A stretch of DNA of 64,000 bases, taken from Polyangiaceae bacterium (GTDB lineage Bacteria; Myxococcota_A; Polyangia; Polyangiales; Polyangiaceae). The translations under genes and the position numbers were made by a program. The notes under the pieces are model-generated. The model saw nothing but the letters and a program-made list of their open reading frames with translations, was not told the DNA's origin and did no database searches. Location of the stretch: contig JAHBVX010000003.1 of assembly GCA_019637295.1 (NCBI GenBank), positions 372,001 through 436,000 on the forward strand, given 5' to 3'. Each line of letters starts with the position of its first letter. The first letter of the stretch is position 1. This document shows positions 1 to 64,000 of the stretch, piece by piece.

Positions 1-909
1 CGATTTGCGTCTGCAGGGTGGTCGGTCAGCCGCATCGTCGGACCCCTGACGCCGGACGGACTGTATGGCATCGGGGGCGTGACCTTTCGCGCTCCCCCGG
101 GCTCGCGTGCCCGCTTCGGAACCGCGCGTCAGGGTAGCTACGGACGCGCGGTCTCCCGTTTCGTGGTCGCTTACCTGGCGCAGCCAGCTGGAGGCACCCT
201 GCGGCTGAACCTGAACGGAAAGCCGCTGCGCGACGTCGACACCGCTTCGGCAGAAGTCGGGGTGCGCTACGAGACGGTGCTGGTTCCGGATGGCGCCCAC
301 GAGCTCGAGGTCGTGACGGTACGCGGCGTGACCCGAGCATTCGGGGTCGTGATGGAGCGTGACGTGCCGGGGGCGGTGCTCGACGCCATCGGCATCCAGG
401 GAGCCCGCATTCGCTTCCTCGACAAGCAAGACGACGAGCACTGGGCCGAGCAGCTGCGCTGGCGAAGCCCGGATCTGGTGATCTATCAGTTTGGCGCCAA
501 CGAGAGCGGCGATGGCTTCGCCTACCCGATGGACGACTACCGACGCACGATGATCGACGTCCTCCAGCAGGGTCGGCGCGCGTTGCCCGGCGCCGGCTGC
601 CTGGTCGTGGGCGCCATGGATCGCGCCGAGAAGGTCGGCGGGTCCTTGCGCAGCATGCCGGTCATCGCCGCCATCGTGAAGGAGCAGCGGGTGGCGGCGC
701 GCGAGGTGGGCTGCGGGTTCTTCGACACCCTGAAGGCCATGGGCGGCCCGGGCTCGATGGCGGCCTGGGTAGAGCGCGGCCTGGGACAGGCCGACCTCAC
801 GCACCCGACGGGCAGCGGCTCGGAGGTGCTCGCGAGCTGGCTGTACCGCGCGCTGATGCAAGCGTACTCGGCTTGGGCGACCTCCGCCCAGCCGGCCTCA
901 CAGCCCTAG
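1..909 (+). CDS. SGNH/GDSL-family esterase, 5' end outside window
   Basis: The reading frame is open from base 1, so the N-terminus, including the nucleophile block (GDS), lies outside the window; about 302 residues are visible. Block III appears as GANES near visible residue 165 and the catalytic Asp-His pair as DLTHP near residue 265, the normal spacing for an SGNH hydrolase. A beta-sandwich-like stretch (residues about 25-120) precedes the hydrolase part. The protein resembles the convergent neighbour at 898-2217 in both the block around GxxGAR and the C-terminal half, so the two look like diverged paralogues. SGNH enzymes of this sort commonly remove or transfer acetyl groups on cell-envelope polysaccharide; the substrate here is not deducible. 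The last 12 bases overlap the neighbour's 3' end. Confidence 0.85.
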   Translation, partial: RFASAGWSVSRIVGPLTPDGLYGIGGVTFRAPPGSRARFGTARQGSYGRAVSRFVVAYLAQPAGGTLRLNLNGKPLRDVDTASAEVGVRYETVLVPDGAHELEVVTVRGVTRAFGVVMERDVPGAVLDAIGIQGARIRFLDKQDDEHWAEQLRWRSPDLVIYQFGANESGDGFAYPMDDYRRTMIDVLQQGRRALPGAGCLVVGAMDRAEKVGGSLRSMPVIAAIVKEQRVAAREVGCGFFDTLKAMGGPGSMAAWVERGLGQADLTHPTGSGSEVLASWLYRALMQAYSAWATSAQPASQP

Positions 910-2217
910 GGCAGCGCTCATCGCGCGACCGAGGGCGTCGTAACCTCGCGCCGTGAGGTGCACTCGATCTTGCGCCGCCAGCGGCGGCGATTTGGTCATC
1001 CAGGTCGTGAAGCCGCCGGGGCCACCCATCGCGCGGGCTGCGCTGAAGTACGCACAGCCACTCTCGGCGGCGACGCTCTCGACCACCTGATCGAGCTCCG
1101 CGACGCGCGGAACCGACGTACCGTCCGGCAGGGCCATGTCCGTGGGACCGACGAGCACGCAGTCCACGCCCGGGACGGCCTCTGCGATGCGGCCGACCAA
1201 GCCGCTCAAATGAGCGCGATAGCGCGCTGCAGCGAGGGTCGACGCCGCTTCGTTCGTTCCGTACGCGACCACGACCAGCGATGGGGCACGCGCGCGCACC
1301 TGCGCCGCGAAGCTCTGCGCGTCCCACGCCAGCGCCGTCGCCGCGCGCGCGCCGTTGATGCCGACAGTATCGACGACGACGCCCGGCTCGACGCTCTCGA
1401 CGATGAGGCCGAACAGTTCTGGCTCACCGCGCACTCCCGTGACGGTGAGCGTGGAGCGAGCGTCACCCTGGAGCTCGACACGCTCGATGTCGGACTGGGC
1501 GGTGCCAGAGATGGTCCTCGGCTTGTCGCCGCTCAGCTCCAGCGTGAATTTCGCGCCGCTTGGCGTGCGATGCAGCAGCGTGAAGCGCATCCGCCCGCTC
1601 GCCGCGCCGTCGAGCAACGTCACGCGCGCGACCGAGTCGGCGCCCAGGGGGATCGCGCGCTGCCCCGACAGACCGAAGACGCCGTCTTTGAAGCGCGCGG
1701 ACGCCGCTGGGTTGGTCGGCTCGCGACGCCACTTGCCGTCCACCTTCACGCTGACGAGGGAGTGCCGATAAGGCTTGATGCCCAGCGAGACGAACCCGGG
1801 CCCACCCTTACCGTAGCGCGCCTGCAGCGGCGCACGCAGCGCGTGGGGCCAGAAGTCGGCGTGCGTGTGCGAATCCCCGAGCCACAGCACGACCACCGGA
1901 GCGGTTCGGGCGTTGCGGCCGAGCTCGGCGAGCGCGGCGCGGAAGCCATCGAGGCGGGCGCCGCGGGCCGGGTTCGGCGTGGAGCCCGCGGCCGGCGGCG
2001 GGAGGGGTTCGATGGCGTCCGCGGTGGCGGCGGAGGCCGAGACGGCGGGAGGGGCGCTCGCCTGCGCCTCGGGCGAGGGTTCGACAGCCGCCGCAACCGC
2101 GGGGTCGGCGGCGACGAGGGGAGCGCGCGTGCTCGACGCCGCGCACGTCAGCGCCAGGACAGCCGCGCCGAGCGCGAGCCCCAAATCGGCGCTCGAGTCC
2201 AAGGAGCCGCGCGTCAC
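898..2217 (-). CDS. Secreted SGNH/GDSL-family esterase
   Basis: 439 residues. An N-terminal hydrophobic stretch (about 12-27) is followed by an Ala/Pro-rich linker to residue 85, indicating export; the Cys at 25 could be lipidated but the lipobox is poor. Catalytic blocks are GDSHTH (114-119), YGTNE (about 318-322) and DRVHL (about 418-422), giving Ser, Asn and the Asp/His pair. The GTG start overlaps the stop of the upstream SDR-like gene in a GTGA junction, so translation is probably coupled and this is the last gene of the leftward ihfA-merR-ssb run. It is paralogous to the converging gene at the window start. Likely role: esterase or O-acyl transfer on a surface polymer (inference). Confidence 0.85.
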   Translation of the reverse strand: MTRGSLDSSADLGLALGAAVLALTCAASSTRAPLVAADPAVAAAVEPSPEAQASAPPAVSASAATADAIEPLPPPAAGSTPNPARGARLDGFRAALAELGRNARTAPVVVLWLGDSHTHADFWPHALRAPLQARYGKGGPGFVSLGIKPYRHSLVSVKVDGKWRREPTNPAASARFKDGVFGLSGQRAIPLGADSVARVTLLDGAASGRMRFTLLHRTPSGAKFTLELSGDKPRTISGTAQSDIERVELQGDARSTLTVTGVRGEPELFGLIVESVEPGVVVDTVGINGARAATALAWDAQSFAAQVRARAPSLVVVAYGTNEAASTLAAARYRAHLSGLVGRIAEAVPGVDCVLVGPTDMALPDGTSVPRVAELDQVVESVAAESGCAYFSAARAMGGPGGFTTWMTKSPPLAAQDRVHLTARGYDALGRAMSAALGL

Positions 2218-3332
2218 AGCAGCGCGTCCTCCGCCTCCGCGCCGTCGCCTTGTCTCCGCTCGGCGACCCGCTTCTTCACGTACGCGACTAGCGCGTCCAC
2301 GTAGTCTTCGAAGGGCGGACAGTCGATGGCGCTGCCCGCCAGCGCCGCGTCGGCATTGGTCGTGTCGTAGCGCACCGGAGTGGACAACAGATCGACGAAC
2401 GCCCGCGGGCTCTTGCTCACCAGGTGCACCCCCGGCGCGCTGAGCAGCGCCTTGGTGATGTTGGTCGGGATGAAGCCACCCGGCAGCCGCTTGCCGCCCG
2501 CGTTGGCGACCAACTCGAAGACGCGGCGTACCGTGAGCGGGCGCGGATCGGCGATGTGGAAGGTCCTGCCACGAGCATCGGCGCGCCTGCCGATGCGGTG
2601 CGCCGCGCGCACGACATAATCGATGGGTACCAGGTTCATGGGGGCATCCCCCCGGGTCGGCAAGGGCACGGGCAAATCCTGCGGCGCGCCCACGATGAGC
2701 AGGATGAGCATGTACGGACCATCGAAGCTGTCCACCTCGCCCGTGCGCGAGTCACCCACGATCTGCGTCGGGCGAACGATCACGATCGGCAACTCCGAGC
2801 TGTAGCGGCCGAGCAGGCGCTCGGCTCGCGCCAGCGTCTCTTCGACGGGCGTTCGGAAGGTCTGGCCCATGACCAGCTCGTCCTCGCGCACCACACCCGT
2901 GCGGTTGCCGCTCACCACGGCGCTGGAGTGAACCACCACGCTCTGGAGTTGCTTGGCGTAGCGCGCGAACTCGACCACCTCGCGGGCACCACCTACGTTG
3001 AGCTGCTCAGCGACCTCGCGCTCGGCGCCCGGATAGGTGATCTGAGCCACATGGTGAAAGCGATCCACCGCACCCGCGAGCTCCCGGTACTCCTTGCCGC
3101 TGAGACCGAGATCCATGCTCGCGGCGTCCCCGGCCAGACACACGAGCCGCTTTCGCTGCTCGGGGGGCAGACCACCCACCGCCCGCGCCGCCTCCGTCTC
3201 GAACTGGGGCTTGACCAACACGTGCACCAACGTCTTGGGCTCTGCGGCGAGCAGGTGCTCGACCATCTTCCGTGCCCGAAAGCTGGGAAACCCCGTGACC
3301 AGCACTTCTTCGTCGTAGCCGCGTCTGGCCAT
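2214..3332 (-). CDS. SDR-like protein (NAD-binding domain 4 type) with degenerate active site
   Basis: 372 residues, ATG start just after the MM at the end of the neighbour; the longer frame upstream runs inside the lipoprotein gene and is not used. The order of elements is that of extended SDR / male-sterility-type proteins: an N-terminal VLVTGF strand-loop, a VVHSSAVVSG serine strand, and IVIVRPTQIVGDSRTGEVDS after the helix that normally carries YxxxK. Two hallmark features are missing: the glycine motif reads TGFPSFRA instead of TGxxGxxG, and the position of YxxxK reads VEETL. So NAD(P) binding and catalysis are both doubtful. It ends in a 4-base overlap with the SGNH gene and starts 7 bp after the lipoprotein gene, so it is in the same operon. 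Confidence 0.7.
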   Translation of the reverse strand: MARRGYDEEVLVTGFPSFRARKMVEHLLAAEPKTLVHVLVKPQFETEAARAVGGLPPEQRKRLVCLAGDAASMDLGLSGKEYRELAGAVDRFHHVAQITYPGAEREVAEQLNVGGAREVVEFARYAKQLQSVVVHSSAVVSGNRTGVVREDELVMGQTFRTPVEETLARAERLLGRYSSELPIVIVRPTQIVGDSRTGEVDSFDGPYMLILLIVGAPQDLPVPLPTRGDAPMNLVPIDYVVRAAHRIGRRADARGRTFHIADPRPLTVRRVFELVANAGGKRLPGGFIPTNITKALLSAPGVHLVSKSPRAFVDLLSTPVRYDTTNADAALAGSAIDCPPFEDYVDALVAYVKKRVAERRQGDGAEAEDALL

Positions 3333-3339
3333 GATGCGC

Positions 3340-5112
3340 TCAGCGCCCGAGGATGGCACCCTTGACGAGGGCGCGAAGCGACTCGCGGTCGAGCACGAGC
3401 TCGAGCCAGGGATGCGACTCACGCTTGCCCAGCGCCAAGGTGGCCACCCCCTGGGCCTCGCTCTCCGCTCGCGGCAACAAGGCGCCGGGGCGGACCGCGG
3501 CGACGAACGCCGCGCGATCGCCGAGTCGCTCGACCGCCGCCGCGGCATTCGGCGAGCCAGCCCAGGTGCGGTCTCCCGTGGCGGTGCTCAGCGTCACCAG
3601 CAACGGAACTGCGTCCTTGGCAACGGCGCCAAGGGCGACGCCATCCTGGACCGTCCAGAGCACATCGATGGGTTCCGGCGCGGCCGCCTTGGTGCCGCTG
3701 GGGTCCGCGCCCAGCCGCATGCCGCTGGGTTTGACGGTGAGCAGGACGCGCTCCACCCGGGTTGGGAGCCCGGCGACGGTCGCGGTGCTTCGCTTGACGG
3801 TCATGTCCCCGGCGAACTGGCGCAGGGGCTCCTTGAAGGCCGGCAGCTCGAGCAGTCCGAACAGGGCCTTGGCGCCGGCGTCGAAGGCCTTCGGATCCGA
3901 GAGCGAACCCCGATACACGACCCCGCTCGGGTCGCCGAGCAGCACGCCCACCACAGCGTCGTCGCCCCGCCCCACGGCGAGCTGCGATAACGCCGCGGAC
4001 ACCTTCTTGGCATCCGCGGGGGACAGTCGCTCCGCGAGCAGCTTACTCACGCTCGCGGTCGTGGACTCGGCACCCTCCATGCGAGCCGCCGCGGTGGAGC
4101 GTGACTGGATCGCCAGCACCGTGGTGGCAGGCAGGGACAACAGGGGCCGTGCGTCTCCGGCGCTGAGGCCCCGCACCCAATCCATCGCCTCCTTGGAGCT
4201 ACCCGGGTTGACCTCCGCACGTAGCGCGGTGACCCCGGCTCGAGACTCGAGCGTGACGCGGGCGCCGTCGGCGTTCTCGAGCACCTCGAGCAGCGCGGCG
4301 ACCTTGTCCCCGAGGCCGAGCAGCGCAGCCTGCGGATCGCCGAAATCCGGCGTCCGCCCGCCGCGCTTCTGCCGATTGTCCCGATCCGCGACGTCGAGCG
4401 CGTCCCGGGTGGACTGCCAGCGCTGTTTCACCAGCGCATGCACCGGTCCCCGCAGCGCGCCTTTGGCGATCTCGGCGATCACGCCGCTGCCCGTAACCCG
4501 CCTGCGGTGCAGCGAGCGTCCCACGTACGGCCCGAGCTGATCCATCGCCTCGGAGCTCTGGCTGAACAGGAGGCGGTTGCCGATCACGGCGAGCGTCACA
4601 TCGGCGCTAGCCTTGCCAGGCTTGGCGACGAGGCGAGTCAGCCCGCTGCCATCGTCGCGGCGAGCATCGAAGCGCGCGTTGTCCCCGGTGCTGAGGTTGG
4701 CGATGAGCTCGGGGCCGCTGCGCACCTGCGCGCCGAGCACGACCAGCGGCTCGCCGGTGGCAGCCATCATCACGCCGCCCACCGTCAGCGCTCGGTCGTC
4801 GAAGGCTTCGGCGACGGTGAGCGGTAGGCCGAGGACCGTCGCCAGCAGCAAGCCATACGACTGAGGCAGGAGCGCAACGCCGGCGGTGTCCCGCAGTCCG
4901 CGCCAGGTCTCCCCCGGAGCCGGGACGAACAGGTCGGCGATCAGGCCTTCGGGGGCGGGGACCGGACTGAGCTCCGCCGCGGCCGCCGACGCCGAGGAGG
5001 ACGGGGCCTTGGAGCTGTCGTCACAGCCGGAGCAGCCCGCGGTCAGTGACAGGCACAGCGCGGCTACCCAGCCGAGTCGCTCAGAACGGGATGTCGTCGT
5101 CGCCGCCGCCAT
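3340..5112 (-). CDS. Large lipoprotein of unknown function
   Basis: 590 residues from the ATG at 5112. This start gives a clean lipoprotein signal: SERLGW, hydrophobic run, then LTAGC with the lipidated Cys at residue 27, followed by a Ser/Ala-rich linker. Longer starts would read through the glycine-rich part of ssb. The body has no motif I recognise; it alternates beta-rich segments and Ala/Leu-rich helices and has a general resemblance to DUF3352-like lipoproteins. Its first 32 bases overlap the 3' end of ssb, including the codons of the SSB acidic tip. It is followed 7 bp later by the SDR-like gene. Function unknown; probably anchored in the outer or inner membrane facing the periplasm. 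Confidence 0.75.
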
Positions 5113-5563
5113 AGTCCGCGTCATCGTAGCCCCCGCCGCCGCCGCCGCCACCACCACTGGTGTCACTCGGGGGGCCGAAGTCGTCCCGAGGGGCGCCACC
5201 ACCGCCGCCACCGCCACCGCCGCGTCCCCCGCCGCCACCGGCCAAGATCACGTTGCTGGCGACGATCTCGGTGCGATAGCGCTTGTTGCCATCACGGTCG
5301 TCGTAGCTGCTGGTGCGCAACCCACCCTCGATGAACAGCCGGCTGCCTTTGGTCAGGAACTTGCCGAGTGCCTCGGCACGTCGCCCCCACACCACCACGT
5401 TGTGCCACTCGGTCCGCTCCTGACGGACGCGGTTCTTGTCCACGTAGCTCTCGGTCGTGGCCAGGCGCATCTTGAGCACCGCTTGGCCGCCGCTGGTCGT
5501 GCGCAGCTCCGGATCGGCTCCGAGATTGCCCAGCAACAGCACGCGATTGAGACCCTCTGCCAT
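5081..5563 (-). CDS. ssb: Single-stranded DNA-binding protein
   Basis: 160 residues. Residues 1-105 are a standard OB fold ([19 protein letters not shown] near the start; [35 protein letters not shown]). Then comes a linker that is nearly pure glycine, interrupted by a short acidic patch, and the invariant protein-recruiting tip DDDIPF at the very end. The glycine linker is longer and purer than in E. coli SSB. It binds ssDNA as a tetramer and recruits replication and repair enzymes through the tip. It lies 54 bp after the merR-type gene in the ihfA-merR-ssb order and overlaps the downstream lipoprotein gene by 32 bp. Confidence 0.97.
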
Positions 5564-5617
5564 GACTCTCCTCCGCCCAATAGGGCCGCCCCGACATGGA
5601 CGACCGCGAGCCGTGCG

Positions 5618-6055
5618 TCAAGCCTCTCGGCTGGGCTCGCTCGGGCGCTCGAGTCCGTCGAGCATGGCCTGCACATCGCTGCGGAGCTCCGTCAGCTTGC
5701 TCCGCAGCGCCTCCGGCTGCAGGCCGGCGGCGGGAGCGACCCCAGCAGCGACTGCGGCCGGAGCGGGCTCGGGAGCGGGCGCCGCAGCTTGCTCTGCCGG
5801 CGCCGGTGCGGCGATCCCCTCGCGGAGGCGCTTGCGCGCGCCCGCGATGGTGAAGCCGTGATTGTAGAGGAGATCCTTGACGTTCAGCAGCTTCTCGACG
5901 TCGCGCCGCGAATACACCCGCTGGCCGCGCGCCGACTTCTGCGGGCGAATGGTGCGAAACTCCGTCTCCCAGTAGCGCAGAACGTGGGGCTCTACGCCCA
6001 CGATGTCGGCGACCTCGCCGATTCGATAGTACAGCTTCACGGGCGGCGTCGGCAC
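5618..6055 (-). CDS. MerR-family transcriptional regulator
   Basis: 145 residues. The N-terminal winged helix is clear: [22 protein letters not shown] at about 9-30 and the wing around [13 protein letters not shown] at 43-56. After the DNA-binding domain (to about residue 80) there is only a low-complexity Ala/Pro linker and a short C-terminal helix ([20 protein letters not shown]), which probably dimerises; there are no metal-binding cysteines and no ligand domain. A MerR-type gene directly behind ihfA is a widely conserved arrangement in proteobacteria-like genomes. It starts 13 bp after the ihfA stop and is probably co-transcribed with ihfA and ssb. Confidence 0.92.
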
Positions 6056-6068
6056 GTCGACGAACCGT

Positions 6069-6377
6069 TCACCCCGCCTCGCCGTCCCCAGCAGAGCGCT
6101 CGTCGTTCAACGCTTGCTTGAGCAGCTGGCTGGCCTTGAAGTTCAGCACGCGGCGAGCCGTGATGACGATGGGATCCCCGGTTTGGGGGTTTCGACCCTG
6201 CCGCTGGCGCTTGTCTCGGAGCACGAAGTTCCCGAAGCCCGAGATCTTGATCTTCTCGCCGCGCCCCAGCGTCTCTTTCATCGTCTCGAACACCAGATCC
6301 ACCAGGTCCGCGGACTCCTTCTTCGAGAAGCCTCCGAGCCGGGTGTACACGGCGGTGACGATTTCGGCCTTGGTCAT
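6069..6377 (-). CDS. ihfA: Integration host factor subunit alpha / HU-family protein
   Basis: 102 residues from the ATG at 6377; the frame is open further upstream, but [20 protein letters not shown] is the usual family start and is preceded by a GAGGG Shine-Dalgarno. The DNA-binding arm [20 protein letters not shown] and the dimer core [14 protein letters not shown] match IHF-alpha/HU proteins. It bends DNA as a dimer in nucleoid structure, recombination and promoter activation, including sigma-54 promoters, of which one candidate occurs at 42.76 kb in this window. It is the first gene of the leftward ihfA-merR-ssb run. Confidence 0.94.
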
Positions 6378-6421
6378 GAACCCTCGGTCGCGACGCGCGG
6401 GCTGTGCAGAGCCCAGGGCCA

Positions 6422-6450
6422 TCCTACCCCCAACCACACACAAGTCCATC
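6422..6450 (-). promoter_or_regulatory. Candidate ihfA promoter
   Basis: On the minus strand upstream of ihfA, TGGACT is followed after 16 bases by TAGGAT, a plausible -35/-10 pair. Unlike most promoters in this window it leaves a leader of about 35-40 nt and a proper Shine-Dalgarno before the ATG. Confidence 0.35.
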
Positions 6451-6487
6451 GGAATGTGGCCAGCGCCGGCCTCCCTCCCGGCGCGAA

Positions 6488-8008
6488 TCAGGCCGCTCGC
6501 GCGACCTCGGGCTGCTCGAGCGACTCGCTGACGACCTCGGCGGGCGACGCGGCGACGTCCCGGCTGTCGACGCGCATCCCCAGCTGTTCCGCCGTGACCG
6601 AGGCGGCGACGTAGGCGTAGCCGAACATGAACAGCGTCGCGAATGGCGTCGCAAACCAGTGGTTGGTCTGGATGCTGGCGACGACGCTGGCGGCTGACCA
6701 GGTCGCGAGCCCAATCTCGAGCCAGGGCAGACGTGCCGTCTGGCGGTAGCGACCCGCCACGATCCCCTTCTTGGGGGTGCGTACGAACTCACCACTCATG
6801 CTGCGCATGCCCTCCCACACCGCACGCGTCAGGTGCGGCGCGAGCCCGGCGCCCAGCGCGATGAGCACGGGCAGCCTGCGGAGCGCCGAGCGTGCCTTGC
6901 CGCCCTGCGCGCGCTCCGCCTCCATGTAGAACGTGGCCAGAGAGCCGGTTGCGCCCAAGACCAACGGCAGGTCGATGATGAACATCGTCTTCACGTCCGT
7001 GGCGGGCATGGCGATCAGCGCTGGCAGAAGCAGCACCGACAGCAGCATCATCAGCGGATAGGCGAAGTGCGGCAGCAGGTGAAACATCGCCTCCACCCGC
7101 TGCCCACGCGTGAGTGGAGCGCGCAGGACGCGACGGATCAGCTTGCGCGCGGTCTGCACGGTGCCCTTGGCCCAGCGGTACTGCTGCGCTCGGAACGCCG
7201 ACATGTCCTCCGGCAGCTCCGCCGGCGTGAGCACGTCGGGACGATACACGAAGCGATAGCCCGCGAGCTGTGCGCGGTAGGACAGGTCCAGGTCCTCGGT
7301 CAGGGTGTCGTGCTGCCAGCCTCCGGCGTCGAGGATCGCCTGACGGCGCCAGATGCCGCCGGTGCCCGAGAAGTTGAACATGAAGCCGGCGGCGAAGCGC
7401 GCGCGGTTCTCCACGAGGTGATGACCATCCAACATCAGCGCCTGGATCCGCGTGAGTAGGCTGTGCTCACGGTTGATGTGACCCCAGCGAGTCTGCACCA
7501 TGCCCACCTTCTCCTCGGCAAAGTGGCCGACGACCGAGCGCAAGAAATCCGGCTGCGGCACGAAGTCCGCGTCGAAGATGGCGATCAGCGTACCCTTGGC
7601 GCGCGAAAGGCCGTAGTCGAGCGCGCCTGCCTTGTAACCGACGCGATCGGGCCGACGCACGTACACGATGTCGATGCCCTTGGCCCGCAGCTCCTCGACC
7701 TTGGCCCGAGCGAGGGCGGCGGTCTCGTCGTTGGAGTCGTCGAGCACCTGGATCTCGAGGCGGTCACTCGGGTAGTCGATGGTCGCGGTCGCCTCGAGTA
7801 GCCGCGCGACGACGGTCGCCTCGTTGTAGAGCGGCAGCTGCACCGTGACGTGAGGCAACTCGGAGTCCGCGAGCTGGGGCGGGCGCGTGGCGCGCTCGAG
7901 CGTCCGCCGGTGCCGCAGGCACAGGATGACTAGGTGCGCGCGGTGGACGCCGTAGCAGCAGAGCAGGAGCAGAACGGAGAAGTAGAGAACGACGAGGAGG
8001 ATCTCCAT
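6488..8008 (-). CDS. Membrane glycosyltransferase, family GT2 (cellulose-synthase-like)
   Basis: 506 residues. A membrane segment at 3-25 precedes a GT2 catalytic domain (about 45-290) with the expected motifs: LPLYNE at 58-63, LDDSND, the DAD metal/UDP motif near 145, the acceptor-site TEDLDLSYRA near 232 and QQYRWAKG near 270 (the QxxRW motif of processive synthases). At least three further membrane segments lie in the C-terminal third (about 310-375 and 430-475). This is the architecture of processive or ceramide/sterol-type beta-glycosyltransferases that polymerise or transfer sugars at the inner membrane. The product is unknown. No partner PilZ, cellulase or export gene is adjacent. The 124-bp gap upstream contains an AT-rich patch around 8055-8070 that may hold the promoter. 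Confidence 0.9.
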   Translation of the reverse strand: MEILLVVLYFSVLLLLCCYGVHRAHLVILCLRHRRTLERATRPPQLADSELPHVTVQLPLYNEATVVARLLEATATIDYPSDRLEIQVLDDSNDETAALARAKVEELRAKGIDIVYVRRPDRVGYKAGALDYGLSRAKGTLIAIFDADFVPQPDFLRSVVGHFAEEKVGMVQTRWGHINREHSLLTRIQALMLDGHHLVENRARFAAGFMFNFSGTGGIWRRQAILDAGGWQHDTLTEDLDLSYRAQLAGYRFVYRPDVLTPAELPEDMSAFRAQQYRWAKGTVQTARKLIRRVLRAPLTRGQRVEAMFHLLPHFAYPLMMLLSVLLLPALIAMPATDVKTMFIIDLPLVLGATGSLATFYMEAERAQGGKARSALRRLPVLIALGAGLAPHLTRAVWEGMRSMSGEFVRTPKKGIVAGRYRQTARLPWLEIGLATWSAASVVASIQTNHWFATPFATLFMFGYAYVAASVTAEQLGMRVDSRDVAASPAEVVSESLEQPEVARAA

Positions 8009-8132
8009 GAGCTGGCTGCTGACGTAACACCCGGGAAAACGTCGATTGTCATCGAGTTGTAATTAGTTGCACGCCCTTGTCCCCGGGCCGCCCAGCCAGC
8101 CGAGGTTTGGAGACAAGTGCCGAAATTTGCAG

Positions 8133-9494
8133 CTACTTGCCGCCGATGAGCCAGTCGAGTCCCACGCCCAGGAAGAGCACCAAGTGCGCGGGATAGTCGA
8201 CGTCCCCCTGGGCTGCGACGATGTCCTGGCTGGCGGCCTTCCGCACGTCGACGGCGGCGCGGCCGCAGCCCTCCTGAGTGAGCTCGCTGACGGTGCCGAT
8301 CGAGAGGCCGGCCAGCGGCGACAGCGCGAAGGAGTCGCTGAGCGGGAAGCTGGCCCCCGCCGCGAGGCGCAGCGCGGTCCCCCCGGCGTTCCACGTCTCT
8401 TCGCAGGTGCGGCCGCCCTGGAACGTCACGGTCCGAGTCACCGTGAAGTCGTGCACGAGCATCAGATCGAGCTCGCCGAGCAAGTGGATACCTCCTACCG
8501 GAAAGGCCATCGTGCCGCCCAATCCGAACTGGGAGAACACGCCCTGGCTCGACGTGCGTTCGCTCACGTCCGTGCCGTATTGAAACGGCTGATCGAAGTC
8601 GGGCCCCGGCTTGAAGCCGTAGCCCCCGGCCACCACGTGAACCGTGAAGGTCGGGTTGAAGCGCAGTCCGCCGCGCAGCTCGAGACCACCACCCGCTCCG
8701 AACAGATCCTTGATGGGGACGTCGTAGGGTTGATCGTCGGGCGCCGGCCGAGTGGAGTTGGTCACACGAACGCCCACGCCCCGCGGAGACATGCCCAGCA
8801 GGCGCGCACTGAGGACGAAGCCGAGCTTGCTGGAGGACTCCTCGGCAGCGCCTGGGCGCGGTTCGCCGTCGCCCTCGGGCGGCGGCGTCGTCGCCGCGGT
8901 GGGATCGACGACCAGGGTGAGCCGCACGGTCTCGGTGGCCGCCTCCGCGAGCGCAACCTTCACCTCGGCGACCTTGTAGCCCCGCGCGGTGGCGACCACG
9001 GTATGCTCGCCGGGGTTCGTCAAGCGCTCCACGCCCAGCGCTGCCGGTGGCACGGCCGCGTCGTCGAGCTTGACGCTCAGCTCGGCTGCGCCCGCGGGCT
9101 CCACCTCGATGCGGAGCTTGGGGATTCGGGCCTGCACGTCCGGCAGCTCCTTGCGACCCTCGTTCACCGCATCCTTGAACGCCGCCGGTGCGTCCGCGCC
9201 GAGGGAGGTGCGGATCAAGCGCTGGTAGGTCTCCGCGCCTTCCACCAGCTGCCCGAGCTTGACCTGTGCCCGGGCAATGTAGAGCAGGTGGACCGGCGCG
9301 TCGAACAACGCCTGGGCGCGCTGCATGCGATCCAGCGCTTCAGCCCACTTCTCCGATCGAAACAGCTCGACGCCCTCGCCGGCCAGCTGGCGGGCGGTCC
9401 CCTTGTCGGCGGCAGACTGAGCCCCCGCGGTAGGCGCGAGCGCGAGGACCACGAGCCCCATCCCCAGAGCAGCCCGCGCGCACCGACGGATCAT
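8133..9494 (-). CDS. Exported TPR/PEGA-domain protein
   Basis: 453 residues with a Sec signal peptide cleaved after AGAQS (about residue 26). Residues 30-110 form helical repeats of TPR type (AEGVELFRSEKWAEALDRMQ, then ALFDAPVHLLYIARAQVKLG). Residues about 130-215 look like a PEGA domain (KLRIEVEPAGAAELSVKLDD, NPGEHTVVATARGYKVAEV). The remainder is rich in alternating hydrophobic and Gly residues and resembles a small outer-membrane barrel ending LVLFLGVGLDWLIGGK. It follows the Ser/Thr kinase gene by 57 bp; TPR-PEGA proteins are frequent neighbours of such kinases in myxobacteria. A well-formed promoter abuts its start, so it need not depend on the kinase transcript. Confidence 0.8.
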   Translation of the reverse strand: MIRRCARAALGMGLVVLALAPTAGAQSAADKGTARQLAGEGVELFRSEKWAEALDRMQRAQALFDAPVHLLYIARAQVKLGQLVEGAETYQRLIRTSLGADAPAAFKDAVNEGRKELPDVQARIPKLRIEVEPAGAAELSVKLDDAAVPPAALGVERLTNPGEHTVVATARGYKVAEVKVALAEAATETVRLTLVVDPTAATTPPPEGDGEPRPGAAEESSSKLGFVLSARLLGMSPRGVGVRVTNSTRPAPDDQPYDVPIKDLFGAGGGLELRGGLRFNPTFTVHVVAGGYGFKPGPDFDQPFQYGTDVSERTSSQGVFSQFGLGGTMAFPVGGIHLLGELDLMLVHDFTVTRTVTFQGGRTCEETWNAGGTALRLAAGASFPLSDSFALSPLAGLSIGTVSELTQEGCGRAAVDVRKAASQDIVAAQGDVDYPAHLVLFLGVGLDWLIGGK

Positions 9495-9501
9495 GAGTCC
9501 C

Positions 9502-9531
9502 GGCCTACGGCGAGGCGGGCCAGGCCGTCAA
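9502..9531 (-). promoter_or_regulatory. Promoter of the TPR/PEGA gene, apparently leaderless
   Basis: Reading leftward, TTGACG (9531-9526), an 18-base spacer, then TAGGCC (9507-9502). Only 7 bases separate the -10 box from the ATG at 9494, so transcription should begin at or within a base or two of the start codon. There is no Shine-Dalgarno. Confidence 0.5.
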
Positions 9532-9551
9532 GGGCTCACTCGCCAACGCGC

Positions 9552-10937
9552 TCAATACCCGAGGTCGACGCCCGGCTTGGCCGTGGGCTTCGGCGCAGGC
9601 TGAGCGGTCGTGGCAGCGGGCTTCGCCGTTGGCTTCGGCTTGGCAGGCGCCGGGCCGGCTCCTACCCTCGCCGGCTTGGGTTCGACCGCAGCCTGCGCGA
9701 CCGGAGGCTCGGCTGACGGCGGCGCGGGTGGGTCCGCCGGCTCCACCGCCGGCGGCTCGCTGGGCTCCGCGGTCGACGCAGCTTCGTCAGCGACGGAGGA
9801 CGCCGCCGCCGGGGCCGGCTGGACGGCTCCAGCCGAGGCTGCGCCACTGCGCAGCGCCAGGGCCAGCCCGAGCCCGAGCAGCGAGAAGACGACGAGACCA
9901 CCGCCTGCCACCGCGAGCAGCGGCAGCGCGCTCTTGCTCGGGCGGGTGTTCTGCGTGAACGCGCCGACCGTCTGCGCGACGGGCACGGACCCGCTCGCGG
10001 GGGTTGGGTGCCCGGGTGGGGTCAGACTGGGCGCCAGAGGCGACAAGGGCAGCGACAGCGGGGGCCCGCTGGTCAGCCCCGCTGCCGCGCTCAGCTGCTC
10101 GGACAGCGCTTGGGCCGACTGAAACCGATCCGCGGGCTCGCGCTCGAGCGCGCGCGCAAACCAGGCGTCGAACTCGGGCGGCAGCTCGGGCCTCGTCGCA
10201 GAGGGCACCGGCAGCGGTGAGGTGCAGATCTTCACGAGCAGGTCGCCGACCGCCTCGCCTTCGAACGGCAAGCGCCCCACCACACAGCGGTACGCGATCA
10301 CGCCGACGGACCACAAGTCCGAACGAACGTCGATGTTGCGCAGGCCGCGCGCCTGCTCGGGGCTCATGTAGTACGGCGTGCCGAGCACCGAACCGGTGCG
10401 AGTGGACGAGGAGACCCCCATCGACTTGTCCGTGAACTTCGCGATACCGAAGTCGACCACCTTGGCGATCTCGCTGCCGTCCTCCTCGTCGTGGACCAGG
10501 AAGATGTTCTCGGGCTTCAGATCGCGGTGAACGATACCGGCCTCGTGGGCTCTGGCCAGCGCACGGCAGACCTGCACGAGAATGCGCGCGGTGTCCTGCA
10601 GCCCGAGCTGCCCGACACGCGCGAGGCGCTTGTCGAGGGGCTCCCCCGCCAGATACTCCATCACGATGTAGGGGTTGCCGCCCTCGGTCACGCCCTGATC
10701 GAGCACCCCCACCACGTGCTTGGTGCGCAAGCGAGCCGCCGCGCGGGCCTCGTTCACGAAGCGCTGCTGCGCTTCATCGTTGTCCGCGTACTCGCTCTCG
10801 ATGAACTTGATCGCCACGCGCGTGCCGAGGGTGACGTGCAGCCCTTCCCACACCGAGCCCATTCCACCCTGGCCGAGCAGGCGAGTGACCTGGTACTTGC
10901 CCGCCACGAGCTGCTCAGGCGGCGACGGATCGGTCAT
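9552..10937 (-). CDS. Eukaryotic-like serine/threonine protein kinase (PknB type), membrane-anchored
   Basis: 461 residues from the ATG at 10937; the frame extends upstream but carries no kinase-like sequence. The kinase domain (about 15-285) is complete: glycine loop GQGGMGSVWEG at 22-32, VAIKF, catalytic HRDLKPEN near 137, DFGIAKF near 162, and GTPYYMSPEQARG in the activation segment. It is therefore predicted active. A single membrane segment (about 332-358) follows a Pro-rich linker, and a 100-residue Pro/Ala/Lys-rich tail ends DLGY; no PASTA repeats or sensor domain are present. The kinase faces the cytoplasm. It is divergent from polA and upstream of the TPR/PEGA gene, a plausible output or partner. 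Confidence 0.93.
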   Translation of the reverse strand: MTDPSPPEQLVAGKYQVTRLLGQGGMGSVWEGLHVTLGTRVAIKFIESEYADNDEAQQRFVNEARAAARLRTKHVVGVLDQGVTEGGNPYIVMEYLAGEPLDKRLARVGQLGLQDTARILVQVCRALARAHEAGIVHRDLKPENIFLVHDEEDGSEIAKVVDFGIAKFTDKSMGVSSSTRTGSVLGTPYYMSPEQARGLRNIDVRSDLWSVGVIAYRCVVGRLPFEGEAVGDLLVKICTSPLPVPSATRPELPPEFDAWFARALEREPADRFQSAQALSEQLSAAAGLTSGPPLSLPLSPLAPSLTPPGHPTPASGSVPVAQTVGAFTQNTRPSKSALPLLAVAGGGLVVFSLLGLGLALALRSGAASAGAVQPAPAAASSVADEAASTAEPSEPPAVEPADPPAPPSAEPPVAQAAVEPKPARVGAGPAPAKPKPTAKPAATTAQPAPKPTAKPGVDLGY

Positions 10938-10947
10938 GGGAGGCGTC

Positions 10948-10977
10948 AGGGTAGCAGGCCGGGCCGGGCGGCGTCCA
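10948..10977 (-). promoter_or_regulatory. Promoter of the kinase gene, short or no leader
   Basis: Reading leftward, TGGACG (10977-10972), an 18-base spacer, then TACCCT (10953-10948); 10 bases separate it from the ATG at 10937, with no Shine-Dalgarno. Confidence 0.4.
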
Positions 10978-11059
10978 CGAACGGCAACAAAGACGCCGAT
11001 CCAGCGACGGGCCGAGGGTGGCGCGCCCGGCCCGCCGCGGTCTCTGGTAGGCATCCACC

Positions 11060-13795
11060 ATGTCCACCGCGCTCCCCCCGGCCGGCGATCCCAACGTGCT
11101 GTATCTGGTGGACCTCTCGAGCTACCTGCTGCGCGCCTACCACGCCGTCGCGCCGCTCACGAGCCCGAGCGGCGAACCGACCCACGCGACCTACGGCACG
11201 GTCAACATGCTCGAGCGGCTGGTGCGCGAGCGGAGACCCGCGCTGCTCGCCGTGGCTCTCGACTCTGGGCGCGACACCTTCCGTCGTGAACTGTACCCCG
11301 AGTACAAGGCACACCGCCCCCCCGCGCCAGACGACCTCCGGGTCCAGATGGCGCGCGCCGAAGAGATCGTGGAGGCGTTCGGCATCCCCACCTTCAAGCA
11401 GAGCGGTGTGGAGGCCGACGACCTGATCGCGACCGTCGTCGAGCGTGCGCGAGCCAGGGGCGTGTCGGTCGTGATCGTGGGCGCCGACAAGGACTTGATG
11501 CAGCTCGTCGGCCCTGACGTCGTGCTCTGGGACACCATGCGCGATCGCGTGTTCGGCGTACCCGAGGTGGAGGAACGCTATGGCGTGAGCGTGGACAAGC
11601 TGCGGGACCTGTTGGCGCTGATGGGGGACTCCTCCGACAACATCCCCGGCGTGCCGCACGTCGGCCCCAAGACGGCGCGAGACTTGCTCAACGCGCACGG
11701 CACGCTGGAGGCCCTGTACGCCAACTTGGAGCGCATCGAGCGCAAGAAGCTGCGTGAGAATCTGGCAGAGCACGAACCGCAGGCACGGGTGAGCCAGAAG
11801 CTCGTGACGTTGAAATCCGATTGCCCCATCGAGTTCGACCTCGAGCAGCTACGCTTCGGCGGACGAGACGTGCCTCGGCTCGCGCGACTGTACTCCGAGC
11901 TCGGCTTCACCCGACAGCTGCACGCGCTCGGCGAGCAGGGGGAGCGCCCGCAGCCACCGACCGCGAGCGAGGCCGCCGCGCCGGCGGCGACTGCCCCGAT
12001 CCCCCTGGCGTACGAGGTCGTACGCGACTCAGGCGCCCTCGAGCGACTCGCCGCGCGCGCACGCACCGCGGAGCTGCTCAGCATCTACGTCGAGACGGTG
12101 GATCCGACCCGGCCCTGGGAGGGACTGGTGGGCATCGCGCTCGCGGACGCGCCTGGCCGGGCCGCGTACGTGCCCCTCGGTCATCGGCTGCTCGACGGCG
12201 GCAGCTCCCTGCCCCTGAGCGAGGTGCGCGAACGGCTCGGCCCGGTGCTGGGCGACCCTCGGGTGCCCAAGGCCGCCCACGGCATCCGGCGCGTCATGGT
12301 CGCGCTCGACTGGCACGACCTGCCGCTGGCCGGCGCGGCGCGGGACACCGAGCTCATGCACTACTTGCTCGATCCGGAGGCGCGGCACGCTCTCGAGCCC
12401 CTCGCCGACGCCGGACTGGGTATGAAGCTCGATGCTCGCGAGACGCTCACGCACCCCGCCCGGGGCCGGCACGTCGCCCTCGACGAGGTCCCCGTCGACG
12501 ACGTCGCTCCCCACGCCTCGAGTCACGCGGATGCTTCCCTGCGCCTCGCCGCGGCCTACCAGCCCAAGCTCTTGGATCTCGGACTGGGGGACCTGTATCG
12601 CGATCTGGAGCTGCCCCTGTGCGCGCTCTTGGCGCGCATGGAGCGGCGCGGTGTGCTGGTGGACGTCGAGCGGCTGCGGGAGATCGGTGTGCGCTGCGAA
12701 CGCGAACTCGCTGAGCTGGAGCGCCGCGCCCACGAGGCCGCGGGCAAGGAGTTCAACGTCAACTCGCCCAGACAGCTCGAGGCGCTGCTGTTCGACGAGC
12801 TCGGCCTCAAGCCGTTGAAGCGCACCAAGACTCATCGCTCGACTGACGCCGCGACCCTCGACGCGCTGTCGGAGGAGCACCCGCTGCCGCAGATCATCCT
12901 GGAGCTGCGGCAGATCGCCAAGCTCAAGGGCACGTACATCGACGCGCTGCCTAGCCTGGTCAACCCCAAGACTGGGCGCATCCACACATCCTGGGAGCAA
13001 GCGGTAGCCGCCACGGGTCGGCTGTCGTCGGTCGATCCGAACCTGCAGAACATACCGGTGCGGAGCGAGCTCGGCCGAGAGATCCGCGCGGCCTTCGTCG
13101 CGCCTCCGGGTCACTACTTGCTCAGCGCGGACTACTCGCAGATCGAGCTGCGCGTGTTGGCGCACCTGTCGCAGGATCCGGTCTTGCTCGACGCCTTCCG
13201 CGCCGGACAAGACATCCACACCCGAACTGCGATGGAGATCTTCGGTCTAACGCCCGATGCCGTCACGAGCGAGCACCGGCGGCGGGCCAAGGCCGTGAAC
13301 TTCGGCGTCATCTACGGTCAGGGTGACAGCGGGCTGGCCAAGAGCCTCGGCATCTCACGCAAGGAGGCCGCCGACTTCATCGGCGCCTACTTCGCGCGCT
13401 ACCAGGGCGTGCGCGAGTTCATGGACAGCACGCTACAGAGCGCGCGCTCCAGTGATGCGGTGCGCACGCTGCTCGGACGCCGTCGGCTCGTGCCAGACAT
13501 TCGACACGGCAACCGCGCTCGCCGGCTGGCTGCCGAGCGCGTCGCGATGAACGCGCCCATCCAAGGGACCGCCGCGGACATCCTCAAGCTGGCGATGCTG
13601 CGCTTCGCCGAGCCTGTCACACCGGGCTCGCACCTGGTGCTGACGGTGCACGACGAGCTCGTGTTCGAGGTACCCGAGGCCGAGCTCTCGAGCGCGACCG
13701 AGCGGGTGCGCTCCGCGATGCAGGGAGCCTTCGCGCTCGCCGTCCCGCTCGTGGTCGACGTCGGGCACGCCCGAAATTGGAAGGACGCACACTGA
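11060..13795 (+). CDS. polA: DNA polymerase I (proofreading residues lost)
   Basis: 911 residues, normal length for full PolA. The 5' nuclease domain (1-290) is intact (YKAHRP, SGVEADDLIATVVERA, VGADKDLMQL, LMGDSSDNIPGVPHVGPKTA). The polymerase domain (about 520-911) has motif A DYSQIELRVLAHLS, motif B RRAKAVNFGVIYGQGDSGLA and motif C VLTVHDELVFEVPE. The middle 3'-5' exonuclease fold (about 310-500) is present, but aligned by eye to E. coli the acidic residues D355, D424 and D501 correspond to Tyr, Val and His, so proofreading should be absent, as in Taq and Bst polymerases. The role is Okazaki-fragment processing and repair. It is divergent from the kinase gene; a TAGGCA box ends 6 bases before the ATG. 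Confidence 0.97.
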   Translation: MSTALPPAGDPNVLYLVDLSSYLLRAYHAVAPLTSPSGEPTHATYGTVNMLERLVRERRPALLAVALDSGRDTFRRELYPEYKAHRPPAPDDLRVQMARAEEIVEAFGIPTFKQSGVEADDLIATVVERARARGVSVVIVGADKDLMQLVGPDVVLWDTMRDRVFGVPEVEERYGVSVDKLRDLLALMGDSSDNIPGVPHVGPKTARDLLNAHGTLEALYANLERIERKKLRENLAEHEPQARVSQKLVTLKSDCPIEFDLEQLRFGGRDVPRLARLYSELGFTRQLHALGEQGERPQPPTASEAAAPAATAPIPLAYEVVRDSGALERLAARARTAELLSIYVETVDPTRPWEGLVGIALADAPGRAAYVPLGHRLLDGGSSLPLSEVRERLGPVLGDPRVPKAAHGIRRVMVALDWHDLPLAGAARDTELMHYLLDPEARHALEPLADAGLGMKLDARETLTHPARGRHVALDEVPVDDVAPHASSHADASLRLAAAYQPKLLDLGLGDLYRDLELPLCALLARMERRGVLVDVERLREIGVRCERELAELERRAHEAAGKEFNVNSPRQLEALLFDELGLKPLKRTKTHRSTDAATLDALSEEHPLPQIILELRQIAKLKGTYIDALPSLVNPKTGRIHTSWEQAVAATGRLSSVDPNLQNIPVRSELGREIRAAFVAPPGHYLLSADYSQIELRVLAHLSQDPVLLDAFRAGQDIHTRTAMEIFGLTPDAVTSEHRRRAKAVNFGVIYGQGDSGLAKSLGISRKEAADFIGAYFARYQGVREFMDSTLQSARSSDAVRTLLGRRRLVPDIRHGNRARRLAAERVAMNAPIQGTAADILKLAMLRFAEPVTPGSHLVLTVHDELVFEVPEAELSSATERVRSAMQGAFALAVPLVVDVGHARNWKDAH

Positions 13796-13818
13796 CGGGC
13801 GACCGCCGGCCAGCGTCA

Positions 13819-13847
13819 TTGAAAAGCCCCAAGCTCGCGACTACCGT
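13819..13847 (+). promoter_or_regulatory. Promoter of the FAD oxidoreductase operon, apparently leaderless
   Basis: TTGAAA (13819-13824), a 17-base spacer and TACCGT (13842-13847), ending 8 bases before the ATG at 13856. No Shine-Dalgarno is present. Confidence 0.5.
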
Positions 13848-13855
13848 CGGCCCCC

Positions 13856-15175
13856 ATGCCCGCCCCCCTCACCCCCTCCAAGACGCCCGTCGTCGTGCTC
13901 GGGGCGGGGCTCACGGGCCTGTCCGCCGCTCTGCACCTGCGTGACCTGGCCGTCGAACATCGGCTGCTCGAGAAGCTGCCGCACCCGGGCGGGCACGCCA
14001 TCACCGTCGAGGACTCGGGCTTCCGCTTCGATCGCACCGGGCACCTGTTGCACTTGCGCGACCCCGAGATGCGAGCCCGGGTCCTGGGCTGGCTCGGAGA
14101 GGACGTCGTGGAGGTGGAGCGCAACAGCGTGATCTGGTCCAACGGCGTGTACACCGCCTACCCGTTTCAAGCGAACACCTTCGGCCTGCCGCCCGAGGTC
14201 GCCTACGAGTGCGTGATGGGTTTTCTGCGAGCCCACTACGCGCCGCCCGGGGCCGAGCCGAAGAATTTCGAGGAGTTCTGCCTGACCCACTTCGGCGAGG
14301 GCATCAGCCGGCACTTCATGATCCCGTACAACTCGCGGCTGTGGGGCGTGCACCCGCGCGAGATCACCAGCGCCTGGTGTCAGCGCTTCGTGCCGCTGCC
14401 CAAGCTCGAGGACGTGATCGCCGGCGCGGTGGGCGCGAGCGAGCGCAAGCTCGGGTACAACACCCACTTCGTCTACCCTCGGCTAGGCATCGGCGAGCTG
14501 CCCCTGGCGATGGCCCGGGAGCACGGTCGCGTGGAGCTGTCACGATCCCCGCGCAGCATCGATCCGAGCCGGCGGCTCGTGACCCTCGACGACGAGGTCG
14601 TACAGTTCGATGCGTTGATTTCCAGCGCCCCGCTGCCGAGCCTGCTCGCCTCCTTCACCGAGCTGCCTCCACCCGTCGCGGAGGCCGCCAGTAAGCTGCG
14701 TTGCACGCACCTGTACTACCTGGACGTGGCGCTCGACGCGCCGTGCGCCCAGCCAGTGCACTGGATCTACGTGCCAGAGGAGAAATACCCGTTCTACCGC
14801 GTCGGCTGCTACTCGCACTTCTCTGCGGCCATGGCGCCGCCCGGCAAGGCAGGGCTGTACGTGGAGCTGACGGATCGGCAAGAGCCGGATCTCACTCGGC
14901 TCGTGCCGGAGGTCGCCGCGGCGCTGACCGAGATGGGGCTCGTCAGCGCGCCCTCCGCTCTGCTGTTCGCGCGACTTCGCCGCATCGATTTCGCCTACGT
15001 GATCTTCGATCACGACTACTTCGCGGCCCTCGACGTGATCAGACCCTTCCTCGAGCGGAGCCGGGTGATATCGGCCGGCCGCTATGGCGCCTGGAACTAC
15101 TCCTCCATGGAGGATGCCCTGATCTTCGGGCGCGAGGCCGCGGCCACCGCTCGGGCACTCTTGGACCAATCATGA
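13856..15175 (+). CDS. FAD-dependent oxidoreductase (UDP-galactopyranose mutase / amine-oxidase-like)
   Basis: 439 residues. The N-terminus has the Rossmann dinucleotide motif [19 protein letters not shown] (about 11-29) and the second conserved FAD loop [20 protein letters not shown] (about 38-57), as in the FAD-amine oxidase and UDP-galactopyranose mutase superfamily. A C-terminal FAD segment sits around [17 protein letters not shown]. No covalent-flavin or Rieske motif is seen. It ends in an ATGA overlap with a GT2 glycosyltransferase, so the pair is translationally coupled and probably acts together on a nucleotide-sugar or lipid-linked saccharide. The exact reaction is uncertain; protoporphyrinogen or carotenoid oxidation is less likely given this neighbour. 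Confidence 0.82.
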
Positions 15176-15882
15176 CACCCTCCCCCCGCATCTCCTTCGT
15201 CATCCCCGTCTACAACGAGCAGGCCATCCTACACGCCGCCGTGGTGGATCTGCGCGCCCGCCTCGAACCCTTCGGCTGGAGCTACGAGATCGTGCTGGCG
15301 GAGAACGGCTCCCGAGATCGCACCGTCGCCATCGCCGAGGAGCTGTGCGCCAAGTACCCGGAGGTCCGGTTCTTCTCGGTGGGCGAGCCCAACTACGGCA
15401 AAGCGCTCAAGGAGGGGATCCTGGCGGCCCGCGGCGAGCTGGTGATCTGCGAGGAGATCGATCTGTGCGACACGGACTTTCACCAACGGGCGGTCGAGCT
15501 GCTCGACGGCGGGGGCGCCGCCATGGTCATCGGGTCGAAGCTGATCGGCGGCGCCGAGGACGATCGTCCCTTCGTGCGTCACGCCGCGAGCGTCGTGTAC
15601 ACCGGCCTGCTGCGCGCCCTGCTCGGCTTCCGAGGCACCGATACCCACGGGCTCAAGGCCTTCCGTCGGGAGCCGCTGCTCGCGGTGGTGCGCGCCTGCG
15701 TCGTGGACAAGGACGTCTTCGCCAGCGAGCTGGTCATTCGAGCCTACCGCGCTCACCTCGACGTGGTGGAGATCCCCATCCGGGTGATCGAGAAGCGACC
15801 TCCATCCATCAACCTGTTCAAGCGGGTTCCGAACGTGCTGAAGAGCGTGGCCAAGCTGACCTGGGCGATTCGGCTGAACTGA
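15172..15882 (+). CDS. Glycosyltransferase family 2 (dolichol-phosphate-mannosyltransferase-like)
   Basis: 236 residues from the ATG at 15172 that overlaps the upstream stop; longer readings upstream are out-of-frame shadows of the oxidoreductase. It has the GT-A start [10 protein letters not shown], then [10 protein letters not shown], and the site of the metal-binding acidic motif reads EEIDLCD rather than the classic DxD. GSKLIGG and a [13 protein letters not shown] segment match polyprenyl-phosphate mannosyl/glucosyl transferase-like enzymes. No C-terminal membrane segments are present, so it is cytosolic or peripheral. It converges with the HAD phosphatase gene with only 6 bp between the stops. 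Confidence 0.88.
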
Positions 15883-15888
15883 GCTCGG

Positions 15889-16539
15889 TCACCAGCGCTC
15901 GATGGGCCAACCTCGCCGCCTGGCGACGCGGGCAAGTCGCGCGTCCGGGTTGACGATCACGCGGTCCTTCACCACGTCCAAGAGGGGCAGATCGGTGATG
16001 CTGTCCGTATAGAACGTGGCGTCGTCGAGGGACACTCCCAGGCGCTCCGCCAGCCGCCCGGCACGCTCGATCTTGCCCGCGCCGTAGCACATGGGGGGCA
16101 AGAGCTCTCCGGTGAAGTTCCCGCGCTCGTCGAGCTCGAGCTCGGTGCACACGACGTGCTCGATGCCGAGCATCGCGGCCAGGGGCGAGGCCGCGTAGGT
16201 CGTCGCGCCGGTGACGATGGCGATCAGGTCCCCCGCGCGCTGGTGACGCTCGACCGCCCGACGACCCGCCTCGGCGACGTGGGGCACGACCCACTCGCCA
16301 AACCAGCCCTGGCACCGCTCGATCATCCACGCCTCGCTCCGTCCGCGGTAGCTCTTCAGGGCCTGGCGCGCGACCTTTGGCGCGTCGATCACGCCGAACG
16401 TGTAGCGCAGCAGCCACCACGCCATCCGCGCGTGCTCCCCCACGCCGATCTCGCCGAGGGCGCGTTGATACCGCACGTACAGCGTGGCGGTGTCCACCCG
16501 AACGAGGGTGCGATCCATGTCGAAGAGTGCGATGCGCAC
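15889..16539 (-). CDS. HAD-superfamily phosphatase, subfamily IB (SerB/CicA-like)
   Basis: 216 residues from a GTG at 16539; an upstream ATG at 16578 would overlap the first codon of hrpB on the other strand. Motif I is FDMDRT (the two Asp nucleophile/acid) at about residues 5-10, motif II is IVTGAT, and motif III/IV is DDATFYTDSITDLPLLD with the metal-binding Asp. A helical cap lies between motifs I and II, typical of subfamily IB (phosphoserine-phosphatase-like). Substrate not determinable. A TAGGCT hexamer (16556-16551) lies 11 bases upstream of the GTG on the minus strand. Confidence 0.88.
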   Translation of the reverse strand: MRIALFDMDRTLVRVDTATLYVRYQRALGEIGVGEHARMAWWLLRYTFGVIDAPKVARQALKSYRGRSEAWMIERCQGWFGEWVVPHVAEAGRRAVERHQRAGDLIAIVTGATTYAASPLAAMLGIEHVVCTELELDERGNFTGELLPPMCYGAGKIERAGRLAERLGVSLDDATFYTDSITDLPLLDVVKDRVIVNPDARLARVARRRGWPIERW

Positions 16540-16562
16540 GGCGGCGCCCGAGCCTAGCACGC

Positions 16563-16568
16563 TACACT
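16563..16568 (+). promoter_or_regulatory. Candidate -10 box of hrpB
   Basis: TACACT ends 8 bases before the hrpB ATG; no convincing -35 hexamer and no Shine-Dalgarno are seen. It is listed because the spacing repeats that of stronger promoters in the window. Confidence 0.3.
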
Positions 16569-16576
16569 GCTCGGCC

Positions 16577-19123
16577 ATGGCCCTCGTCCCGCTACCCGTC
16601 GACGCGCACCTGCCCGAGATCCGGACGCGGCTCGGCGCGTCGGGCGCGCTGGTGCTCGAGGCGGAGCCTGGCGCGGGCAAGACCACCCGCGCGACCGCCG
16701 CGTTGCTCGATGAGCTGCCCGGAAACATCTGGGTCAGCGAGCCGCGACGGGTAGCTGCTCGGCTCGCGGCAGCTCGCGTCGCCAGCGAGCTGGGCGAGCG
16801 GGTCGGTGAGACCGTCGGCTACAGCGTGCGCTTCGAGGAGGTCACTGGCCCGCGCACTCGCTTGTGCTTCATGACCGACGGGGTCCTGCTCCGGCGCTTG
16901 CTCGCCGGCGGCCAGCTCGCCGGCACCAGCGCCATCGTCATCGACGAGCTGCACGAGCGCAGCACGAACGCCGACCAATGTCTGGCGCTCGCCGTCGAGC
17001 TGCGCCGAACGTCGAGGCCCGATCTGCGGCTGCTGGTGATGAGCGCGACGCTGGACGGGCCCGCCGTCGCCGAGTACCTCGGCTGCGAGAGCGTGCGCGT
17101 GGCCGGGCGCCTGTTCCCGCTCACCATCGAGCACCTCCCGCGCCCGGACGAGCGACCGTTGGAGAAGCAGGTGTCCAGCGCCGTACGCACCCTGTTGGTC
17201 GACGAGCACCCGGGCGACGTGCTCGTGTTCTTGCCTGGCGCCCGCGAGATCCGCGCGTGCCAGCAGAGCCTGCAGTCCCTCGCCGCCGCGGCGGACTTCG
17301 AGATCGCGCTGCTGCACGGGGACCTGCCGCTCGCGGAGCAGACCCGGGCCCTCGAGCCCGGACGCGGCCGCAAGGTCGTGCTCAGCACGAACGTGGCTGA
17401 GTCCAGCATCACGGTGCCCGGCGTCACCGCCGTGATCGACAGCGGGCTGTCGCGGGTAGCGGTCACGTCGCCCTGGACGGGGATCCCTCGGCTTCAGACG
17501 CTGCCCATCAGCCGCGCCTCCGCCACCCAGCGCGCCGGGCGCGCCGGTCGCGTCGCGCCGGGTCGCGTGCTGCGGCTCTACACTCACGGTGACCTGCAGC
17601 GCCGCCCTGCGCGCGACACGCCCGAGATCGCGCGCACGGAGCTGGCCGAGCTCGTCCTCTCGCTCAGGGCCCGGGGTTTCGCGTCGGTCAGCGAGCTGGC
17701 TTGGCTCACCCCGCCACCGGAGGCCGCCGTCGCGTCGGCGGAGAGTCTCTTGTGTCGGCTCGGCGCGGTCACGACGGGTGGCGCGCTCACGCCGCTGGGG
17801 CGAGAGATGTCACGGCTGCCGCTGCCGCCCCGCCTCGCACGCCTCTTGGTCGAAGGCGGACGGCGGGGCGTGGGCGACCGCGCGGCGACCATCGTCGCGC
17901 TGCTCTCGGAGCGCGACATCCGCAGGTCGGCGCGGGCTGGATTCGGCGCGCGCTCCAGCGCACACGCCGAGCGCGGACCCTCGGATCTACTCGAGCTCGA
18001 GTCCCTGTTCGAGCAGGCGCGAGACGCGCGCGACGGCCGCCACGCGATCGAGGCGCTGGGGTTGGATCCCCGAGCAGTGCGGTCCGTGGCCGAGTCCCGT
18101 CGCCAGCTCCTCCGCCTGGCGCGGCCTGCGGGCGAGCTGGGCAGCGAGAGCGGCGACGAGGCCCTGCTCCGTGCCGTGCTGTGCGCGTTCGTCGATCGCC
18201 TCGCTCGCCGCCAGCGAGCCGGCGAGGCCACGCTGATCCTGGCCAGCGGGGAGACCGCGCGTCAGGCGGACACCAGCGTCGTGATCGATGCCGAGTTCCT
18301 GGTCGCGGTGGACGTGGAGCAGAGCCGGGCGGGGCGCGCCGGCACCGTCGTGCGACTCGCCAGCGCGGTACAGCCCGAGTGGCTGCTCGAGGGCTTCGAG
18401 TCCATGCTGCTCGAGGAGGACCGCCTGCAGTGGAACGACGCCCGGCGGCGGGTGGAGCGCGTCACGCGTCTGGCCATCGGTTCGGTGGTGCTCGACGAGA
18501 GCCGCTCGCCAGCGCCGCCCTCCCCCGAGGCCTCTGCCCTCCTGGCCGACGCGCTGCTCGCACGCGGCAGCGGGCAGCTGCGAGCCGAGGCGGGACTCGA
18601 CTCGCTCGCTGCCCGGGTAGCCCTCCTGCGTGAGGCGCTCGGCCCGGAGGTACTGCCGCCCCTGGACGAGAACGCGCTCGGCGACGCTCTGGCCGCCGCC
18701 TGCGAGGGCGCCACGAGCGAGGCCGACGTCGCACAGCTGGCGCTCACGACGGAGTTCACCAATCGCCTCACTCCCGAGCAGCGTCGACTACTCGGCGAGC
18801 AAGCTCCGCCCACCGTCACCCTGCGCGGCGGGCGCAGCGTGACGGTGCACTACGAAGCCGGCAAGCCACCCTGGGTCGAGTCCCGCCTACAGGACTTCTT
18901 CGGCATGAGCGAGGGGCCGACGCTCGCTCGGGGACGCATCCCAGTGACGCTGCACCTGCTCGCACCCAACGGTCGCGCCGTGCAGGTGAGCCAAGATCTG
19001 AGCGGCTTCTGGCAGCGGCACTACCCGGCCATTCGCAAGGAGCTGATGCGCAAGTACCCCCGGCATCTGTGGCCGGAAGACGGCGCGCGCGCCACCCCGC
19101 CCACGCCCGGACGCAGCCGCTGA
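16577..19123 (+). CDS. hrpB: ATP-dependent helicase HrpB
   Basis: 848 residues from the ATG at 16577, the usual HrpB length (about 810-850). DEAH-box motifs are complete: Walker A EPGAGKTTRATAALLD near 27-42, DELHERS (motif II, the His-containing variant of HrpB), SATLDGPAVAEYL (motif III) and QRAGRAGRVAPGRVLRLYT (motif VI). The C-terminal HrpB-specific region includes TLRGGRSVTVHYEAGKPPWV and GFWQRHYPAIRKELMRKYPRHLWPE, highly typical of the family. Its physiological role in bacteria is poorly understood; it is a DExH RNA helicase-type protein. It is divergent from the HAD gene and converges with mutS. Confidence 0.95.
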   Translation: MALVPLPVDAHLPEIRTRLGASGALVLEAEPGAGKTTRATAALLDELPGNIWVSEPRRVAARLAAARVASELGERVGETVGYSVRFEEVTGPRTRLCFMTDGVLLRRLLAGGQLAGTSAIVIDELHERSTNADQCLALAVELRRTSRPDLRLLVMSATLDGPAVAEYLGCESVRVAGRLFPLTIEHLPRPDERPLEKQVSSAVRTLLVDEHPGDVLVFLPGAREIRACQQSLQSLAAAADFEIALLHGDLPLAEQTRALEPGRGRKVVLSTNVAESSITVPGVTAVIDSGLSRVAVTSPWTGIPRLQTLPISRASATQRAGRAGRVAPGRVLRLYTHGDLQRRPARDTPEIARTELAELVLSLRARGFASVSELAWLTPPPEAAVASAESLLCRLGAVTTGGALTPLGREMSRLPLPPRLARLLVEGGRRGVGDRAATIVALLSERDIRRSARAGFGARSSAHAERGPSDLLELESLFEQARDARDGRHAIEALGLDPRAVRSVAESRRQLLRLARPAGELGSESGDEALLRAVLCAFVDRLARRQRAGEATLILASGETARQADTSVVIDAEFLVAVDVEQSRAGRAGTVVRLASAVQPEWLLEGFESMLLEEDRLQWNDARRRVERVTRLAIGSVVLDESRSPAPPSPEASALLADALLARGSGQLRAEAGLDSLAARVALLREALGPEVLPPLDENALGDALAAACEGATSEADVAQLALTTEFTNRLTPEQRRLLGEQAPPTVTLRGGRSVTVHYEAGKPPWVESRLQDFFGMSEGPTLARGRIPVTLHLLAPNGRAVQVSQDLSGFWQRHYPAIRKELMRKYPRHLWPEDGARATPPTPGRSR

Positions 19124-19136
19124 AGTCCCGCTGGGA

Positions 19137-21725
19137 TCAGAGTTTCTCGCGCAGCCGCGCCACCAAATTGAGCGCGTCGATGGGGGTCAGCCGGTGCACG
19201 TCCGCGGCTCGCAGGGTCTCGAGCACCTCGCGCTCTGCTGGCCGCGGCGTGGCGGGCGCCTCGAACAGCGCAAGCTGACTCGCCTGCGCGTGGGGCTTGT
19301 CCGCCGCCGGGCCGTGCGCCGCCCGGCCCGACTCCAGCGAACCGAGCACGGCGCTGGCGCGCGCGAGCACGCTCTCGGGCAAGCCCGCGAGCTTGGCCAC
19401 GGCGATGCCGTAGCTCCGACTCGCCGGTCCGGGCACCAACCGGTGCAAGAACACCACGTCGCCCGCTACCTCCCTGGCGCTCACGCTGTAGTTGGCGGCA
19501 TGCGGGCTGCCGTCGGCGTAGGCCGTGAGCTCGTGATAGTGGGTGGCGAACAGCGCACGACAGCCGATGGCGTCATCGAGGTGCTCGGCGACGGCCCAGG
19601 CGATGGCCAGGCCGTCGAAGGTGCTCGTGCCTCGACCGATCTCGTCCAGGATCACCAGGGAGCGGCGCGTCGCCACGCGCAGGATCTCGGCGGTCTCCCG
19701 CATCTCGACCATGAAGGTGCTCTCACCTCGGGCGACGTCGTCGCTCGCACCCACTCGGGACAGCACGCGGTCCACGACGCCGATGCGCGCCCGGCGAGCG
19801 GGCACGAAGCTGCCCATCTGAGCCAGTATGGCGGTGAGCGCGACCTGCCGGAGCAGGGTGCTCTTGCCGGCCATGTTCGGCCCCGTGATCAGCCACAAAC
19901 GCTGGCCGGCGGCGTCCAGGGCCACGTCGTTGGGCACGAATCGTCCCTGGGCGCTGAGGCGCTCCACCACCGGATGACGCCCGTCGCCGAGCTCGATGCG
20001 CTCCGAGTCGTCCACCTCCGGGCGCGCGTAGTCGTGGCGGTGCGCGACCTCCGCCAGGGCGCAAGCCACGTCCCAGCGCGCCACCAGCGCTGCCAAGTGC
20101 GTGACTCGCGCGTATCGCTCGCTCGTGGCGGAGACGAGCTCCTCGAGCAGGGCTAGCTCTCGCTCCCGGTGGCGTTCGTCGGCGTGGGTGATCCGATCCG
20201 CGAGCTCGTCGAGCTCGTCGAGGGTGTAGCGCTCGGCTGTAGCGACGGTCTGCTTGCGCCGGAAGTGCGCCGGGACCTTGCCGGCGTGGGCGCGCGTGAC
20301 CTCGACGTACCAGCCGAAGACGCGAGTGTAGCGCACCTTCAAGGAGGGGATCTGCGTCTGCTCGCGCAGCTTCGCCTCCAGCGCCACCATTTGCTCCGCA
20401 CCCGTGCGGCTCAGGTCGGCGAACTCGTCGAGCTCGGCGTCGAAGCCCGGGCGAAACAGCGCACCCTCCTTGGCCTGGGCCGGTGGGCGCTCCACCAGCG
20501 CGCGAGCGAGCAGCCCGCGCAGCTCCTCGACGGTGTCGAGGGGCGCTTCGCCCAGCCCCAAGGTGACTCGTAGCTCGGGCTCGGTGACCGCCTCGAGCAG
20601 CTGCACCGCGGCGGCGGCAGCGGCAAGACCATCCCGCAGACGCGCGAGATCCCGAGCGCTGCTCTGGCCCAGGTTGGCGCGCACCGCCAACCGCTCCAGA
20701 TCGGTGACCTGCGCCAGCTCCGCGCGTAGTGCGCTGCGCAGGCGCGCGTGCACCACGAACGCTTCGACGCGATCGAGTCGCCGCCGGATCCGCGCCACGT
20801 CCGTGAGCGGTGCCAGCAAGCGGCGGCGCAGCAGGCGCTTGCCCACCGCGGTCTCGGTGGCGTCGATCACCGACAACAGGGTCGCGTCGGGTTGGCCCGA
20901 GGCCGAGACGCATAGCTCCAGGTGTCGCTGGGCGGTCTGGTCGATCGCCATGCTCGTGCTCGGATCGACGCGGGCGATGCGACGGACCGGCAGCGCCTTG
21001 CCAGGGTTGCACGCGCGCGCGAAGGCCAAGGCCCTCCCCGCCGCCGCGCGCGCCAGCGGCTCGAGGCGGGCGGCCTCCGGCGCGAGCTCACCCAGAGCCT
21101 GCTCGAGCAGTGCCGCGTCGAGGGGCGGCTCGAGGCGCAGCGGCGCGGGGCCCACCACGCTCTGGATGAGCGCCCGGGCGTCCTCGGCGAAGCTCCCGCC
21201 GAGCAGGACCTCGCGCGGCGCCGCCCGACCCAGCTCGGACGCCAGCGCGAAGGCGTCCAGCGTGACGCAGGTCAGCAGCTCCCCGGTGGACAGATCCAGG
21301 AGCCCCAGGCCCGCCCCCGTGTCCCCGAACTCGATCGCGGCGAGCCAGTTGTTGTGGCCGCGGTCGAGCTGGTCCGCATCGGTGACGAGCCCGGGCGTGA
21401 TGACCCGCACCACCTCGCGCGGAACGATGCCTCGGGTCTTGGCCGGGTCCGCCATTTGCTCGCAGATCGCGACCTTGTGACCCAGCCCGAGCAAGCGCGC
21501 GATGTAGCCCTCGGCGGCGTGGTGGGGCACCCCAGCCATGGGCACCTCGTCGGCCTTGCCCTTGTTGCGGCTGGTCAGCGTCAAGTCGAGCAGCTTCGAC
21601 ACCAGGACGGCGTCGTCGCCGAACATCTCGTAGAAGTCGCCCAGTCGAAAGAACAAGACCGCGTCGGGGTAGGCACGCTTGGCCAGCGCGTGCTGCTGCA
21701 TCACCGGCGTCTTGGGCCCTGCCAT
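19137..21725 (-). CDS. mutS: DNA mismatch repair protein MutS
   Basis: 862 residues. The mismatch-wedge motif FYE lies in GDFYEMFGDDA (about 28-38), the connector and lever domains follow, and the ATPase domain carries GPNMAGKSTLLRQVALTAIL near 613 (Walker A), DEIGRGTSTFDG (Walker B/signature) and ATHYHEL. Everything needed for mismatch recognition is present. A C-terminal helix-turn-helix tail is visible (LETLRAADVHRLTPIDALN). Its start lies only 4 bp behind the stop of the 972-residue lipoprotein gene on the same strand, so mutS is probably transcribed with the two lipoprotein genes upstream, an odd association. Confidence 0.97.
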   Translation of the reverse strand: MAGPKTPVMQQHALAKRAYPDAVLFFRLGDFYEMFGDDAVLVSKLLDLTLTSRNKGKADEVPMAGVPHHAAEGYIARLLGLGHKVAICEQMADPAKTRGIVPREVVRVITPGLVTDADQLDRGHNNWLAAIEFGDTGAGLGLLDLSTGELLTCVTLDAFALASELGRAAPREVLLGGSFAEDARALIQSVVGPAPLRLEPPLDAALLEQALGELAPEAARLEPLARAAAGRALAFARACNPGKALPVRRIARVDPSTSMAIDQTAQRHLELCVSASGQPDATLLSVIDATETAVGKRLLRRRLLAPLTDVARIRRRLDRVEAFVVHARLRSALRAELAQVTDLERLAVRANLGQSSARDLARLRDGLAAAAAAVQLLEAVTEPELRVTLGLGEAPLDTVEELRGLLARALVERPPAQAKEGALFRPGFDAELDEFADLSRTGAEQMVALEAKLREQTQIPSLKVRYTRVFGWYVEVTRAHAGKVPAHFRRKQTVATAERYTLDELDELADRITHADERHRERELALLEELVSATSERYARVTHLAALVARWDVACALAEVAHRHDYARPEVDDSERIELGDGRHPVVERLSAQGRFVPNDVALDAAGQRLWLITGPNMAGKSTLLRQVALTAILAQMGSFVPARRARIGVVDRVLSRVGASDDVARGESTFMVEMRETAEILRVATRRSLVILDEIGRGTSTFDGLAIAWAVAEHLDDAIGCRALFATHYHELTAYADGSPHAANYSVSAREVAGDVVFLHRLVPGPASRSYGIAVAKLAGLPESVLARASAVLGSLESGRAAHGPAADKPHAQASQLALFEAPATPRPAEREVLETLRAADVHRLTPIDALNLVARLREKL

Positions 21726-21729
21726 GAGC

Positions 21730-24648
21730 TCAGAAGAAGAGCCTCGAGATGCTCACGGTGTCCAGACTCACGAGCACGAGCCCTGACGCCGCGCCGTCCA
21801 CCACGGCGATCTGTCCGACCTGGGGGATGAAGCGCATCGACTGCGGCGAGACCGCTGCGGTCTGCGAGGCGAGGTTCGTCAGCAGCGGGGCGAAGCCCCC
21901 GCTGAGCTGGAACGAGAAGGCCATGTCCCGCTGGCTGGGCTCGTTCCCTCGGTAGATCGCGAAGCGGTACATCAAGCTCTGGAAGATGCACGGTGCTCCG
22001 GCACCGCCTGGGGTTACCGCCTTGTCGCCAGTGATCACGCAGGCCGCGTCCGCCTCGGTGGCGCGCCCGATGGCGCAGTCCTGGTTCGCACCGCACGAGC
22101 TGCTGGAGATCTCCAGCGCGCGGCTCCGGAGCAGCGCGCGGCGCGGGTTACAGTCGCGAACGCAGCGCAGCTCCGAGTCCGTCGTCACGTCGTGCCGAAA
22201 CCCCGAGCGATTGCCCTTGACGATCCACTGCGCTCCCGCCCGCACCTTGTACTTGAGGGCCGAGCCGCCGAAGCAGCAGGCGATCTGGTCGAGCACTTCC
22301 TGACCGCCGACCCGCGGCTCGACGCTGAGCCGGTCTTGCCAGGCTTCCTTGATGCGCAGGTCCCGTCGCTCACTCGGCGTCTCGGGGGTGCCGAACAGGT
22401 TGCGACACGACAAGAACGCCGCCTTGCCCGACTGTCCGCCGCACACGAGCGGCGCGCTCTGCTGCCAATACCGATCCTTCTCGCCGCGCAGTCCGCTGGT
22501 GATCTGCACGTAGTCGGCGTGGCGCTCGGCGTAGGCATCGAGGCGGTCGGTGGACACGCCGAGGTCCTGAGCTGCTTCACGCGCGAGCGCCCCGTCCTCG
22601 ACGCCGCGGCTGCAGAACGCCCCATCGGCGTCGCGGAAGGTGGCGTCAGTCCCGAGGTCGAGGAAGCCCGTCGAGCGCTCTCCCACGAGGGCCCCTTCGT
22701 ACTCCACGAGCACGTCCTCGTCCGCGAAGGCGCGGGGCTGGCGCTGCATCAAGGCCACCGACAGGCGTTCGGCGCTGCCGGGCTCGAGGTCGAGCGCGGT
22801 GGAGGGGTTGGACGCGCCTCGCACGTAGCGGGTGGTGCCGACGAACACCTCCGCGGGCGTGCTACCGCCGCCCGGTGCGTCGAAGTCCACCGCGTACAGC
22901 CGGGGCGCGCGGCGTCCCTCTTCGCTCTGGTCGGTGGCCAGATTGCCGCCCACCGGAGCCTGGAGCCGCGGGAAGCCGCGCAGCGACGGCCCGCGCACGC
23001 CGAGCTCACCGGCGTTGAGGATGAAGTTGCCGCTGCGAGTACGGTGTGGCTCGACCACGCGGCAGGACATCTCGCCGGAGACGGTGCGCTTGCCCTCCGC
23101 CGTGGCGTCTTGAGTGAAGAAGGGTACGTCGGCCGCGTCGTCGGAGCAGCCACGGAAGTCTTCCGTCGCGCCAGGGTTGGCCGCCACGGGCCGGCGACAC
23201 GGCGCGTCCCAATCCTCCACGTCGATGACCACCAGCTGCCCGCTCGAGAGCGCGACGAAGCCGAACACGCCCCGCAGCTTTCGCGGGCGCGCGCCGCCGG
23301 TGAAATCCGTCGTGGGCCGATACTTCGCGCCGATGGCGCTGGCGTCCGGCCGCGGATCGCACAGCGTACCCACCGTGGCGATGCCTGTGTCGGGGTCCGC
23401 GATGGGCTCATCCCGCATGGCGAATGTGATGTCACGCACCGGCGCCGTGAGCGCGATGCGATCCGCCGGCTCGAACGGCAACAGCGGCGAGCCGGGGCGC
23501 ACCAGGGGAGTGCGATCCGACGCACCCGGCGAGACGTCGAACACCATCACGCTGCCCTCGAAGTCGTCCACCACGTAGGCGTAGCGACTGCCGCTCAGCG
23601 TGGGCGGGCTGACCGCCACGCGCCGGGTGGTGACCACGCGATTCTTCGCTTCGAAGGAGAGCGGCAGCAGCGGGGGTAGCTCGCGGATGTCGCACGGATC
23701 GGCGGCGTCGAGCACATGCACCACCGGCGCGCCCAGGTCGGCCACGTACAGCCGCTCACCCGCTACCTCCACGCCCGAGGGACGCGGCAAGAAGCCGGCG
23801 GGCGCAGGGCCGTAGTTCAGCTCCTCGGGCACACAGCCGGGAGCGACCAGATCGCTCGGGACCTTCTGGGTGATGTCGCCGGGGGGCAGCAGCACCTCGA
23901 GCGGTAGCCAGCGCTCCACCAGGCAGGGGTCGAACGACCCGGGCTGCCGATCGAGCAGCTCCTGCGCGTCCATCACCGCGAGGCCCCCGAGGCTGGGAAC
24001 CTCCACGAGCAACTTGCGGCGACCCGCCGGCAGACTCTCGAGGGCGAGATCCGCAGCACACTCCTCCCGCGACGCCGCCACCGCTGCGCCCACCGCCGCC
24101 GCCTCCAGGGAGGGCGTCGAGTCGCAGCTCGCCCGTACGGCGCCGTCCGGCGCGGCCGGGTCGATCAGGATGCGGAGGTCCCCGGGGGGCGCGGGCAGCG
24201 AGCACGCAGGCCAGGCCGTCAAGTCACGAGCTTTGCCGCGCAGGCACGACGAAGGCAGCGCGAAGATGCCCTCGCGGCCGACGCCACCGACGCCGACGAA
24301 GCTGGCCACACCGCCGGGAGTGCTAGCGATCCCGGTCGGCCCTTCGCCCACCGGCAAGAAGGAGAAGCCCGGGGTCGACTTGTCGCTGTCGATCACGCTG
24401 CCCGACGACAGATCCACCACCGCGACCTCGCCGCGAATGGTCTGGGTCACCAGCGCATACAGGCGAGTGCCGCCTTCGAAGTCCGGACAGGTGTTGATGT
24501 CCCGGCCCTCGCCCTCCGGGGTCGCGCACACGAAGGACACCTGCCCGCTGCGCTCCAGCGAACGCAACGGCACACTCACGGGCGTCTCGGTGCACGCGGC
24601 GTTGCCAGCAACCACCAAGCCGATACCGAAGATGGCAAGACGACTCAT
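21730..24648 (-). CDS. Large lipoprotein, beta-propeller-like, unknown function
   Basis: 972 residues from the ATG at 24648. The signal is MSRLAIFGIGLVVAGNAAC with the lipidated Cys at 19. The body contains repeated surface-propeller-like strands (GEVAVVDLSSGSVIDSD, ERLYVADLGAPVVHVLDAAD, YAYVVDDFEGSVMVFDVS, IAVVDGAASGLVLVSLDT near the C-terminus), suggesting a YVTN/NHL-like propeller with long inserts, and many scattered Cys residues likely paired in disulfides. No catalytic motif is recognised. It overlaps the upstream lipoprotein gene in an ATGA junction and leads into mutS after 4 bp. The two lipoproteins look like partners, with different lengths but similar propeller strand patterns. Longer upstream readings of this frame are not credible. 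Confidence 0.8.
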   Translation of the reverse strand: MSRLAIFGIGLVVAGNAACTETPVSVPLRSLERSGQVSFVCATPEGEGRDINTCPDFEGGTRLYALVTQTIRGEVAVVDLSSGSVIDSDKSTPGFSFLPVGEGPTGIASTPGGVASFVGVGGVGREGIFALPSSCLRGKARDLTAWPACSLPAPPGDLRILIDPAAPDGAVRASCDSTPSLEAAAVGAAVAASREECAADLALESLPAGRRKLLVEVPSLGGLAVMDAQELLDRQPGSFDPCLVERWLPLEVLLPPGDITQKVPSDLVAPGCVPEELNYGPAPAGFLPRPSGVEVAGERLYVADLGAPVVHVLDAADPCDIRELPPLLPLSFEAKNRVVTTRRVAVSPPTLSGSRYAYVVDDFEGSVMVFDVSPGASDRTPLVRPGSPLLPFEPADRIALTAPVRDITFAMRDEPIADPDTGIATVGTLCDPRPDASAIGAKYRPTTDFTGGARPRKLRGVFGFVALSSGQLVVIDVEDWDAPCRRPVAANPGATEDFRGCSDDAADVPFFTQDATAEGKRTVSGEMSCRVVEPHRTRSGNFILNAGELGVRGPSLRGFPRLQAPVGGNLATDQSEEGRRAPRLYAVDFDAPGGGSTPAEVFVGTTRYVRGASNPSTALDLEPGSAERLSVALMQRQPRAFADEDVLVEYEGALVGERSTGFLDLGTDATFRDADGAFCSRGVEDGALAREAAQDLGVSTDRLDAYAERHADYVQITSGLRGEKDRYWQQSAPLVCGGQSGKAAFLSCRNLFGTPETPSERRDLRIKEAWQDRLSVEPRVGGQEVLDQIACCFGGSALKYKVRAGAQWIVKGNRSGFRHDVTTDSELRCVRDCNPRRALLRSRALEISSSSCGANQDCAIGRATEADAACVITGDKAVTPGGAGAPCIFQSLMYRFAIYRGNEPSQRDMAFSFQLSGGFAPLLTNLASQTAAVSPQSMRFIPQVGQIAVVDGAASGLVLVSLDTVSISRLFF

Positions 24649-26300
24649 TTCGACGTCCTCGGGGGCGAGGGGCGACCGAGCATGAGCACCTGGGTGCCGT
24701 AGCTCGGGCTCCGTTGGTCCAGCTCGATTACGCCCACATACGAGTCGGTGAAGTGCCCCACGTAGCCCAGCGCGCGCGCGCCCGGCCCTTGGCCATGGAT
24801 GAACGGCGCGAAGGCGTGCGGTCCGCGTCCCGTCTCGATCCACTTCTCGATCCGACGCCCCTCCGGGTCGTACACGCCGATCTTGCGCGAATCGAAGCAC
24901 ACGACGAACACCCGGGTTGCGCGCTCGCCGGTCGCGGTCAACACCTCGCCCAGGATCACCCTCGATGGGCCGAAGGTGAGCGGAATGCTGTCGTAGAAGG
25001 CCGGCAAGTCGTCGCTCGAGGTGGCGCTCTGGTTGGGCCGGGTGCGACCGATCAGCAGGCTGGATGGCGTACGATTGGCGGCGAAGACCCCGAGAGGCAC
25101 ACCGGAGCACTCGGTGAGGCACGCGCTGCGCGCGTCGCCGGTGTCCGCGGGGCAGGTCGCCTCGCACCGCCGCCGCGGGCCGGGGTCGATCGCGATCCCT
25201 CGACTGTCGAAGCCGAGCGAGTTGGCGGTGATGCCGACGGTGCCTGCCGACGAGATGAATGGCCTGGGTGGTTGCGACGCGGAATCGTCGAAGTACCGCA
25301 GCAGCCGCACCTCGGCGGCATCCCGGAAGGTCACTAGGAAGCCAGGCTGATGGTACAGCCCCGCCTCCGCGACCAGGGCGGCGTCGGGTAGCGCCGCGAC
25401 TCCGATCGCGCGTCGGGGCAGCCCACCGAGGGCAAACTCGAGCTTCGGACCGACCCCCAGGCTGGAGACCCCATCGCCCCACGCGGCCGCGTCGTTCACG
25501 AACAGGCTCGCGGTGCCCTCGGTCTGGTGGGTGATGACCAGAGCGCTGCCGTCGTCGCTGCCCGCGATGCCGAAGGGTTCCTGCGCCAGCCTCAGGCCAC
25601 GAGTATTCTCTTCCTCCGGATCGTCCCCGCGCCGGTGAGCGTCGTCACAGTTGGGATCACCCGAGGTCTGACCGCAGTACAGCTCGTGCACGCCGGGATC
25701 CGCCTCGGAGTCGTCGAGCACGTCCACGTAGTGCAGCGTGGCGTCACCGCGCACGGGAATGAAGAGTCGTCCACCGGGGCCGTTCGGTCGGCTGCGGTAC
25801 AGGACGTCCGTGGCGAAGGCGCCGATCCCCACTGACGCGCGCACCAGGCTGCCCCCGCCGCCAGGAGGACTCGTGGCAGACACGTACCCACACCGCCCGG
25901 GCTGAGTGACCAGCGCCGCTTCGCTCTTCTCCGGCAGCAGGCCGCAGGGCTTGCCCGCCAGTGGGCCAGCGGCCGGGACGCACCAGTGGCTGTGTACTCC
26001 GCCATTGTCGGCGGTGGGTGTGTCGTCGCAGCGCTCGTCGCCACTGCAGTCCGCGTCCGAACGACAGCCTCGGGGCACCAGCGCCACGACGCGTTCGAGG
26101 TCGAAGGCCTGCAGCGCGCCGCCGTTGTACTGCAGATCGAAGTTGCTGCTGGCCACGTAGAGGCGCGACCCGCCCGGCGACACCGCGACGCCTACCGGGA
26201 AGTAGATGCGCTCGAGGGGAGGATCGACGCCCTCTCCAGGGTCGAAGCACCCGACCGCCAGGAGCGAGCCGGTCAGGGCAAACACGCGCGGGCTGAGCAT
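24645..26300 (-). CDS. Lipoprotein with beta-propeller repeats, unknown function
   Basis: 551 residues, lipobox LAVGC with the lipidated Cys at 18. After the anchor come propeller-type strands (YFPVGVAVSPGGSRLYVASSN near 35-55; LFIPVRGDATLHYVDVLDD; FGIAGSDDGSALVITHQTEG; RVFVVCFDSRKIGVYDPEGR; YVGHFTDSYVGVIELD near the C-terminus), i.e. YVTN/NHL-like blades. A Cys-rich insert (CRSDADCSGDERCDD near 82-96) resembles the short CxxDxxC modules common in myxobacterial secreted proteins. It is translationally coupled to the larger propeller lipoprotein and has its own promoter. The function is unknown. Confidence 0.8.
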   Translation of the reverse strand: MLSPRVFALTGSLLAVGCFDPGEGVDPPLERIYFPVGVAVSPGGSRLYVASSNFDLQYNGGALQAFDLERVVALVPRGCRSDADCSGDERCDDTPTADNGGVHSHWCVPAAGPLAGKPCGLLPEKSEAALVTQPGRCGYVSATSPPGGGGSLVRASVGIGAFATDVLYRSRPNGPGGRLFIPVRGDATLHYVDVLDDSEADPGVHELYCGQTSGDPNCDDAHRRGDDPEEENTRGLRLAQEPFGIAGSDDGSALVITHQTEGTASLFVNDAAAWGDGVSSLGVGPKLEFALGGLPRRAIGVAALPDAALVAEAGLYHQPGFLVTFRDAAEVRLLRYFDDSASQPPRPFISSAGTVGITANSLGFDSRGIAIDPGPRRRCEATCPADTGDARSACLTECSGVPLGVFAANRTPSSLLIGRTRPNQSATSSDDLPAFYDSIPLTFGPSRVILGEVLTATGERATRVFVVCFDSRKIGVYDPEGRRIEKWIETGRGPHAFAPFIHGQGPGARALGYVGHFTDSYVGVIELDQRSPSYGTQVLMLGRPSPPRTSK

Positions 26301-26310
26301 CGCGCCGCGG

Positions 26311-26339
26311 AGCCTAGTGCCGAGCCAGAGAAGTCACAA
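26311..26339 (-). promoter_or_regulatory. Promoter of the lipoprotein-lipoprotein-mutS run, short or no leader
   Basis: Reading leftward, TTGTGA (26339-26334), a 17-base spacer and TAGGCT (26316-26311), 10 bases before the ATG at 26300 with no Shine-Dalgarno. Confidence 0.45.
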
Positions 26340-26370
26340 TCGCAGAACGCGACGACCGTTCGCCCGAGCT

Positions 26371-26547
26371 TCAGAGCAGCTCGAGGATCACCACGCCACG
26401 CCCCGCGTCGTCCTCGTCCTCTTTGGTCTCGGGACGGGGGGGAAAGGCATCCACCGGCAGCTCGAGCCGAGGCTGCTGCTCGTTGCGACGTCGCGCTTCG
26501 TCTTCTTCCCGGCGTCGAATCTGCTCGATGATGAAGGGAGGGAGCAT
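26371..26547 (-). CDS. 58-residue acidic/basic small protein
   Basis: A complete small frame with ATG, a GAGG Shine-Dalgarno 6 bases upstream and a promoter-like sequence above it. The protein starts MLPPFIIEQIRRREEDEARR, continues with a charged, Gln/Pro-containing middle (QQPRLELPVDAFPPRP) and an acidic patch (KEDEDDAGR), and ends GVVILELL. Short proteins with an MLPPF.I...RRRE start and a hydrophobic acidic-preceded C-terminus occur, from memory, in other myxobacteria; a database search is needed. No membrane segment or Cys. The two conserved-looking ends separated by a disordered middle suggest a linear peptide that docks on partners. The function is unknown. Confidence 0.7.
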   Translation of the reverse strand: MLPPFIIEQIRRREEDEARRRNEQQPRLELPVDAFPPRPETKEDEDDAGRGVVILELL

Positions 26548-26575
26548 GAGGGCCTCGTGACCGAACCTGATCCTG

Positions 26576-26603
26576 AATTTAACCTCGGACCGGTGTCGGT
26601 CAA
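26576..26603 (-). promoter_or_regulatory. Candidate promoter of the 58-residue protein gene
   Basis: Reading leftward, TTGACC (26603-26598), 16-base spacer, TAAATT (26581-26576), in a locally AT-rich stretch. The predicted leader is about 20 nt and includes a GAGG ribosome site. Confidence 0.45.
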
Positions 26604-26608
26604 GTTTT

Positions 26609-26630
26609 GCGGAAACTACGCAGTTTCTGC
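26609..26630. repeat. Imperfect inverted repeat between divergent genes
   Basis: Arms GCGGAAACT and AGTTTCTGC flank a 4-base centre, matching at 8 of 9 positions. It lies just upstream of the -35 box of the small-protein promoter and 108 bp before the DUF4350 gene, so an operator is possible; a chance hairpin is not excluded. Confidence 0.4.
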
Positions 26631-26737
26631 GGTGGGCGTGGGGCTAGCCCGGATAAGAGATCGAAACGGCGTGCCGGCTCAACCCTTAAATGCACCCGCC
26701 TGGTTGCGGCGGTGTGGCGACGGCGGCAGGGTAGCCC

Positions 26738-28101
26738 GTGGTGCTCCGCGATTTGCGCCACCTTTCCGCCGGGCGACGCGCGCTGGCGTGCTGCCTGCGG
26801 GCGCTGGTCGTGGCATGCCTGCTGTGGACCCCGAACCTGAGCGCGGAGCCCTTCGCCGCCAACGACACCAGCTGGGAGGGTACGAGCGAGCTGTTGGCGG
26901 TGGCGCGTGCCGCGCTCGGCGCCCAGCGCGTCGAGCTGGTGGGCACCCTGGACTGGGAGGCCCTCACCCTCGCCGACGGACTGCTCGTCCTTCACCCCGA
27001 GTCCGCGCTGAACTACGACGAGGCCAGCGCGTTCATGCGCGCAGGCGGCCGGCTCGCTCTGCTCGACGACTACGGCAAGGGCGACGCTCTGCTGCAGCAC
27101 TTCCAGATCCGTCGTGTCAGCGCGCCGCTGAGGCCAGCTCGCATGCTGCGTGACAATCCGCGCTACGCCGTCGCGGTCCCGTCGACATCGCACTCCGGAG
27201 GGCTCGACCAAGGGCGCCATCCCATGGTCGCAGGTGTGCGTGAGCTGGTCACCAACCACCCCATGGCGCTGACGCACCCCAACCTGACCCCGGTGCTGGA
27301 GATCCCGGCGCTGGGCGAGCCCAGCGCGACGCTGGCGCTCACGGGAGTGATCGCGACGCGGGGGCGCTTGCTCGTGATGTCGGATCCCAGCGCGGTCATC
27401 AACCTCATGCTGCGCTATCCGGGCAATCGGGAGTTCGCCGGTGGGCTGGTCGAGTATCTGGTGGAAGACGACACTTGGGGCGCGCGGGGAGGCAAGCTGT
27501 ACATCGCGACCGGCAGCTTTCGGCAGCGCGGCAGCTTTGGCGGGCGCGACAGCTTGACGGAGCAACTGCGCGAACAGCTCGCAGGCGCGAGCGAGCTGCT
27601 CGACAACCTGCACGACGACGGCTTGCCCGGCACGCTGGCGCTCTTCTTCGCCGTCATCGCGGCCGGGGCCGGGCTGTTCTGGCTCGGGCAGAAGACGCTC
27701 CGCACCTACCGTCGGCTCCTGCCCCGCTACGCGTCGGCCTTACCGATGGTCGCGCAGGGCGGCGTCGCCGGCCGCGCAGCGGTGCTGGCCGCGCCCGGGA
27801 CCCACCGCGCCCTGCCCCTGCTCGAGCTGCAAGCGGCGCTGCTGGAGGGCCTCTCCCACCAACTCGGGCTGTCGTCGAGGGCGCCCGAGAGCGAGGTGCT
27901 GCAAGAGATTGATCGACAAAGCGCGCTGAGTCGTCCATCGTCCGGGCTGCTGAGGAGCCTGCTTGAAGAGATGAAGAGAGCCGAGCTGGCGGTCACCGCC
28001 TCCCAGCCCTTGCGCCTGTCGAACGAGCGGCTCGAGCGCATCCGCGCGGACGTCGTACGCATCCTCGACGAGGTCGAGAACAGCCGTCAGGGGCGATCGC
28101 C

Positions 28102-28105
<4 letters not shown>
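26738..28105 (+). CDS. DUF4350-domain membrane protein of a MoxR locus
   Basis: 455 residues from GTG (26738; a second GTG follows directly). Residues 12-34 form a signal/anchor helix, residues about 50-250 a DUF4350-like domain (LADGLLVLHPES, GGRLALLDDYGKGD, GGLVEYLVEDD), and a second membrane helix lies at about 300-320 (LALFFAVIAAGAGLFWL). The cytosolic tail (340-455) is helical. DUF4350 proteins normally sit with MoxR ATPases and DUF58 proteins; here the MoxR gene follows with a TTGA overlap, whereas the DUF58 gene is 6.7 kb further on. It probably works with MoxR in envelope or stress functions; no enzymatic motif is visible. Confidence 0.85.
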
Positions 28106-29076
<971 letters not shown>

Positions 29077-29077
29077 C

Positions 29078-29107
29078 TTGACCGCCGGGGCTGCGGCCAC
29101 CTCTAAT
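29078..29107 (+). promoter_or_regulatory. Strong promoter of the coiled-coil lipoprotein gene, apparently leaderless
   Basis: TTGACC (29078-29083), 18-base spacer, TCTAAT (29102-29107; 5 of 6 consensus). Only 6 bases separate it from the ATG at 29114, so the transcript should begin at about the start codon. The -35 box directly follows the MoxR stop codon. Confidence 0.55.
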
Positions 29108-29113
29108 GCCGAC

Positions 29114-30079
29114 ATGCCGTGGATCAGTCGCTTCGTGCCGCTGCTGCTCGTCGGAGCGGCGGCGATCGGGTGTCAGCAACAACAGAAGGGCTCCGTCGTG
29201 GCTTCCGCCAGCGGCGAGTCGGGTTACGCCATGAGCTACCCCGACACGCTGACCGAGACCGGGGAACGATTCGTGCAGCACGAGAGCGAGGCACGCTCCC
29301 TGCTACCCAAATTCGCCAACTACACGTCCGAGCTGGACAAGACGGACTGGGCCACGGTGCGCTCGGTGTACGAGGCCGCCGACGCCGCCGGGGGCAGCGG
29401 CGCGTACGTGGCCCAGGCCCGGGAGAACCAGGCCGTGGAGCGGTTCTTCAAGGAAGAGAAGGGCGAGATCAGCAAGAAGGTGGCTGGTGCCGCGCAGTAC
29501 GCCGCCAAGCAGAAGGGCTGCACGGCGGAGGTGTACGGGCCCGCTTCCCACGCCCTGGACAAGGCCGTCGAGAAGCAGCTCGAGGAGCGCCTGCGCGCTC
29601 ACAGCGAGGCCCACCAGATCATCGAGGACAACCAGGACGTGCTGGGCAAGCCGAACCTCGAGAAGCTCCGCGCTCAGGCGGATCAGCTCAGCCGAGCCAG
29701 CTACCTCGTGCGGGTGGCGACACGCGAGACCCGTGAGGAGATCGAGCAGCGGATAGCCGAGGGCAGCGACGTGAAGAAGACGCTCGATCGAACCATCGAG
29801 CGAGCGCGCGAGGTCGAGGGCAACGCGGCACGGGGCGCTGCCGACAAGAAGGCCGCCGCTCAGCGCCGAGAGCGAGCCGAGAAGGCCAAGGAGCGCATCG
29901 ACGCGACGCTGGAGCAGGCCCAGAAGGGGCTCCAAGAGCTGGACAAGCGCATCGAAGAGCTGCGCCGGGAGTACGACAAGGCGCTCGAAGAGCTACTGCG
30001 GGCCGCAGACGAGAAGGCCAAGGCAGAGCCGCCCGCGGCCGGGGCCCACAGGCCGCGGCTGGTCGCGAGAGCTCACTGA
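29114..30079 (+). CDS. Coiled-coil lipoprotein
   Basis: 321 residues from the ATG at 29114. Signal MPWISRFVPLLLVGAAAIGC with lipidated Cys 20, then QQQQKGS. Residues about 60-310 are almost wholly helical and highly charged with heptad periodicity, especially the tail (RERAEKAKERIDATLEQAQK, LQELDKRIEELRREYDKALE), predicting a long coiled coil in the periplasm. No catalytic motif is seen. It follows the MoxR gene but has its own promoter; a structural or tethering role near the envelope is plausible. Its last 7 bases overlap the convergent AraC gene. Confidence 0.85.
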   Translation: MPWISRFVPLLLVGAAAIGCQQQQKGSVVASASGESGYAMSYPDTLTETGERFVQHESEARSLLPKFANYTSELDKTDWATVRSVYEAADAAGGSGAYVAQARENQAVERFFKEEKGEISKKVAGAAQYAAKQKGCTAEVYGPASHALDKAVEKQLEERLRAHSEAHQIIEDNQDVLGKPNLEKLRAQADQLSRASYLVRVATRETREEIEQRIAEGSDVKKTLDRTIERAREVEGNAARGAADKKAAAQRRERAEKAKERIDATLEQAQKGLQELDKRIEELRREYDKALEELLRAADEKAKAEPPAAGAHRPRLVARAH

Positions 30080-31062
30080 AGCTGGGTGGAAATCGGGCCG
30101 CGCGACGAGCTCGGCGCCGGAACCATCAGCGGGGCATCCTCTCGGACGGCGCGGCGGTAGGCGCCCGGCGCGCTGCCGATCCAGCGCTTGAACGCCTTGC
30201 TGAAGGCGGCCTCGGACTCGTAGCCGACGCGATCGGCGATGTCGGCGAGGGTCGCGCGCCCCTCACGCAGCAGGGACGCAGCCTTCTGCATGCGCCAGCG
30301 CGTGACGTAGTGCAGCGGCGGCTCGCCTACCAGCTCGGTGAAGCGACCGGCGAACGTGCTACGACTCATGCCGACTCTCGAGGCGAGGGATGCGACGGTC
30401 CACCCTGCCTCCGGCTCTTGGTGGATCAGGCCGAGCGACGCGCCGATCTGCGCGTCGGTCAGCGCGCGCAGCCACCCGCGGCCGTCGGTCGGTGTGCTCG
30501 CTAGATAGCCGCGGACGATCTGAATGAAGAGCACGTCCGCGAGCCGGTTGACCACGGTCTCCGAGCCCGGTCGGTCCGACATCGACTCGCAGGCGATGAA
30601 CTTGAGGGTGCTCTCGAGCCAGTGTACCGCGTGCCCGTCGCGGCCGCGGAGCAGCACGAGCGGCGGCAGCACCCGCAGCACTGGGTGATTGCGCGGATCC
30701 TCGAACTGCAGCCGCCCGCTGACCAGGGAGGCGCGCTCGCCCTCGCCTTCGATGCGGAGCGCCCCGCCGCAGCGGTCCACACCCGCAGCGCGCAGCAACT
30801 CCTCGAGCGGCCGGGGGGGAGTGCCCAGGGAGTCGCCGAGCTCGTGGGCGTGGCCGTGGGGCAACGCGACCAGATCGCCCGCCACCAGCTCGGTCGGTTC
30901 GTGCCCGTCCACCGACAACAGGCAGCGCCCCTCGAGGACGACGTGAAACTTGGGGTCCTCCCCCGGGCCGACGCGGATCCCCCAGGGCTCGGCCACCTCG
31001 ACCCGCCCTTGGCAGGCGGCCGTCACTCTCACGGTGTTCAAGACATCGGTCAGCACGTCCAT
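30073..31062 (-). CDS. AraC-family transcriptional regulator with cupin_6 sensor domain
   Basis: 329 residues. The N-terminal 190 residues are a cupin-like sensing domain of the AraC_binding_6/cupin_6 type (WGIRVGPGEDPKFHVVLEGRCLL, LVALPHGHAHEL). The C-terminal 110 residues hold two helix-turn-helix motifs (TVASLASRVGMSRSTFAGRF and TLADIADRVGYESEAAFSKA, then FKRWIGSAPGAYRR), the classic AraC pair. Regulators of this subtype often control an adjacent oxidoreductase or hydrolase gene; none is directly adjacent here, so the target is unknown. A GGAG Shine-Dalgarno precedes the ATG. Confidence 0.95.
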   Translation of the reverse strand: MDVLTDVLNTVRVTAACQGRVEVAEPWGIRVGPGEDPKFHVVLEGRCLLSVDGHEPTELVAGDLVALPHGHAHELGDSLGTPPRPLEELLRAAGVDRCGGALRIEGEGERASLVSGRLQFEDPRNHPVLRVLPPLVLLRGRDGHAVHWLESTLKFIACESMSDRPGSETVVNRLADVLFIQIVRGYLASTPTDGRGWLRALTDAQIGASLGLIHQEPEAGWTVASLASRVGMSRSTFAGRFTELVGEPPLHYVTRWRMQKAASLLREGRATLADIADRVGYESEAAFSKAFKRWIGSAPGAYRRAVREDAPLMVPAPSSSRGPISTQLQ

Positions 31063-31093
31063 GCGCCACTCCAGCTCGTACGAGAGAGCATGA

Positions 31094-31122
31094 TGGATAG
31101 CCTGGCCAGAGCTGACCGTCCA
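31094..31122 (-). promoter_or_regulatory. Candidate promoter of the AraC gene
   Basis: Reading leftward, TGGACG (31122-31117), 17-base spacer, TATCCA (31099-31094). It gives a leader of about 25-30 nt, consistent with the GGAG ribosome site found before this gene. Confidence 0.35.
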
Positions 31123-31171
31123 GTCATCATCCGCAAGAATTGCCGATGCCTGCGGCCGGGCTGTACCGGGG

Positions 31172-32956
31172 TCACTCAGCGAAATCCGCGGCGAGCGTGG
31201 GGGGCTCGAGGGTCGGCATCCCGAAGGCCTGGCCGAACGCGAGGAAGAGCGAGCCTGGCCACTCGAGACCGCGGGCGGTCACCGGCACGCCGTAGTCCAG
31301 CCGCATCACGATCCGGTTGGCCTGCGGGAACAACACCCGCAGGCCCAAACCCACGGACTGCTTGAGCCGTAGGTCGCTCGCGCCGTCGAAGACGTCGCCC
31401 ACGTCGTAGAACACCGCGCCGCCGAACAAGGTGCTCAGCAAGGACACTGGCGCGGAGCGGTACTCCAGGTTGCTCGACACCATGTCACGCCCGATGAACG
31501 CGTCCGGGGGGTAGCCGCGGAGGCGACCCGAGCCACCGAGGGTGAAGCGCTCGTTCAAGTAGTTCTCGTAGCGGTGCAAGAGCTGCGTGTCATGGACGAC
31601 GCGGCCGAACCCGAGGCGCGGCGTCACGACGCGGGTGTTGGCCTGAAACAGCGCGTCGCTGCGCGCGTCGTCCGCGAGCTCGTGAGTGCTCGAGACCATG
31701 GCCCGCGCGAGCCCGTCGCCGAAGGGCGCGGTATAGCCCGCGCCGGCGAACAGGCCGAGCAGCGTGCGCGACGATGCCACGTGCTCGGAGGCAGGATAGA
31801 CGCGAACCGCCAGCTCGTGGCCCAGTCGGTAGTCCTCCTGCAAACCGAGCGTCTCGAAGTCCAGCACCTTGCGGTAGTCAGAAGTGTACGCGCGCACCTG
31901 GACCATGGGGCCGACCCGGGTGTCGCTGACCGGCAGCTCCTGACGGATGAACTCCTGCGCGGCGATCGGCTCGACCCGAGCGAGCCCCCGCGGACGTGCC
32001 TTGCGGTGGTCCAGCTCCACACCGGCCGAGAAATCCAGCTTGTGACGGCGCCCGGTGGAGCGCGTGAGCAGCGACACGCCGTAGTAGCGGGCGTAGTCGT
32101 ACACGTAGTCGATGGCGTCGTCTTGAGGCGTCGCCGCAGCGTCGAAGGTCCTCAGGTCGGGCCCGATGAAGCTGCGGAAGATCAGGTCTTGCCAGGCCAC
32201 CGCGGCTCGCCAGGCCCAGCGAGACTCGGCCGAGTACAAGGGCTGGCCATAGCTGAAGGAGCCGAAGGAGCCCTCGGTGTCTCCGGTGTCACGGTTGAAG
32301 ATGACGTTTGCGCTCACCGAACTCGCGATCCGGCTGCCCGCGACGCGTCGATTGATGAACTGGCCACCGAACGAATAGGTGGCTGGCAGGAGCACGAACA
32401 GCGCACCGACGAGGGTGTGAGTACCGAGCCAGTTCTCCTCGGCCGGCTGCAACAACAGCCGCGTGACACGACCGTCCACGGCCGCGATGTCGGTGTTCAT
32501 ACGCAGACTCCAGACGTCCTTGGTGATCACCAAGAGGACCACCGAGTCGGGACTCGAGCCGCGGAGCGGCACGATCAGCACGACCGAGAGCTGACGCAGG
32601 TTGCGCAGGTTGCGCGCTGACTCGTCGATGCGTCGATGGTCGTAGAGCTGGCCGCGCCTGAACAAGAGCTCGCGCTCGATGACGTAGGGACGACTGGTCA
32701 CGTGGAAGGCGTTGAAGAACCGCGGATACGGGTCGCGCTCCTCGATCACCTCCAGCGTCACGATGCGAATGTCCTCGATGCGCTTGCCCGCCGGCGACGG
32801 CTCGCGACTGGCCCCGAGGTGAACGACCGCGTCCGCGATCGCCTCTTGCTCGTAGGACGAGTACTCGTGCGGCTCGGTGTCCGGCGGATCGCTCGCTCGC
32901 GCACCCGGGGCGACGCTGGCCATGGCCAGCGTCAGCGTCGCGGCCCGCCATCTCAT
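31172..32956 (-). CDS. BamA/TamA-superfamily outer-membrane protein
   Basis: 594 residues with a Sec signal (cleavage after ARAS, about residue 21). Residues about 60-150 form one POTRA-like repeat (IEDIRIVTLEVIEERDPYPR, ERELLFRRGQLYDHRRIDES, LRQLSVVLIVPLRGSSPDSV, VVLLVITKDVWSLRMN). The remainder is a 16-strand-like barrel with many aromatic-girdle strands, an FTLGGSGRLRGYPPDAF segment (the RGY/F motif of loop 6 in the Omp85 superfamily) and a C-terminal strand. One or two POTRA domains instead of five rules out BamA itself; it is nearer to the shorter TamA/patatin-linked or ShlB-like Omp85 proteins. It is coupled by an ATGA overlap to the alpha/beta hydrolase gene, a possible cargo or partner. 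Confidence 0.85.
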   Translation of the reverse strand: MRWRAATLTLAMASVAPGARASDPPDTEPHEYSSYEQEAIADAVVHLGASREPSPAGKRIEDIRIVTLEVIEERDPYPRFFNAFHVTSRPYVIERELLFRRGQLYDHRRIDESARNLRNLRQLSVVLIVPLRGSSPDSVVLLVITKDVWSLRMNTDIAAVDGRVTRLLLQPAEENWLGTHTLVGALFVLLPATYSFGGQFINRRVAGSRIASSVSANVIFNRDTGDTEGSFGSFSYGQPLYSAESRWAWRAAVAWQDLIFRSFIGPDLRTFDAAATPQDDAIDYVYDYARYYGVSLLTRSTGRRHKLDFSAGVELDHRKARPRGLARVEPIAAQEFIRQELPVSDTRVGPMVQVRAYTSDYRKVLDFETLGLQEDYRLGHELAVRVYPASEHVASSRTLLGLFAGAGYTAPFGDGLARAMVSSTHELADDARSDALFQANTRVVTPRLGFGRVVHDTQLLHRYENYLNERFTLGGSGRLRGYPPDAFIGRDMVSSNLEYRSAPVSLLSTLFGGAVFYDVGDVFDGASDLRLKQSVGLGLRVLFPQANRIVMRLDYGVPVTARGLEWPGSLFLAFGQAFGMPTLEPPTLAADFAE

Positions 32957-34068
32957 GCGGGCTCCGAGGGGGCGTCGCTGCGGGCCAGGAACTGCTCGGC
33001 CCGCTCGAACAGGTCCACGCTCGCGTTGCGGCCGATGGCCAGATCCCCGTGACCGTAGTCGGCGGCCGCGCCGGCTTCGCGGCCGAGGAGCACGAACTGC
33101 TTGACGATGCCGGGGCTGCGTACGCCCCAGTGTTCGTAAGCCTCCTCGACGCTGCGCGGCGGGGCGACCCGGTCCGCCGCACCGGCAAAGAACAGCGCCG
33201 GCGTCGCCACGCTCTCGAGTCGCTCGAGCACCCCCTGGCCATCCACCACGAGGGCGCCAGCGTGCTCGAAGGCCCAGCGCGCGAAGTCCAGGTTCAGCGG
33301 GCCGGGGATGTCGGCGACCAGGTTGACCATCGCCCGTCGCGAGTCCCCGCGCTCGATGTTGTCCGGGTTGACCATCACGCGATGCAGAGGAGTCCTGAGC
33401 CACTCCGCGGTGGGAGCAGACAGCGCGGCCAGGAACCTGAGCCGCAACGTCGGTACGAGCCACACCGGGAGATGCCCCAGCCAATGCGGAAGGCGGATAC
33501 CTCCGGGTGGCGAGATCAGAATGGGACTGCCGACGATGACGACGCGGCGGACCACGTCTTCGCCGATGGTGTTTCCGAGAGCTGCGTACAGCAGCATGCC
33601 ACCCATCGAGAAGCCGATGTAGTCGACTCGCGCGGCTCCCGTGCGCTCCAGGATCGTCTCGATGGCGAGGGGCAGATCGTGCTCGACCATGTGCTCGAAG
33701 CGCACCAGCCGCCGCTCGCGACGGCTCAGGTCGAAGAGCCCACTGCGAAGCGTGACGAGCCACACGTCACGCCCCGCGCGGGTCAGGTGCCGGGCGAAGG
33801 ACCGCTCGGGGAGCGCATCCACGTTGCGGTGATTCGCGCCCAGGCCGTGGACCAGCAGCACCGGCGGCAGACCAGGGACGGCGTCGCCCTCCGGCAGTGC
33901 GCGGCGCAGCTCGATGCGGGCGCCGTCGGCCGTGTGCAAGGTGAGCTCTTCGGCGTAGGGCATCGACGTGCCCAAGCGCCCCCGCCAGAACCAGAGGTGC
34001 ACCCAAGCCGCGAGCGCGACAGCCGCGGCGGCAATTGCGACGCCGGCGACCGCTTCCCACGAGCTCAT
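32953..34068 (-). CDS. Alpha/beta hydrolase, membrane-anchored
   Basis: 371 residues. An N-terminal membrane segment (about 7-30) is followed by an alpha/beta hydrolase fold: oxyanion strand VLLVHGLGANHRNVD, nucleophile elbow GFSMGGMLLYAAL, acid region FFAGAADRVAPPRS and catalytic His within YGHGDLAIG. The layout resembles the PhaC-like/lipase branch with a lid insertion. Probably a lipid or ester hydrolase at the inner membrane; the substrate is unknown. ATGA-coupled to the Omp85-type gene. A TAGGTT box (34081-34076 on the minus strand) ends 7 bases before the ATG with no Shine-Dalgarno, again suggesting a leaderless start. Confidence 0.85.
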   Translation of the reverse strand: MSSWEAVAGVAIAAAAVALAAWVHLWFWRGRLGTSMPYAEELTLHTADGARIELRRALPEGDAVPGLPPVLLVHGLGANHRNVDALPERSFARHLTRAGRDVWLVTLRSGLFDLSRRERRLVRFEHMVEHDLPLAIETILERTGAARVDYIGFSMGGMLLYAALGNTIGEDVVRRVVIVGSPILISPPGGIRLPHWLGHLPVWLVPTLRLRFLAALSAPTAEWLRTPLHRVMVNPDNIERGDSRRAMVNLVADIPGPLNLDFARWAFEHAGALVVDGQGVLERLESVATPALFFAGAADRVAPPRSVEEAYEHWGVRSPGIVKQFVLLGREAGAAADYGHGDLAIGRNASVDLFERAEQFLARSDAPSEPA

Positions 34069-34125
34069 CGGGCAGAACCTACCCCAACCCCTCGGCAGCG
34101 GCGACCGCCGTGTGCCGGCGGCTCG

Positions 34126-34154
34126 TTGCCGACGCCCGCGCTCCGGGGTAGCGA
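34126..34154 (+). promoter_or_regulatory. Candidate promoter of the small Cys protein gene
   Basis: TTGCCG (34126-34131), 17-base spacer, TAGCGA (34149-34154), leaving about 13 nt of leader before the ATG at 34174. Confidence 0.3.
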
Positions 34155-34173
34155 TTCGTGGTACGGATCGCCC

Positions 34174-34728
34174 ATGTCGGCGCGAGCCCCGACCGTGCTC
34201 GCCGTCGTGACCGGGAGCGTGCTCGGCGCGGCGGCCGCCTTGGTCGAGCCGCGCCCGAGCACGGAGGCGCCGGTGTTCACTCCGGCGGCTCGCCTCGCGG
34301 AGGAGCCGCTGCGTCCGACGACAGCCGTCGCGTCGGTGCTCGACGTCCCCGCCCGCGCAGGACCGCTCACGACGGCGCCGCCGCTCGATGCCGCTCCGCT
34401 CGACCCGCCACCCGTGAGCGTACCGGACCAGGACCCGACGGCGATGATCATCGCCTGCGGTCGCGGGGACACGCCTAGCTGCCTGGAAGCCGCTGACCGT
34501 CTCGAACTGCGCGGCGAAACCGAGAGCGCGCTGCTGCACCGGCGGCTCGCTGCCCAGCGCCTCGCCGAACGCTGCGTCGCGAGACGTCACGACGCCTGCG
34601 CGCTGCTCGCTGGGCTCTACGAGCGGGGCCACGGCGTCGCCAAGAAGCCCGAGACAGCTGCAGCCCTGCGGGAGCGCGTGCTGCAGCTGTGCAAGGCGAG
34701 GCCCGCGGCCGACTGCCCGCAGGACTGA
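34174..34728 (+). CDS. Small exported protein with Sel1-like helical C-terminus
   Basis: 184 residues. A short hydrophobic N-terminal segment (VLAVVTGSVLGAAAALV, about 8-24) acts as signal or anchor; a Pro/Ala-rich stretch extends to about residue 88. The C-terminal 95 residues contain two helical hairpins with spaced cysteines (IIACGRGDTPSCLEAADRL, then RCVARRHDACALLAGLYERG and LQLCKARPAADC), the ACxxGxxxAC style of Sel1-like/TPR proteins with disulfide-capable Cys pairs. No enzymatic motif. It stands alone between the divergent hydrolase and the DUF58 gene. Confidence 0.7.
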   Translation: MSARAPTVLAVVTGSVLGAAAALVEPRPSTEAPVFTPAARLAEEPLRPTTAVASVLDVPARAGPLTTAPPLDAAPLDPPPVSVPDQDPTAMIIACGRGDTPSCLEAADRLELRGETESALLHRRLAAQRLAERCVARRHDACALLAGLYERGHGVAKKPETAAALRERVLQLCKARPAADCPQD

Positions 34729-34786
34729 TCTGCCGCGATCCCGGCGGTCTATCGCAGCAACGGACGTGATGGCGTAGGCTGCCCGG

Positions 34787-36346
34787 GTGCAGCTCCACCC
34801 CACGCGCCCTGCCGTCGACGTGGCGATCGCCGGGATCGTGACGATGGCGGTCGGGCTGCTCTCCCAGACCGCGGCGGTGCTCGGCTTCGGCGCCGCCATG
34901 CTGGTAGGGCTCGCCATCGCGCGGGCCGTTACGCAGGTGGGCGTGGCGCGCATCCGCTCCGCGGGGTTCGAGATGCTCTGGCGCAGCGAGCCTCGGGTGC
35001 GGCGCATCGGGCGTCGCGAGAGCGTGACGCTCGAAGCGGAGGTGCGAAACCGCGACACGCGGGCAGCCCGATACGTCGAGCTTCGCGCGGTGTGTTCCCC
35101 CAACCTCGTGGTAAAGCTCGAGCCAACCGCTGGCGAGGTTCCAGCGAGCGGCCGACTCTCGGTGCAGGTGACCGTGACCGGCGCACGCGTCGGACGCCAC
35201 GGGATTCACGGCCTGTCGCTGGAGGTGCGCGGCGCTCCAGGCCTGTTCGAGGTGCCGCTGACCTTCGCCAACCCGTTCGGTATCGAAGTGCTGCCGCGGG
35301 CCTTCAGCAGCCAGCTATCGCCACCCCGGGGAGGGCGCAGCCGGCAGGTCGCCGACGACGGACGTCCGGGCCCGCTGTCCGGCGACGGCCTCGAGCTGCG
35401 CGAACTACGCGAGCACCAGCCGGGGGATCCGTTCAAGCGTATCGCGTGGAAGGCTTCCGCGCGCCGGGGTCGGTTGATGGTGCGCGACTACGAACGGGAG
35501 GAACGCGACGTCGTGTGGCTCCTGCTCGACGCCTCGGTGGAGCTGTGGTCCGGTGAGGTGGGCGCGGCGCCGCTGGACCTGGCCATCGACGAGGTCGCCG
35601 CCGCGGCAGCTCGGCACCTCTCGCGCGGTGATCGCGTGGGACTCGGGATCGTGGCGGGACGGACCCTCGGGTGGTTGCGCCCGGATCGAGGTCCGGCGCA
35701 CGCCATGGAGCTGATGAGCGCGCTCAGCCACCGCGCCCACGCCCACGACGGGGATCGCTCGGACCTCGATGAAGCCGACGTGGCCTATCGCGTGCTCGAG
35801 CACGCCAGACCCCTCGATCCGGCGGCCGTGGCCGGGGTGCGCCCCGGCGAGCTCGACCGCGTTGCCCGCCGCGCCGAACGGCTGCGCTCGCGGGCGCCGT
35901 TTCCCGACGCCGAGGTCCACGCCCCGAGCGCGCGGGAGCGCACCCTGCGCCGGTATCTCGCCGCCTTCGGCGCTCACTGTCCGCCCCGGCTGGAGCCCGA
36001 GCGCACGCGCACGGATCTGCAGCTCGCGACTGCGCTCGAGCGTGCGGTGCGGGAGAAGCCCCGACCGAGCGTGATGTACCTGTGGTCCCCCACCCCGGAC
36101 CTCGGCGCACGGCCGGAGATCGAGCGTGCCCTCGCGCGCTTCCCGCGCCGGCGGGTGGAGCTGCGCTGGGTCGGGATGCGGCTCGGACAGAGCATCCCGA
36201 CCGATGGCAGCGTCACCCCCGCGGTCGCGGACGCCCTGAGGATCCGCGCGCGGGTCGCGGAGGAGCGTGGTGCCCGCAGCCTGGGCCGGCTGGGCATCCG
36301 GGTGGAGCACCTTCGCTCACGGGTCGGGCCACCGCCCGCGGGCTGA
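34787..36346 (+). CDS. DUF58-domain membrane protein
   Basis: 519 residues, GTG start. Two hydrophobic segments at about 10-45 anchor the protein; a beta-sandwich follows (VTLEAEVRNRDTRAARYVEL; VQVTVTGARVGRHGIHGLSL), then the DUF58 signature ELRELREHQPGDPFKRIAWKA and a vWA-like start VVWLLLDASVELWSGE. This is the usual partner of MoxR ATPases, but the MoxR gene of this window is 5.7 kb away with opposite-strand genes between. A TAGGCT box ends 6 bases before the GTG (34775-34780), with no clear -35 and no Shine-Dalgarno. The stop is followed by a multi-hairpin repeat. Confidence 0.9.
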   Translation: MQLHPTRPAVDVAIAGIVTMAVGLLSQTAAVLGFGAAMLVGLAIARAVTQVGVARIRSAGFEMLWRSEPRVRRIGRRESVTLEAEVRNRDTRAARYVELRAVCSPNLVVKLEPTAGEVPASGRLSVQVTVTGARVGRHGIHGLSLEVRGAPGLFEVPLTFANPFGIEVLPRAFSSQLSPPRGGRSRQVADDGRPGPLSGDGLELRELREHQPGDPFKRIAWKASARRGRLMVRDYEREERDVVWLLLDASVELWSGEVGAAPLDLAIDEVAAAAARHLSRGDRVGLGIVAGRTLGWLRPDRGPAHAMELMSALSHRAHAHDGDRSDLDEADVAYRVLEHARPLDPAAVAGVRPGELDRVARRAERLRSRAPFPDAEVHAPSARERTLRRYLAAFGAHCPPRLEPERTRTDLQLATALERAVREKPRPSVMYLWSPTPDLGARPEIERALARFPRRRVELRWVGMRLGQSIPTDGSVTPAVADALRIRARVAEERGARSLGRLGIRVEHLRSRVGPPPAG

Positions 36347-36390
36347 AGGGCTGTCAGGAATTGACCAGTTCGCGCCGGCGGAGCCGGCCC

Positions 36391-36486
36391 GCGTGGGGTG
36401 GGGCCCCGACGAATTCACTTCGGCGGGGCGGGGAGGCGCGTGCCTCCCCGGTGAAAGAGCTGTCGATTGTTCGACAGCTCTTGAGC
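36391..36486 (+). repeat. Multi-hairpin dispersed repeat, copy 1
   Basis: Starts at GCGTGGGGTGGGGCCCC and contains three successive palindromes: an imperfect stem around GAATTC (36403-36429), GGGGAGGC-GCGT-GCCTCCCC (36430-36449), and a perfect 12-bp stem AAGAGCTGTCGA with a TTGT loop (36455-36482). The same order, nearly the same sequence, occurs inverted at 49888-49992. It begins 44 bp after the DUF58 stop and lies before ksgA. It may end transcripts or be a non-autonomous mobile repeat. Confidence 0.8.
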
Positions 36487-36547
36487 GGAGGTGGGGGGCG
36501 CCGCGCACTTGGCCCGCGCTGCGTTTCGGTGCCAAACCGGGGTGCTG

Positions 36548-37411
36548 GTGAGGTCCAATCGAGTCGATGCCCCCCCGAGTCCGAGCGCGCGATCGGTGCT
36601 GCGCGAGCGAGGACTCTCGCCGAAGAAGCACTTCGGGCAGAACTTCCTGGCCGACCCACGGGTGAGCCAGGCCATCGCGCTGCTGTGCCTCCCCACCCCC
36701 GGAGGGACGGTCGTCGAGCTGGGCGCCGGGCTCGGCGCGCTCACCGCGCCGCTTTTGGCACGCGACGCTCACGTCATCGCCGTCGAGCGTGACCGGGATC
36801 TGGTGCCCCTCTTGTGCGAACGCTTCGAGGCCGAGCTCGGCGCGGGCGCCCTCGTGGTCCTGGAGGCGGACGCCAAGGCCGTCGACCCGGCCGCCCTGGT
36901 CGCGGGAAGGCCCGAGCCACACGTGCTCGCAGGAAACCTGCCCTACCAGCTCACCGGCCCGCTGCTCGAGCTCGCGATCCAGAGCTGCGGAGCGTTTGCG
37001 CGGATCGTGTTCCTGGTTCAACTCGAGGTCGCCGTTCGGCTCGCCGCCCGACCAGGCGCCGACGCCTACGGAGCGCTGAGCGTGTTCGCACAAGCGCAGA
37101 GCAGCGTGCGCCGCGCGATGGTGGTCCGCAAGGGCGCGTTCGATCCGGTGCCGAAGGTCGACTCCGCCGTGATCGTGCTGGAGCCGCTCCCGATCCCCAT
37201 CGCGCAGGAGACGCCCGAGTTTCGCGCTGTCGTCAGCGGCGCGTTCTCGCAGCGGCGCAAGCAGCTGCGCAACGCCTGGCGAGGGCTGCTCGGCCGCGCG
37301 CCCAACGAGGTCGAAGCCGCCGCCAATCGCGCAGGCATCGATCTGTCCGCCCGTGGTGAGACCCTGTCGCCGCAGGACTTCGCGCGCATGACCCGGGAGC
37401 TGTGCGCATGA
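36548..37411 (+). CDS. rsmA: 16S rRNA (adenine1518/1519-N6)-dimethyltransferase
   Basis: 287 residues from GTG at 36548. SAM-binding motif VVELGAGLGALTAPLL (about 52-67), KKHFGQNFLADPRV at the N-terminus, acidic loop AVERDRDL and the catalytic NLPYQLTGPLL (the NLPY motif that binds the target adenine) are all present. It dimethylates two adjacent adenines in the 3' hairpin of 16S rRNA (KsgA). Further upstream the frame enters the repeat region, so the GTG is the most upstream reasonable start. It ends in an ATGA overlap with the next lipoprotein gene. Confidence 0.96.
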   Translation: MRSNRVDAPPSPSARSVLRERGLSPKKHFGQNFLADPRVSQAIALLCLPTPGGTVVELGAGLGALTAPLLARDAHVIAVERDRDLVPLLCERFEAELGAGALVVLEADAKAVDPAALVAGRPEPHVLAGNLPYQLTGPLLELAIQSCGAFARIVFLVQLEVAVRLAARPGADAYGALSVFAQAQSSVRRAMVVRKGAFDPVPKVDSAVIVLEPLPIPIAQETPEFRAVVSGAFSQRRKQLRNAWRGLLGRAPNEVEAAANRAGIDLSARGETLSPQDFARMTRELCA

Positions 37412-37944
37412 GCCACCGCCGCGCGCTGCTCCTGCTGGTGATGGCGCTGACGGCCTGCGCCGCGCCGCCCGAGACCGCGAAGCCGCTGGTCGAGCGCGCG
37501 CGCTTCGGCGTCTTCTTCGGGACCGAGGTGCAAGAGCGCCGGGAGATCCCGTTCGAGGTCGATCGCAGCAAGCAGGTCATCGGCTTTCGGATCGAGCTCT
37601 CGCGACCCCGAACCGAGCCCGTCGAGGTGACCTGGGAGCTGGACATGCCGGGAGATCGTCGCGGGGTGCGCGACGTCGAAGGCCGCCGGGGACTCGGGCG
37701 ACGCACCAAGCTCGGCAGGGCGCAGATGCGCCCTGGCTCCGTGCGCTTGGATCAAGAACTCGGCTTCGTGGCCCAAGACTCGCTGGGCACCTGGAACCTG
37801 CGAGTCTTGGTCGACGACGAGCCGGTGATCGACCGGCCCTTCCTCGTGTACGATCCCGAGCAGCGTCGCAAGCTCCGTCGCGAGTCTCGCGCCGAGCTCG
37901 ACGCCGAGCGCACCAAGCAGTTCAAGTCGCAGAAGCGTCGTTGA
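37408..37944 (+). CDS. Small lipoprotein, unknown function
   Basis: 178 residues from the ATG overlapping the rsmA stop. Signal MSHRRALLLLVMALTAC with lipidated Cys 17. The rest is a compact beta-rich domain (FGVFFGTEVQERREIPFEVD, VIGFRIELSRPRTEPVEVTW, LGTWNLRVLVDDEPVIDRPF) and a basic helical tail (YDPEQRRKLRRESRAELDAE). No known family is evident. Coupled to rsmA, converging with the next gene (3 bp between stops). Confidence 0.75.
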   Translation: MSHRRALLLLVMALTACAAPPETAKPLVERARFGVFFGTEVQERREIPFEVDRSKQVIGFRIELSRPRTEPVEVTWELDMPGDRRGVRDVEGRRGLGRRTKLGRAQMRPGSVRLDQELGFVAQDSLGTWNLRVLVDDEPVIDRPFLVYDPEQRRKLRRESRAELDAERTKQFKSQKRR

Positions 37945-37947
37945 CGG

Positions 37948-38646
37948 TCAGGGCCGGGCGCCCTCGAAGTGGTACTTCAACGTGCCCTTGAGGGGCATGT
38001 CCCCAGCGGTCACTTCCAGATCGAGCACCAAGTCGATCACCAACTTCTTGCCCTCGAAGCGCGCCGTGCCGGAGCGGACGATGCCGCTCATGCCGCCGCT
38101 ATCGGGCTCGAAGCAACGCTGGGCGGGCGCGATGTCGAACTCCTTGCGCGCCGGATCCTTGGGCTTCGCCTGCACCGTGCAGATGTCCTTGCCGTCGCTG
38201 CTGCTGATGGGGATGAGATCCACCCCGCCGTCGGCGCGATCCGCGACGCGCGTCTTGGCGTTCGGATCGTCCTCGACCTGCTCCGCCGCTCCGGCGAACG
38301 CGAAGCGCGAGGTGTCCTTGCCCGTGTACAGCCCCGCCCACTTGACGGTCGCGACGGGCCCGGGCTTGACCGGCGGGCCGGCGTCGGCGGCCGGGGGCGC
38401 GGCGCCGGCATCTTCGATGGGCGCGCTCGCGGTGGGAGCGGGCTGCTCCTCGGGGGGAGCCGGGGGCTCCGCCGGCGGCGCCGCTGCTCGGGGCTCGTCC
38501 GCCTCCGCGCCAGCATCGTCGGCGCGCTCGCGAGCCTGCCGTTCAGCGGCGACCAGCGGCCCGACGCCGAGCGGCGCTTCGCTGGGGAGCGGCGTCGAGC
38601 ACGCGACCCAGAGGAGGCAGAGCCACAGCCAACGGGGCGCTGGCAA
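37948..38646 (-). CDS. Lipoprotein with acidic Pro/Ala linker, unknown function
   Basis: 232 residues from a TTG that directly abuts the atpC stop (TGA-TTG with no gap), so it is probably expressed from the atpDC transcript. Lipobox LWVAC with Cys 16. A Pro/Ala/Glu-rich stretch (about 30-95) precedes a globular beta-rich domain (VATVKWAGLYTGKDTSRFAF; VDLIPISSSDGKDICTV; DLVLDLEVTAGDMPLKGTLK). No match to a known domain by eye. The association with ATP-synthase genes may only be positional. Confidence 0.75.
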   Translation of the reverse strand: MPAPRWLWLCLLWVACSTPLPSEAPLGVGPLVAAERQARERADDAGAEADEPRAAAPPAEPPAPPEEQPAPTASAPIEDAGAAPPAADAGPPVKPGPVATVKWAGLYTGKDTSRFAFAGAAEQVEDDPNAKTRVADRADGGVDLIPISSSDGKDICTVQAKPKDPARKEFDIAPAQRCFEPDSGGMSGIVRSGTARFEGKKLVIDLVLDLEVTAGDMPLKGTLKYHFEGARP

Positions 38647-39213
38647 TCAGCCCCCGCGCTTCTCGTCGTCGAGGCTGGTCAGACTCTTGCGGTCGACTTC
38701 GGCTTCCTCGTCCACGATGGCTTCGGCCAGATACGGCCCCTGCTCGACGTAGGTCTCCTGGGGCGCCGCGCCAAAGTCCGAGCGAACGGTGGCGGGCGGC
38801 GGGTCACCGTACAGCTCGAGCTGCACTGCGGCCCACAGCTCGCGATCCACCAGCTCTTGGTACTCCGCGCTCTCCGGATCACCCCCGAACTTGTCGAGCG
38901 CCTCGTCCGCTTCCTTCAGCTCGAGCCGTGCCCGCACCGGGTCCACGCTCTCCTTCTCGATGAAACGGTCCGTGAGCATCACGGCGTGATTGCCCATCAC
39001 CTCGACGAACCCACCCGCGACGGCGAAGCGCCGCTCTTCCCCGTCGCGATGGTAGGTCACGATGCCGGTCTTCAGCGCCGCGAGCAGCGGGCGGTGTCCG
39101 GGCAGCACGCCGAACTCCCCCTGCACGCTGGGCGCCGCCAAGTCATGCACCTGCTCGCGCAAGGCGACGCCGTCGGGGGTGACGATCTCGAGCAGGATCT
39201 CCGACGAACTCAT
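38647..39213 (-). CDS. atpC: ATP synthase F1 subunit epsilon, extended
   Basis: 188 residues. The N-terminal beta-sandwich is typical (LLEIVTPDGVALREQVHDLA; QGEFGVLPGHRPLLAALKTG; FAVAGGFVEVMGNHAVMLTD), followed by the helical hairpin (DPVRARLELKEADEALDKF). The usual length is about 130-140; here about 50 extra acidic residues follow (ELYGDPPPATVRSDFGAA ... EAEVDRKSLTSLDDEKRGG). The added tail could affect inhibition by the C-terminal helices. It sits 7 bp after atpD; the other F1Fo genes are not in this window. Confidence 0.95.
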   Translation of the reverse strand: MSSSEILLEIVTPDGVALREQVHDLAAPSVQGEFGVLPGHRPLLAALKTGIVTYHRDGEERRFAVAGGFVEVMGNHAVMLTDRFIEKESVDPVRARLELKEADEALDKFGGDPESAEYQELVDRELWAAVQLELYGDPPPATVRSDFGAAPQETYVEQGPYLAEAIVDEEAEVDRKSLTSLDDEKRGG

Positions 39214-39220
39214 GATGGCC

Positions 39221-41046
<1,826 letters not shown>

Positions 41047-42300
41047 ATGGCAGCTCTGCAGCAGTACCTCGCCGTGCGCCAGACCAGCGAGGGGCTGTGC
41101 GAGCCGCTGGCGACCGAAGACTTCGTGCCGCAGTCGATGCCCGACGCGAGCCCGACCAAGTGGCACCTGGCTCACACCTCGTGGTTCTTCGAGACGTTCC
41201 TGCTCCGGCCCCACCTCGTGGACTACCGGCCCTTCGACGCGGGGTTCGAGTATCTCTTCAACTCGTACTACGAGGCGGTCGGCCCCCAGTACCCGCGCGC
41301 CGCGCGAGGCGCCATCACTCGTCCCACGGTCGAGCAGGTCTTCGACTATCGGCGCCACGTCGACGCCGCGATGACCACGCTGCTCCTGCGCCCCCTCGAG
41401 CCGCACCTGCTGGCGCTGGTCACCCTCGGAGTGCACCACGAGCAGCAGCACCAAGAGCTGTTGCTGATGGACCTGCTGCACCTCTACTCGAACCATCCGG
41501 CGCCGCCGGCGTACCGGGCAGGCAGCGCAGCGGCCCTACCCGCAGCGCCCCAGCGCTCCGTCGCCTTCGACGGCGGCGATGGCCAGGTGGGCCACGACGG
41601 CGATGGCTTCTGCTTCGACAACGAGACGCCACGTCATCGCGTGTGGCTCGAGCCCTTCGAGCTTGGGAGCCGTTTGGTCACGAACGGCGAGTACCTCGAG
41701 TTCATGGCGGACGGTGGCTACGAGCAGCCGGCGCTGTGGCTCTCGGACGGGCTCGCCCTCGCGCGACGGGAGGGCTGGCAGGCGCCGCTACACTGGCGGC
41801 GGCGCGAGGGCGCCTGGCTCGAGCTGACCCTGCGCGGGCTCGGGCCCGTCGCGCCGGAGCGGCCCGTCGCTCACGTGAGCTTCTTCGAGGCGGACGCCTT
41901 CGCCACCTGGGCGGGGTCACGCCTCCCGACCGAGCAGGAGTGGGAGCTCGCCGCAGCCGGCGCTCCGGTGTCGGGGAACCTCCTGGAGCGCGGGGAGCTC
42001 TGCGCCATCGCCGCAGGCGATGACGCCGGGATTTCGCAGCTGTACGGGGATCTCTGGGAGTGGACCCGCTCTGCCTACGAGCCGTATCCGGGCTTCCGCG
42101 CCCGTGAGGGCGCGATCGGCGAGTACAACGGCAAGTTCATGATCAGCCAGCAGGTGCTGCGCGGCGGTTCGTGCGCGACCCCGACGAGTCACATTCGTGC
42201 GACCTACCGTAACTTCTTCTACCCCCACCAACGTTGGATGTTCTCCGGGATCCGCCTCGCCCGCGGACCTGCCCGGCCAGCAGAAGGGATCTCGACATGA
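41047..42300 (+). CDS. egtB: Ergothioneine biosynthesis sulfoxide synthase EgtB
   Basis: 417 residues. The N-terminal DinB_2 domain (1-150) has the iron-ligand histidines: KWHLAHTSWFFETFLL near 37-52 and GVHHEQQHQELLLMDLLH near 130-147 (HxxxHxE motif). The C-terminal FGE-sulfatase domain (about 185-415) has LVTNGEYLEFMADGGY, LYGDLWEWTRSAYEPYPGF and VLRGGSCATPTSHIRATYRN. EgtB joins the thiol of (gamma-glutamyl)cysteine to hercynine. The methyltransferase EgtD usually adjacent is not here. It is coupled by ATGA overlap to an eight-cysteine lipoprotein. Confidence 0.95.
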   Translation: MAALQQYLAVRQTSEGLCEPLATEDFVPQSMPDASPTKWHLAHTSWFFETFLLRPHLVDYRPFDAGFEYLFNSYYEAVGPQYPRAARGAITRPTVEQVFDYRRHVDAAMTTLLLRPLEPHLLALVTLGVHHEQQHQELLLMDLLHLYSNHPAPPAYRAGSAAALPAAPQRSVAFDGGDGQVGHDGDGFCFDNETPRHRVWLEPFELGSRLVTNGEYLEFMADGGYEQPALWLSDGLALARREGWQAPLHWRRREGAWLELTLRGLGPVAPERPVAHVSFFEADAFATWAGSRLPTEQEWELAAAGAPVSGNLLERGELCAIAAGDDAGISQLYGDLWEWTRSAYEPYPGFRAREGAIGEYNGKFMISQQVLRGGSCATPTSHIRATYRNFFYPHQRWMFSGIRLARGPARPAEGIST

Positions 42301-42650
42301 AACGCTTCATCTACACCGTCGTCGCCTTTGCCTTGGCCTCGCCCGCGTGCGGCGCGGCCGAGACGCCTCCCGCCGTCGCGCCTCAACCCGAGCCCCCCCC
42401 TCCGCCGCCGTCGGGTGGTGCGCCGGGGGACCCCGGCGGCGCCACCGTCGGCGCGGGCTGCAAGGTCGGCGGGTGCTCGGCGACCGTGTGCTCCGAGGCG
42501 AGCGGCGAGGACATGATGACCACCTGCGAGTTCAAGCCGGAGTACGCGTGCTACCGCTCGGCGACCTGCGAGAAGCAAGCCGACGGCGCGTGCGGCTGGA
42601 CCCAGACGCCGGAGCTGTCGGCGTGCCTCGCCAATCCGCCCGCGGAGTGA
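42297..42650 (+). CDS. Eight-cysteine-cluster lipoprotein
   Basis: 117 residues from the ATG overlapping the egtB stop. Signal MKRFIYTVVAFALASPAC with Cys 18 as likely anchor, then a Pro/Gly linker (to about 55). The C-terminal 60 residues hold exactly eight further cysteines in a compact module (GAGCKVGGCSATVCSE, TTCEFKPEYACYRSATC, GACGWTQTPELSAC). This pattern matches, from memory, a myxobacterial eight-cysteine-cluster domain, presumably four disulfides; the function is unknown. A stable hairpin follows 4 bases after the stop. Confidence 0.75.
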   Translation: MKRFIYTVVAFALASPACGAAETPPAVAPQPEPPPPPPSGGAPGDPGGATVGAGCKVGGCSATVCSEASGEDMMTTCEFKPEYACYRSATCEKQADGACGWTQTPELSACLANPPAE

Positions 42651-42654
42651 GCCC

Positions 42655-42686
42655 CGTCCGGACCCGCGGACGCGCGCGTCCGGACG
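42655..42686 (+). terminator. 32-nt hairpin after the eight-cysteine gene (repeat of 45016-45047)
   Basis: CGTCCGGAC, 14-base loop, GTCCGGACG: a perfect 9-bp stem starting 5 bases after the stop codon. The same arms and same loop length occur at 45016-45047. There is no T-run, so a terminator or RNA-stabilising role is inferred only from position. Confidence 0.6.
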
Positions 42687-42758
42687 AACGCCGCGCACCT
42701 ACATCATCCTACAGCCGCGAATCTGCGTAGAAATCCGGCTTCGGTCCCGCGGCCGACT

Positions 42759-42774
42759 CGGCACGGTGCTTGCT
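42759..42774 (+). promoter_or_regulatory. Sigma-54 (-24/-12) promoter candidate
   Basis: CGGCACGGTGCTTGCT fits the sigma-54 consensus: GG at -25/-24, CAC following, and TTGCT with GC at -13/-12, at the exact 10-base spacing. The start site would be near 42785, leaving about 19 nt with an AGGAG ribosome site before the ATG at 42804. The first base of the element is C rather than T. Confidence 0.5.
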
Positions 42775-42803
42775 GAAGCAGTGTCCAGAGGAGTCGCGAA
42801 ACA

Positions 42804-43940
42804 ATGAACAGTTGGCGCACGGCAGTCTGGATGGCGGTAGGAGTTGGGGTGAGCTTCGGCGTGGGCGCGTGCGCTCCGGCCACAGCGCCGATCGAGTCCG
42901 AAGAGCTGACCGAGGACACCGAAGCGGTCGGGGAAGGCCTCACCGGTCCCGTGGCCGTGGGCTCGACGCTCAAGACGACGGGCAACGTGAACCTTCGCAC
43001 CGGGGCGTCGACCTCGCACAGCATCATCCGCGTCGTGCCCAAGGGCTCGACCGTCACCGTGGCGGCCTCCAACCCGAGCAACGGCTTCTACCAGGTCAAG
43101 CACAACGGCACGCTCGGGCACCTGCACGGCAACTACCTCGAGCCGACCGGCGGCTCGTCGGGCTCGCTGCCCACTGGCACGACCCTCACGGCGACCGCGA
43201 ACGTGAACCTGCGCTCGGGGCCGTCGACCTCCTACTCCGTGCACACGGTGGTGCCCGCGGGCGCGCAGGTCGCGCTGCTGTCACCCAATCCGAACAACGG
43301 CTTCTACAACGTGCAGTACTCCGGCTACTCGGGCTGGAGCTCGAGCAAGTACTACACGACGAGCGGCGGTGGTGGCGGCGGCAGCGGCGGCAGCGGCGGC
43401 ACGGCCGGTAGCGGCGGAACGTCGGGCAGCGGCGGCGCAGGCGGTGGCGCCGGCGGCGGCGCGACGGACAAGATCACCGCGGCCATGCAGCGGGCCGAGT
43501 GGGGCGTCGGCTTCTCGTACTGGTGGGGTCACGGGCGGTTCCTCGAGGGCGGTCCCAAAGGCAACGCCGGCTCGTGCTCGGGCTCCTGCCCGAGCTGCTC
43601 GCACAGCGGCAGCTACGGCGGCGACTGCTCCGGCTACGTGGCCAAGGTGTGGCAAGTCCCGTCGAGCAACACGAACATGAGCGTCGACAGCCACCCGTAC
43701 ACCACCGCGGAGTTCAACGTCAGCAGCAGCCAGTGGTCCGTCATCAACCGCAGCAACATCAAGAAGGCCGACGCGCTCAACTACCGCAGCAACGGCGCGG
43801 GACACGTCTTCATCTACTCCCACGGTGATGCCTGGGGCTCGATGTACGCCTACGAGTGCAAGAGCTGCGCTGCGGGCTGCGTGAAGGGCTATCGAACCGC
43901 CGGCAACGCCTACAAGACGATCCGCCGCGCGGGCTACTGA
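42804..43940 (+). CDS. Lipoprotein with two SH3b domains and NlpC/P60-like peptidase domain
   Basis: 378 residues. Lipobox-like VGAC with Cys 23. Two bacterial SH3 domains (about 48-110 and 118-180: TGNVNLRTGASTSHSIIRVV; TANVNLRSGPSTSYSVHTVV) bind cell wall in related enzymes. A Gly/Ser linker (about 183-218) leads to a cysteine peptidase domain with catalytic Cys 275 in YGGDCSGYVAKVW and likely His 334 in AGHVFIYSHGD, the NlpC/P60/CHAP arrangement. Predicted role: peptidoglycan hydrolysis, for wall remodelling or attack on prey. A sigma-54-type promoter precedes it, so expression is probably developmental or activator-dependent. Confidence 0.88.
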   Translation: MNSWRTAVWMAVGVGVSFGVGACAPATAPIESEELTEDTEAVGEGLTGPVAVGSTLKTTGNVNLRTGASTSHSIIRVVPKGSTVTVAASNPSNGFYQVKHNGTLGHLHGNYLEPTGGSSGSLPTGTTLTATANVNLRSGPSTSYSVHTVVPAGAQVALLSPNPNNGFYNVQYSGYSGWSSSKYYTTSGGGGGGSGGSGGTAGSGGTSGSGGAGGGAGGGATDKITAAMQRAEWGVGFSYWWGHGRFLEGGPKGNAGSCSGSCPSCSHSGSYGGDCSGYVAKVWQVPSSNTNMSVDSHPYTTAEFNVSSSQWSVINRSNIKKADALNYRSNGAGHVFIYSHGDAWGSMYAYECKSCAAGCVKGYRTAGNAYKTIRRAGY

Positions 43941-43948
43941 GGACTCCG

Positions 43949-45013
43949 ATGAACCGCAAGCGAGCAACCGTTGGCGCACTGGTCCTGATCGCGAGTGCGG
44001 CGCTGTGGTGGAGCCGGCCGTCGGACTCCTCGGCGGCGCCACCCTCCCGCGCGGTGTCCTCGACGCGAGCCCCGCCCGCCGCGCAGCCCGCGCGGACCGT
44101 CGCCCCGAAGGCGGACGCGAAGCGCGGCGTGGCTCGGCGCGCCGCCGCCGGCCCAGTCTACGCCGCGAGCTGGGGCAGCGGCGCGGACCAACTCGGCCGC
44201 GAGCGCCCGGACGAGGGTAACCCGCTCGGACCGATGAGCTTCACCACCGACGCCAAGGGCAGGCTGCTGGTGCTCGACGGGGTCAACGGGAGGCTGGTGC
44301 GACGCGGTGCCGACGGCTCACCCGACACGCTGATCGACATCGACGTGATCAACCCCGAGGACATCGCCGTGGGGGAAGACGGCTCTATCGCCGTGCTCGA
44401 TCGCTTCCGCGACAAGTCGGTGGCGCTCTTCGACGAGTCCGGTCGCCCGCTCGGCAAGTTGCCGCTCGAGGGGGACGGCGTGCCGGACGTCGGCAGCATC
44501 ACGTCCATCACGGTGGACGGGGGCGATGTCTACGCCGAGCGCGAGCACGGGCCGCTGGTCAAGCTGGGCTCCCTCTCCGGGCAGCCCGCGGCGGACCGGA
44601 CCGAGATCCCGGGTCGCCCGAGCCGCGACGGCCTGTCCTTCCTCAACGCTGGCATCATCGAGGCACCCGCTGGCCGGGCGTACGTGTCGTCCGTCGAGCG
44701 CGCGACGGGCAATCACCGCTATACCCGCGAGCTGCGGCTCGAGGCGCCGCTGCGGCAAATCCACCTGCTCGACACCGATCAAGCGGGGACCGTGTACTTC
44801 GGGGCCGAGCTCGAGCGCTCCGAGACCGAGACCAGCCTGATCGTGGTGTGCCTCGAGGCCCTGAGCGGCATGCCCATGGGCAGCGTGGCCGTCCCGGCGA
44901 ACACCCTCGCCGAAGAGTCCTTCCGGGACTTCGTGGTGCTCCCGGGGGGCGGTGTCCTGCACGCCCTGCGCACGGAGCAGGGCGTGAGCTACACCCGCTA
45001 CGACTGCGAGTGA
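43949..45013 (+). CDS. Exported NHL/beta-propeller-like protein
   Basis: 354 residues from the ATG 9 bp after the upstream gene. A signal-anchor helix (about 7-23) and an Ala/Pro-rich linker precede five or six propeller-type strands (SFTTDAKGRLLVLDGVNGRL, PEDIAVGEDGSIAVLDRFRD, SVALFDESGRPLGKLPLEGD, SITSITVDGGDVYAEREHGP). NHL-like propellers bind proteins, sugars or nucleic acids and here probably bind something outside the membrane. Co-transcription with the SH3b-NlpC/P60 gene is likely, and a 9-bp-stem hairpin follows 2 bases after its stop. Confidence 0.78.
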   Translation: MNRKRATVGALVLIASAALWWSRPSDSSAAPPSRAVSSTRAPPAAQPARTVAPKADAKRGVARRAAAGPVYAASWGSGADQLGRERPDEGNPLGPMSFTTDAKGRLLVLDGVNGRLVRRGADGSPDTLIDIDVINPEDIAVGEDGSIAVLDRFRDKSVALFDESGRPLGKLPLEGDGVPDVGSITSITVDGGDVYAEREHGPLVKLGSLSGQPAADRTEIPGRPSRDGLSFLNAGIIEAPAGRAYVSSVERATGNHRYTRELRLEAPLRQIHLLDTDQAGTVYFGAELERSETETSLIVVCLEALSGMPMGSVAVPANTLAEESFRDFVVLPGGGVLHALRTEQGVSYTRYDCE

Positions 45014-45015
45014 TC

Positions 45016-45047
45016 CGTCCGGACGTCGGACAGCGAGAGTCCGGACG
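45016..45047 (+). terminator. 32-nt hairpin after the beta-propeller gene (repeat of 42655-42686)
   Basis: CGTCCGGAC, 14-base loop, GTCCGGACG, starting 3 bases after the stop. Arms and loop length are identical to the copy after the eight-cysteine gene; the loops differ in sequence. Confidence 0.6.
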
Positions 45048-45134
45048 AACCGGCGGTGTGCCCTTGAAATACCGGTAAGTGCCGAGAAATCTGGCGCCGC
45101 TGCGACGGCACGCGACGTGCAGACTCGAGTAGAC

Positions 45135-45680
45135 ATGGTTCGTACCCTCCCCCTTCACCTGCTCCTGGCCACGCTGCTGCTCGGCCCGGTCGCCTGCGCC
45201 GTGGGCTCGGAGGACGTGGACCCCGACAAGCCGACGCCGAAGCCCGTGGTCTCGCAGGGCTCGGGCCAGACCGAGCAGCCCGTCGAGGACGACGGGAGCT
45301 GGGGCGGCAAGAGCGACGACCCAGAGGACGGCGAGCCGGGGGCGGGCGGCGCCGGCGGCAACGGCGACGTGGGGGACGAGGAGCCCGATCCCGGCTTCGC
45401 CTGCGGCAGCGAGACCTGCTTCGCCGGCGAGTCGTGCTGCAACGGCTCCTTCTGCTACCCGACCCAGTGCACCCAGTGCTGCAGCGCTGGTAGCGGGGGC
45501 GGCGGCGGTAGCGGCGGCGGGGGCAGCGGCGGTAGCGGCGGCGGCTCCCCGCCCCCCCCCTCGGGCATGTGCGGCGGCAAGTGCGGCTCTCCGCTGCCGC
45601 AGTCCGCGGGGTGCTACTGCGACGTCTTGTGCGTCGTGAACATGGACTGCTGCCCGGACTTCTTCCTGTATTGCATCTGA
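45135..45680 (+). CDS. Lipoprotein with C-terminal somatomedin-B domain
   Basis: 181 residues from ATG 45135 (a GTG 18 bases upstream is in frame). Lipobox GPVAC, Cys 21. Acidic Gly-rich linker; a first Cys knot (CGSETCFAGESCCNGSFCYP) near 90-110; a Gly/Ser spacer; then residues 146-180 with eight cysteines spaced 3-9-1-3-5-0-6 (CGGKC, CYCDVLC, DCCPDFFLYC). That is exactly the spacing of the vertebrate somatomedin-B domain (vitronectin), a disulfide-knotted protein-binding module. The domain is rare in bacteria; it probably binds another surface protein. Last member of the 42-45.7 kb secretome run. Confidence 0.8.
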   Translation: MVRTLPLHLLLATLLLGPVACAVGSEDVDPDKPTPKPVVSQGSGQTEQPVEDDGSWGGKSDDPEDGEPGAGGAGGNGDVGDEEPDPGFACGSETCFAGESCCNGSFCYPTQCTQCCSAGSGGGGGSGGGGSGGSGGGSPPPPSGMCGGKCGSPLPQSAGCYCDVLCVVNMDCCPDFFLYCI

Positions 45681-45693
45681 GCGCGGCGCCTCG

Positions 45694-45721
45694 AGAGCTG
45701 TCGAACAATCGACAGCCCTTC
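45694..45721 (+). repeat. Partial copy of the dispersed hairpin repeat
   Basis: GAGAGCTGTCGA-ACAA-TCGACAGCCCTT: the third palindrome of the repeat (compare 36455-36482 and 49892-49919) with two mismatches in the outer stem. It begins 14 bp after the somatomedin-B gene; the other two palindromes are absent. Confidence 0.7.
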
Positions 45722-45816
45722 AGTCCCCGCAGACGCCCGGTCCAGCCGTACCCGCGCCGCACAGGCCCAGGCGGTGGGTTCACGTCGCAGCGCTTTCGGG
45801 AATCACTGAACACCGT

Positions 45817-45822
45817 TACAGT
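45817..45822 (+). promoter_or_regulatory. Candidate -10 box of the radical SAM gene
   Basis: TACAGT ends 8 bases before the ATG at 45831; no good -35 and no Shine-Dalgarno. Confidence 0.25.
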
Positions 45823-45830
45823 CTTCGGCG

Positions 45831-46928
45831 ATGGTCAAGCGCCTGCCGATCGACAATCCGCCGAACCCCTGGTCCGCGGCCCAGGTCGAGTTCGACGTGG
45901 GCGAGCCGCCACGGCAGGGCCTCGAGGTCTACGAGGACGACAGCCGCAGCATCCTGAGCGAGAACGACAGCCCGGATCTGCCGTTTCGCTACAGCCTCAA
46001 CCCCTACCGAGGCTGCCTCCACGCCTGCGCGTATTGCTACGCACGACCGACCCACGAGTATCTCGGCTTCGGCGCGGGCACGGACTTCGACCGCCGCATC
46101 GTGATCAAGCGCCAGGCGGCGTCGCTGCTCCGCGCGGCGTTCGAGCGGCGGTCCTGGACCGGCGAGACCATCCTGTTCAGCGGCAACACGGACTGCTACC
46201 AGCCCCTCGAGGCCAGCTTGGGGCTGACGCGCGACTGCCTAGCGGTGTGCGCGGAGTACCGAAACCCGGTGCACGTCATCACCAAGGCGGCGCTGATCGA
46301 GCGCGATCTCGCGTTGCTCGAGCGCCTGCACCGAGACGCTCGCCTCGGCATCACCATCAGCATACCGCTGTGGCAAGAGGCCGCCGCCCGCGCGCTCGAG
46401 CCTGGCGCGCCGACGCCGGCGCGCCGCATCGAGACCGTGCGCCGACTCGCCAGCGCGGGTCTTCACGTCACGGTCAACATCGGGCCGCTGATCCCGGGCT
46501 TGAGCGACCGGGATCTGCCGCGCATCCTGGAGCAGAGCGCGCGCGCGGGGGCCCAGCGCGCGGCGCTCATCCTGCTACGGCTGCCCGGTCCCGTCCTGTC
46601 GGTGTTCGAGCAGCGCCTGCACCGGGAGCTGCCGCTCGTCGCGGCCAAGGTGATGGCGCGCATGCGCGAGGCGCGCCGGGGCGAGCTGCAGAGCAACCGC
46701 GTCTTCGAGCGCATGACGGGTCAGGGCGAGTACTTCCGGACGCTGCAGGCGGTGTTCGACGCGACCGCTCGCCGGCTGGGCCTCGAGCTCGGGGAAGGCG
46801 GCGGAGCGTTGGCGCTCGGCGCCCCCGGGACCAACACCTTTCGCCGTCCGACGGACCGCGGGGGCCAGCTGCGGCTGTTCGACCCTCGACCCGACGCGGC
46901 CGCCCCCGCGGCGAGGGTTCGAGGGTAG
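45831..46928 (+). CDS. PA0069-family radical SAM protein
   Basis: 365 residues. The [4Fe-4S] motif is CLHACAYC (Cys 62, 66, 69), preceded by NPYRGC as in the SPL/PA0069-like branch, and followed by SGNTDCYQPLEASLGLTRD and ITKAALIERDLALLERL. The N-terminal 60 residues (NPPNPWSAAQVEFDVGEPP) match the PA0069 family, whose substrate is not established. Spore photoproduct lyase is the nearest well-known relative but the UV-lesion Cys arrangement is not obvious. Head of a four-gene rightward run. Confidence 0.9.
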   Translation: MVKRLPIDNPPNPWSAAQVEFDVGEPPRQGLEVYEDDSRSILSENDSPDLPFRYSLNPYRGCLHACAYCYARPTHEYLGFGAGTDFDRRIVIKRQAASLLRAAFERRSWTGETILFSGNTDCYQPLEASLGLTRDCLAVCAEYRNPVHVITKAALIERDLALLERLHRDARLGITISIPLWQEAAARALEPGAPTPARRIETVRRLASAGLHVTVNIGPLIPGLSDRDLPRILEQSARAGAQRAALILLRLPGPVLSVFEQRLHRELPLVAAKVMARMREARRGELQSNRVFERMTGQGEYFRTLQAVFDATARRLGLELGEGGGALALGAPGTNTFRRPTDRGGQLRLFDPRPDAAAPAARVRG

Positions 46929-46938
46929 CGTCAGGCTC

Positions 46939-47592
46939 GTGCAGGATGCCTCCTCGTGCCGGGTGTGCCGCGCGGCGCGGCTTCGTCCCTTCGATACCGT
47001 CGCAGGGCGAGACTACTTCGAGTGCCAGCGCTGCCTGGCAGTGCTGCTCGACCCGAGCCAGCTCCCCACCCGGGCCCAAGAGCGAGCCCACTACGATCTG
47101 CACCAGAACGAGGTGAGCGATCCGCGCTACCGCGAGTTCTTGTCGCGACTCGCCCAGCCGCTGCTCGCGCGCCTGAGCCCCGGTAGCCACGGGCTCGACT
47201 ACGGCTGCGGTCCGGGCCCAGCGTTGGCAGCCATGCTGCGGGAGGCGGGTCACTCGGTCGCGCTCTACGATCCAGAGTACGCCGCGGACCCGGGCGCGCT
47301 CGAGCAACGCTATGACTTCATCACCTGCAGCGAGGTGGTCGAGCACTTCCACCGGCCTGGGGACGAGTTCGAGCGGCTGGTCGGTCTGCTCCGCGGCGGC
47401 GGCTGGCTCGCGATCATGACGGCGTTTCGTCCGACGGACCGCGACTTCGGCTCCTGGTACTACCGCCGTGATCCGACCCACGTGGTGTTCTACCAGGCCG
47501 CCACATTTCGGGTGTTGGCGGGCGATCACGGGCTCGGGTGCGTGCTGGCAGAGGGCGACGTCGCGCTGCTGCGCAAGGTCAGACGCCCCTAG
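46939..47592 (+). CDS. Class I SAM-dependent methyltransferase with N-terminal zinc ribbon
   Basis: 217 residues, GTG start 10 bp after the radical SAM stop. The N-terminus has two CxxC pairs (CRVCRAARLRPFDTV; FECQRCLAVLLDP) forming a zinc ribbon; the SAM motif is LDYGCGPGPALAAMLREAGH near 87-106, followed by a SEVVEHFHRPGDEFERL segment typical of class I methyltransferases and a DRDFGSWYYRRDPTHVVFY stretch. The substrate is unknown; similar proteins methylate sugars or small molecules. Confidence 0.88.
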   Translation: MQDASSCRVCRAARLRPFDTVAGRDYFECQRCLAVLLDPSQLPTRAQERAHYDLHQNEVSDPRYREFLSRLAQPLLARLSPGSHGLDYGCGPGPALAAMLREAGHSVALYDPEYAADPGALEQRYDFITCSEVVEHFHRPGDEFERLVGLLRGGGWLAIMTAFRPTDRDFGSWYYRRDPTHVVFYQAATFRVLAGDHGLGCVLAEGDVALLRKVRRP

Positions 47593-47627
47593 TCGACAGG
47601 GGCGGGTGGTGGGACACTCCCACCTGC

Positions 47628-48161
47628 ATGAGTCCGGAGGAGCTCGCCAACCTCGAGCGATGGCATCAGGTGCTCGACGACAGCGACTACTACGAGATCC
47701 TCGGCGTGCTCGAGCTGGTGGACCCGGTCGCGCTGCGCGGAGCGTTCCACGACTTCTCGCGACGGTTCCACCCGGACGGCCACCTGAGCGAGAGCGAGGC
47801 CGTGCGCGAGCTGGTCTCCCGCGTCTTCCAGCGCGGCGCCGAGGCGTACCGCGTGCTCTCGGATCCAGAGACTCGCCTGCGCTACGACATGGGGCTCGAG
47901 CGCGGACACCTGCGGCTCTCCCGACGTGACAGCTCGCAAGTCCCGGCGGTGCGCGAGGACGCTCGACCGCTGCACGAGCTCTGTCGCTCGGCTGGGGCAA
48001 AGCTGTGCGCCATGCGAGCGGACAAGCACTTCTCGCAGGGGGACCTGGCCGCGGCTCAGGCGGAGCTCGAGCGCGCGCTCGAGTTCGACGGTGGCACGAA
48101 CCCGGCCCTGCAAGAGCGGCTCGAGGCGCTCGGCATCGTCCGCTACGCCCGAGGCGACTGA
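47628..48161 (+). CDS. DnaJ-domain protein
   Basis: 177 residues from ATG 47628. Residues about 18-85 form a J-domain ([34 protein letters not shown], where the HPD motif stimulates Dna[21 protein letters not shown]). The last 60 residues are helical and include a TPR-like pair ([20 protein letters not shown]). Probably a specialised DnaK co-chaperone of a kind common in myxobacteria. A DnaK partner is not adjacent. Confidence 0.9.
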
Positions 48162-48208
48162 CGCGGCTGACGGTGCGGACGACGTTCCCTCGTCGGGGGC
48201 GCCCGAGG

Positions 48209-48214
48209 TAGGCT
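48209..48214 (+). promoter_or_regulatory. Candidate -10 box of the fumarase gene
   Basis: TAGGCT ends 8 bases before the ATG at 48223; the -35 position (TTCCCT, 18-base spacer) is weak and there is no Shine-Dalgarno. Confidence 0.25.
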
Positions 48215-48222
48215 GCGCCGCC

Positions 48223-49863
48223 ATGCCGACCTTCGAGTACCAGGAGCTCTTGCCGCTGGGGGACGACACCACCCCGTATCGCCAGGTCACCGACGAGGGC
48301 GTGGAGACCTTCGACGCGGGCGGGCACACCTTCCTGCGGGTGGAGCCGTCGCTGCTCACGCGGCTCACGGCCGAGGCGATGCACGACATCGCTCACTTCC
48401 TTCGTCCGGGACACCTGGCTCAGCTCGCACGGATCCTGGACGACCCCGAGGCGTCGGCGAACGACAAGTTCGTGGCGCTCGATCTGCTGAAGAACGCCAA
48501 CATCTCCGCGGGCGGAGTGCTGCCCATGTGTCAAGACACGGGCACCGCCATCGTGATGGGCAAGAAGGGGGAGCGCGTGCTGACCGGCGGCGGAGACGAA
48601 GCCGCCATCGCCCGGGGCATCTACGACGTGTACGAGCGTGACAACCTGCGTTACTCGCAGCTCGCGCCGCTGACCATGTACGACGAGCGAAACACCGGCA
48701 ACAACCTGCCGGCGCAGATCGAGGTCTTCGCGACCGACGGCGACGCCTACAAGTTCTTGTTCATGGCCAAGGGCGGCGGCTCGGCCAACAAGAGCTTTCT
48801 GTATCAAGAGACGAAGGCGCTGCTCAACCCAGCGAGCCTGCTGGCCTTCGTGCAACAGAAGCTACAAAGCTTGGGGACCGCGGCGTGCCCCCCCTATCAC
48901 TTGGCGCTGGTGGTCGGCGGCACGAGCGCGGAGTACGCGCTCAAGGTCGCCAAGCTCGCGTCGGCTCGCTACCTGGACACGTTGCCGACGTCGGGCAACG
49001 CCCTGGGCCGGGGCTTCCGCGACCTCGAGCTCGAACAGCAGGTGCTCGAGCTGACGCGGCTCTCGGGCATCGGCGCGCAGTTCGGTGGGAAGTACTTCTG
49101 TCACGACGCGCGCGTGGTGCGCTTGCCCCGCCACGGAGCGTCCTGCCCGGTGGCGCTGGCGGTGTCCTGCTCCGCGGACCGTCAGGCGCTGGGCAAGATC
49201 ACTCGCGACGGCGCGTTCCTCGAAGCCCTGGAGCGCGACCCCGCGCACTACCTGCCCGAACCCGCCGCGCAGCACCTCGAGGGCGACGTCGTGAGCATCG
49301 ACTTGACGCGCCCCATGAGCGAGATCCGAAGCACGCTGAGCCGCCACCCGGTCAAGACGCGCTTGTCGCTCACGGGCCCGCTGGTGGTGGCGCGCGACAT
49401 CGCGCACGCCAAGCTGAAAGAGCAGCTCGACGCTGGACAGGGGCTGCCCCAGTACTTCCGTGAGCACGCCGTGTACTACGCCGGCCCGGCCAAGACGCCG
49501 GCGGGCTACGCCTCCGGCTCCTTTGGCCCCACCACCGCCGGGCGCATGGACTCCTACGTGGCGAGCTTTCAGGAGCAGGGCGGCAGCTTGGTGATGCTGG
49601 CGAAGGGCAACCGGTCCCGCGCCGTGACGGACGCCTGCAAGCGCTTTGGCGGCTTCTACCTCGGCTCCATCGGAGGACCTGCGGCGCGGCTCGCGCAGGA
49701 CTGCATCAAGAAGGTCGAGGTGCTGGAGTTCCCCGAGCTGGGCATGGAGGCCGTGTGGAAGATCGAGGTGGCCGATTTCCCGGCGTTCATCGTGGTCGAT
49801 GACAAGGGCAACGACTTCTTCGAGCAGCTCACCGCGCCCGGACAGCTACCCGTCGTGCGCTGA
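48223..49863 (+). CDS. Class I (iron-sulfur) fumarate hydratase
   Basis: 546 residues, the normal length for FumA/FumB-type class I fumarase. The N-terminal domain carries the first cluster Cys 103 ([17 protein letters not shown]) and the signature [19 protein letters not shown]; further Cys ligands lie in [20 protein letters not shown]. The C-terminal beta domain has [20 protein letters not shown] and [20 protein letters not shown]. It hydrates fumarate to malate in the TCA cycle with an oxygen-sensitive [4Fe-4S] cluster. It is the last gene of a rightward run. Confidence 0.96.
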
Positions 49864-49887
49864 AGCTGCGCTCCGGGACGGTCGCCG

Positions 49888-49992
49888 GCTCAAGAGCTGT
49901 CGAACAATCGACAGCTCTTTCACTCTGCCGCCGGGGAGGCACGCGCCTCCCCGCCCCAACGAAGTGAATTCGTTGGGGCTCCACCCCACGCG
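49888..49992 (-). repeat. Multi-hairpin dispersed repeat, copy 2
   Basis: Inverted relative to copy 1. On the plus strand it contains the 12-bp stem AAGAGCTGTCGA (loop ACAA, 49892-49919), GGGGAGGC-ACGC-GCCTCCCC (49933-49952) and a longer stem round GAATTC (GCCCCAACGAA ... TTCGTTGGGGC, 49953-49979), ending CCACCCCACGC. It separates convergent genes: the fumarase stop is 25 bp to the left and the MYXO-CTERM protein stop 15 bp to the right. Read from that gene it has the same polarity as copy 1 has to DUF58. Confidence 0.8.
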
Positions 49993-50006
49993 AACGCGAG
50001 TTCCTC

Positions 50007-52196
50007 TCAGCCGCGCGCCGCGCGACGGCGCCGCAGGCGTAGAGCCGCCGCGCCGAGCAGAGCCAGCAGCGCTCCGCCGGTCCCGCCGCTGCCCCCGGTC
50101 GTACGGCAGGCGCAGCTGCCGTCGTCGCCCGAGTCGGCGGCGCCAGTGGGCTTGTCGTTACCGTTGCCGTCACCCTCCGGCACACAGCTACCGATGGTGC
50201 CGTCCGTGCTGGTGCACACCAAGCCGTCGGGGCAACCGTTGCCGTCGGTCCCGCGGCATCCGTCGATGCACTTGTCCGTCGAGCCCACGTCGCACACCCG
50301 GCCGCTCTTCGTGTTGCCGCAGTCGCTGTCCGACTCGCAGCCACAGAAGTTCGGGCTGCCCACCTGACACACCGGACCGCTCGGGTCGCCGACGCAGAGG
50401 GTCGCGTCCTCGGGCGTGCAGGGGGCGCACTCGCCGGTGGTGGTGTTGCAGGCCGGCGTGGCGCCGGTGCACTGCGTCTTGTTCGTCGACGAGCACTCGC
50501 CGCAGCTGCCGTTCGGCTGGCAGGCGGGGAGGTTCGGATCGGTGCAGTGGGAGTCGTTCGAGCAGGGCTGGCAGGTCTTGGTCTGGAGATCGCAGAAGGG
50601 CTTGTTCGCGGGGCAGTCCGCGTTCGAGCCGCACTCCTCGATCGTGACGATCGTCGGCTGATCGCCGGGCGTGAGCGGATCGGCGTCCGTGAGCCAGGTC
50701 TTCTTCGGGGTGCCGCTCTCGCCGAGCCCCTGGATCTCGCCCTGGTTCGGGATGTCGCCGCTCTGAGCCAACACCTTGACGCGGAACTTCACCGTCACGG
50801 TCTGGCCGACGGCCACCGTGCCCCCGCTGCTCGCCGTGGCGCCGCTGCCCACGTGGAAGCGGACGGTTCGGGTCGTGGCGTCGTAGCTGCCCTCGTCCCC
50901 ATCGATGGCGTCCGTCTTCGGACCGATCGCCCCGCCGGAGACGATCTGCAGCGAGCCCGGGACGAAGTCGAGCCCTGGGTCGAGCTGATCCAGGACCACC
51001 GTCGAGACCGATGCGTCGTTGCCGGAGTTCGTCGCGCTGAGCACGTACTCGACCTCGTCACCTGGCAGCAGGGAGCCGCCGTCGAGGTCGACGGCGGTCT
51101 TCTCGAAGCCCAGGTAGTCGGGCGCCTTGTTGGTCACCGACGTGACGAAGCCACCGAGCAAGAAGATGTCGAGGTCGCTGGCGGCGCCGACCTTCGCCGA
51201 CGTGTCGCCAGCCTTGACCAGGCTGGTGACGTCCGCCGTGTCCAGATCGTAGCCCGACATGGTCCCGGGCTTTCCGCTCAGCTTGGGCACGTCGCTCGCT
51301 CCGCTGACGGCCTGGCCGAGGTAGCTGCGCGAGCTGTTGAAGAAGTTGTCGACGGGATTCTCGGCGTTGGCGAGCTTCTGACCGTTGAAGGTGAAGAAGT
51401 CTCCCTTGTACACGAAGTCCCCCTCGTAGGTGAACGCGGACATCTTCGCGCTGAAGCCCGGGGGCACGAGGATGCCGCTCAGGGTGACCTCCGCGCTGCC
51501 CTGCGCCAGGCCCGGGTCGACGTTGGTCAGGCCATCGAACAGCGCGAGGTTGCGCAGTTCGTCCCCCGCCTTCTCGTAGAAGACGACCAACGTCCAGGCG
51601 GAGAAGGCGCGATCCACGCTCACGCCGGCGAGGGGTAGGGAGTCGACGCCGGTGACCCGGAAGTCGCCGGCGCCCCACTGCGCGACGTAGCTCGTCACGT
51701 TCGCGGTGGACTGGTAATAGTAGCGGTCCGGGTGCGAAGCGAAGCCGTAGCTCAGCGACCACGAGTCGTCCGCCGCGACGCTCTGCGCGGGGCCGCCCGC
51801 GAAGTCCAAGGTCACGCTCTTGTCCGGCTCTTGGCCAGTCTTCAGCGCCGCCCAGTACAGCCGCGCGTAGGTGACCTTCGCACCCGCGGGCAGCACGAGG
51901 GTGGCGCTGGTGCGCGCCTGGGACGCCGAGATGGAGGTGTTGGCGGCGGTGTCTCGCCAGTAGAGGTCCGGCGCGGTGTCGAGCACGTTGTCCTGGCCGC
52001 TGCAGGCCGTCGTGGTATTGGCGGGCGGGGCCGGGACCTCGCTCGAGCAGTCCAGGGCCAGGGTGCTGCCGAGCACCACGACGTCCCCCTGGAGATCTGC
52101 CTGATGGCGCAGCTTGGGGGGAGCCCCCAGGGCTGACCAAGCACCGAGAAGAGAAGCCAAGCCAAAGCCAAGGATGGAGGTGGACCTGAGGAACAT
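50007..52196 (-). CDS. MYXO-CTERM-type surface protein with DUF11-like and Cys-rich domains
   Basis: 729 residues. Sec signal (about 1-24, WSALGAP). The middle contains long beta domains, with a DUF11-like segment (GDEVEYVLSATNSGNDASVS, TVVLDQLDPGLDFVPGSL near 385-425) and DGDEGSYDATTRTVRFHV. Residues about 540-680 are Cys-rich repeats (CGSNADCPANKPFCD; CQPCSNDSHCTDP; CGCESDSDCGNTK), and the C-terminus is CACRTTGGSGGTGG, hydrophobic ALLALLGAAALRL, then RRRRAARG: the Cys, membrane segment and Arg cluster of MYXO-CTERM tails that are processed by a rhombosortase-like enzyme. Predicted to be displayed on the cell surface. Confidence 0.85.
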   Translation of the reverse strand: MFLRSTSILGFGLASLLGAWSALGAPPKLRHQADLQGDVVVLGSTLALDCSSEVPAPPANTTTACSGQDNVLDTAPDLYWRDTAANTSISASQARTSATLVLPAGAKVTYARLYWAALKTGQEPDKSVTLDFAGGPAQSVAADDSWSLSYGFASHPDRYYYQSTANVTSYVAQWGAGDFRVTGVDSLPLAGVSVDRAFSAWTLVVFYEKAGDELRNLALFDGLTNVDPGLAQGSAEVTLSGILVPPGFSAKMSAFTYEGDFVYKGDFFTFNGQKLANAENPVDNFFNSSRSYLGQAVSGASDVPKLSGKPGTMSGYDLDTADVTSLVKAGDTSAKVGAASDLDIFLLGGFVTSVTNKAPDYLGFEKTAVDLDGGSLLPGDEVEYVLSATNSGNDASVSTVVLDQLDPGLDFVPGSLQIVSGGAIGPKTDAIDGDEGSYDATTRTVRFHVGSGATASSGGTVAVGQTVTVKFRVKVLAQSGDIPNQGEIQGLGESGTPKKTWLTDADPLTPGDQPTIVTIEECGSNADCPANKPFCDLQTKTCQPCSNDSHCTDPNLPACQPNGSCGECSSTNKTQCTGATPACNTTTGECAPCTPEDATLCVGDPSGPVCQVGSPNFCGCESDSDCGNTKSGRVCDVGSTDKCIDGCRGTDGNGCPDGLVCTSTDGTIGSCVPEGDGNGNDKPTGAADSGDDGSCACRTTGGSGGTGGALLALLGAAALRLRRRRAARG

Positions 52197-52241
52197 GACT
52201 ACCCTTTACCACCTGCACCTACATTCACGCACCCACAAAAG

Positions 52242-53042
52242 TTGGCCCAGTTGACGATTTTGACGCAGGGCAGCGCGAAACTTCCGTTGATGTTGTTCGT
52301 CGCGCTCAGCCTCGGCTGCGGGCGCGGCCAGCAGCTCGGAGACGAGGTCGACCTGAGCGACGGCGCTCTACCCGTGCTGCGCGTGCCTCGGGCGCCGAGC
52401 CCGCCCACCATCGACGGCAAGCTCGAAGAGCCCGTGTGGCGAGCCGCGGCGCGCACCGCGCCCTTCGTGCAGCCGCGCAGCGGCAAGCCTGCGCGCGGCT
52501 CCGCGGTGCCGGCCGCCCTGCGCGTGGCCTACGACGACACCCACCTGTTCGTGGCGGTGGAGGTGCTCGATGCGCAGGCGACGTCCCCCTTCCGCCCGGA
52601 CGAGGAGGACCCCCAGCTGTGGTCGCGCGCCTCGGCCGTCGAGTTGATGATCGCGCCTGGACCCTTCGACGACAATCGCGACTACTTCGAACTGCAGATC
52701 GACGTCCGCGGCGCCGTGTGGGACACGCGCTTCGACGACTACAACACACCCATCACCTCGCTGCCCGACGGCGGCAAGCGCTTCGGCCACCAGGACTGGC
52801 GCTCGGGCGTAGAGCGCGCGACGACGAAGGACGCTCGCGGCTACGTCGTCGAGCTCGCGCTGCCCTTCGCCTCCCTGCGCACGCGTCGTGTCGCGAGCGC
52901 ACCCAAGCCCGGCGACATCTGGCGCATGAACGCCTACAGCTTCCGCGACGGCCAGCGCGACTCGTTGGCGTGGTCGCCGACGCTCGGCCAAGGAAATTTC
53001 CACAAAGCCTCCCGCTTCGGCAAGCTCCACTTCGAGCGCTGA
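52242..53042 (+). CDS. Lipoprotein with CBM9-like domain
   Basis: 266 residues in the longest frame (TTG at 52242; ATG at 52290 is the alternative, shortening the signal). MLFVALSLGC gives a lipobox with the Cys at residue 26 of the long form. The rest is a single CBM9/DOMON-like domain: PPTIDGKLEEPVWRAAARTA, LRVAYDDTHLFVAVEVLDAQ, AVELMIAPGPFDDNRDYFEL, YVVELALPFASLRTR, GDIWRMNAYSFRDGQRD. These are the hallmarks of carbohydrate-binding module family 9, common in extracellular proteins that bind sugars. It is divergent from the MYXO-CTERM gene with under 100 bp between. Confidence 0.8.
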   Translation: MAQLTILTQGSAKLPLMLFVALSLGCGRGQQLGDEVDLSDGALPVLRVPRAPSPPTIDGKLEEPVWRAAARTAPFVQPRSGKPARGSAVPAALRVAYDDTHLFVAVEVLDAQATSPFRPDEEDPQLWSRASAVELMIAPGPFDDNRDYFELQIDVRGAVWDTRFDDYNTPITSLPDGGKRFGHQDWRSGVERATTKDARGYVVELALPFASLRTRRVASAPKPGDIWRMNAYSFRDGQRDSLAWSPTLGQGNFHKASRFGKLHFER

Positions 53043-53062
53043 AGCGGACGGGCCGATTGCGC

Positions 53063-53091
53063 TTCACCCGACGCGGGGACGCACGTACTCT
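53063..53091 (+). promoter_or_regulatory. Promoter of the DUF924 gene, apparently leaderless
   Basis: TTCACC (53063-53068), 17-base spacer, TACTCT (53086-53091), then 6 bases to the ATG at 53098. No Shine-Dalgarno. Confidence 0.45.
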
Positions 53092-53097
53092 GCGCGC

Positions 53098-53700
53098 ATG
53101 ATTGGCCCGGACGACGTGCTCGAGTTCTGGTTCGGCGAGCTCGCCCCGGACGGCAGCGTGAGTGACGGCGTCTCTGCGCGCTGGTGGAAGAAGGACGAAG
53201 CGTTCGATCGCACCATCGAGCAGCGGTTCGGCGAGAGCCTCGAGCGAGCCGGGGGGGGGCAGCTGGACGACTGGGCAGAGTCCGCTGCCGGCACCGTCGC
53301 GCTGATCGTCCTGCTCGACCAGTTCTCACGCAACGTCTACCGCAACTCGCCGGGCGCGTTCGCAAACGATGCCCGCGCGCTCGCGCTGACGACGCGGCTG
53401 CTCGACTCGGGTGCGCACCTCGAGCTGCCCGCGGCCCACGCCTACTTCGCGCTGATGCCGCTGATGCACTCGGAGAGCCTCGCGGATCAGGAGCGCGGGG
53501 TCGCGCTGTTCAGCGCGCTCGCCGAACGCGCGACGAGCTCCACGGTGCGCGGGATGTTCCAGAACGCCGCGGACTTCGCCGAGCGCCATCGGGTGATCGT
53601 CGCGCGCTTTGGCCGCTTCCCGCACCGCAACGCCATCCTCGGCCGCCCGAGCAGCGCGGAGGAGGAAGACTTCCTGAAGCAGCCAGGCTCCAGCTTCTGA
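53098..53700 (+). CDS. DUF924-family protein
   Basis: 200 residues of the widespread DUF924 helical family: VLEFWFGELAPDGSVSDGV at the start, WWKKDEAFDRTIEQRFGE, LIVLLDQFSRNVYRNSPGAF, AYFALMPLMHSESLADQERG and FGRFPHRNAILGRPSSAEE at the end, all conserved in family members. The function of the family is unknown; TPR-like helical repeats are predicted. It lies 55 bp after the CBM9-like gene and has its own promoter. Confidence 0.92.
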   Translation: MIGPDDVLEFWFGELAPDGSVSDGVSARWWKKDEAFDRTIEQRFGESLERAGGGQLDDWAESAAGTVALIVLLDQFSRNVYRNSPGAFANDARALALTTRLLDSGAHLELPAAHAYFALMPLMHSESLADQERGVALFSALAERATSSTVRGMFQNAADFAERHRVIVARFGRFPHRNAILGRPSSAEEEDFLKQPGSSF

Positions 53701-53712
53701 GTCAGGGCGCCC

Positions 53713-54975
53713 TCAGGGCGCCTCGAACAGTCCGAGCGGGCGGAAGGCGCGGGCGGCCCAAGCCGCCTCGTTGTGCGGCGCCCCCGGCTCGTGCCAGTGA
53801 AACAAGTCGCTCTCGGGCTGATACCCCGTGCCCGCGGCGACGTCGTAGAGCTGCAGCGTCTCGCAGTAGTTGTCTTTGGCATCCGCGGAATCGTCGAGGA
53901 TGCCGTCGCCGTCGCTGTCGACGCAGCCCGAGCCAGGCCCGCCGCCAGAGTCCAGGTACAGCGCCGACGGCTGCTTGCCCAGCGCGGCGAGCCGCTCGAT
54001 CAGCGTGGACGAGTGGGGTCCGATGCTGCCCCAGCCGAAGGTGCCCGACAGCGCCGCGACGAAGTCGTAGCGCCCGGGGTGACGCAGCATCAGGTGCACG
54101 CTGACCAGACCGCCGAGCGACGAGCCCATCACGCCCGTGCGCGTGGGCGCGCCGTAGCGCTGCTCCACCAAGGGTCGCACGGTGAGCTCGACGAAGTCCG
54201 CGTAGGCGTCGGCGTGTCCGCCGACGGGACCCGAGCCGATGTCGTCCGGGACGTGGGTGTACTCGTCCATGCGGCCCGCGCCCGTGTTGTCGATGGCGAC
54301 GATCAGCGTCTGCTTGCCCGCGCTCTGATGCAGCCTCCAGCCACCGAAGGGCGCGTCGGGCTCGAACAGGTTCTGTCCATCGTGCGCGTAGAGATGATGA
54401 GTGGGAGCAGACCCTGGCACCCAGACGCGGACCGTGCGCGCGGGCCGACCCTGCCCGGCGACGCCGGGGAATCGCTCGCGGTGCGGCGCGCTGGCACGCA
54501 CGAGGGAAATCTCGCCGTTGTCGTCCCAGGCGTAGCGGCGCGCGAGGGGGTCGGCATGAAAGGTGCCCCCGCCGTCCACGAACTTGTAGCGCGCGCCGTC
54601 GGGTGAAGGCACCGCGCGGACGCGCCAGTAGACGCCCGCTTGGGCCGTCATCGGCTCGGGTGACCAGGCGTTGAAGTCGCCGGCCAGCGAGTACGGCCCG
54701 CCTCCGTCGTCCAGCCGGGCGAACAAGGGCCCGGCGGCGGTCTCGATCGGAAACCCGCCGCTCCGAGCGATGTCGCCCAGGGCGGCCTCGGGCTCGAGCA
54801 GCCCCGCGAGCAGGTCTTGGAACCGCTGTTCGTCCGCCCCGACGGCAGACCCACCGTCGCCGCCGCCGGTTCCGGCCCAGCCGGCGGAGCCACCGGCAGC
54901 GGGACCGCTCGACGGTTCGCTCGACGAACAACCAAGCGCAAAGGAGCCCGCGATCACGAGCACGGAGGAGCGCAC
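53713..54975 (-). CDS. Lipoprotein esterase of the alpha/beta hydrolase (enterochelin-esterase/esterase D) type
   Basis: 420 residues, GTG start. Lipobox ALGC (Cys 16) and a Gly-rich linker. Residues about 80-160 look like a CBM48/E-set domain (GPYSLAGDFNAWSPEPMTAQ; YKFVDGGGTFHADPLARRY). The hydrolase domain follows with RVWVPGSAPTHHLYAHDGQN, nucleophile Ser within GVMGSSLGGLVSVHLM near 285, LYLDSGGGPGSGCVDSDGDG and a C-terminal HEPGAPHNEAAWAARA with the catalytic His. A CBM48-esterase order is seen in secreted carbohydrate or ferric-siderophore esterases; no siderophore genes are nearby. Confidence 0.85.
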   Translation of the reverse strand: MRSSVLVIAGSFALGCSSSEPSSGPAAGGSAGWAGTGGGDGGSAVGADEQRFQDLLAGLLEPEAALGDIARSGGFPIETAAGPLFARLDDGGGPYSLAGDFNAWSPEPMTAQAGVYWRVRAVPSPDGARYKFVDGGGTFHADPLARRYAWDDNGEISLVRASAPHRERFPGVAGQGRPARTVRVWVPGSAPTHHLYAHDGQNLFEPDAPFGGWRLHQSAGKQTLIVAIDNTGAGRMDEYTHVPDDIGSGPVGGHADAYADFVELTVRPLVEQRYGAPTRTGVMGSSLGGLVSVHLMLRHPGRYDFVAALSGTFGWGSIGPHSSTLIERLAALGKQPSALYLDSGGGPGSGCVDSDGDGILDDSADAKDNYCETLQLYDVAAGTGYQPESDLFHWHEPGAPHNEAAWAARAFRPLGLFEAP

Positions 54976-55060
54976 GTCACGCGACTAGCAGGCCGGCCGG
55001 GGCGACGCCAGTGCAAGTCGAGTGCCAGCGCGCGGCGCAGCGCCAGCGCCAAAGGAGCCC

Positions 55061-55088
55061 TTGGCTTTGCCCTGGATTGCGGTATGCC
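55061..55088 (+). promoter_or_regulatory. Candidate dnaG-rpoD promoter, apparently leaderless
   Basis: TTGGCT (55061-55066), 16-base spacer, TATGCC (55083-55088), 9 bases before the GTG at 55098. No Shine-Dalgarno. Confidence 0.4.
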
Positions 55089-55097
55089 TCCCTGTTC

Positions 55098-56996
55098 GTG
55101 ATCGGCCAAGACACCATCGAGCGGGTGCGCCGGCAGACCGGGATCGTGTCTCTGGTCGGCGAGTCCGTGAAGCTGCAGCGTCGCGGGCGTAGCTTCGTTG
55201 GCCTGTGCCCGTTCCACAAGGAGAAGACGCCCAGCTTCCACGTCAACGAGGAGCGCGGCTTCTATCACTGCTTCGGCTGCGCAGCGTCTGGGGACGTGTT
55301 CCGCTTCGTGATGGAGACCGAAGGGCTGTCGTTCGTCGAAGCGATTCGACGCTTGGCGGACCGCTCGGGTATCGAGGTGCGCGATGACGTCTCGAGCGAC
55401 GAGCTGAAGCGGCAGTCGGAGGCGCGGCGACGGCAGCAAGATCTGTACGACATCGGGCAGTCGGCGGCGGTCTATTTCGAGCGCATGCTGCGCGAGCACC
55501 CCCTCGCGGGTTTCGCCCGGCGCGAGCTCGAGCGCCGGGGGTTGGTCTCGACCTCCGCCACGGACTTGGTCGCCGACACGCTGCAGAGCTTCCGCGTCGG
55601 CTACGCGCCCTACGCCTGGGGTGCCCTGGCGGACCACCTTCGCGCCGTGGGCATCAGCGTGCGGGCTGCCGAGGCGGTCGGACTCTTGGTGCCCAAGAAG
55701 AGCGGCGGTGGTCACTACGATCGCTTCCGACATCGCTTGATGTTCGCGGTCGTCGATCTGCAGGGACGCGTCGTCGGCTTCTCGGGACGTGCCCTCGACG
55801 AACCCGAAGCAGAGACGCTTCGAGCTGCCGGCATCGAGGCCCTCGGCACGGATCGCAGTGAGCCGCCAGCGAAGTACGTCAACTCGCCGGAGAGCTCGAT
55901 CTACAAGAAGCGGGAGATCGTCTTTGGGCTGCACCAGGCGCGGCAGGCGCTGCGCACCGAGAACGAGTGCGTCGTGGTCGAGGGGAACTTCGACGTGGTG
56001 AGCCTGCACGCTCGAGGCATCAAGAACGTGGTCGCGCCCCTCGGGACGGCGTTCACCCTCGAGCAGGCTCGACTCGTCAAGCGCTTCGCGCCGACCGCCG
56101 TGCTGCTGTTCGACGGGGACGCCGCGGGGCAACGCGCCATCGCCGCCGCCCGCGAGCCGTGCCGCACGGCAGGCCTCAACGCCAAGGTGGGCTCGTTGCC
56201 CGACGGCACGGACCCGGATGACCTCGTCCGGGAGCATGGGGCGGAGGGCCTGCGGCGGGTCTTGAGCGGGGCCCGGGGCCTGCTCGAGTTTCTCATCGAG
56301 CGCAAGCTCGACGGCAGCTTCTCGGCCAGTGACGCCCGGGCGCAGGCGGATCGGATCCGCGAGGTGACGGAGCTGCTCGCCAGCGAGGACGACCCCACGG
56401 TCCGCGGCATGGCCCAGCAACACGCCGATCGGATCGCGGAGCGGCTAGGTATTTCCGATGCTCAGACGTTCCGGGCCCTGCGCGCCCAGGTGGATCGCGC
56501 CTTGCGGCCGGACCGGGCAGAGGCCCCTGTTCAGTCCCGCGCCCACGCCCGAACCACACCCCTCAAGGACGGGGTGGGTCTGGCCATTCTTGGCGCGTTT
56601 CTGGACTATCCAGAGCTTTTGGCTACAGAGGAGGCGGTGACCGGGGCAGCATGGCTGAGCGGGGAGGTAGCGTTGTCGGTTGCCGCACTGCGTCAAATTT
56701 ACGAGAGCGATCCCGCCGCTGCCACGGAAGTAGTGCTTGCGAAGCTCCCTGCTTCGATCCATCCATTCGCGGCCTCGCGGCTGGCGGCCCCGCGACACGA
56801 ACGGATCGAAGACGCCAAGAGTGAGCTGTTGGAGAACCTCGGGAAGTTGAAGCGTCTGGAGCTCAGGCGTCAGAAGAACGAGGCGGTTTCGGAGTTGGAA
56901 CGCGCCGCGCAGAGCGGCGATGTCGAGCAAGAGGACGCGCTCTTGCGAGAACAAATGCGGCGCGCCCGTGAGCGCCACGGGCTCGAAGAGAGGTAA
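55098..56996 (+). CDS. dnaG: DNA primase
   Basis: 632 residues from GTG 55098, chosen because it puts the zinc-binding ligands at Cys 37, His 40, Cys 58 and Cys 61, as in E. coli DnaG. The N-terminal CHC2 zinc domain (CPFHKEKTPSFHVNEERGF; HCFGCAASGDVFRFVM), the RNA-polymerase domain with TOPRIM glutamate in VVVEGNFDVVSLHARG near 294 and the DGD metal pair in AVLLFDGDAAGQRAI near 339, and a helical C-terminal helicase-binding domain are in order. It makes primers for replication. The rpoD start follows the stop after 3 bp, the conserved dnaG-rpoD arrangement. Confidence 0.96.
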   Translation: MIGQDTIERVRRQTGIVSLVGESVKLQRRGRSFVGLCPFHKEKTPSFHVNEERGFYHCFGCAASGDVFRFVMETEGLSFVEAIRRLADRSGIEVRDDVSSDELKRQSEARRRQQDLYDIGQSAAVYFERMLREHPLAGFARRELERRGLVSTSATDLVADTLQSFRVGYAPYAWGALADHLRAVGISVRAAEAVGLLVPKKSGGGHYDRFRHRLMFAVVDLQGRVVGFSGRALDEPEAETLRAAGIEALGTDRSEPPAKYVNSPESSIYKKREIVFGLHQARQALRTENECVVVEGNFDVVSLHARGIKNVVAPLGTAFTLEQARLVKRFAPTAVLLFDGDAAGQRAIAAAREPCRTAGLNAKVGSLPDGTDPDDLVREHGAEGLRRVLSGARGLLEFLIERKLDGSFSASDARAQADRIREVTELLASEDDPTVRGMAQQHADRIAERLGISDAQTFRALRAQVDRALRPDRAEAPVQSRAHARTTPLKDGVGLAILGAFLDYPELLATEEAVTGAAWLSGEVALSVAALRQIYESDPAAATEVVLAKLPASIHPFAASRLAAPRHERIEDAKSELLENLGKLKRLELRRQKNEAVSELERAAQSGDVEQEDALLREQMRRARERHGLEER

Positions 56997-56999
56997 CAA

Positions 57000-59198
<2,199 letters not shown>

Positions 59199-59264
59199 GC
59201 TGCGGGCGGAGCTGGGCCTGGGGGGAGCCCAACTCGCAGGCGAACGCGCGGGCCTGCCGGGGCG

Positions 59265-59293
59265 TTGACCGCCTACAGGCGCTGCGGTACCCC
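59265..59293 (+). promoter_or_regulatory. Promoter of the MBL-fold gene, apparently leaderless
   Basis: TTGACC (59265-59270), 17-base spacer, TACCCC (59288-59293), 6 bases before the GTG at 59300; no Shine-Dalgarno. A strong two-box example. Confidence 0.5.
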
Positions 59294-59299
59294 GCGTCG

Positions 59300-59899
59300 G
59301 TGAAGAGGCTCCATCGCCCGGATCTGTTCGGCTGGTCGCGGTTCGACGAGGCGAGGGACATCGACTTTCACAGCGTGCTCTGGGTTCGCCCGGGCGGCTG
59401 CGTCGCCTTCGATCCACTGCCGCTGTCGGAGCACGACCGAGGGCATCTGCGGCAGCTCGGGCCCCTGGCCTGGATCTTCCTGACCAACAGCGATCACGCG
59501 CGCGGCGCCGAGCGCCTGCGGCAGGAGACGGGCGCCCGCGTGGCCGCCCCGCGGGGTGAGCGGGAGTCGTTCCCGGTGCCAGTGGACGAGTGGCTGGGCG
59601 AGGGACCCACGCCCGTCCCCGGACTCGATGCCATCGAGCTGCACGGCTCCAAGACGCCCGGCGAGCTCGCGTTCGTCCTCGACCACACGACGCTGGTGAC
59701 CGGTGATCTGGTGCGTGCCCACGAGGCAGGCCGGCTCTGCTGCCTGCCGGAGGCAAAGCTCATCGATCCCGCTGCCGCTCGCGACTCGCTGCGACGCCTC
59801 GCGGCGCTCGACGACGTCGACGCGGTGCTCGTGGGTGACGGCTGGCCCGTGTTTCGAGGCGGACACCGCGCCCTGCAGGCGGCGCTGATCCGGAGCTGA
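59300..59899 (+). CDS. Small metallo-beta-lactamase-fold hydrolase
   Basis: 199 residues, GTG start. The fold is suggested by FDEARDIDFHSVLWVRPGGC, then WIFLTNSDHARGAERLRQET, which replaces the usual HxHxDH with NSDHARG, so only a partial metal site is present; later TTLVTGDLVRAHEAGRLCCL (the GD metal-bridging position) and DAVLVGDGWPVFRGGHRAL are typical MBL-fold segments. It is short for the family and probably a degenerate or small-substrate hydrolase. The function is not predictable. Confidence 0.75.
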   Translation: MKRLHRPDLFGWSRFDEARDIDFHSVLWVRPGGCVAFDPLPLSEHDRGHLRQLGPLAWIFLTNSDHARGAERLRQETGARVAAPRGERESFPVPVDEWLGEGPTPVPGLDAIELHGSKTPGELAFVLDHTTLVTGDLVRAHEAGRLCCLPEAKLIDPAAARDSLRRLAALDDVDAVLVGDGWPVFRGGHRALQAALIRS

Positions 59900-59928
59900 C
59901 ACGGCGACCTCGGCCCGAGGGGCGCAGG

Positions 59929-61029
59929 TCAGGGGCAGCTGCCGCTGCCGCCGCTGGTGATCTCCACGTCGTCGATGTTCCAGGAACCGTAGGCGATGGC
60001 GCCGGTGTTGCCGACGTTGTGTCCGAAGCGCACGCGCAGGTTGGCGTTCTTGTGGGGCGTGAGGTCGTAGGTCTGCAGCGACCAGCTGGTCGCGGAGCTA
60101 CCCGACGACCCGCTCTGCCACACCAACGCCCAGGTCGAGCCGTTGTAGGCCTCGATCACGTTGTTCACGTAGGGCGTGTAGTCGCTGTTGAGCCAGCGCT
60201 GGAACTTCAACGTCACGGTGGTGGCGGAGGCCGCGTTGATGACCGGGCTGGTCAGGTAGTAGTAGCCGTGGGTCACCACGGACATGCAGCCGCCGAGCAC
60301 GACGCCGGCGATGCGGTTGTCCGCGCTCGGGGACGTGTCCGTGCTCGGGTCCCCGCAGGTCCCCGCCACTGCCGGGCCAATCGCCCACTCGGTGCCCAGC
60401 GTCCAGCCCATGCTGGAGGTGGAGAAGTCGTCTTGGAACAGCACCGAACCGCCGCCGCTGATGGGCGTGTACACGCAGCCCGTCGCCGGATTGCAGCTGT
60501 CCGTCGTGCACGGATCGTTGTCGTTGCAGGTGATGGGCGTGTGGGTCACCCCGGTGATCGGATGACAGCTGTCCGTCGTGCAGGCGTTGTTGTCGTTGAT
60601 GTTCACCGGGGTGTTCGTTACCCCTGTGACGGGGTGGCAGGAGTCGACGGTGCACGCGTCGAAATCGTTCGGATCGATCGTCGTGTGCTGGCAGTTGCCG
60701 CTGGCGCAGGTGTCCGTCGTGCAGGCGTTGGCGTCGTCGCAGTCGAAGGCGCTGAAGCACCCGCCGCTGCCGCCCGAGCCCGCAGCGCCGCCCGTGGCGC
60801 CCCCGGCGCCGGCGGAGCCCGCCGTGCCGCCGAAGCCGAGGCCGCCGGTCCCGCCGAAGGACAGGCCTCCGGTGCCGCCGAAGTTCAGGCCACCTCCCGA
60901 GGCGGCGGAGCCGCCGGTGTTCCCGGCGCCCGCGCCCCCGTCCGGGTCGTAGTAGCCGCCGCCCCCGGAGCTGCAGGCCGACAACACCAGTGAACTCGCT
61001 GACAGCCCGAACCAGAAAGCAAGGCGCAT
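59929..61029 (-). CDS. Lipoprotein with CTTDSC-type Cys repeats and a jelly-roll-like C-terminus
   Basis: 366 residues from ATG 61029, 4 bases after a GGAGG ribosome site. Lipobox LSAC, Cys 19. A Gly/Ser linker with GGTGGL-type repeats runs to about residue 90. Then four tandem 22-24-residue repeats of the form DxNxCTTDSCxxxTGxxxTP (for example NDNNACTTDSCHPITGVTHT). Each has a Cys pair, and the acidic loop may bind Ca2+. The C-terminal 165 residues are a beta-sandwich (FQDDFSTSSMGWTLGTEWAI; TVTLKFQRWLNSDYTPY; GSWNIDDVEITSGG) of a type found in adhesins and MAM-like domains. It is divergent from another Cys-rich lipoprotein. Confidence 0.8.
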   Translation of the reverse strand: MRLAFWFGLSASSLVLSACSSGGGGYYDPDGGAGAGNTGGSAASGGGLNFGGTGGLSFGGTGGLGFGGTAGSAGAGGATGGAAGSGGSGGCFSAFDCDDANACTTDTCASGNCQHTTIDPNDFDACTVDSCHPVTGVTNTPVNINDNNACTTDSCHPITGVTHTPITCNDNDPCTTDSCNPATGCVYTPISGGGSVLFQDDFSTSSMGWTLGTEWAIGPAVAGTCGDPSTDTSPSADNRIAGVVLGGCMSVVTHGYYYLTSPVINAASATTVTLKFQRWLNSDYTPYVNNVIEAYNGSTWALVWQSGSSGSSATSWSLQTYDLTPHKNANLRVRFGHNVGNTGAIAYGSWNIDDVEITSGGSGSCP

Positions 61030-61100
61030 CAATCCTCCAGAAGGCGAGGAGTGTAACTTGGCTCTGGGCGCCGCGCACGCGCCTTCGCCACGATGTCTCG

Positions 61101-61129
61101 TGGACCGGGCCCGTGGCCGACGCTATGCT
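61101..61129 (+). promoter_or_regulatory. Candidate promoter of the Cys-rich repeat lipoprotein gene, short leader
   Basis: TGGACC (61101-61106), 17-base spacer, TATGCT (61124-61129), 12 bases before the ATG at 61142, giving a predicted leader of about 6 nt. Confidence 0.45.
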
Positions 61130-61141
61130 CACCCGGCTCCG

Positions 61142-63352
61142 ATGCGGCTGCTTGGATCACCGTCCCTCGTGCGGGCGCTCGTCGCGTGCGCCCTAATTGG
61201 GCTGTGGGCGACGGCGTGTGCGGAGGGCACCGAGGCGTTGACGCCGGGCAGCGGTGGGGGAGCCGCCGCTGCGGCGGGAGCGGCGGGCAACGACGCGAGC
61301 GCCGGCAGCGGCGGAGCGAGTGGCACCGCGGGGGACGCCTCTGCCGACGTCGGCGTCGACGCCGATGGCGGTGGCGACGCTTCCGTGTGCCAAGGGGTCG
61401 TGTGCAACGCGCCGCCCGCTTCGCAGTGCTCGGGTGCCAACCTGCAGGTCTACGAGCCGAACGGGACCTGCGGCTCGGACGGCAGCTGCAGCTATGCCAG
61501 CTCCGTGGTCAGCTGCCCGAGCGGCTGCGCCTCGGGCTCGTGCATCGGCGATCCGTGCATTGGCGTGACGTGCAACACGCCACCGGCGTCGTTCTGCAGC
61601 AGCGCCACCCATCGCACGGTGTATCAGTCGCCGGGAACCTGCGGTGGCAATGGCAGCTGCAGCTACCAGAGCATCCAGGCGTTCTGCCCCTTCGGCTGCG
61701 TGAACGACGTGTGCCAGGGCGACCCGTGCGCGGGCGTGACGTGCACGTCGCCGCCGTCCAATTACTGCAAGGACGCGAGCTATCTGGTCGCGAACCAGAG
61801 CCCGGGCAGCTGCGGGTCGAGTGGTCAGTGCAGCTATGCCACCGTGGATGTGTTCTGTGCTTTTGGCTGCAGCGGGAGCCAATGTCAGGGCGATCCCTGC
61901 GCCGGTGTCAGTTGCGTCACACCTCCGGCGAACAACTGCAAGGACGCGAGCACCGCGCGGATCTATTCGACTCCGGGCAGCTGCGCCTCAGGCGCCTGCA
62001 GCTACTCCTTCGCCGAGATCAGCTGCAGCTACGGCTGCGTGGGCGGCGTGTGCAACAACTGCCAGCTCGACGCGCATTGTCCGTCGGGCCAGTGGTGCCA
62101 GAGCGGTAGCTGCACGCCCTGCAACGACAGCGCCCACTGCGGCGCCGCGTGCACCAACTGCGCTGCGACGGGCAAGGTCTGCAACGCCGGACAGTGCGTG
62201 GACTGCGTCGGGACGGGCTCCTGTGGCTCGGGCAAGTACTGCAGCAACAACGTGTGCCTGGACTGCAACGCCAACTCTCACTGCGGCCCGAGCTGCGTGG
62301 CCTGCGGCCCGGGCAGCAGCTGCGCGGGCGGCGCCTGCGCGCCCTGCGACACCAACGCGAGCTGCGGCGCCACCTGCTCGCCCTGCGGCGGCGCCACTCC
62401 TCACTGCAAGGCCCAGGGGACCGCGTCGGTGTGCGTACAGTGCCTGAGCAACGCCCACTGTTCCGGAGGGCAGGTCTGCAACACCAGCTCGGGGAGCTGC
62501 GGCCCTCCCTGCCCGACCACGCTGACCGGGGCCTTCTCCGCAGACTTCACCGCGCCCGCGTCTGCCACCTGGTACTCGGGCACCGACGTGCAGCTGAACA
62601 CCAGCCCCTGGAAGGTGTACGCCAACGCGCAGCACGGCGTGCGCATCAACGGCGGGAGGCTCGGCATCACCAACAAGCGCGGCTCGTCCAGCGTGGGTCA
62701 CGGCCACGGCTACGCCTACGTGCGCACCGGCGGCGCGGGCTCGGCCTACGACAATCAGCTGTACAACCCCACCCTCAAGGGCAACACCGGACAGGAGGTC
62801 GTCTGGTCGCTCAACCTCCGCCGGGACAACCCCGAGAGCACCAACGGCGGATTCTCCTGCTCGAGCACCAGCAGCCAGAACGACATCACCGTGGGACTGG
62901 CCTATGTGCTCGCCACGGACTCTGCTGCCGGGCTCAACGCCAGCGCCGGCACCTGCGCGTCGAGCGGCGCCTCGGTGGGCTACGCAGTGGTGGTGGGCGG
63001 CAGCAACCGTGTGCGCCTCGTGCGCTTCTCGGGAGGGCTGCGCAATGGCGCCCTGACTACCCTGGTGGAGTCCGGCACCTTCACGGTCTCGAACTACTTC
63101 AGCGCCCGGGTGACGTACAACGCGGTGACCGACCAGTGGCGTCTCGAGGCGCGCAACGACGGCACCAGCACCTTCGCTGATCCTGCGGCTGGCAGCTACA
63201 CCTTCAGCGGCACGGCCACGGACGGCAGCTACGTGAATCAGCCGCTCGAGTTCAGCGGGCCCTACTTCCAGACGGGCTGCTGTTGCCTGTGCTCGAGCAC
63301 CTACAACGCGCTGTTCGACAACGTCCGCGTGGGGCTGCGCTGCGCGCCCTGA
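61142..63352 (+). CDS. Large Cys-rich repeat lipoprotein
   Basis: 736 residues. Lipobox ATAC, Cys 26. After a Gly/Ala-rich linker come four tandem modules of about 45 residues (about 83-265) built on CxGVxCxxPPxxxC, then PGTCGxxGxCSYA and xCxxGCxxGxC; each carries eight Cys. A second Cys-rich array follows (about 265-455: CQLDAHCPSGQWCQSG; CNDSAHCGAACTNC; CDTNASCGATCSPCGG). The C-terminal 270 residues are a concanavalin-like beta domain (TLTGAFSADFTAPASATWYS; VYANAQHGVRINGGRLG; YNAVTDQWRLEARNDG). Presumably an extracellular, disulfide-stabilised adhesin or binding protein. It is divergent from a related repeat lipoprotein. Confidence 0.8.
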   Translation: MRLLGSPSLVRALVACALIGLWATACAEGTEALTPGSGGGAAAAAGAAGNDASAGSGGASGTAGDASADVGVDADGGGDASVCQGVVCNAPPASQCSGANLQVYEPNGTCGSDGSCSYASSVVSCPSGCASGSCIGDPCIGVTCNTPPASFCSSATHRTVYQSPGTCGGNGSCSYQSIQAFCPFGCVNDVCQGDPCAGVTCTSPPSNYCKDASYLVANQSPGSCGSSGQCSYATVDVFCAFGCSGSQCQGDPCAGVSCVTPPANNCKDASTARIYSTPGSCASGACSYSFAEISCSYGCVGGVCNNCQLDAHCPSGQWCQSGSCTPCNDSAHCGAACTNCAATGKVCNAGQCVDCVGTGSCGSGKYCSNNVCLDCNANSHCGPSCVACGPGSSCAGGACAPCDTNASCGATCSPCGGATPHCKAQGTASVCVQCLSNAHCSGGQVCNTSSGSCGPPCPTTLTGAFSADFTAPASATWYSGTDVQLNTSPWKVYANAQHGVRINGGRLGITNKRGSSSVGHGHGYAYVRTGGAGSAYDNQLYNPTLKGNTGQEVVWSLNLRRDNPESTNGGFSCSSTSSQNDITVGLAYVLATDSAAGLNASAGTCASSGASVGYAVVVGGSNRVRLVRFSGGLRNGALTTLVESGTFTVSNYFSARVTYNAVTDQWRLEARNDGTSTFADPAAGSYTFSGTATDGSYVNQPLEFSGPYFQTGCCCLCSSTYNALFDNVRVGLRCAP

Positions 63353-63376
63353 CCGCGCGCCTCGCGGAGCGGCAGC

Positions 63377-64000
63377 ATGAAGGTCGTACTCTTGGGCGCC
63401 GGCGGCATGGGGGGTTACGCGGCGCGGACCGCCGCGGGCTTCGACTTCGTCGACGAGCTGCTCGTCGCGGATCGCGACGAGGCCGCCGCGCGCCGATTGA
63501 GCGACTCCCTCGGCGACAAGGCCCGCGCGGTTGCGCTCGACGTGACCGACCCGCACGCCCTCGACCGCGTCCTGACTGGCGCGACGGCGGCGCTGAACAC
63601 CGTCGGCCCGTTCTTCCGCTTCGGACCGCCGGTCCTCGAGGCGGCCATCCGCTCGGGCTGCCACTACCTGGACATCAATGACGACTGGGAGTCCACCGAG
63701 GCCATGCTCGCGCTCGACGAGCGCGCGAGGGCAGCCGGCATCACGGCGGTGATCGGCATGGGCGCGAGCCCGGGGATCTCCAACTTGCTCACGCGCATCG
63801 CGATGCGCGAGCTCGACACCGTGCACGAGGTTTACCCGGGCTTCGACCTGGACGCTGCCATGCCGGAGACCCGCGGCAGCCGGCCATCCGCGGCCACGGT
63901 CCACGGCATCCATCAGCTCACCGGCACCATCCGCGTCTTCGACCGTGGCCGCTTCCGCGACGAGCCACCCCTGAGGCGCATCGACCTGGACTACCCCGGG
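63377..64000 (+). CDS. Saccharopine-dehydrogenase-family NAD-binding protein, 3' end outside window
   Basis: 208 codons are visible, with no stop before the window ends. N-terminal Rossmann motif VVLLGAGGMGGYAARTAAG and, after the first sheet, ALNTVGPFFRFGPPVLEAAI and GCHYLDINDDWESTEAMLAL are characteristic of the saccharopine dehydrogenase / Sacchrp_dh_NADP family. VIGMGASPGISNLLTRIAMR follows. Many members have no known substrate; a role in lysine degradation cannot be assumed. It begins 24 bp after the Cys-rich lipoprotein stop. Confidence 0.88.
   Translation, partial: MKVVLLGAGGMGGYAARTAAGFDFVDELLVADRDEAAARRLSDSLGDKARAVALDVTDPHALDRVLTGATAALNTVGPFFRFGPPVLEAAIRSGCHYLDINDDWESTEAMLALDERARAAGITAVIGMGASPGISNLLTRIAMRELDTVHEVYPGFDLDAAMPETRGSRPSAATVHGIHQLTGTIRVFDRGRFRDEPPLRRIDLDYPG

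Follow-up and report, generated by a model that had tools for sequence, protein, structure and literature searches.

The somatomedin-B (SMB) domain is usually discussed as a module of the animal extracellular matrix. In ENPP3 and autotaxin, the SMB domains are packed against a large phosphodiesterase, and in ENDOU (placental protein 11) a tandem pair lies beside a nuclease. In vitronectin, an arginine of uPAR or PAI-1 binds Asp22 of the SMB domain, where it is flanked by Phe13 and Tyr28 (PMC8417595). The bacterial protein described here also ends in an SMB domain and is encoded on the plus strand at positions 45135 to 45680 of the window, by which we mean the whole 64-kb stretch of DNA that was analysed, from a soil-type member of the Polyangiaceae (phylum Myxococcota). 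Unlike the domains of ENPP3 and autotaxin, its SMB stands alone on a linker, and compared with ENDOU it has no nuclease and one SMB domain instead of two; SMB-SNase proteins do occur in Myxococcota.

The gene codes for 181 residues and a stop, and orthologues of it are present in G276 and G071, two genomes from a neighbouring genus. Its product begins with a hydrophobic signal peptide, residues 1 to 21 (LLLGPVA/C; 45135-45197), that runs to a presumably lipidated Cys21, followed by an acidic, Gly-rich linker of low complexity at residues 22 to 89 (45198-45401). A first cluster of eight cysteines, spaced C4C5CC4C4C2CC, occupies residues 90 to 116 (45402-45482), and a Gly/Ser/Pro linker of residues 117 to 145 (45483-45569) leads from there to the SMB domain at residues 146 to 180 (45570-45674). 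Taken as a whole, the presumed linker from residue 21 to the SMB domain is 27% Gly and carries a net charge of -17. The cysteine cluster and Gly linker that the preliminary description had placed ahead of the SMB domain are therefore both present; the cluster is specific to this lineage, is absent in both orthologues and gave no match in a Pfam search. Two other SMB proteins of the same genome, L017 and L020 (G000:C11:45101-48623), contain units of the form C-x6-C-x5-CC-x4-C-x4-C with an SMB at the end, about seven in tandem in L017 and one in L020, and the first cluster of the focal protein resembles a single such unit. The window also holds a second small, Cys-rich, lipoprotein-like reading frame at 42234-42650, which matches the eight-cysteine-cluster domain TIGR04289 at 27.6 bits, below the cut-off of 50.

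Residues 145 to 180 match the Pfam Somatomedin_B profile (PF01033) at 34.6 bits against a gathering cut-off of 23.1 (E 2.5e-8), and the alignment covers positions 2 to 37 of the 40 in the profile. Residues 146 to 180, CGGKCGSPLPQSAGCYCDVLCVVNMDCCPDFFLYC, hold eight cysteines, including a CC pair, at a spacing of 3-9-1-3-5-0-6, which is that of the N-terminal SMB of vitronectin (1oc0_B, 3bt1_B) in an ungapped alignment, just as had been proposed from the sequence. This exact spacing occurs a single time in the six-frame translation of the window, and 200,000 shuffles of the 40 C-terminal residues never produced it; a chance Cys-rich sequence is ruled out by these results and the profile score. 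A phmmer search of the PDB gave gapless alignments to the SMB domains of vitronectin and ENDOU, the best being to the tandem SMB of ENDOU (9ftw); the E-values are weak (best 0.0079), as is to be expected for 37 residues.

The predicted fold agrees with the profile. An AlphaFold2 model, built from an alignment of 59 SMB domains that all came from the window or from fetched loci, has a mean pLDDT of 87, with 91 to 94 over the SMB domain blocks. The best 50 Foldseek matches, with E from 0.09 upward, all bear SMB domains (vitronectin complexes, ENPP1, ENPP3 and autotaxin), with vitronectin at the top (TM-score 0.63/0.75). In VIA-align, the model superposed on the SMB domains of NPP3, autotaxin and vitronectin with Z of 3.9 to 5.5 and rmsd of 1.0 to 2.8 Å, the Z values being modest because the domain is tiny. 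The closest fold matches were the ENPP3 and autotaxin domains (for NPP3, Z 5.5 with 1.6 Å over 38 residues and, for entry 6c01, 1.0 Å over 37 residues), and vitronectin 1oc0_B gave Z 4.1. No competing fold appeared among the structural matches listed for the model. Judged by its profile match, residue-level alignment to vitronectin and ENDOU, and modelled structure, the C-terminus is a genuine SMB domain, and the gene is a further member of an already known domain family. The outcome that would speak against the assignment, a missing profile match together with an unlike fold, is contradicted on both counts.

The proposal that the protein is a lipoprotein is probably right. The focal lipobox itself, GPVAC, is atypical, with a proline at -3, and fails a PS51257-like pattern; cleavage by signal peptidase I (ACA/V) is an alternative. 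The two orthologues, by contrast, have canonical lipoboxes, LALGC in G276 (FVLAALALG/CAAGS) and FALGC in G071 (FSVFALG/CAAGS), and the N-terminal cysteine is conserved together with the stretch that follows it, CAVGS...KPVV in the focal protein and CAAGS...KPVV in both orthologues. Because of these canonical lipoboxes and the common ...KPVV stretch, lipidation of the conserved Cys21 is likely, and the focal protein is most likely a lipoprotein. A PS51257-like lipobox is also present in 9 of the 11 SMB proteins of this genome with a visible N-terminus.

The view that such domains are seldom found in bacteria does not survive a wider search. This genome alone has 20 SMB domains above the cut-off in about 14 proteins, and the survey across Myxococcota that the preliminary description had called for found SMB in 88 of 377 sampled genomes, several of which have at least 19 domains each; none was found in 14 control genomes. 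When a degenerate DNA pattern was searched over 84,980 species genomes, the matches listed were mostly from Myxococcota or 'Deltaproteobacteria' bins, including Sorangium cellulosum and Paraliomyxa, along with Neomarinimicrobiota, a Cryomorphaceae bin, Woesearchaeota and Ca. Iainarchaeum. On re-testing with Pfam, 11 of 11 genomes exceeded the PF01033 cut-off. Random sampling of phyla picked for such a prior match found SMB in 6 of 193 genomes for the phylum of Woesearchaeota, 3 of 149 for that of the Neomarinimicrobiota bin and 1 of 296 for that of the Cryomorphaceae bin, the last being the seed genome itself. On these counts, SMB is characteristic of Myxococcota and sporadic elsewhere, including Marinisomatota, Bacteroidota and DPANN archaea. 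The DPANN bins concerned (Woesearchaeota and Ca. Iainarchaeum) are represented by L066, L103, L108, L122, L126 and L077, and in L066 the SMB accompanies a sortilin/Vps10-like propeller. One record titled as a Klebsiella pneumoniae MAG (L065, contig CAMDBH010000032.1) encodes a Cys-rich SMB-type protein of Myxococcota-like appearance and is probably mislabelled or mis-binned. A tblastn search of 72,556 plasmid and 50,697 phage records with a single SMB query found no match, and a mobile or phage origin is unsupported by that search.

The proteins that carry the domain are diverse. The paralogues of the focal protein in its own genome (L001-L020) share with it a signal peptide, Gly-rich linkers and SMB, and several have other Cys clusters; they differ in that most have loops of another length and many have an additional enzyme domain. 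In this genome and its relatives, the domains fused to SMB are an animal-type protein-arginine deiminase (PF03068), SpoIID, lamin-tail, transglutaminase-elicitor, CAP and SNase. Further partners, taken from a scan of 91 SMB-bearing proteins, include Trypsin_2, PAD_porph, thermolysin, reprolysin, EGF, fn3, laminin-G and sortilin; metalloproteases are also among the secreted enzymes fused to SMB. The domains are often placed after Gly linkers. Among individual cases, L003 (G000:C20:171472-174588, minus strand) has two SMB domains followed by a PF03068 deiminase (130.9 bits), and L041 and L049 have the same appearance. In two marine bins (L062:4313-5866 and L068:1498-3009) the SMB lies within a PF00144 beta-lactamase/penicillin-binding-type domain. 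The Cryomorphaceae protein (L097:2647-5178) combines SMB with a Porphyromonas-type peptidyl-arginine deiminase, fn3 and a T9SS sorting tail, and its deiminase is a second type joined to SMB, unrelated to the PF03068 type.

The reading that we prefer, at a probability of roughly 0.5, is that the focal protein is an envelope lipoprotein whose C-terminal SMB is held off the membrane by the long acidic, Gly-rich linker and serves as a protein-binding module. The protein would be exported by Sec, lipidated at Cys21 and displayed at the outer membrane, and the eight SMB cysteines would be oxidised in the periplasm or extracellularly, forming four disulfides. By analogy with animal SMB domains, the module may act as a small rigid binder of a cell-surface, matrix or substrate protein rather than as an enzyme. 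Its genome would reuse this module on different secreted proteins, of which the focal one is one among about 14, and the attachment of SMB to diverse secreted enzymes fits an accessory binding module.

The same fusions to very unrelated partners can be read differently, with SMB as a disulfide-rich cap or spacer, passive and lacking any specific ligand, that makes surface proteins resistant to proteases and stress. This is possible, if on the doubtful side. Prokaryotic SMB domains carry the signature C-x-C-D (D in 155 of 187 distinct domains), GD or GN before the CC pair and D-[YF] after it, and beyond the Cys framework, the CxCD Asp, the GD and the D-[YF], most surface positions vary widely, as a cap would allow; the frequent position behind Gly linkers also suits a spacer. 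Against a cap, SMB is the sole folded domain conserved between the focal orthologues, which leaves nothing there to cap, and all animal SMB functions known to us are binding functions. A binding role modelled closely on vitronectin, in which the protein would mimic it and bind uPAR or PAI-1 in an animal host, is on the other hand highly improbable. The focal domain shares the Cys spacing, Asp22 and Leu24 with vitronectin and lacks Phe13, Glu23, Tyr27 and Tyr28; at the positions of Phe13, Asp22 and Tyr28 it has Leu, Asp and Asn, which does not reproduce the arginine pocket. Any implication of uPAR or PAI-1 binding in the preliminary description thus loses its footing, and because Phe13 and Tyr28 are replaced, sharing of ligands with vitronectin is unlikely on sequence grounds. 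Aromatic residues at both 27 and 28 occur in only 2 of the 187 prokaryotic domains, one of which also has D22 and L24. Nor is the vitronectin-like loop length remarkable, since loop 2 ranges from 6 to 14 residues across the 187 and has vitronectin's nine in 40 of them. No RGD directly follows the focal SMB as it does in vitronectin, the protein ending one residue later, and the orthologues come from Polyangiaceae metagenome bins, where nothing points to an animal host.

Gene order raises a further candidate partner. Two genes upstream, at 42804-43940 (plus strand), is a protein with two SH3b domains (SH3_3, 74 bits) and a conserved C-terminal domain of 150 residues containing a DCSGYV motif; between it and the SMB gene, at 43946-45013 (plus strand), is a candidate NHL-like propeller with an N-terminal signal or anchor (NHL 19.4 bits, below the Pfam cut-off of 20). 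The run had been described as an SH3b/NlpC-P60 hydrolase and a propeller, of which the two SH3 domains are borne out; the NlpC/P60 part gave no Pfam match at E up to 1, and the propeller has the sub-threshold NHL match only. The C-terminal domain (residues 229 to 378; window 43488-43937) carries the motifs DCSGYVAKVW and GHVFIYSHGDAWG, is conserved, often with other N-termini, in 45 of 108 family genomes, and is probably an NlpC/CHAP-like hydrolase outside current models. It is conceivable, but we consider it improbable, that the SMB protein is a partner or inhibitor of this putative hydrolase in envelope remodelling or in spore or cell-wall maturation. Synteny was followed through the SH3b neighbour, and the SH3b-propeller pair is kept in five genomes. 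The genome studied here (G000) and G276 both have the order SH3b-propeller-SMB, and G071 very probably has it too, with its genes divided between the ends of two contigs. The SMB start overlaps the propeller stop (ATGA) in both G276 and G071, which suggests translational coupling of the two genes, and one SMB paralogue in the focal genome is fused to SpoIID. G244, of the same genus, and G102 nevertheless keep the pair with no adjacent SMB gene, so the SMB protein is inessential to it. Between the focal protein and its G276 orthologue, alignment is limited to residues 117 to 181, as the linker is too diverged, and over 36 SMB codons dN is 0.16 and dS 0.50 (dN/dS about 0.33), meaning that the SMB residues are under mild purifying selection in this comparison.

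Returning to SMB as a protein-binding module, a bolder version, which we regard as rather unlikely, is that the Myxococcota domains are a lineage-expanded, general-purpose extracellular address or adhesion module with a common surface or matrix partner, and that prokaryotic SMBs were perhaps the source of the animal domain. In a FastTree phylogeny of the domain alone (187 prokaryotic and 4 animal SMBs), the animal domains are scattered within a group of 36 tips; 8% of nodes reach support of at least 0.9, and neither a single origin nor a direction of transfer between bacteria and animals is supported. No paper on bacterial SMB proteins was found in the open-access literature, which does not imply absence elsewhere; the phylum-wide expansion is undescribed in the literature searched, and the wider family is under-described.

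Taken singly, the focal gene is ordinary, and the expansion across Myxococcota with its many enzyme fusions is the more interesting part, to which this gene adds a clean minimal example, a single SMB on a tether. The bacterial and archaeal set offers a tractable system for studying the role of the module without uPAR, PAI-1 or integrins, and it bears on whether animals inherited or acquired SMB. If the bolder version were true, Myxococcota would have their own counterpart of the animal matrix-binding system, mounted on deiminases, transglutaminases, nucleases, wall enzymes and proteases.
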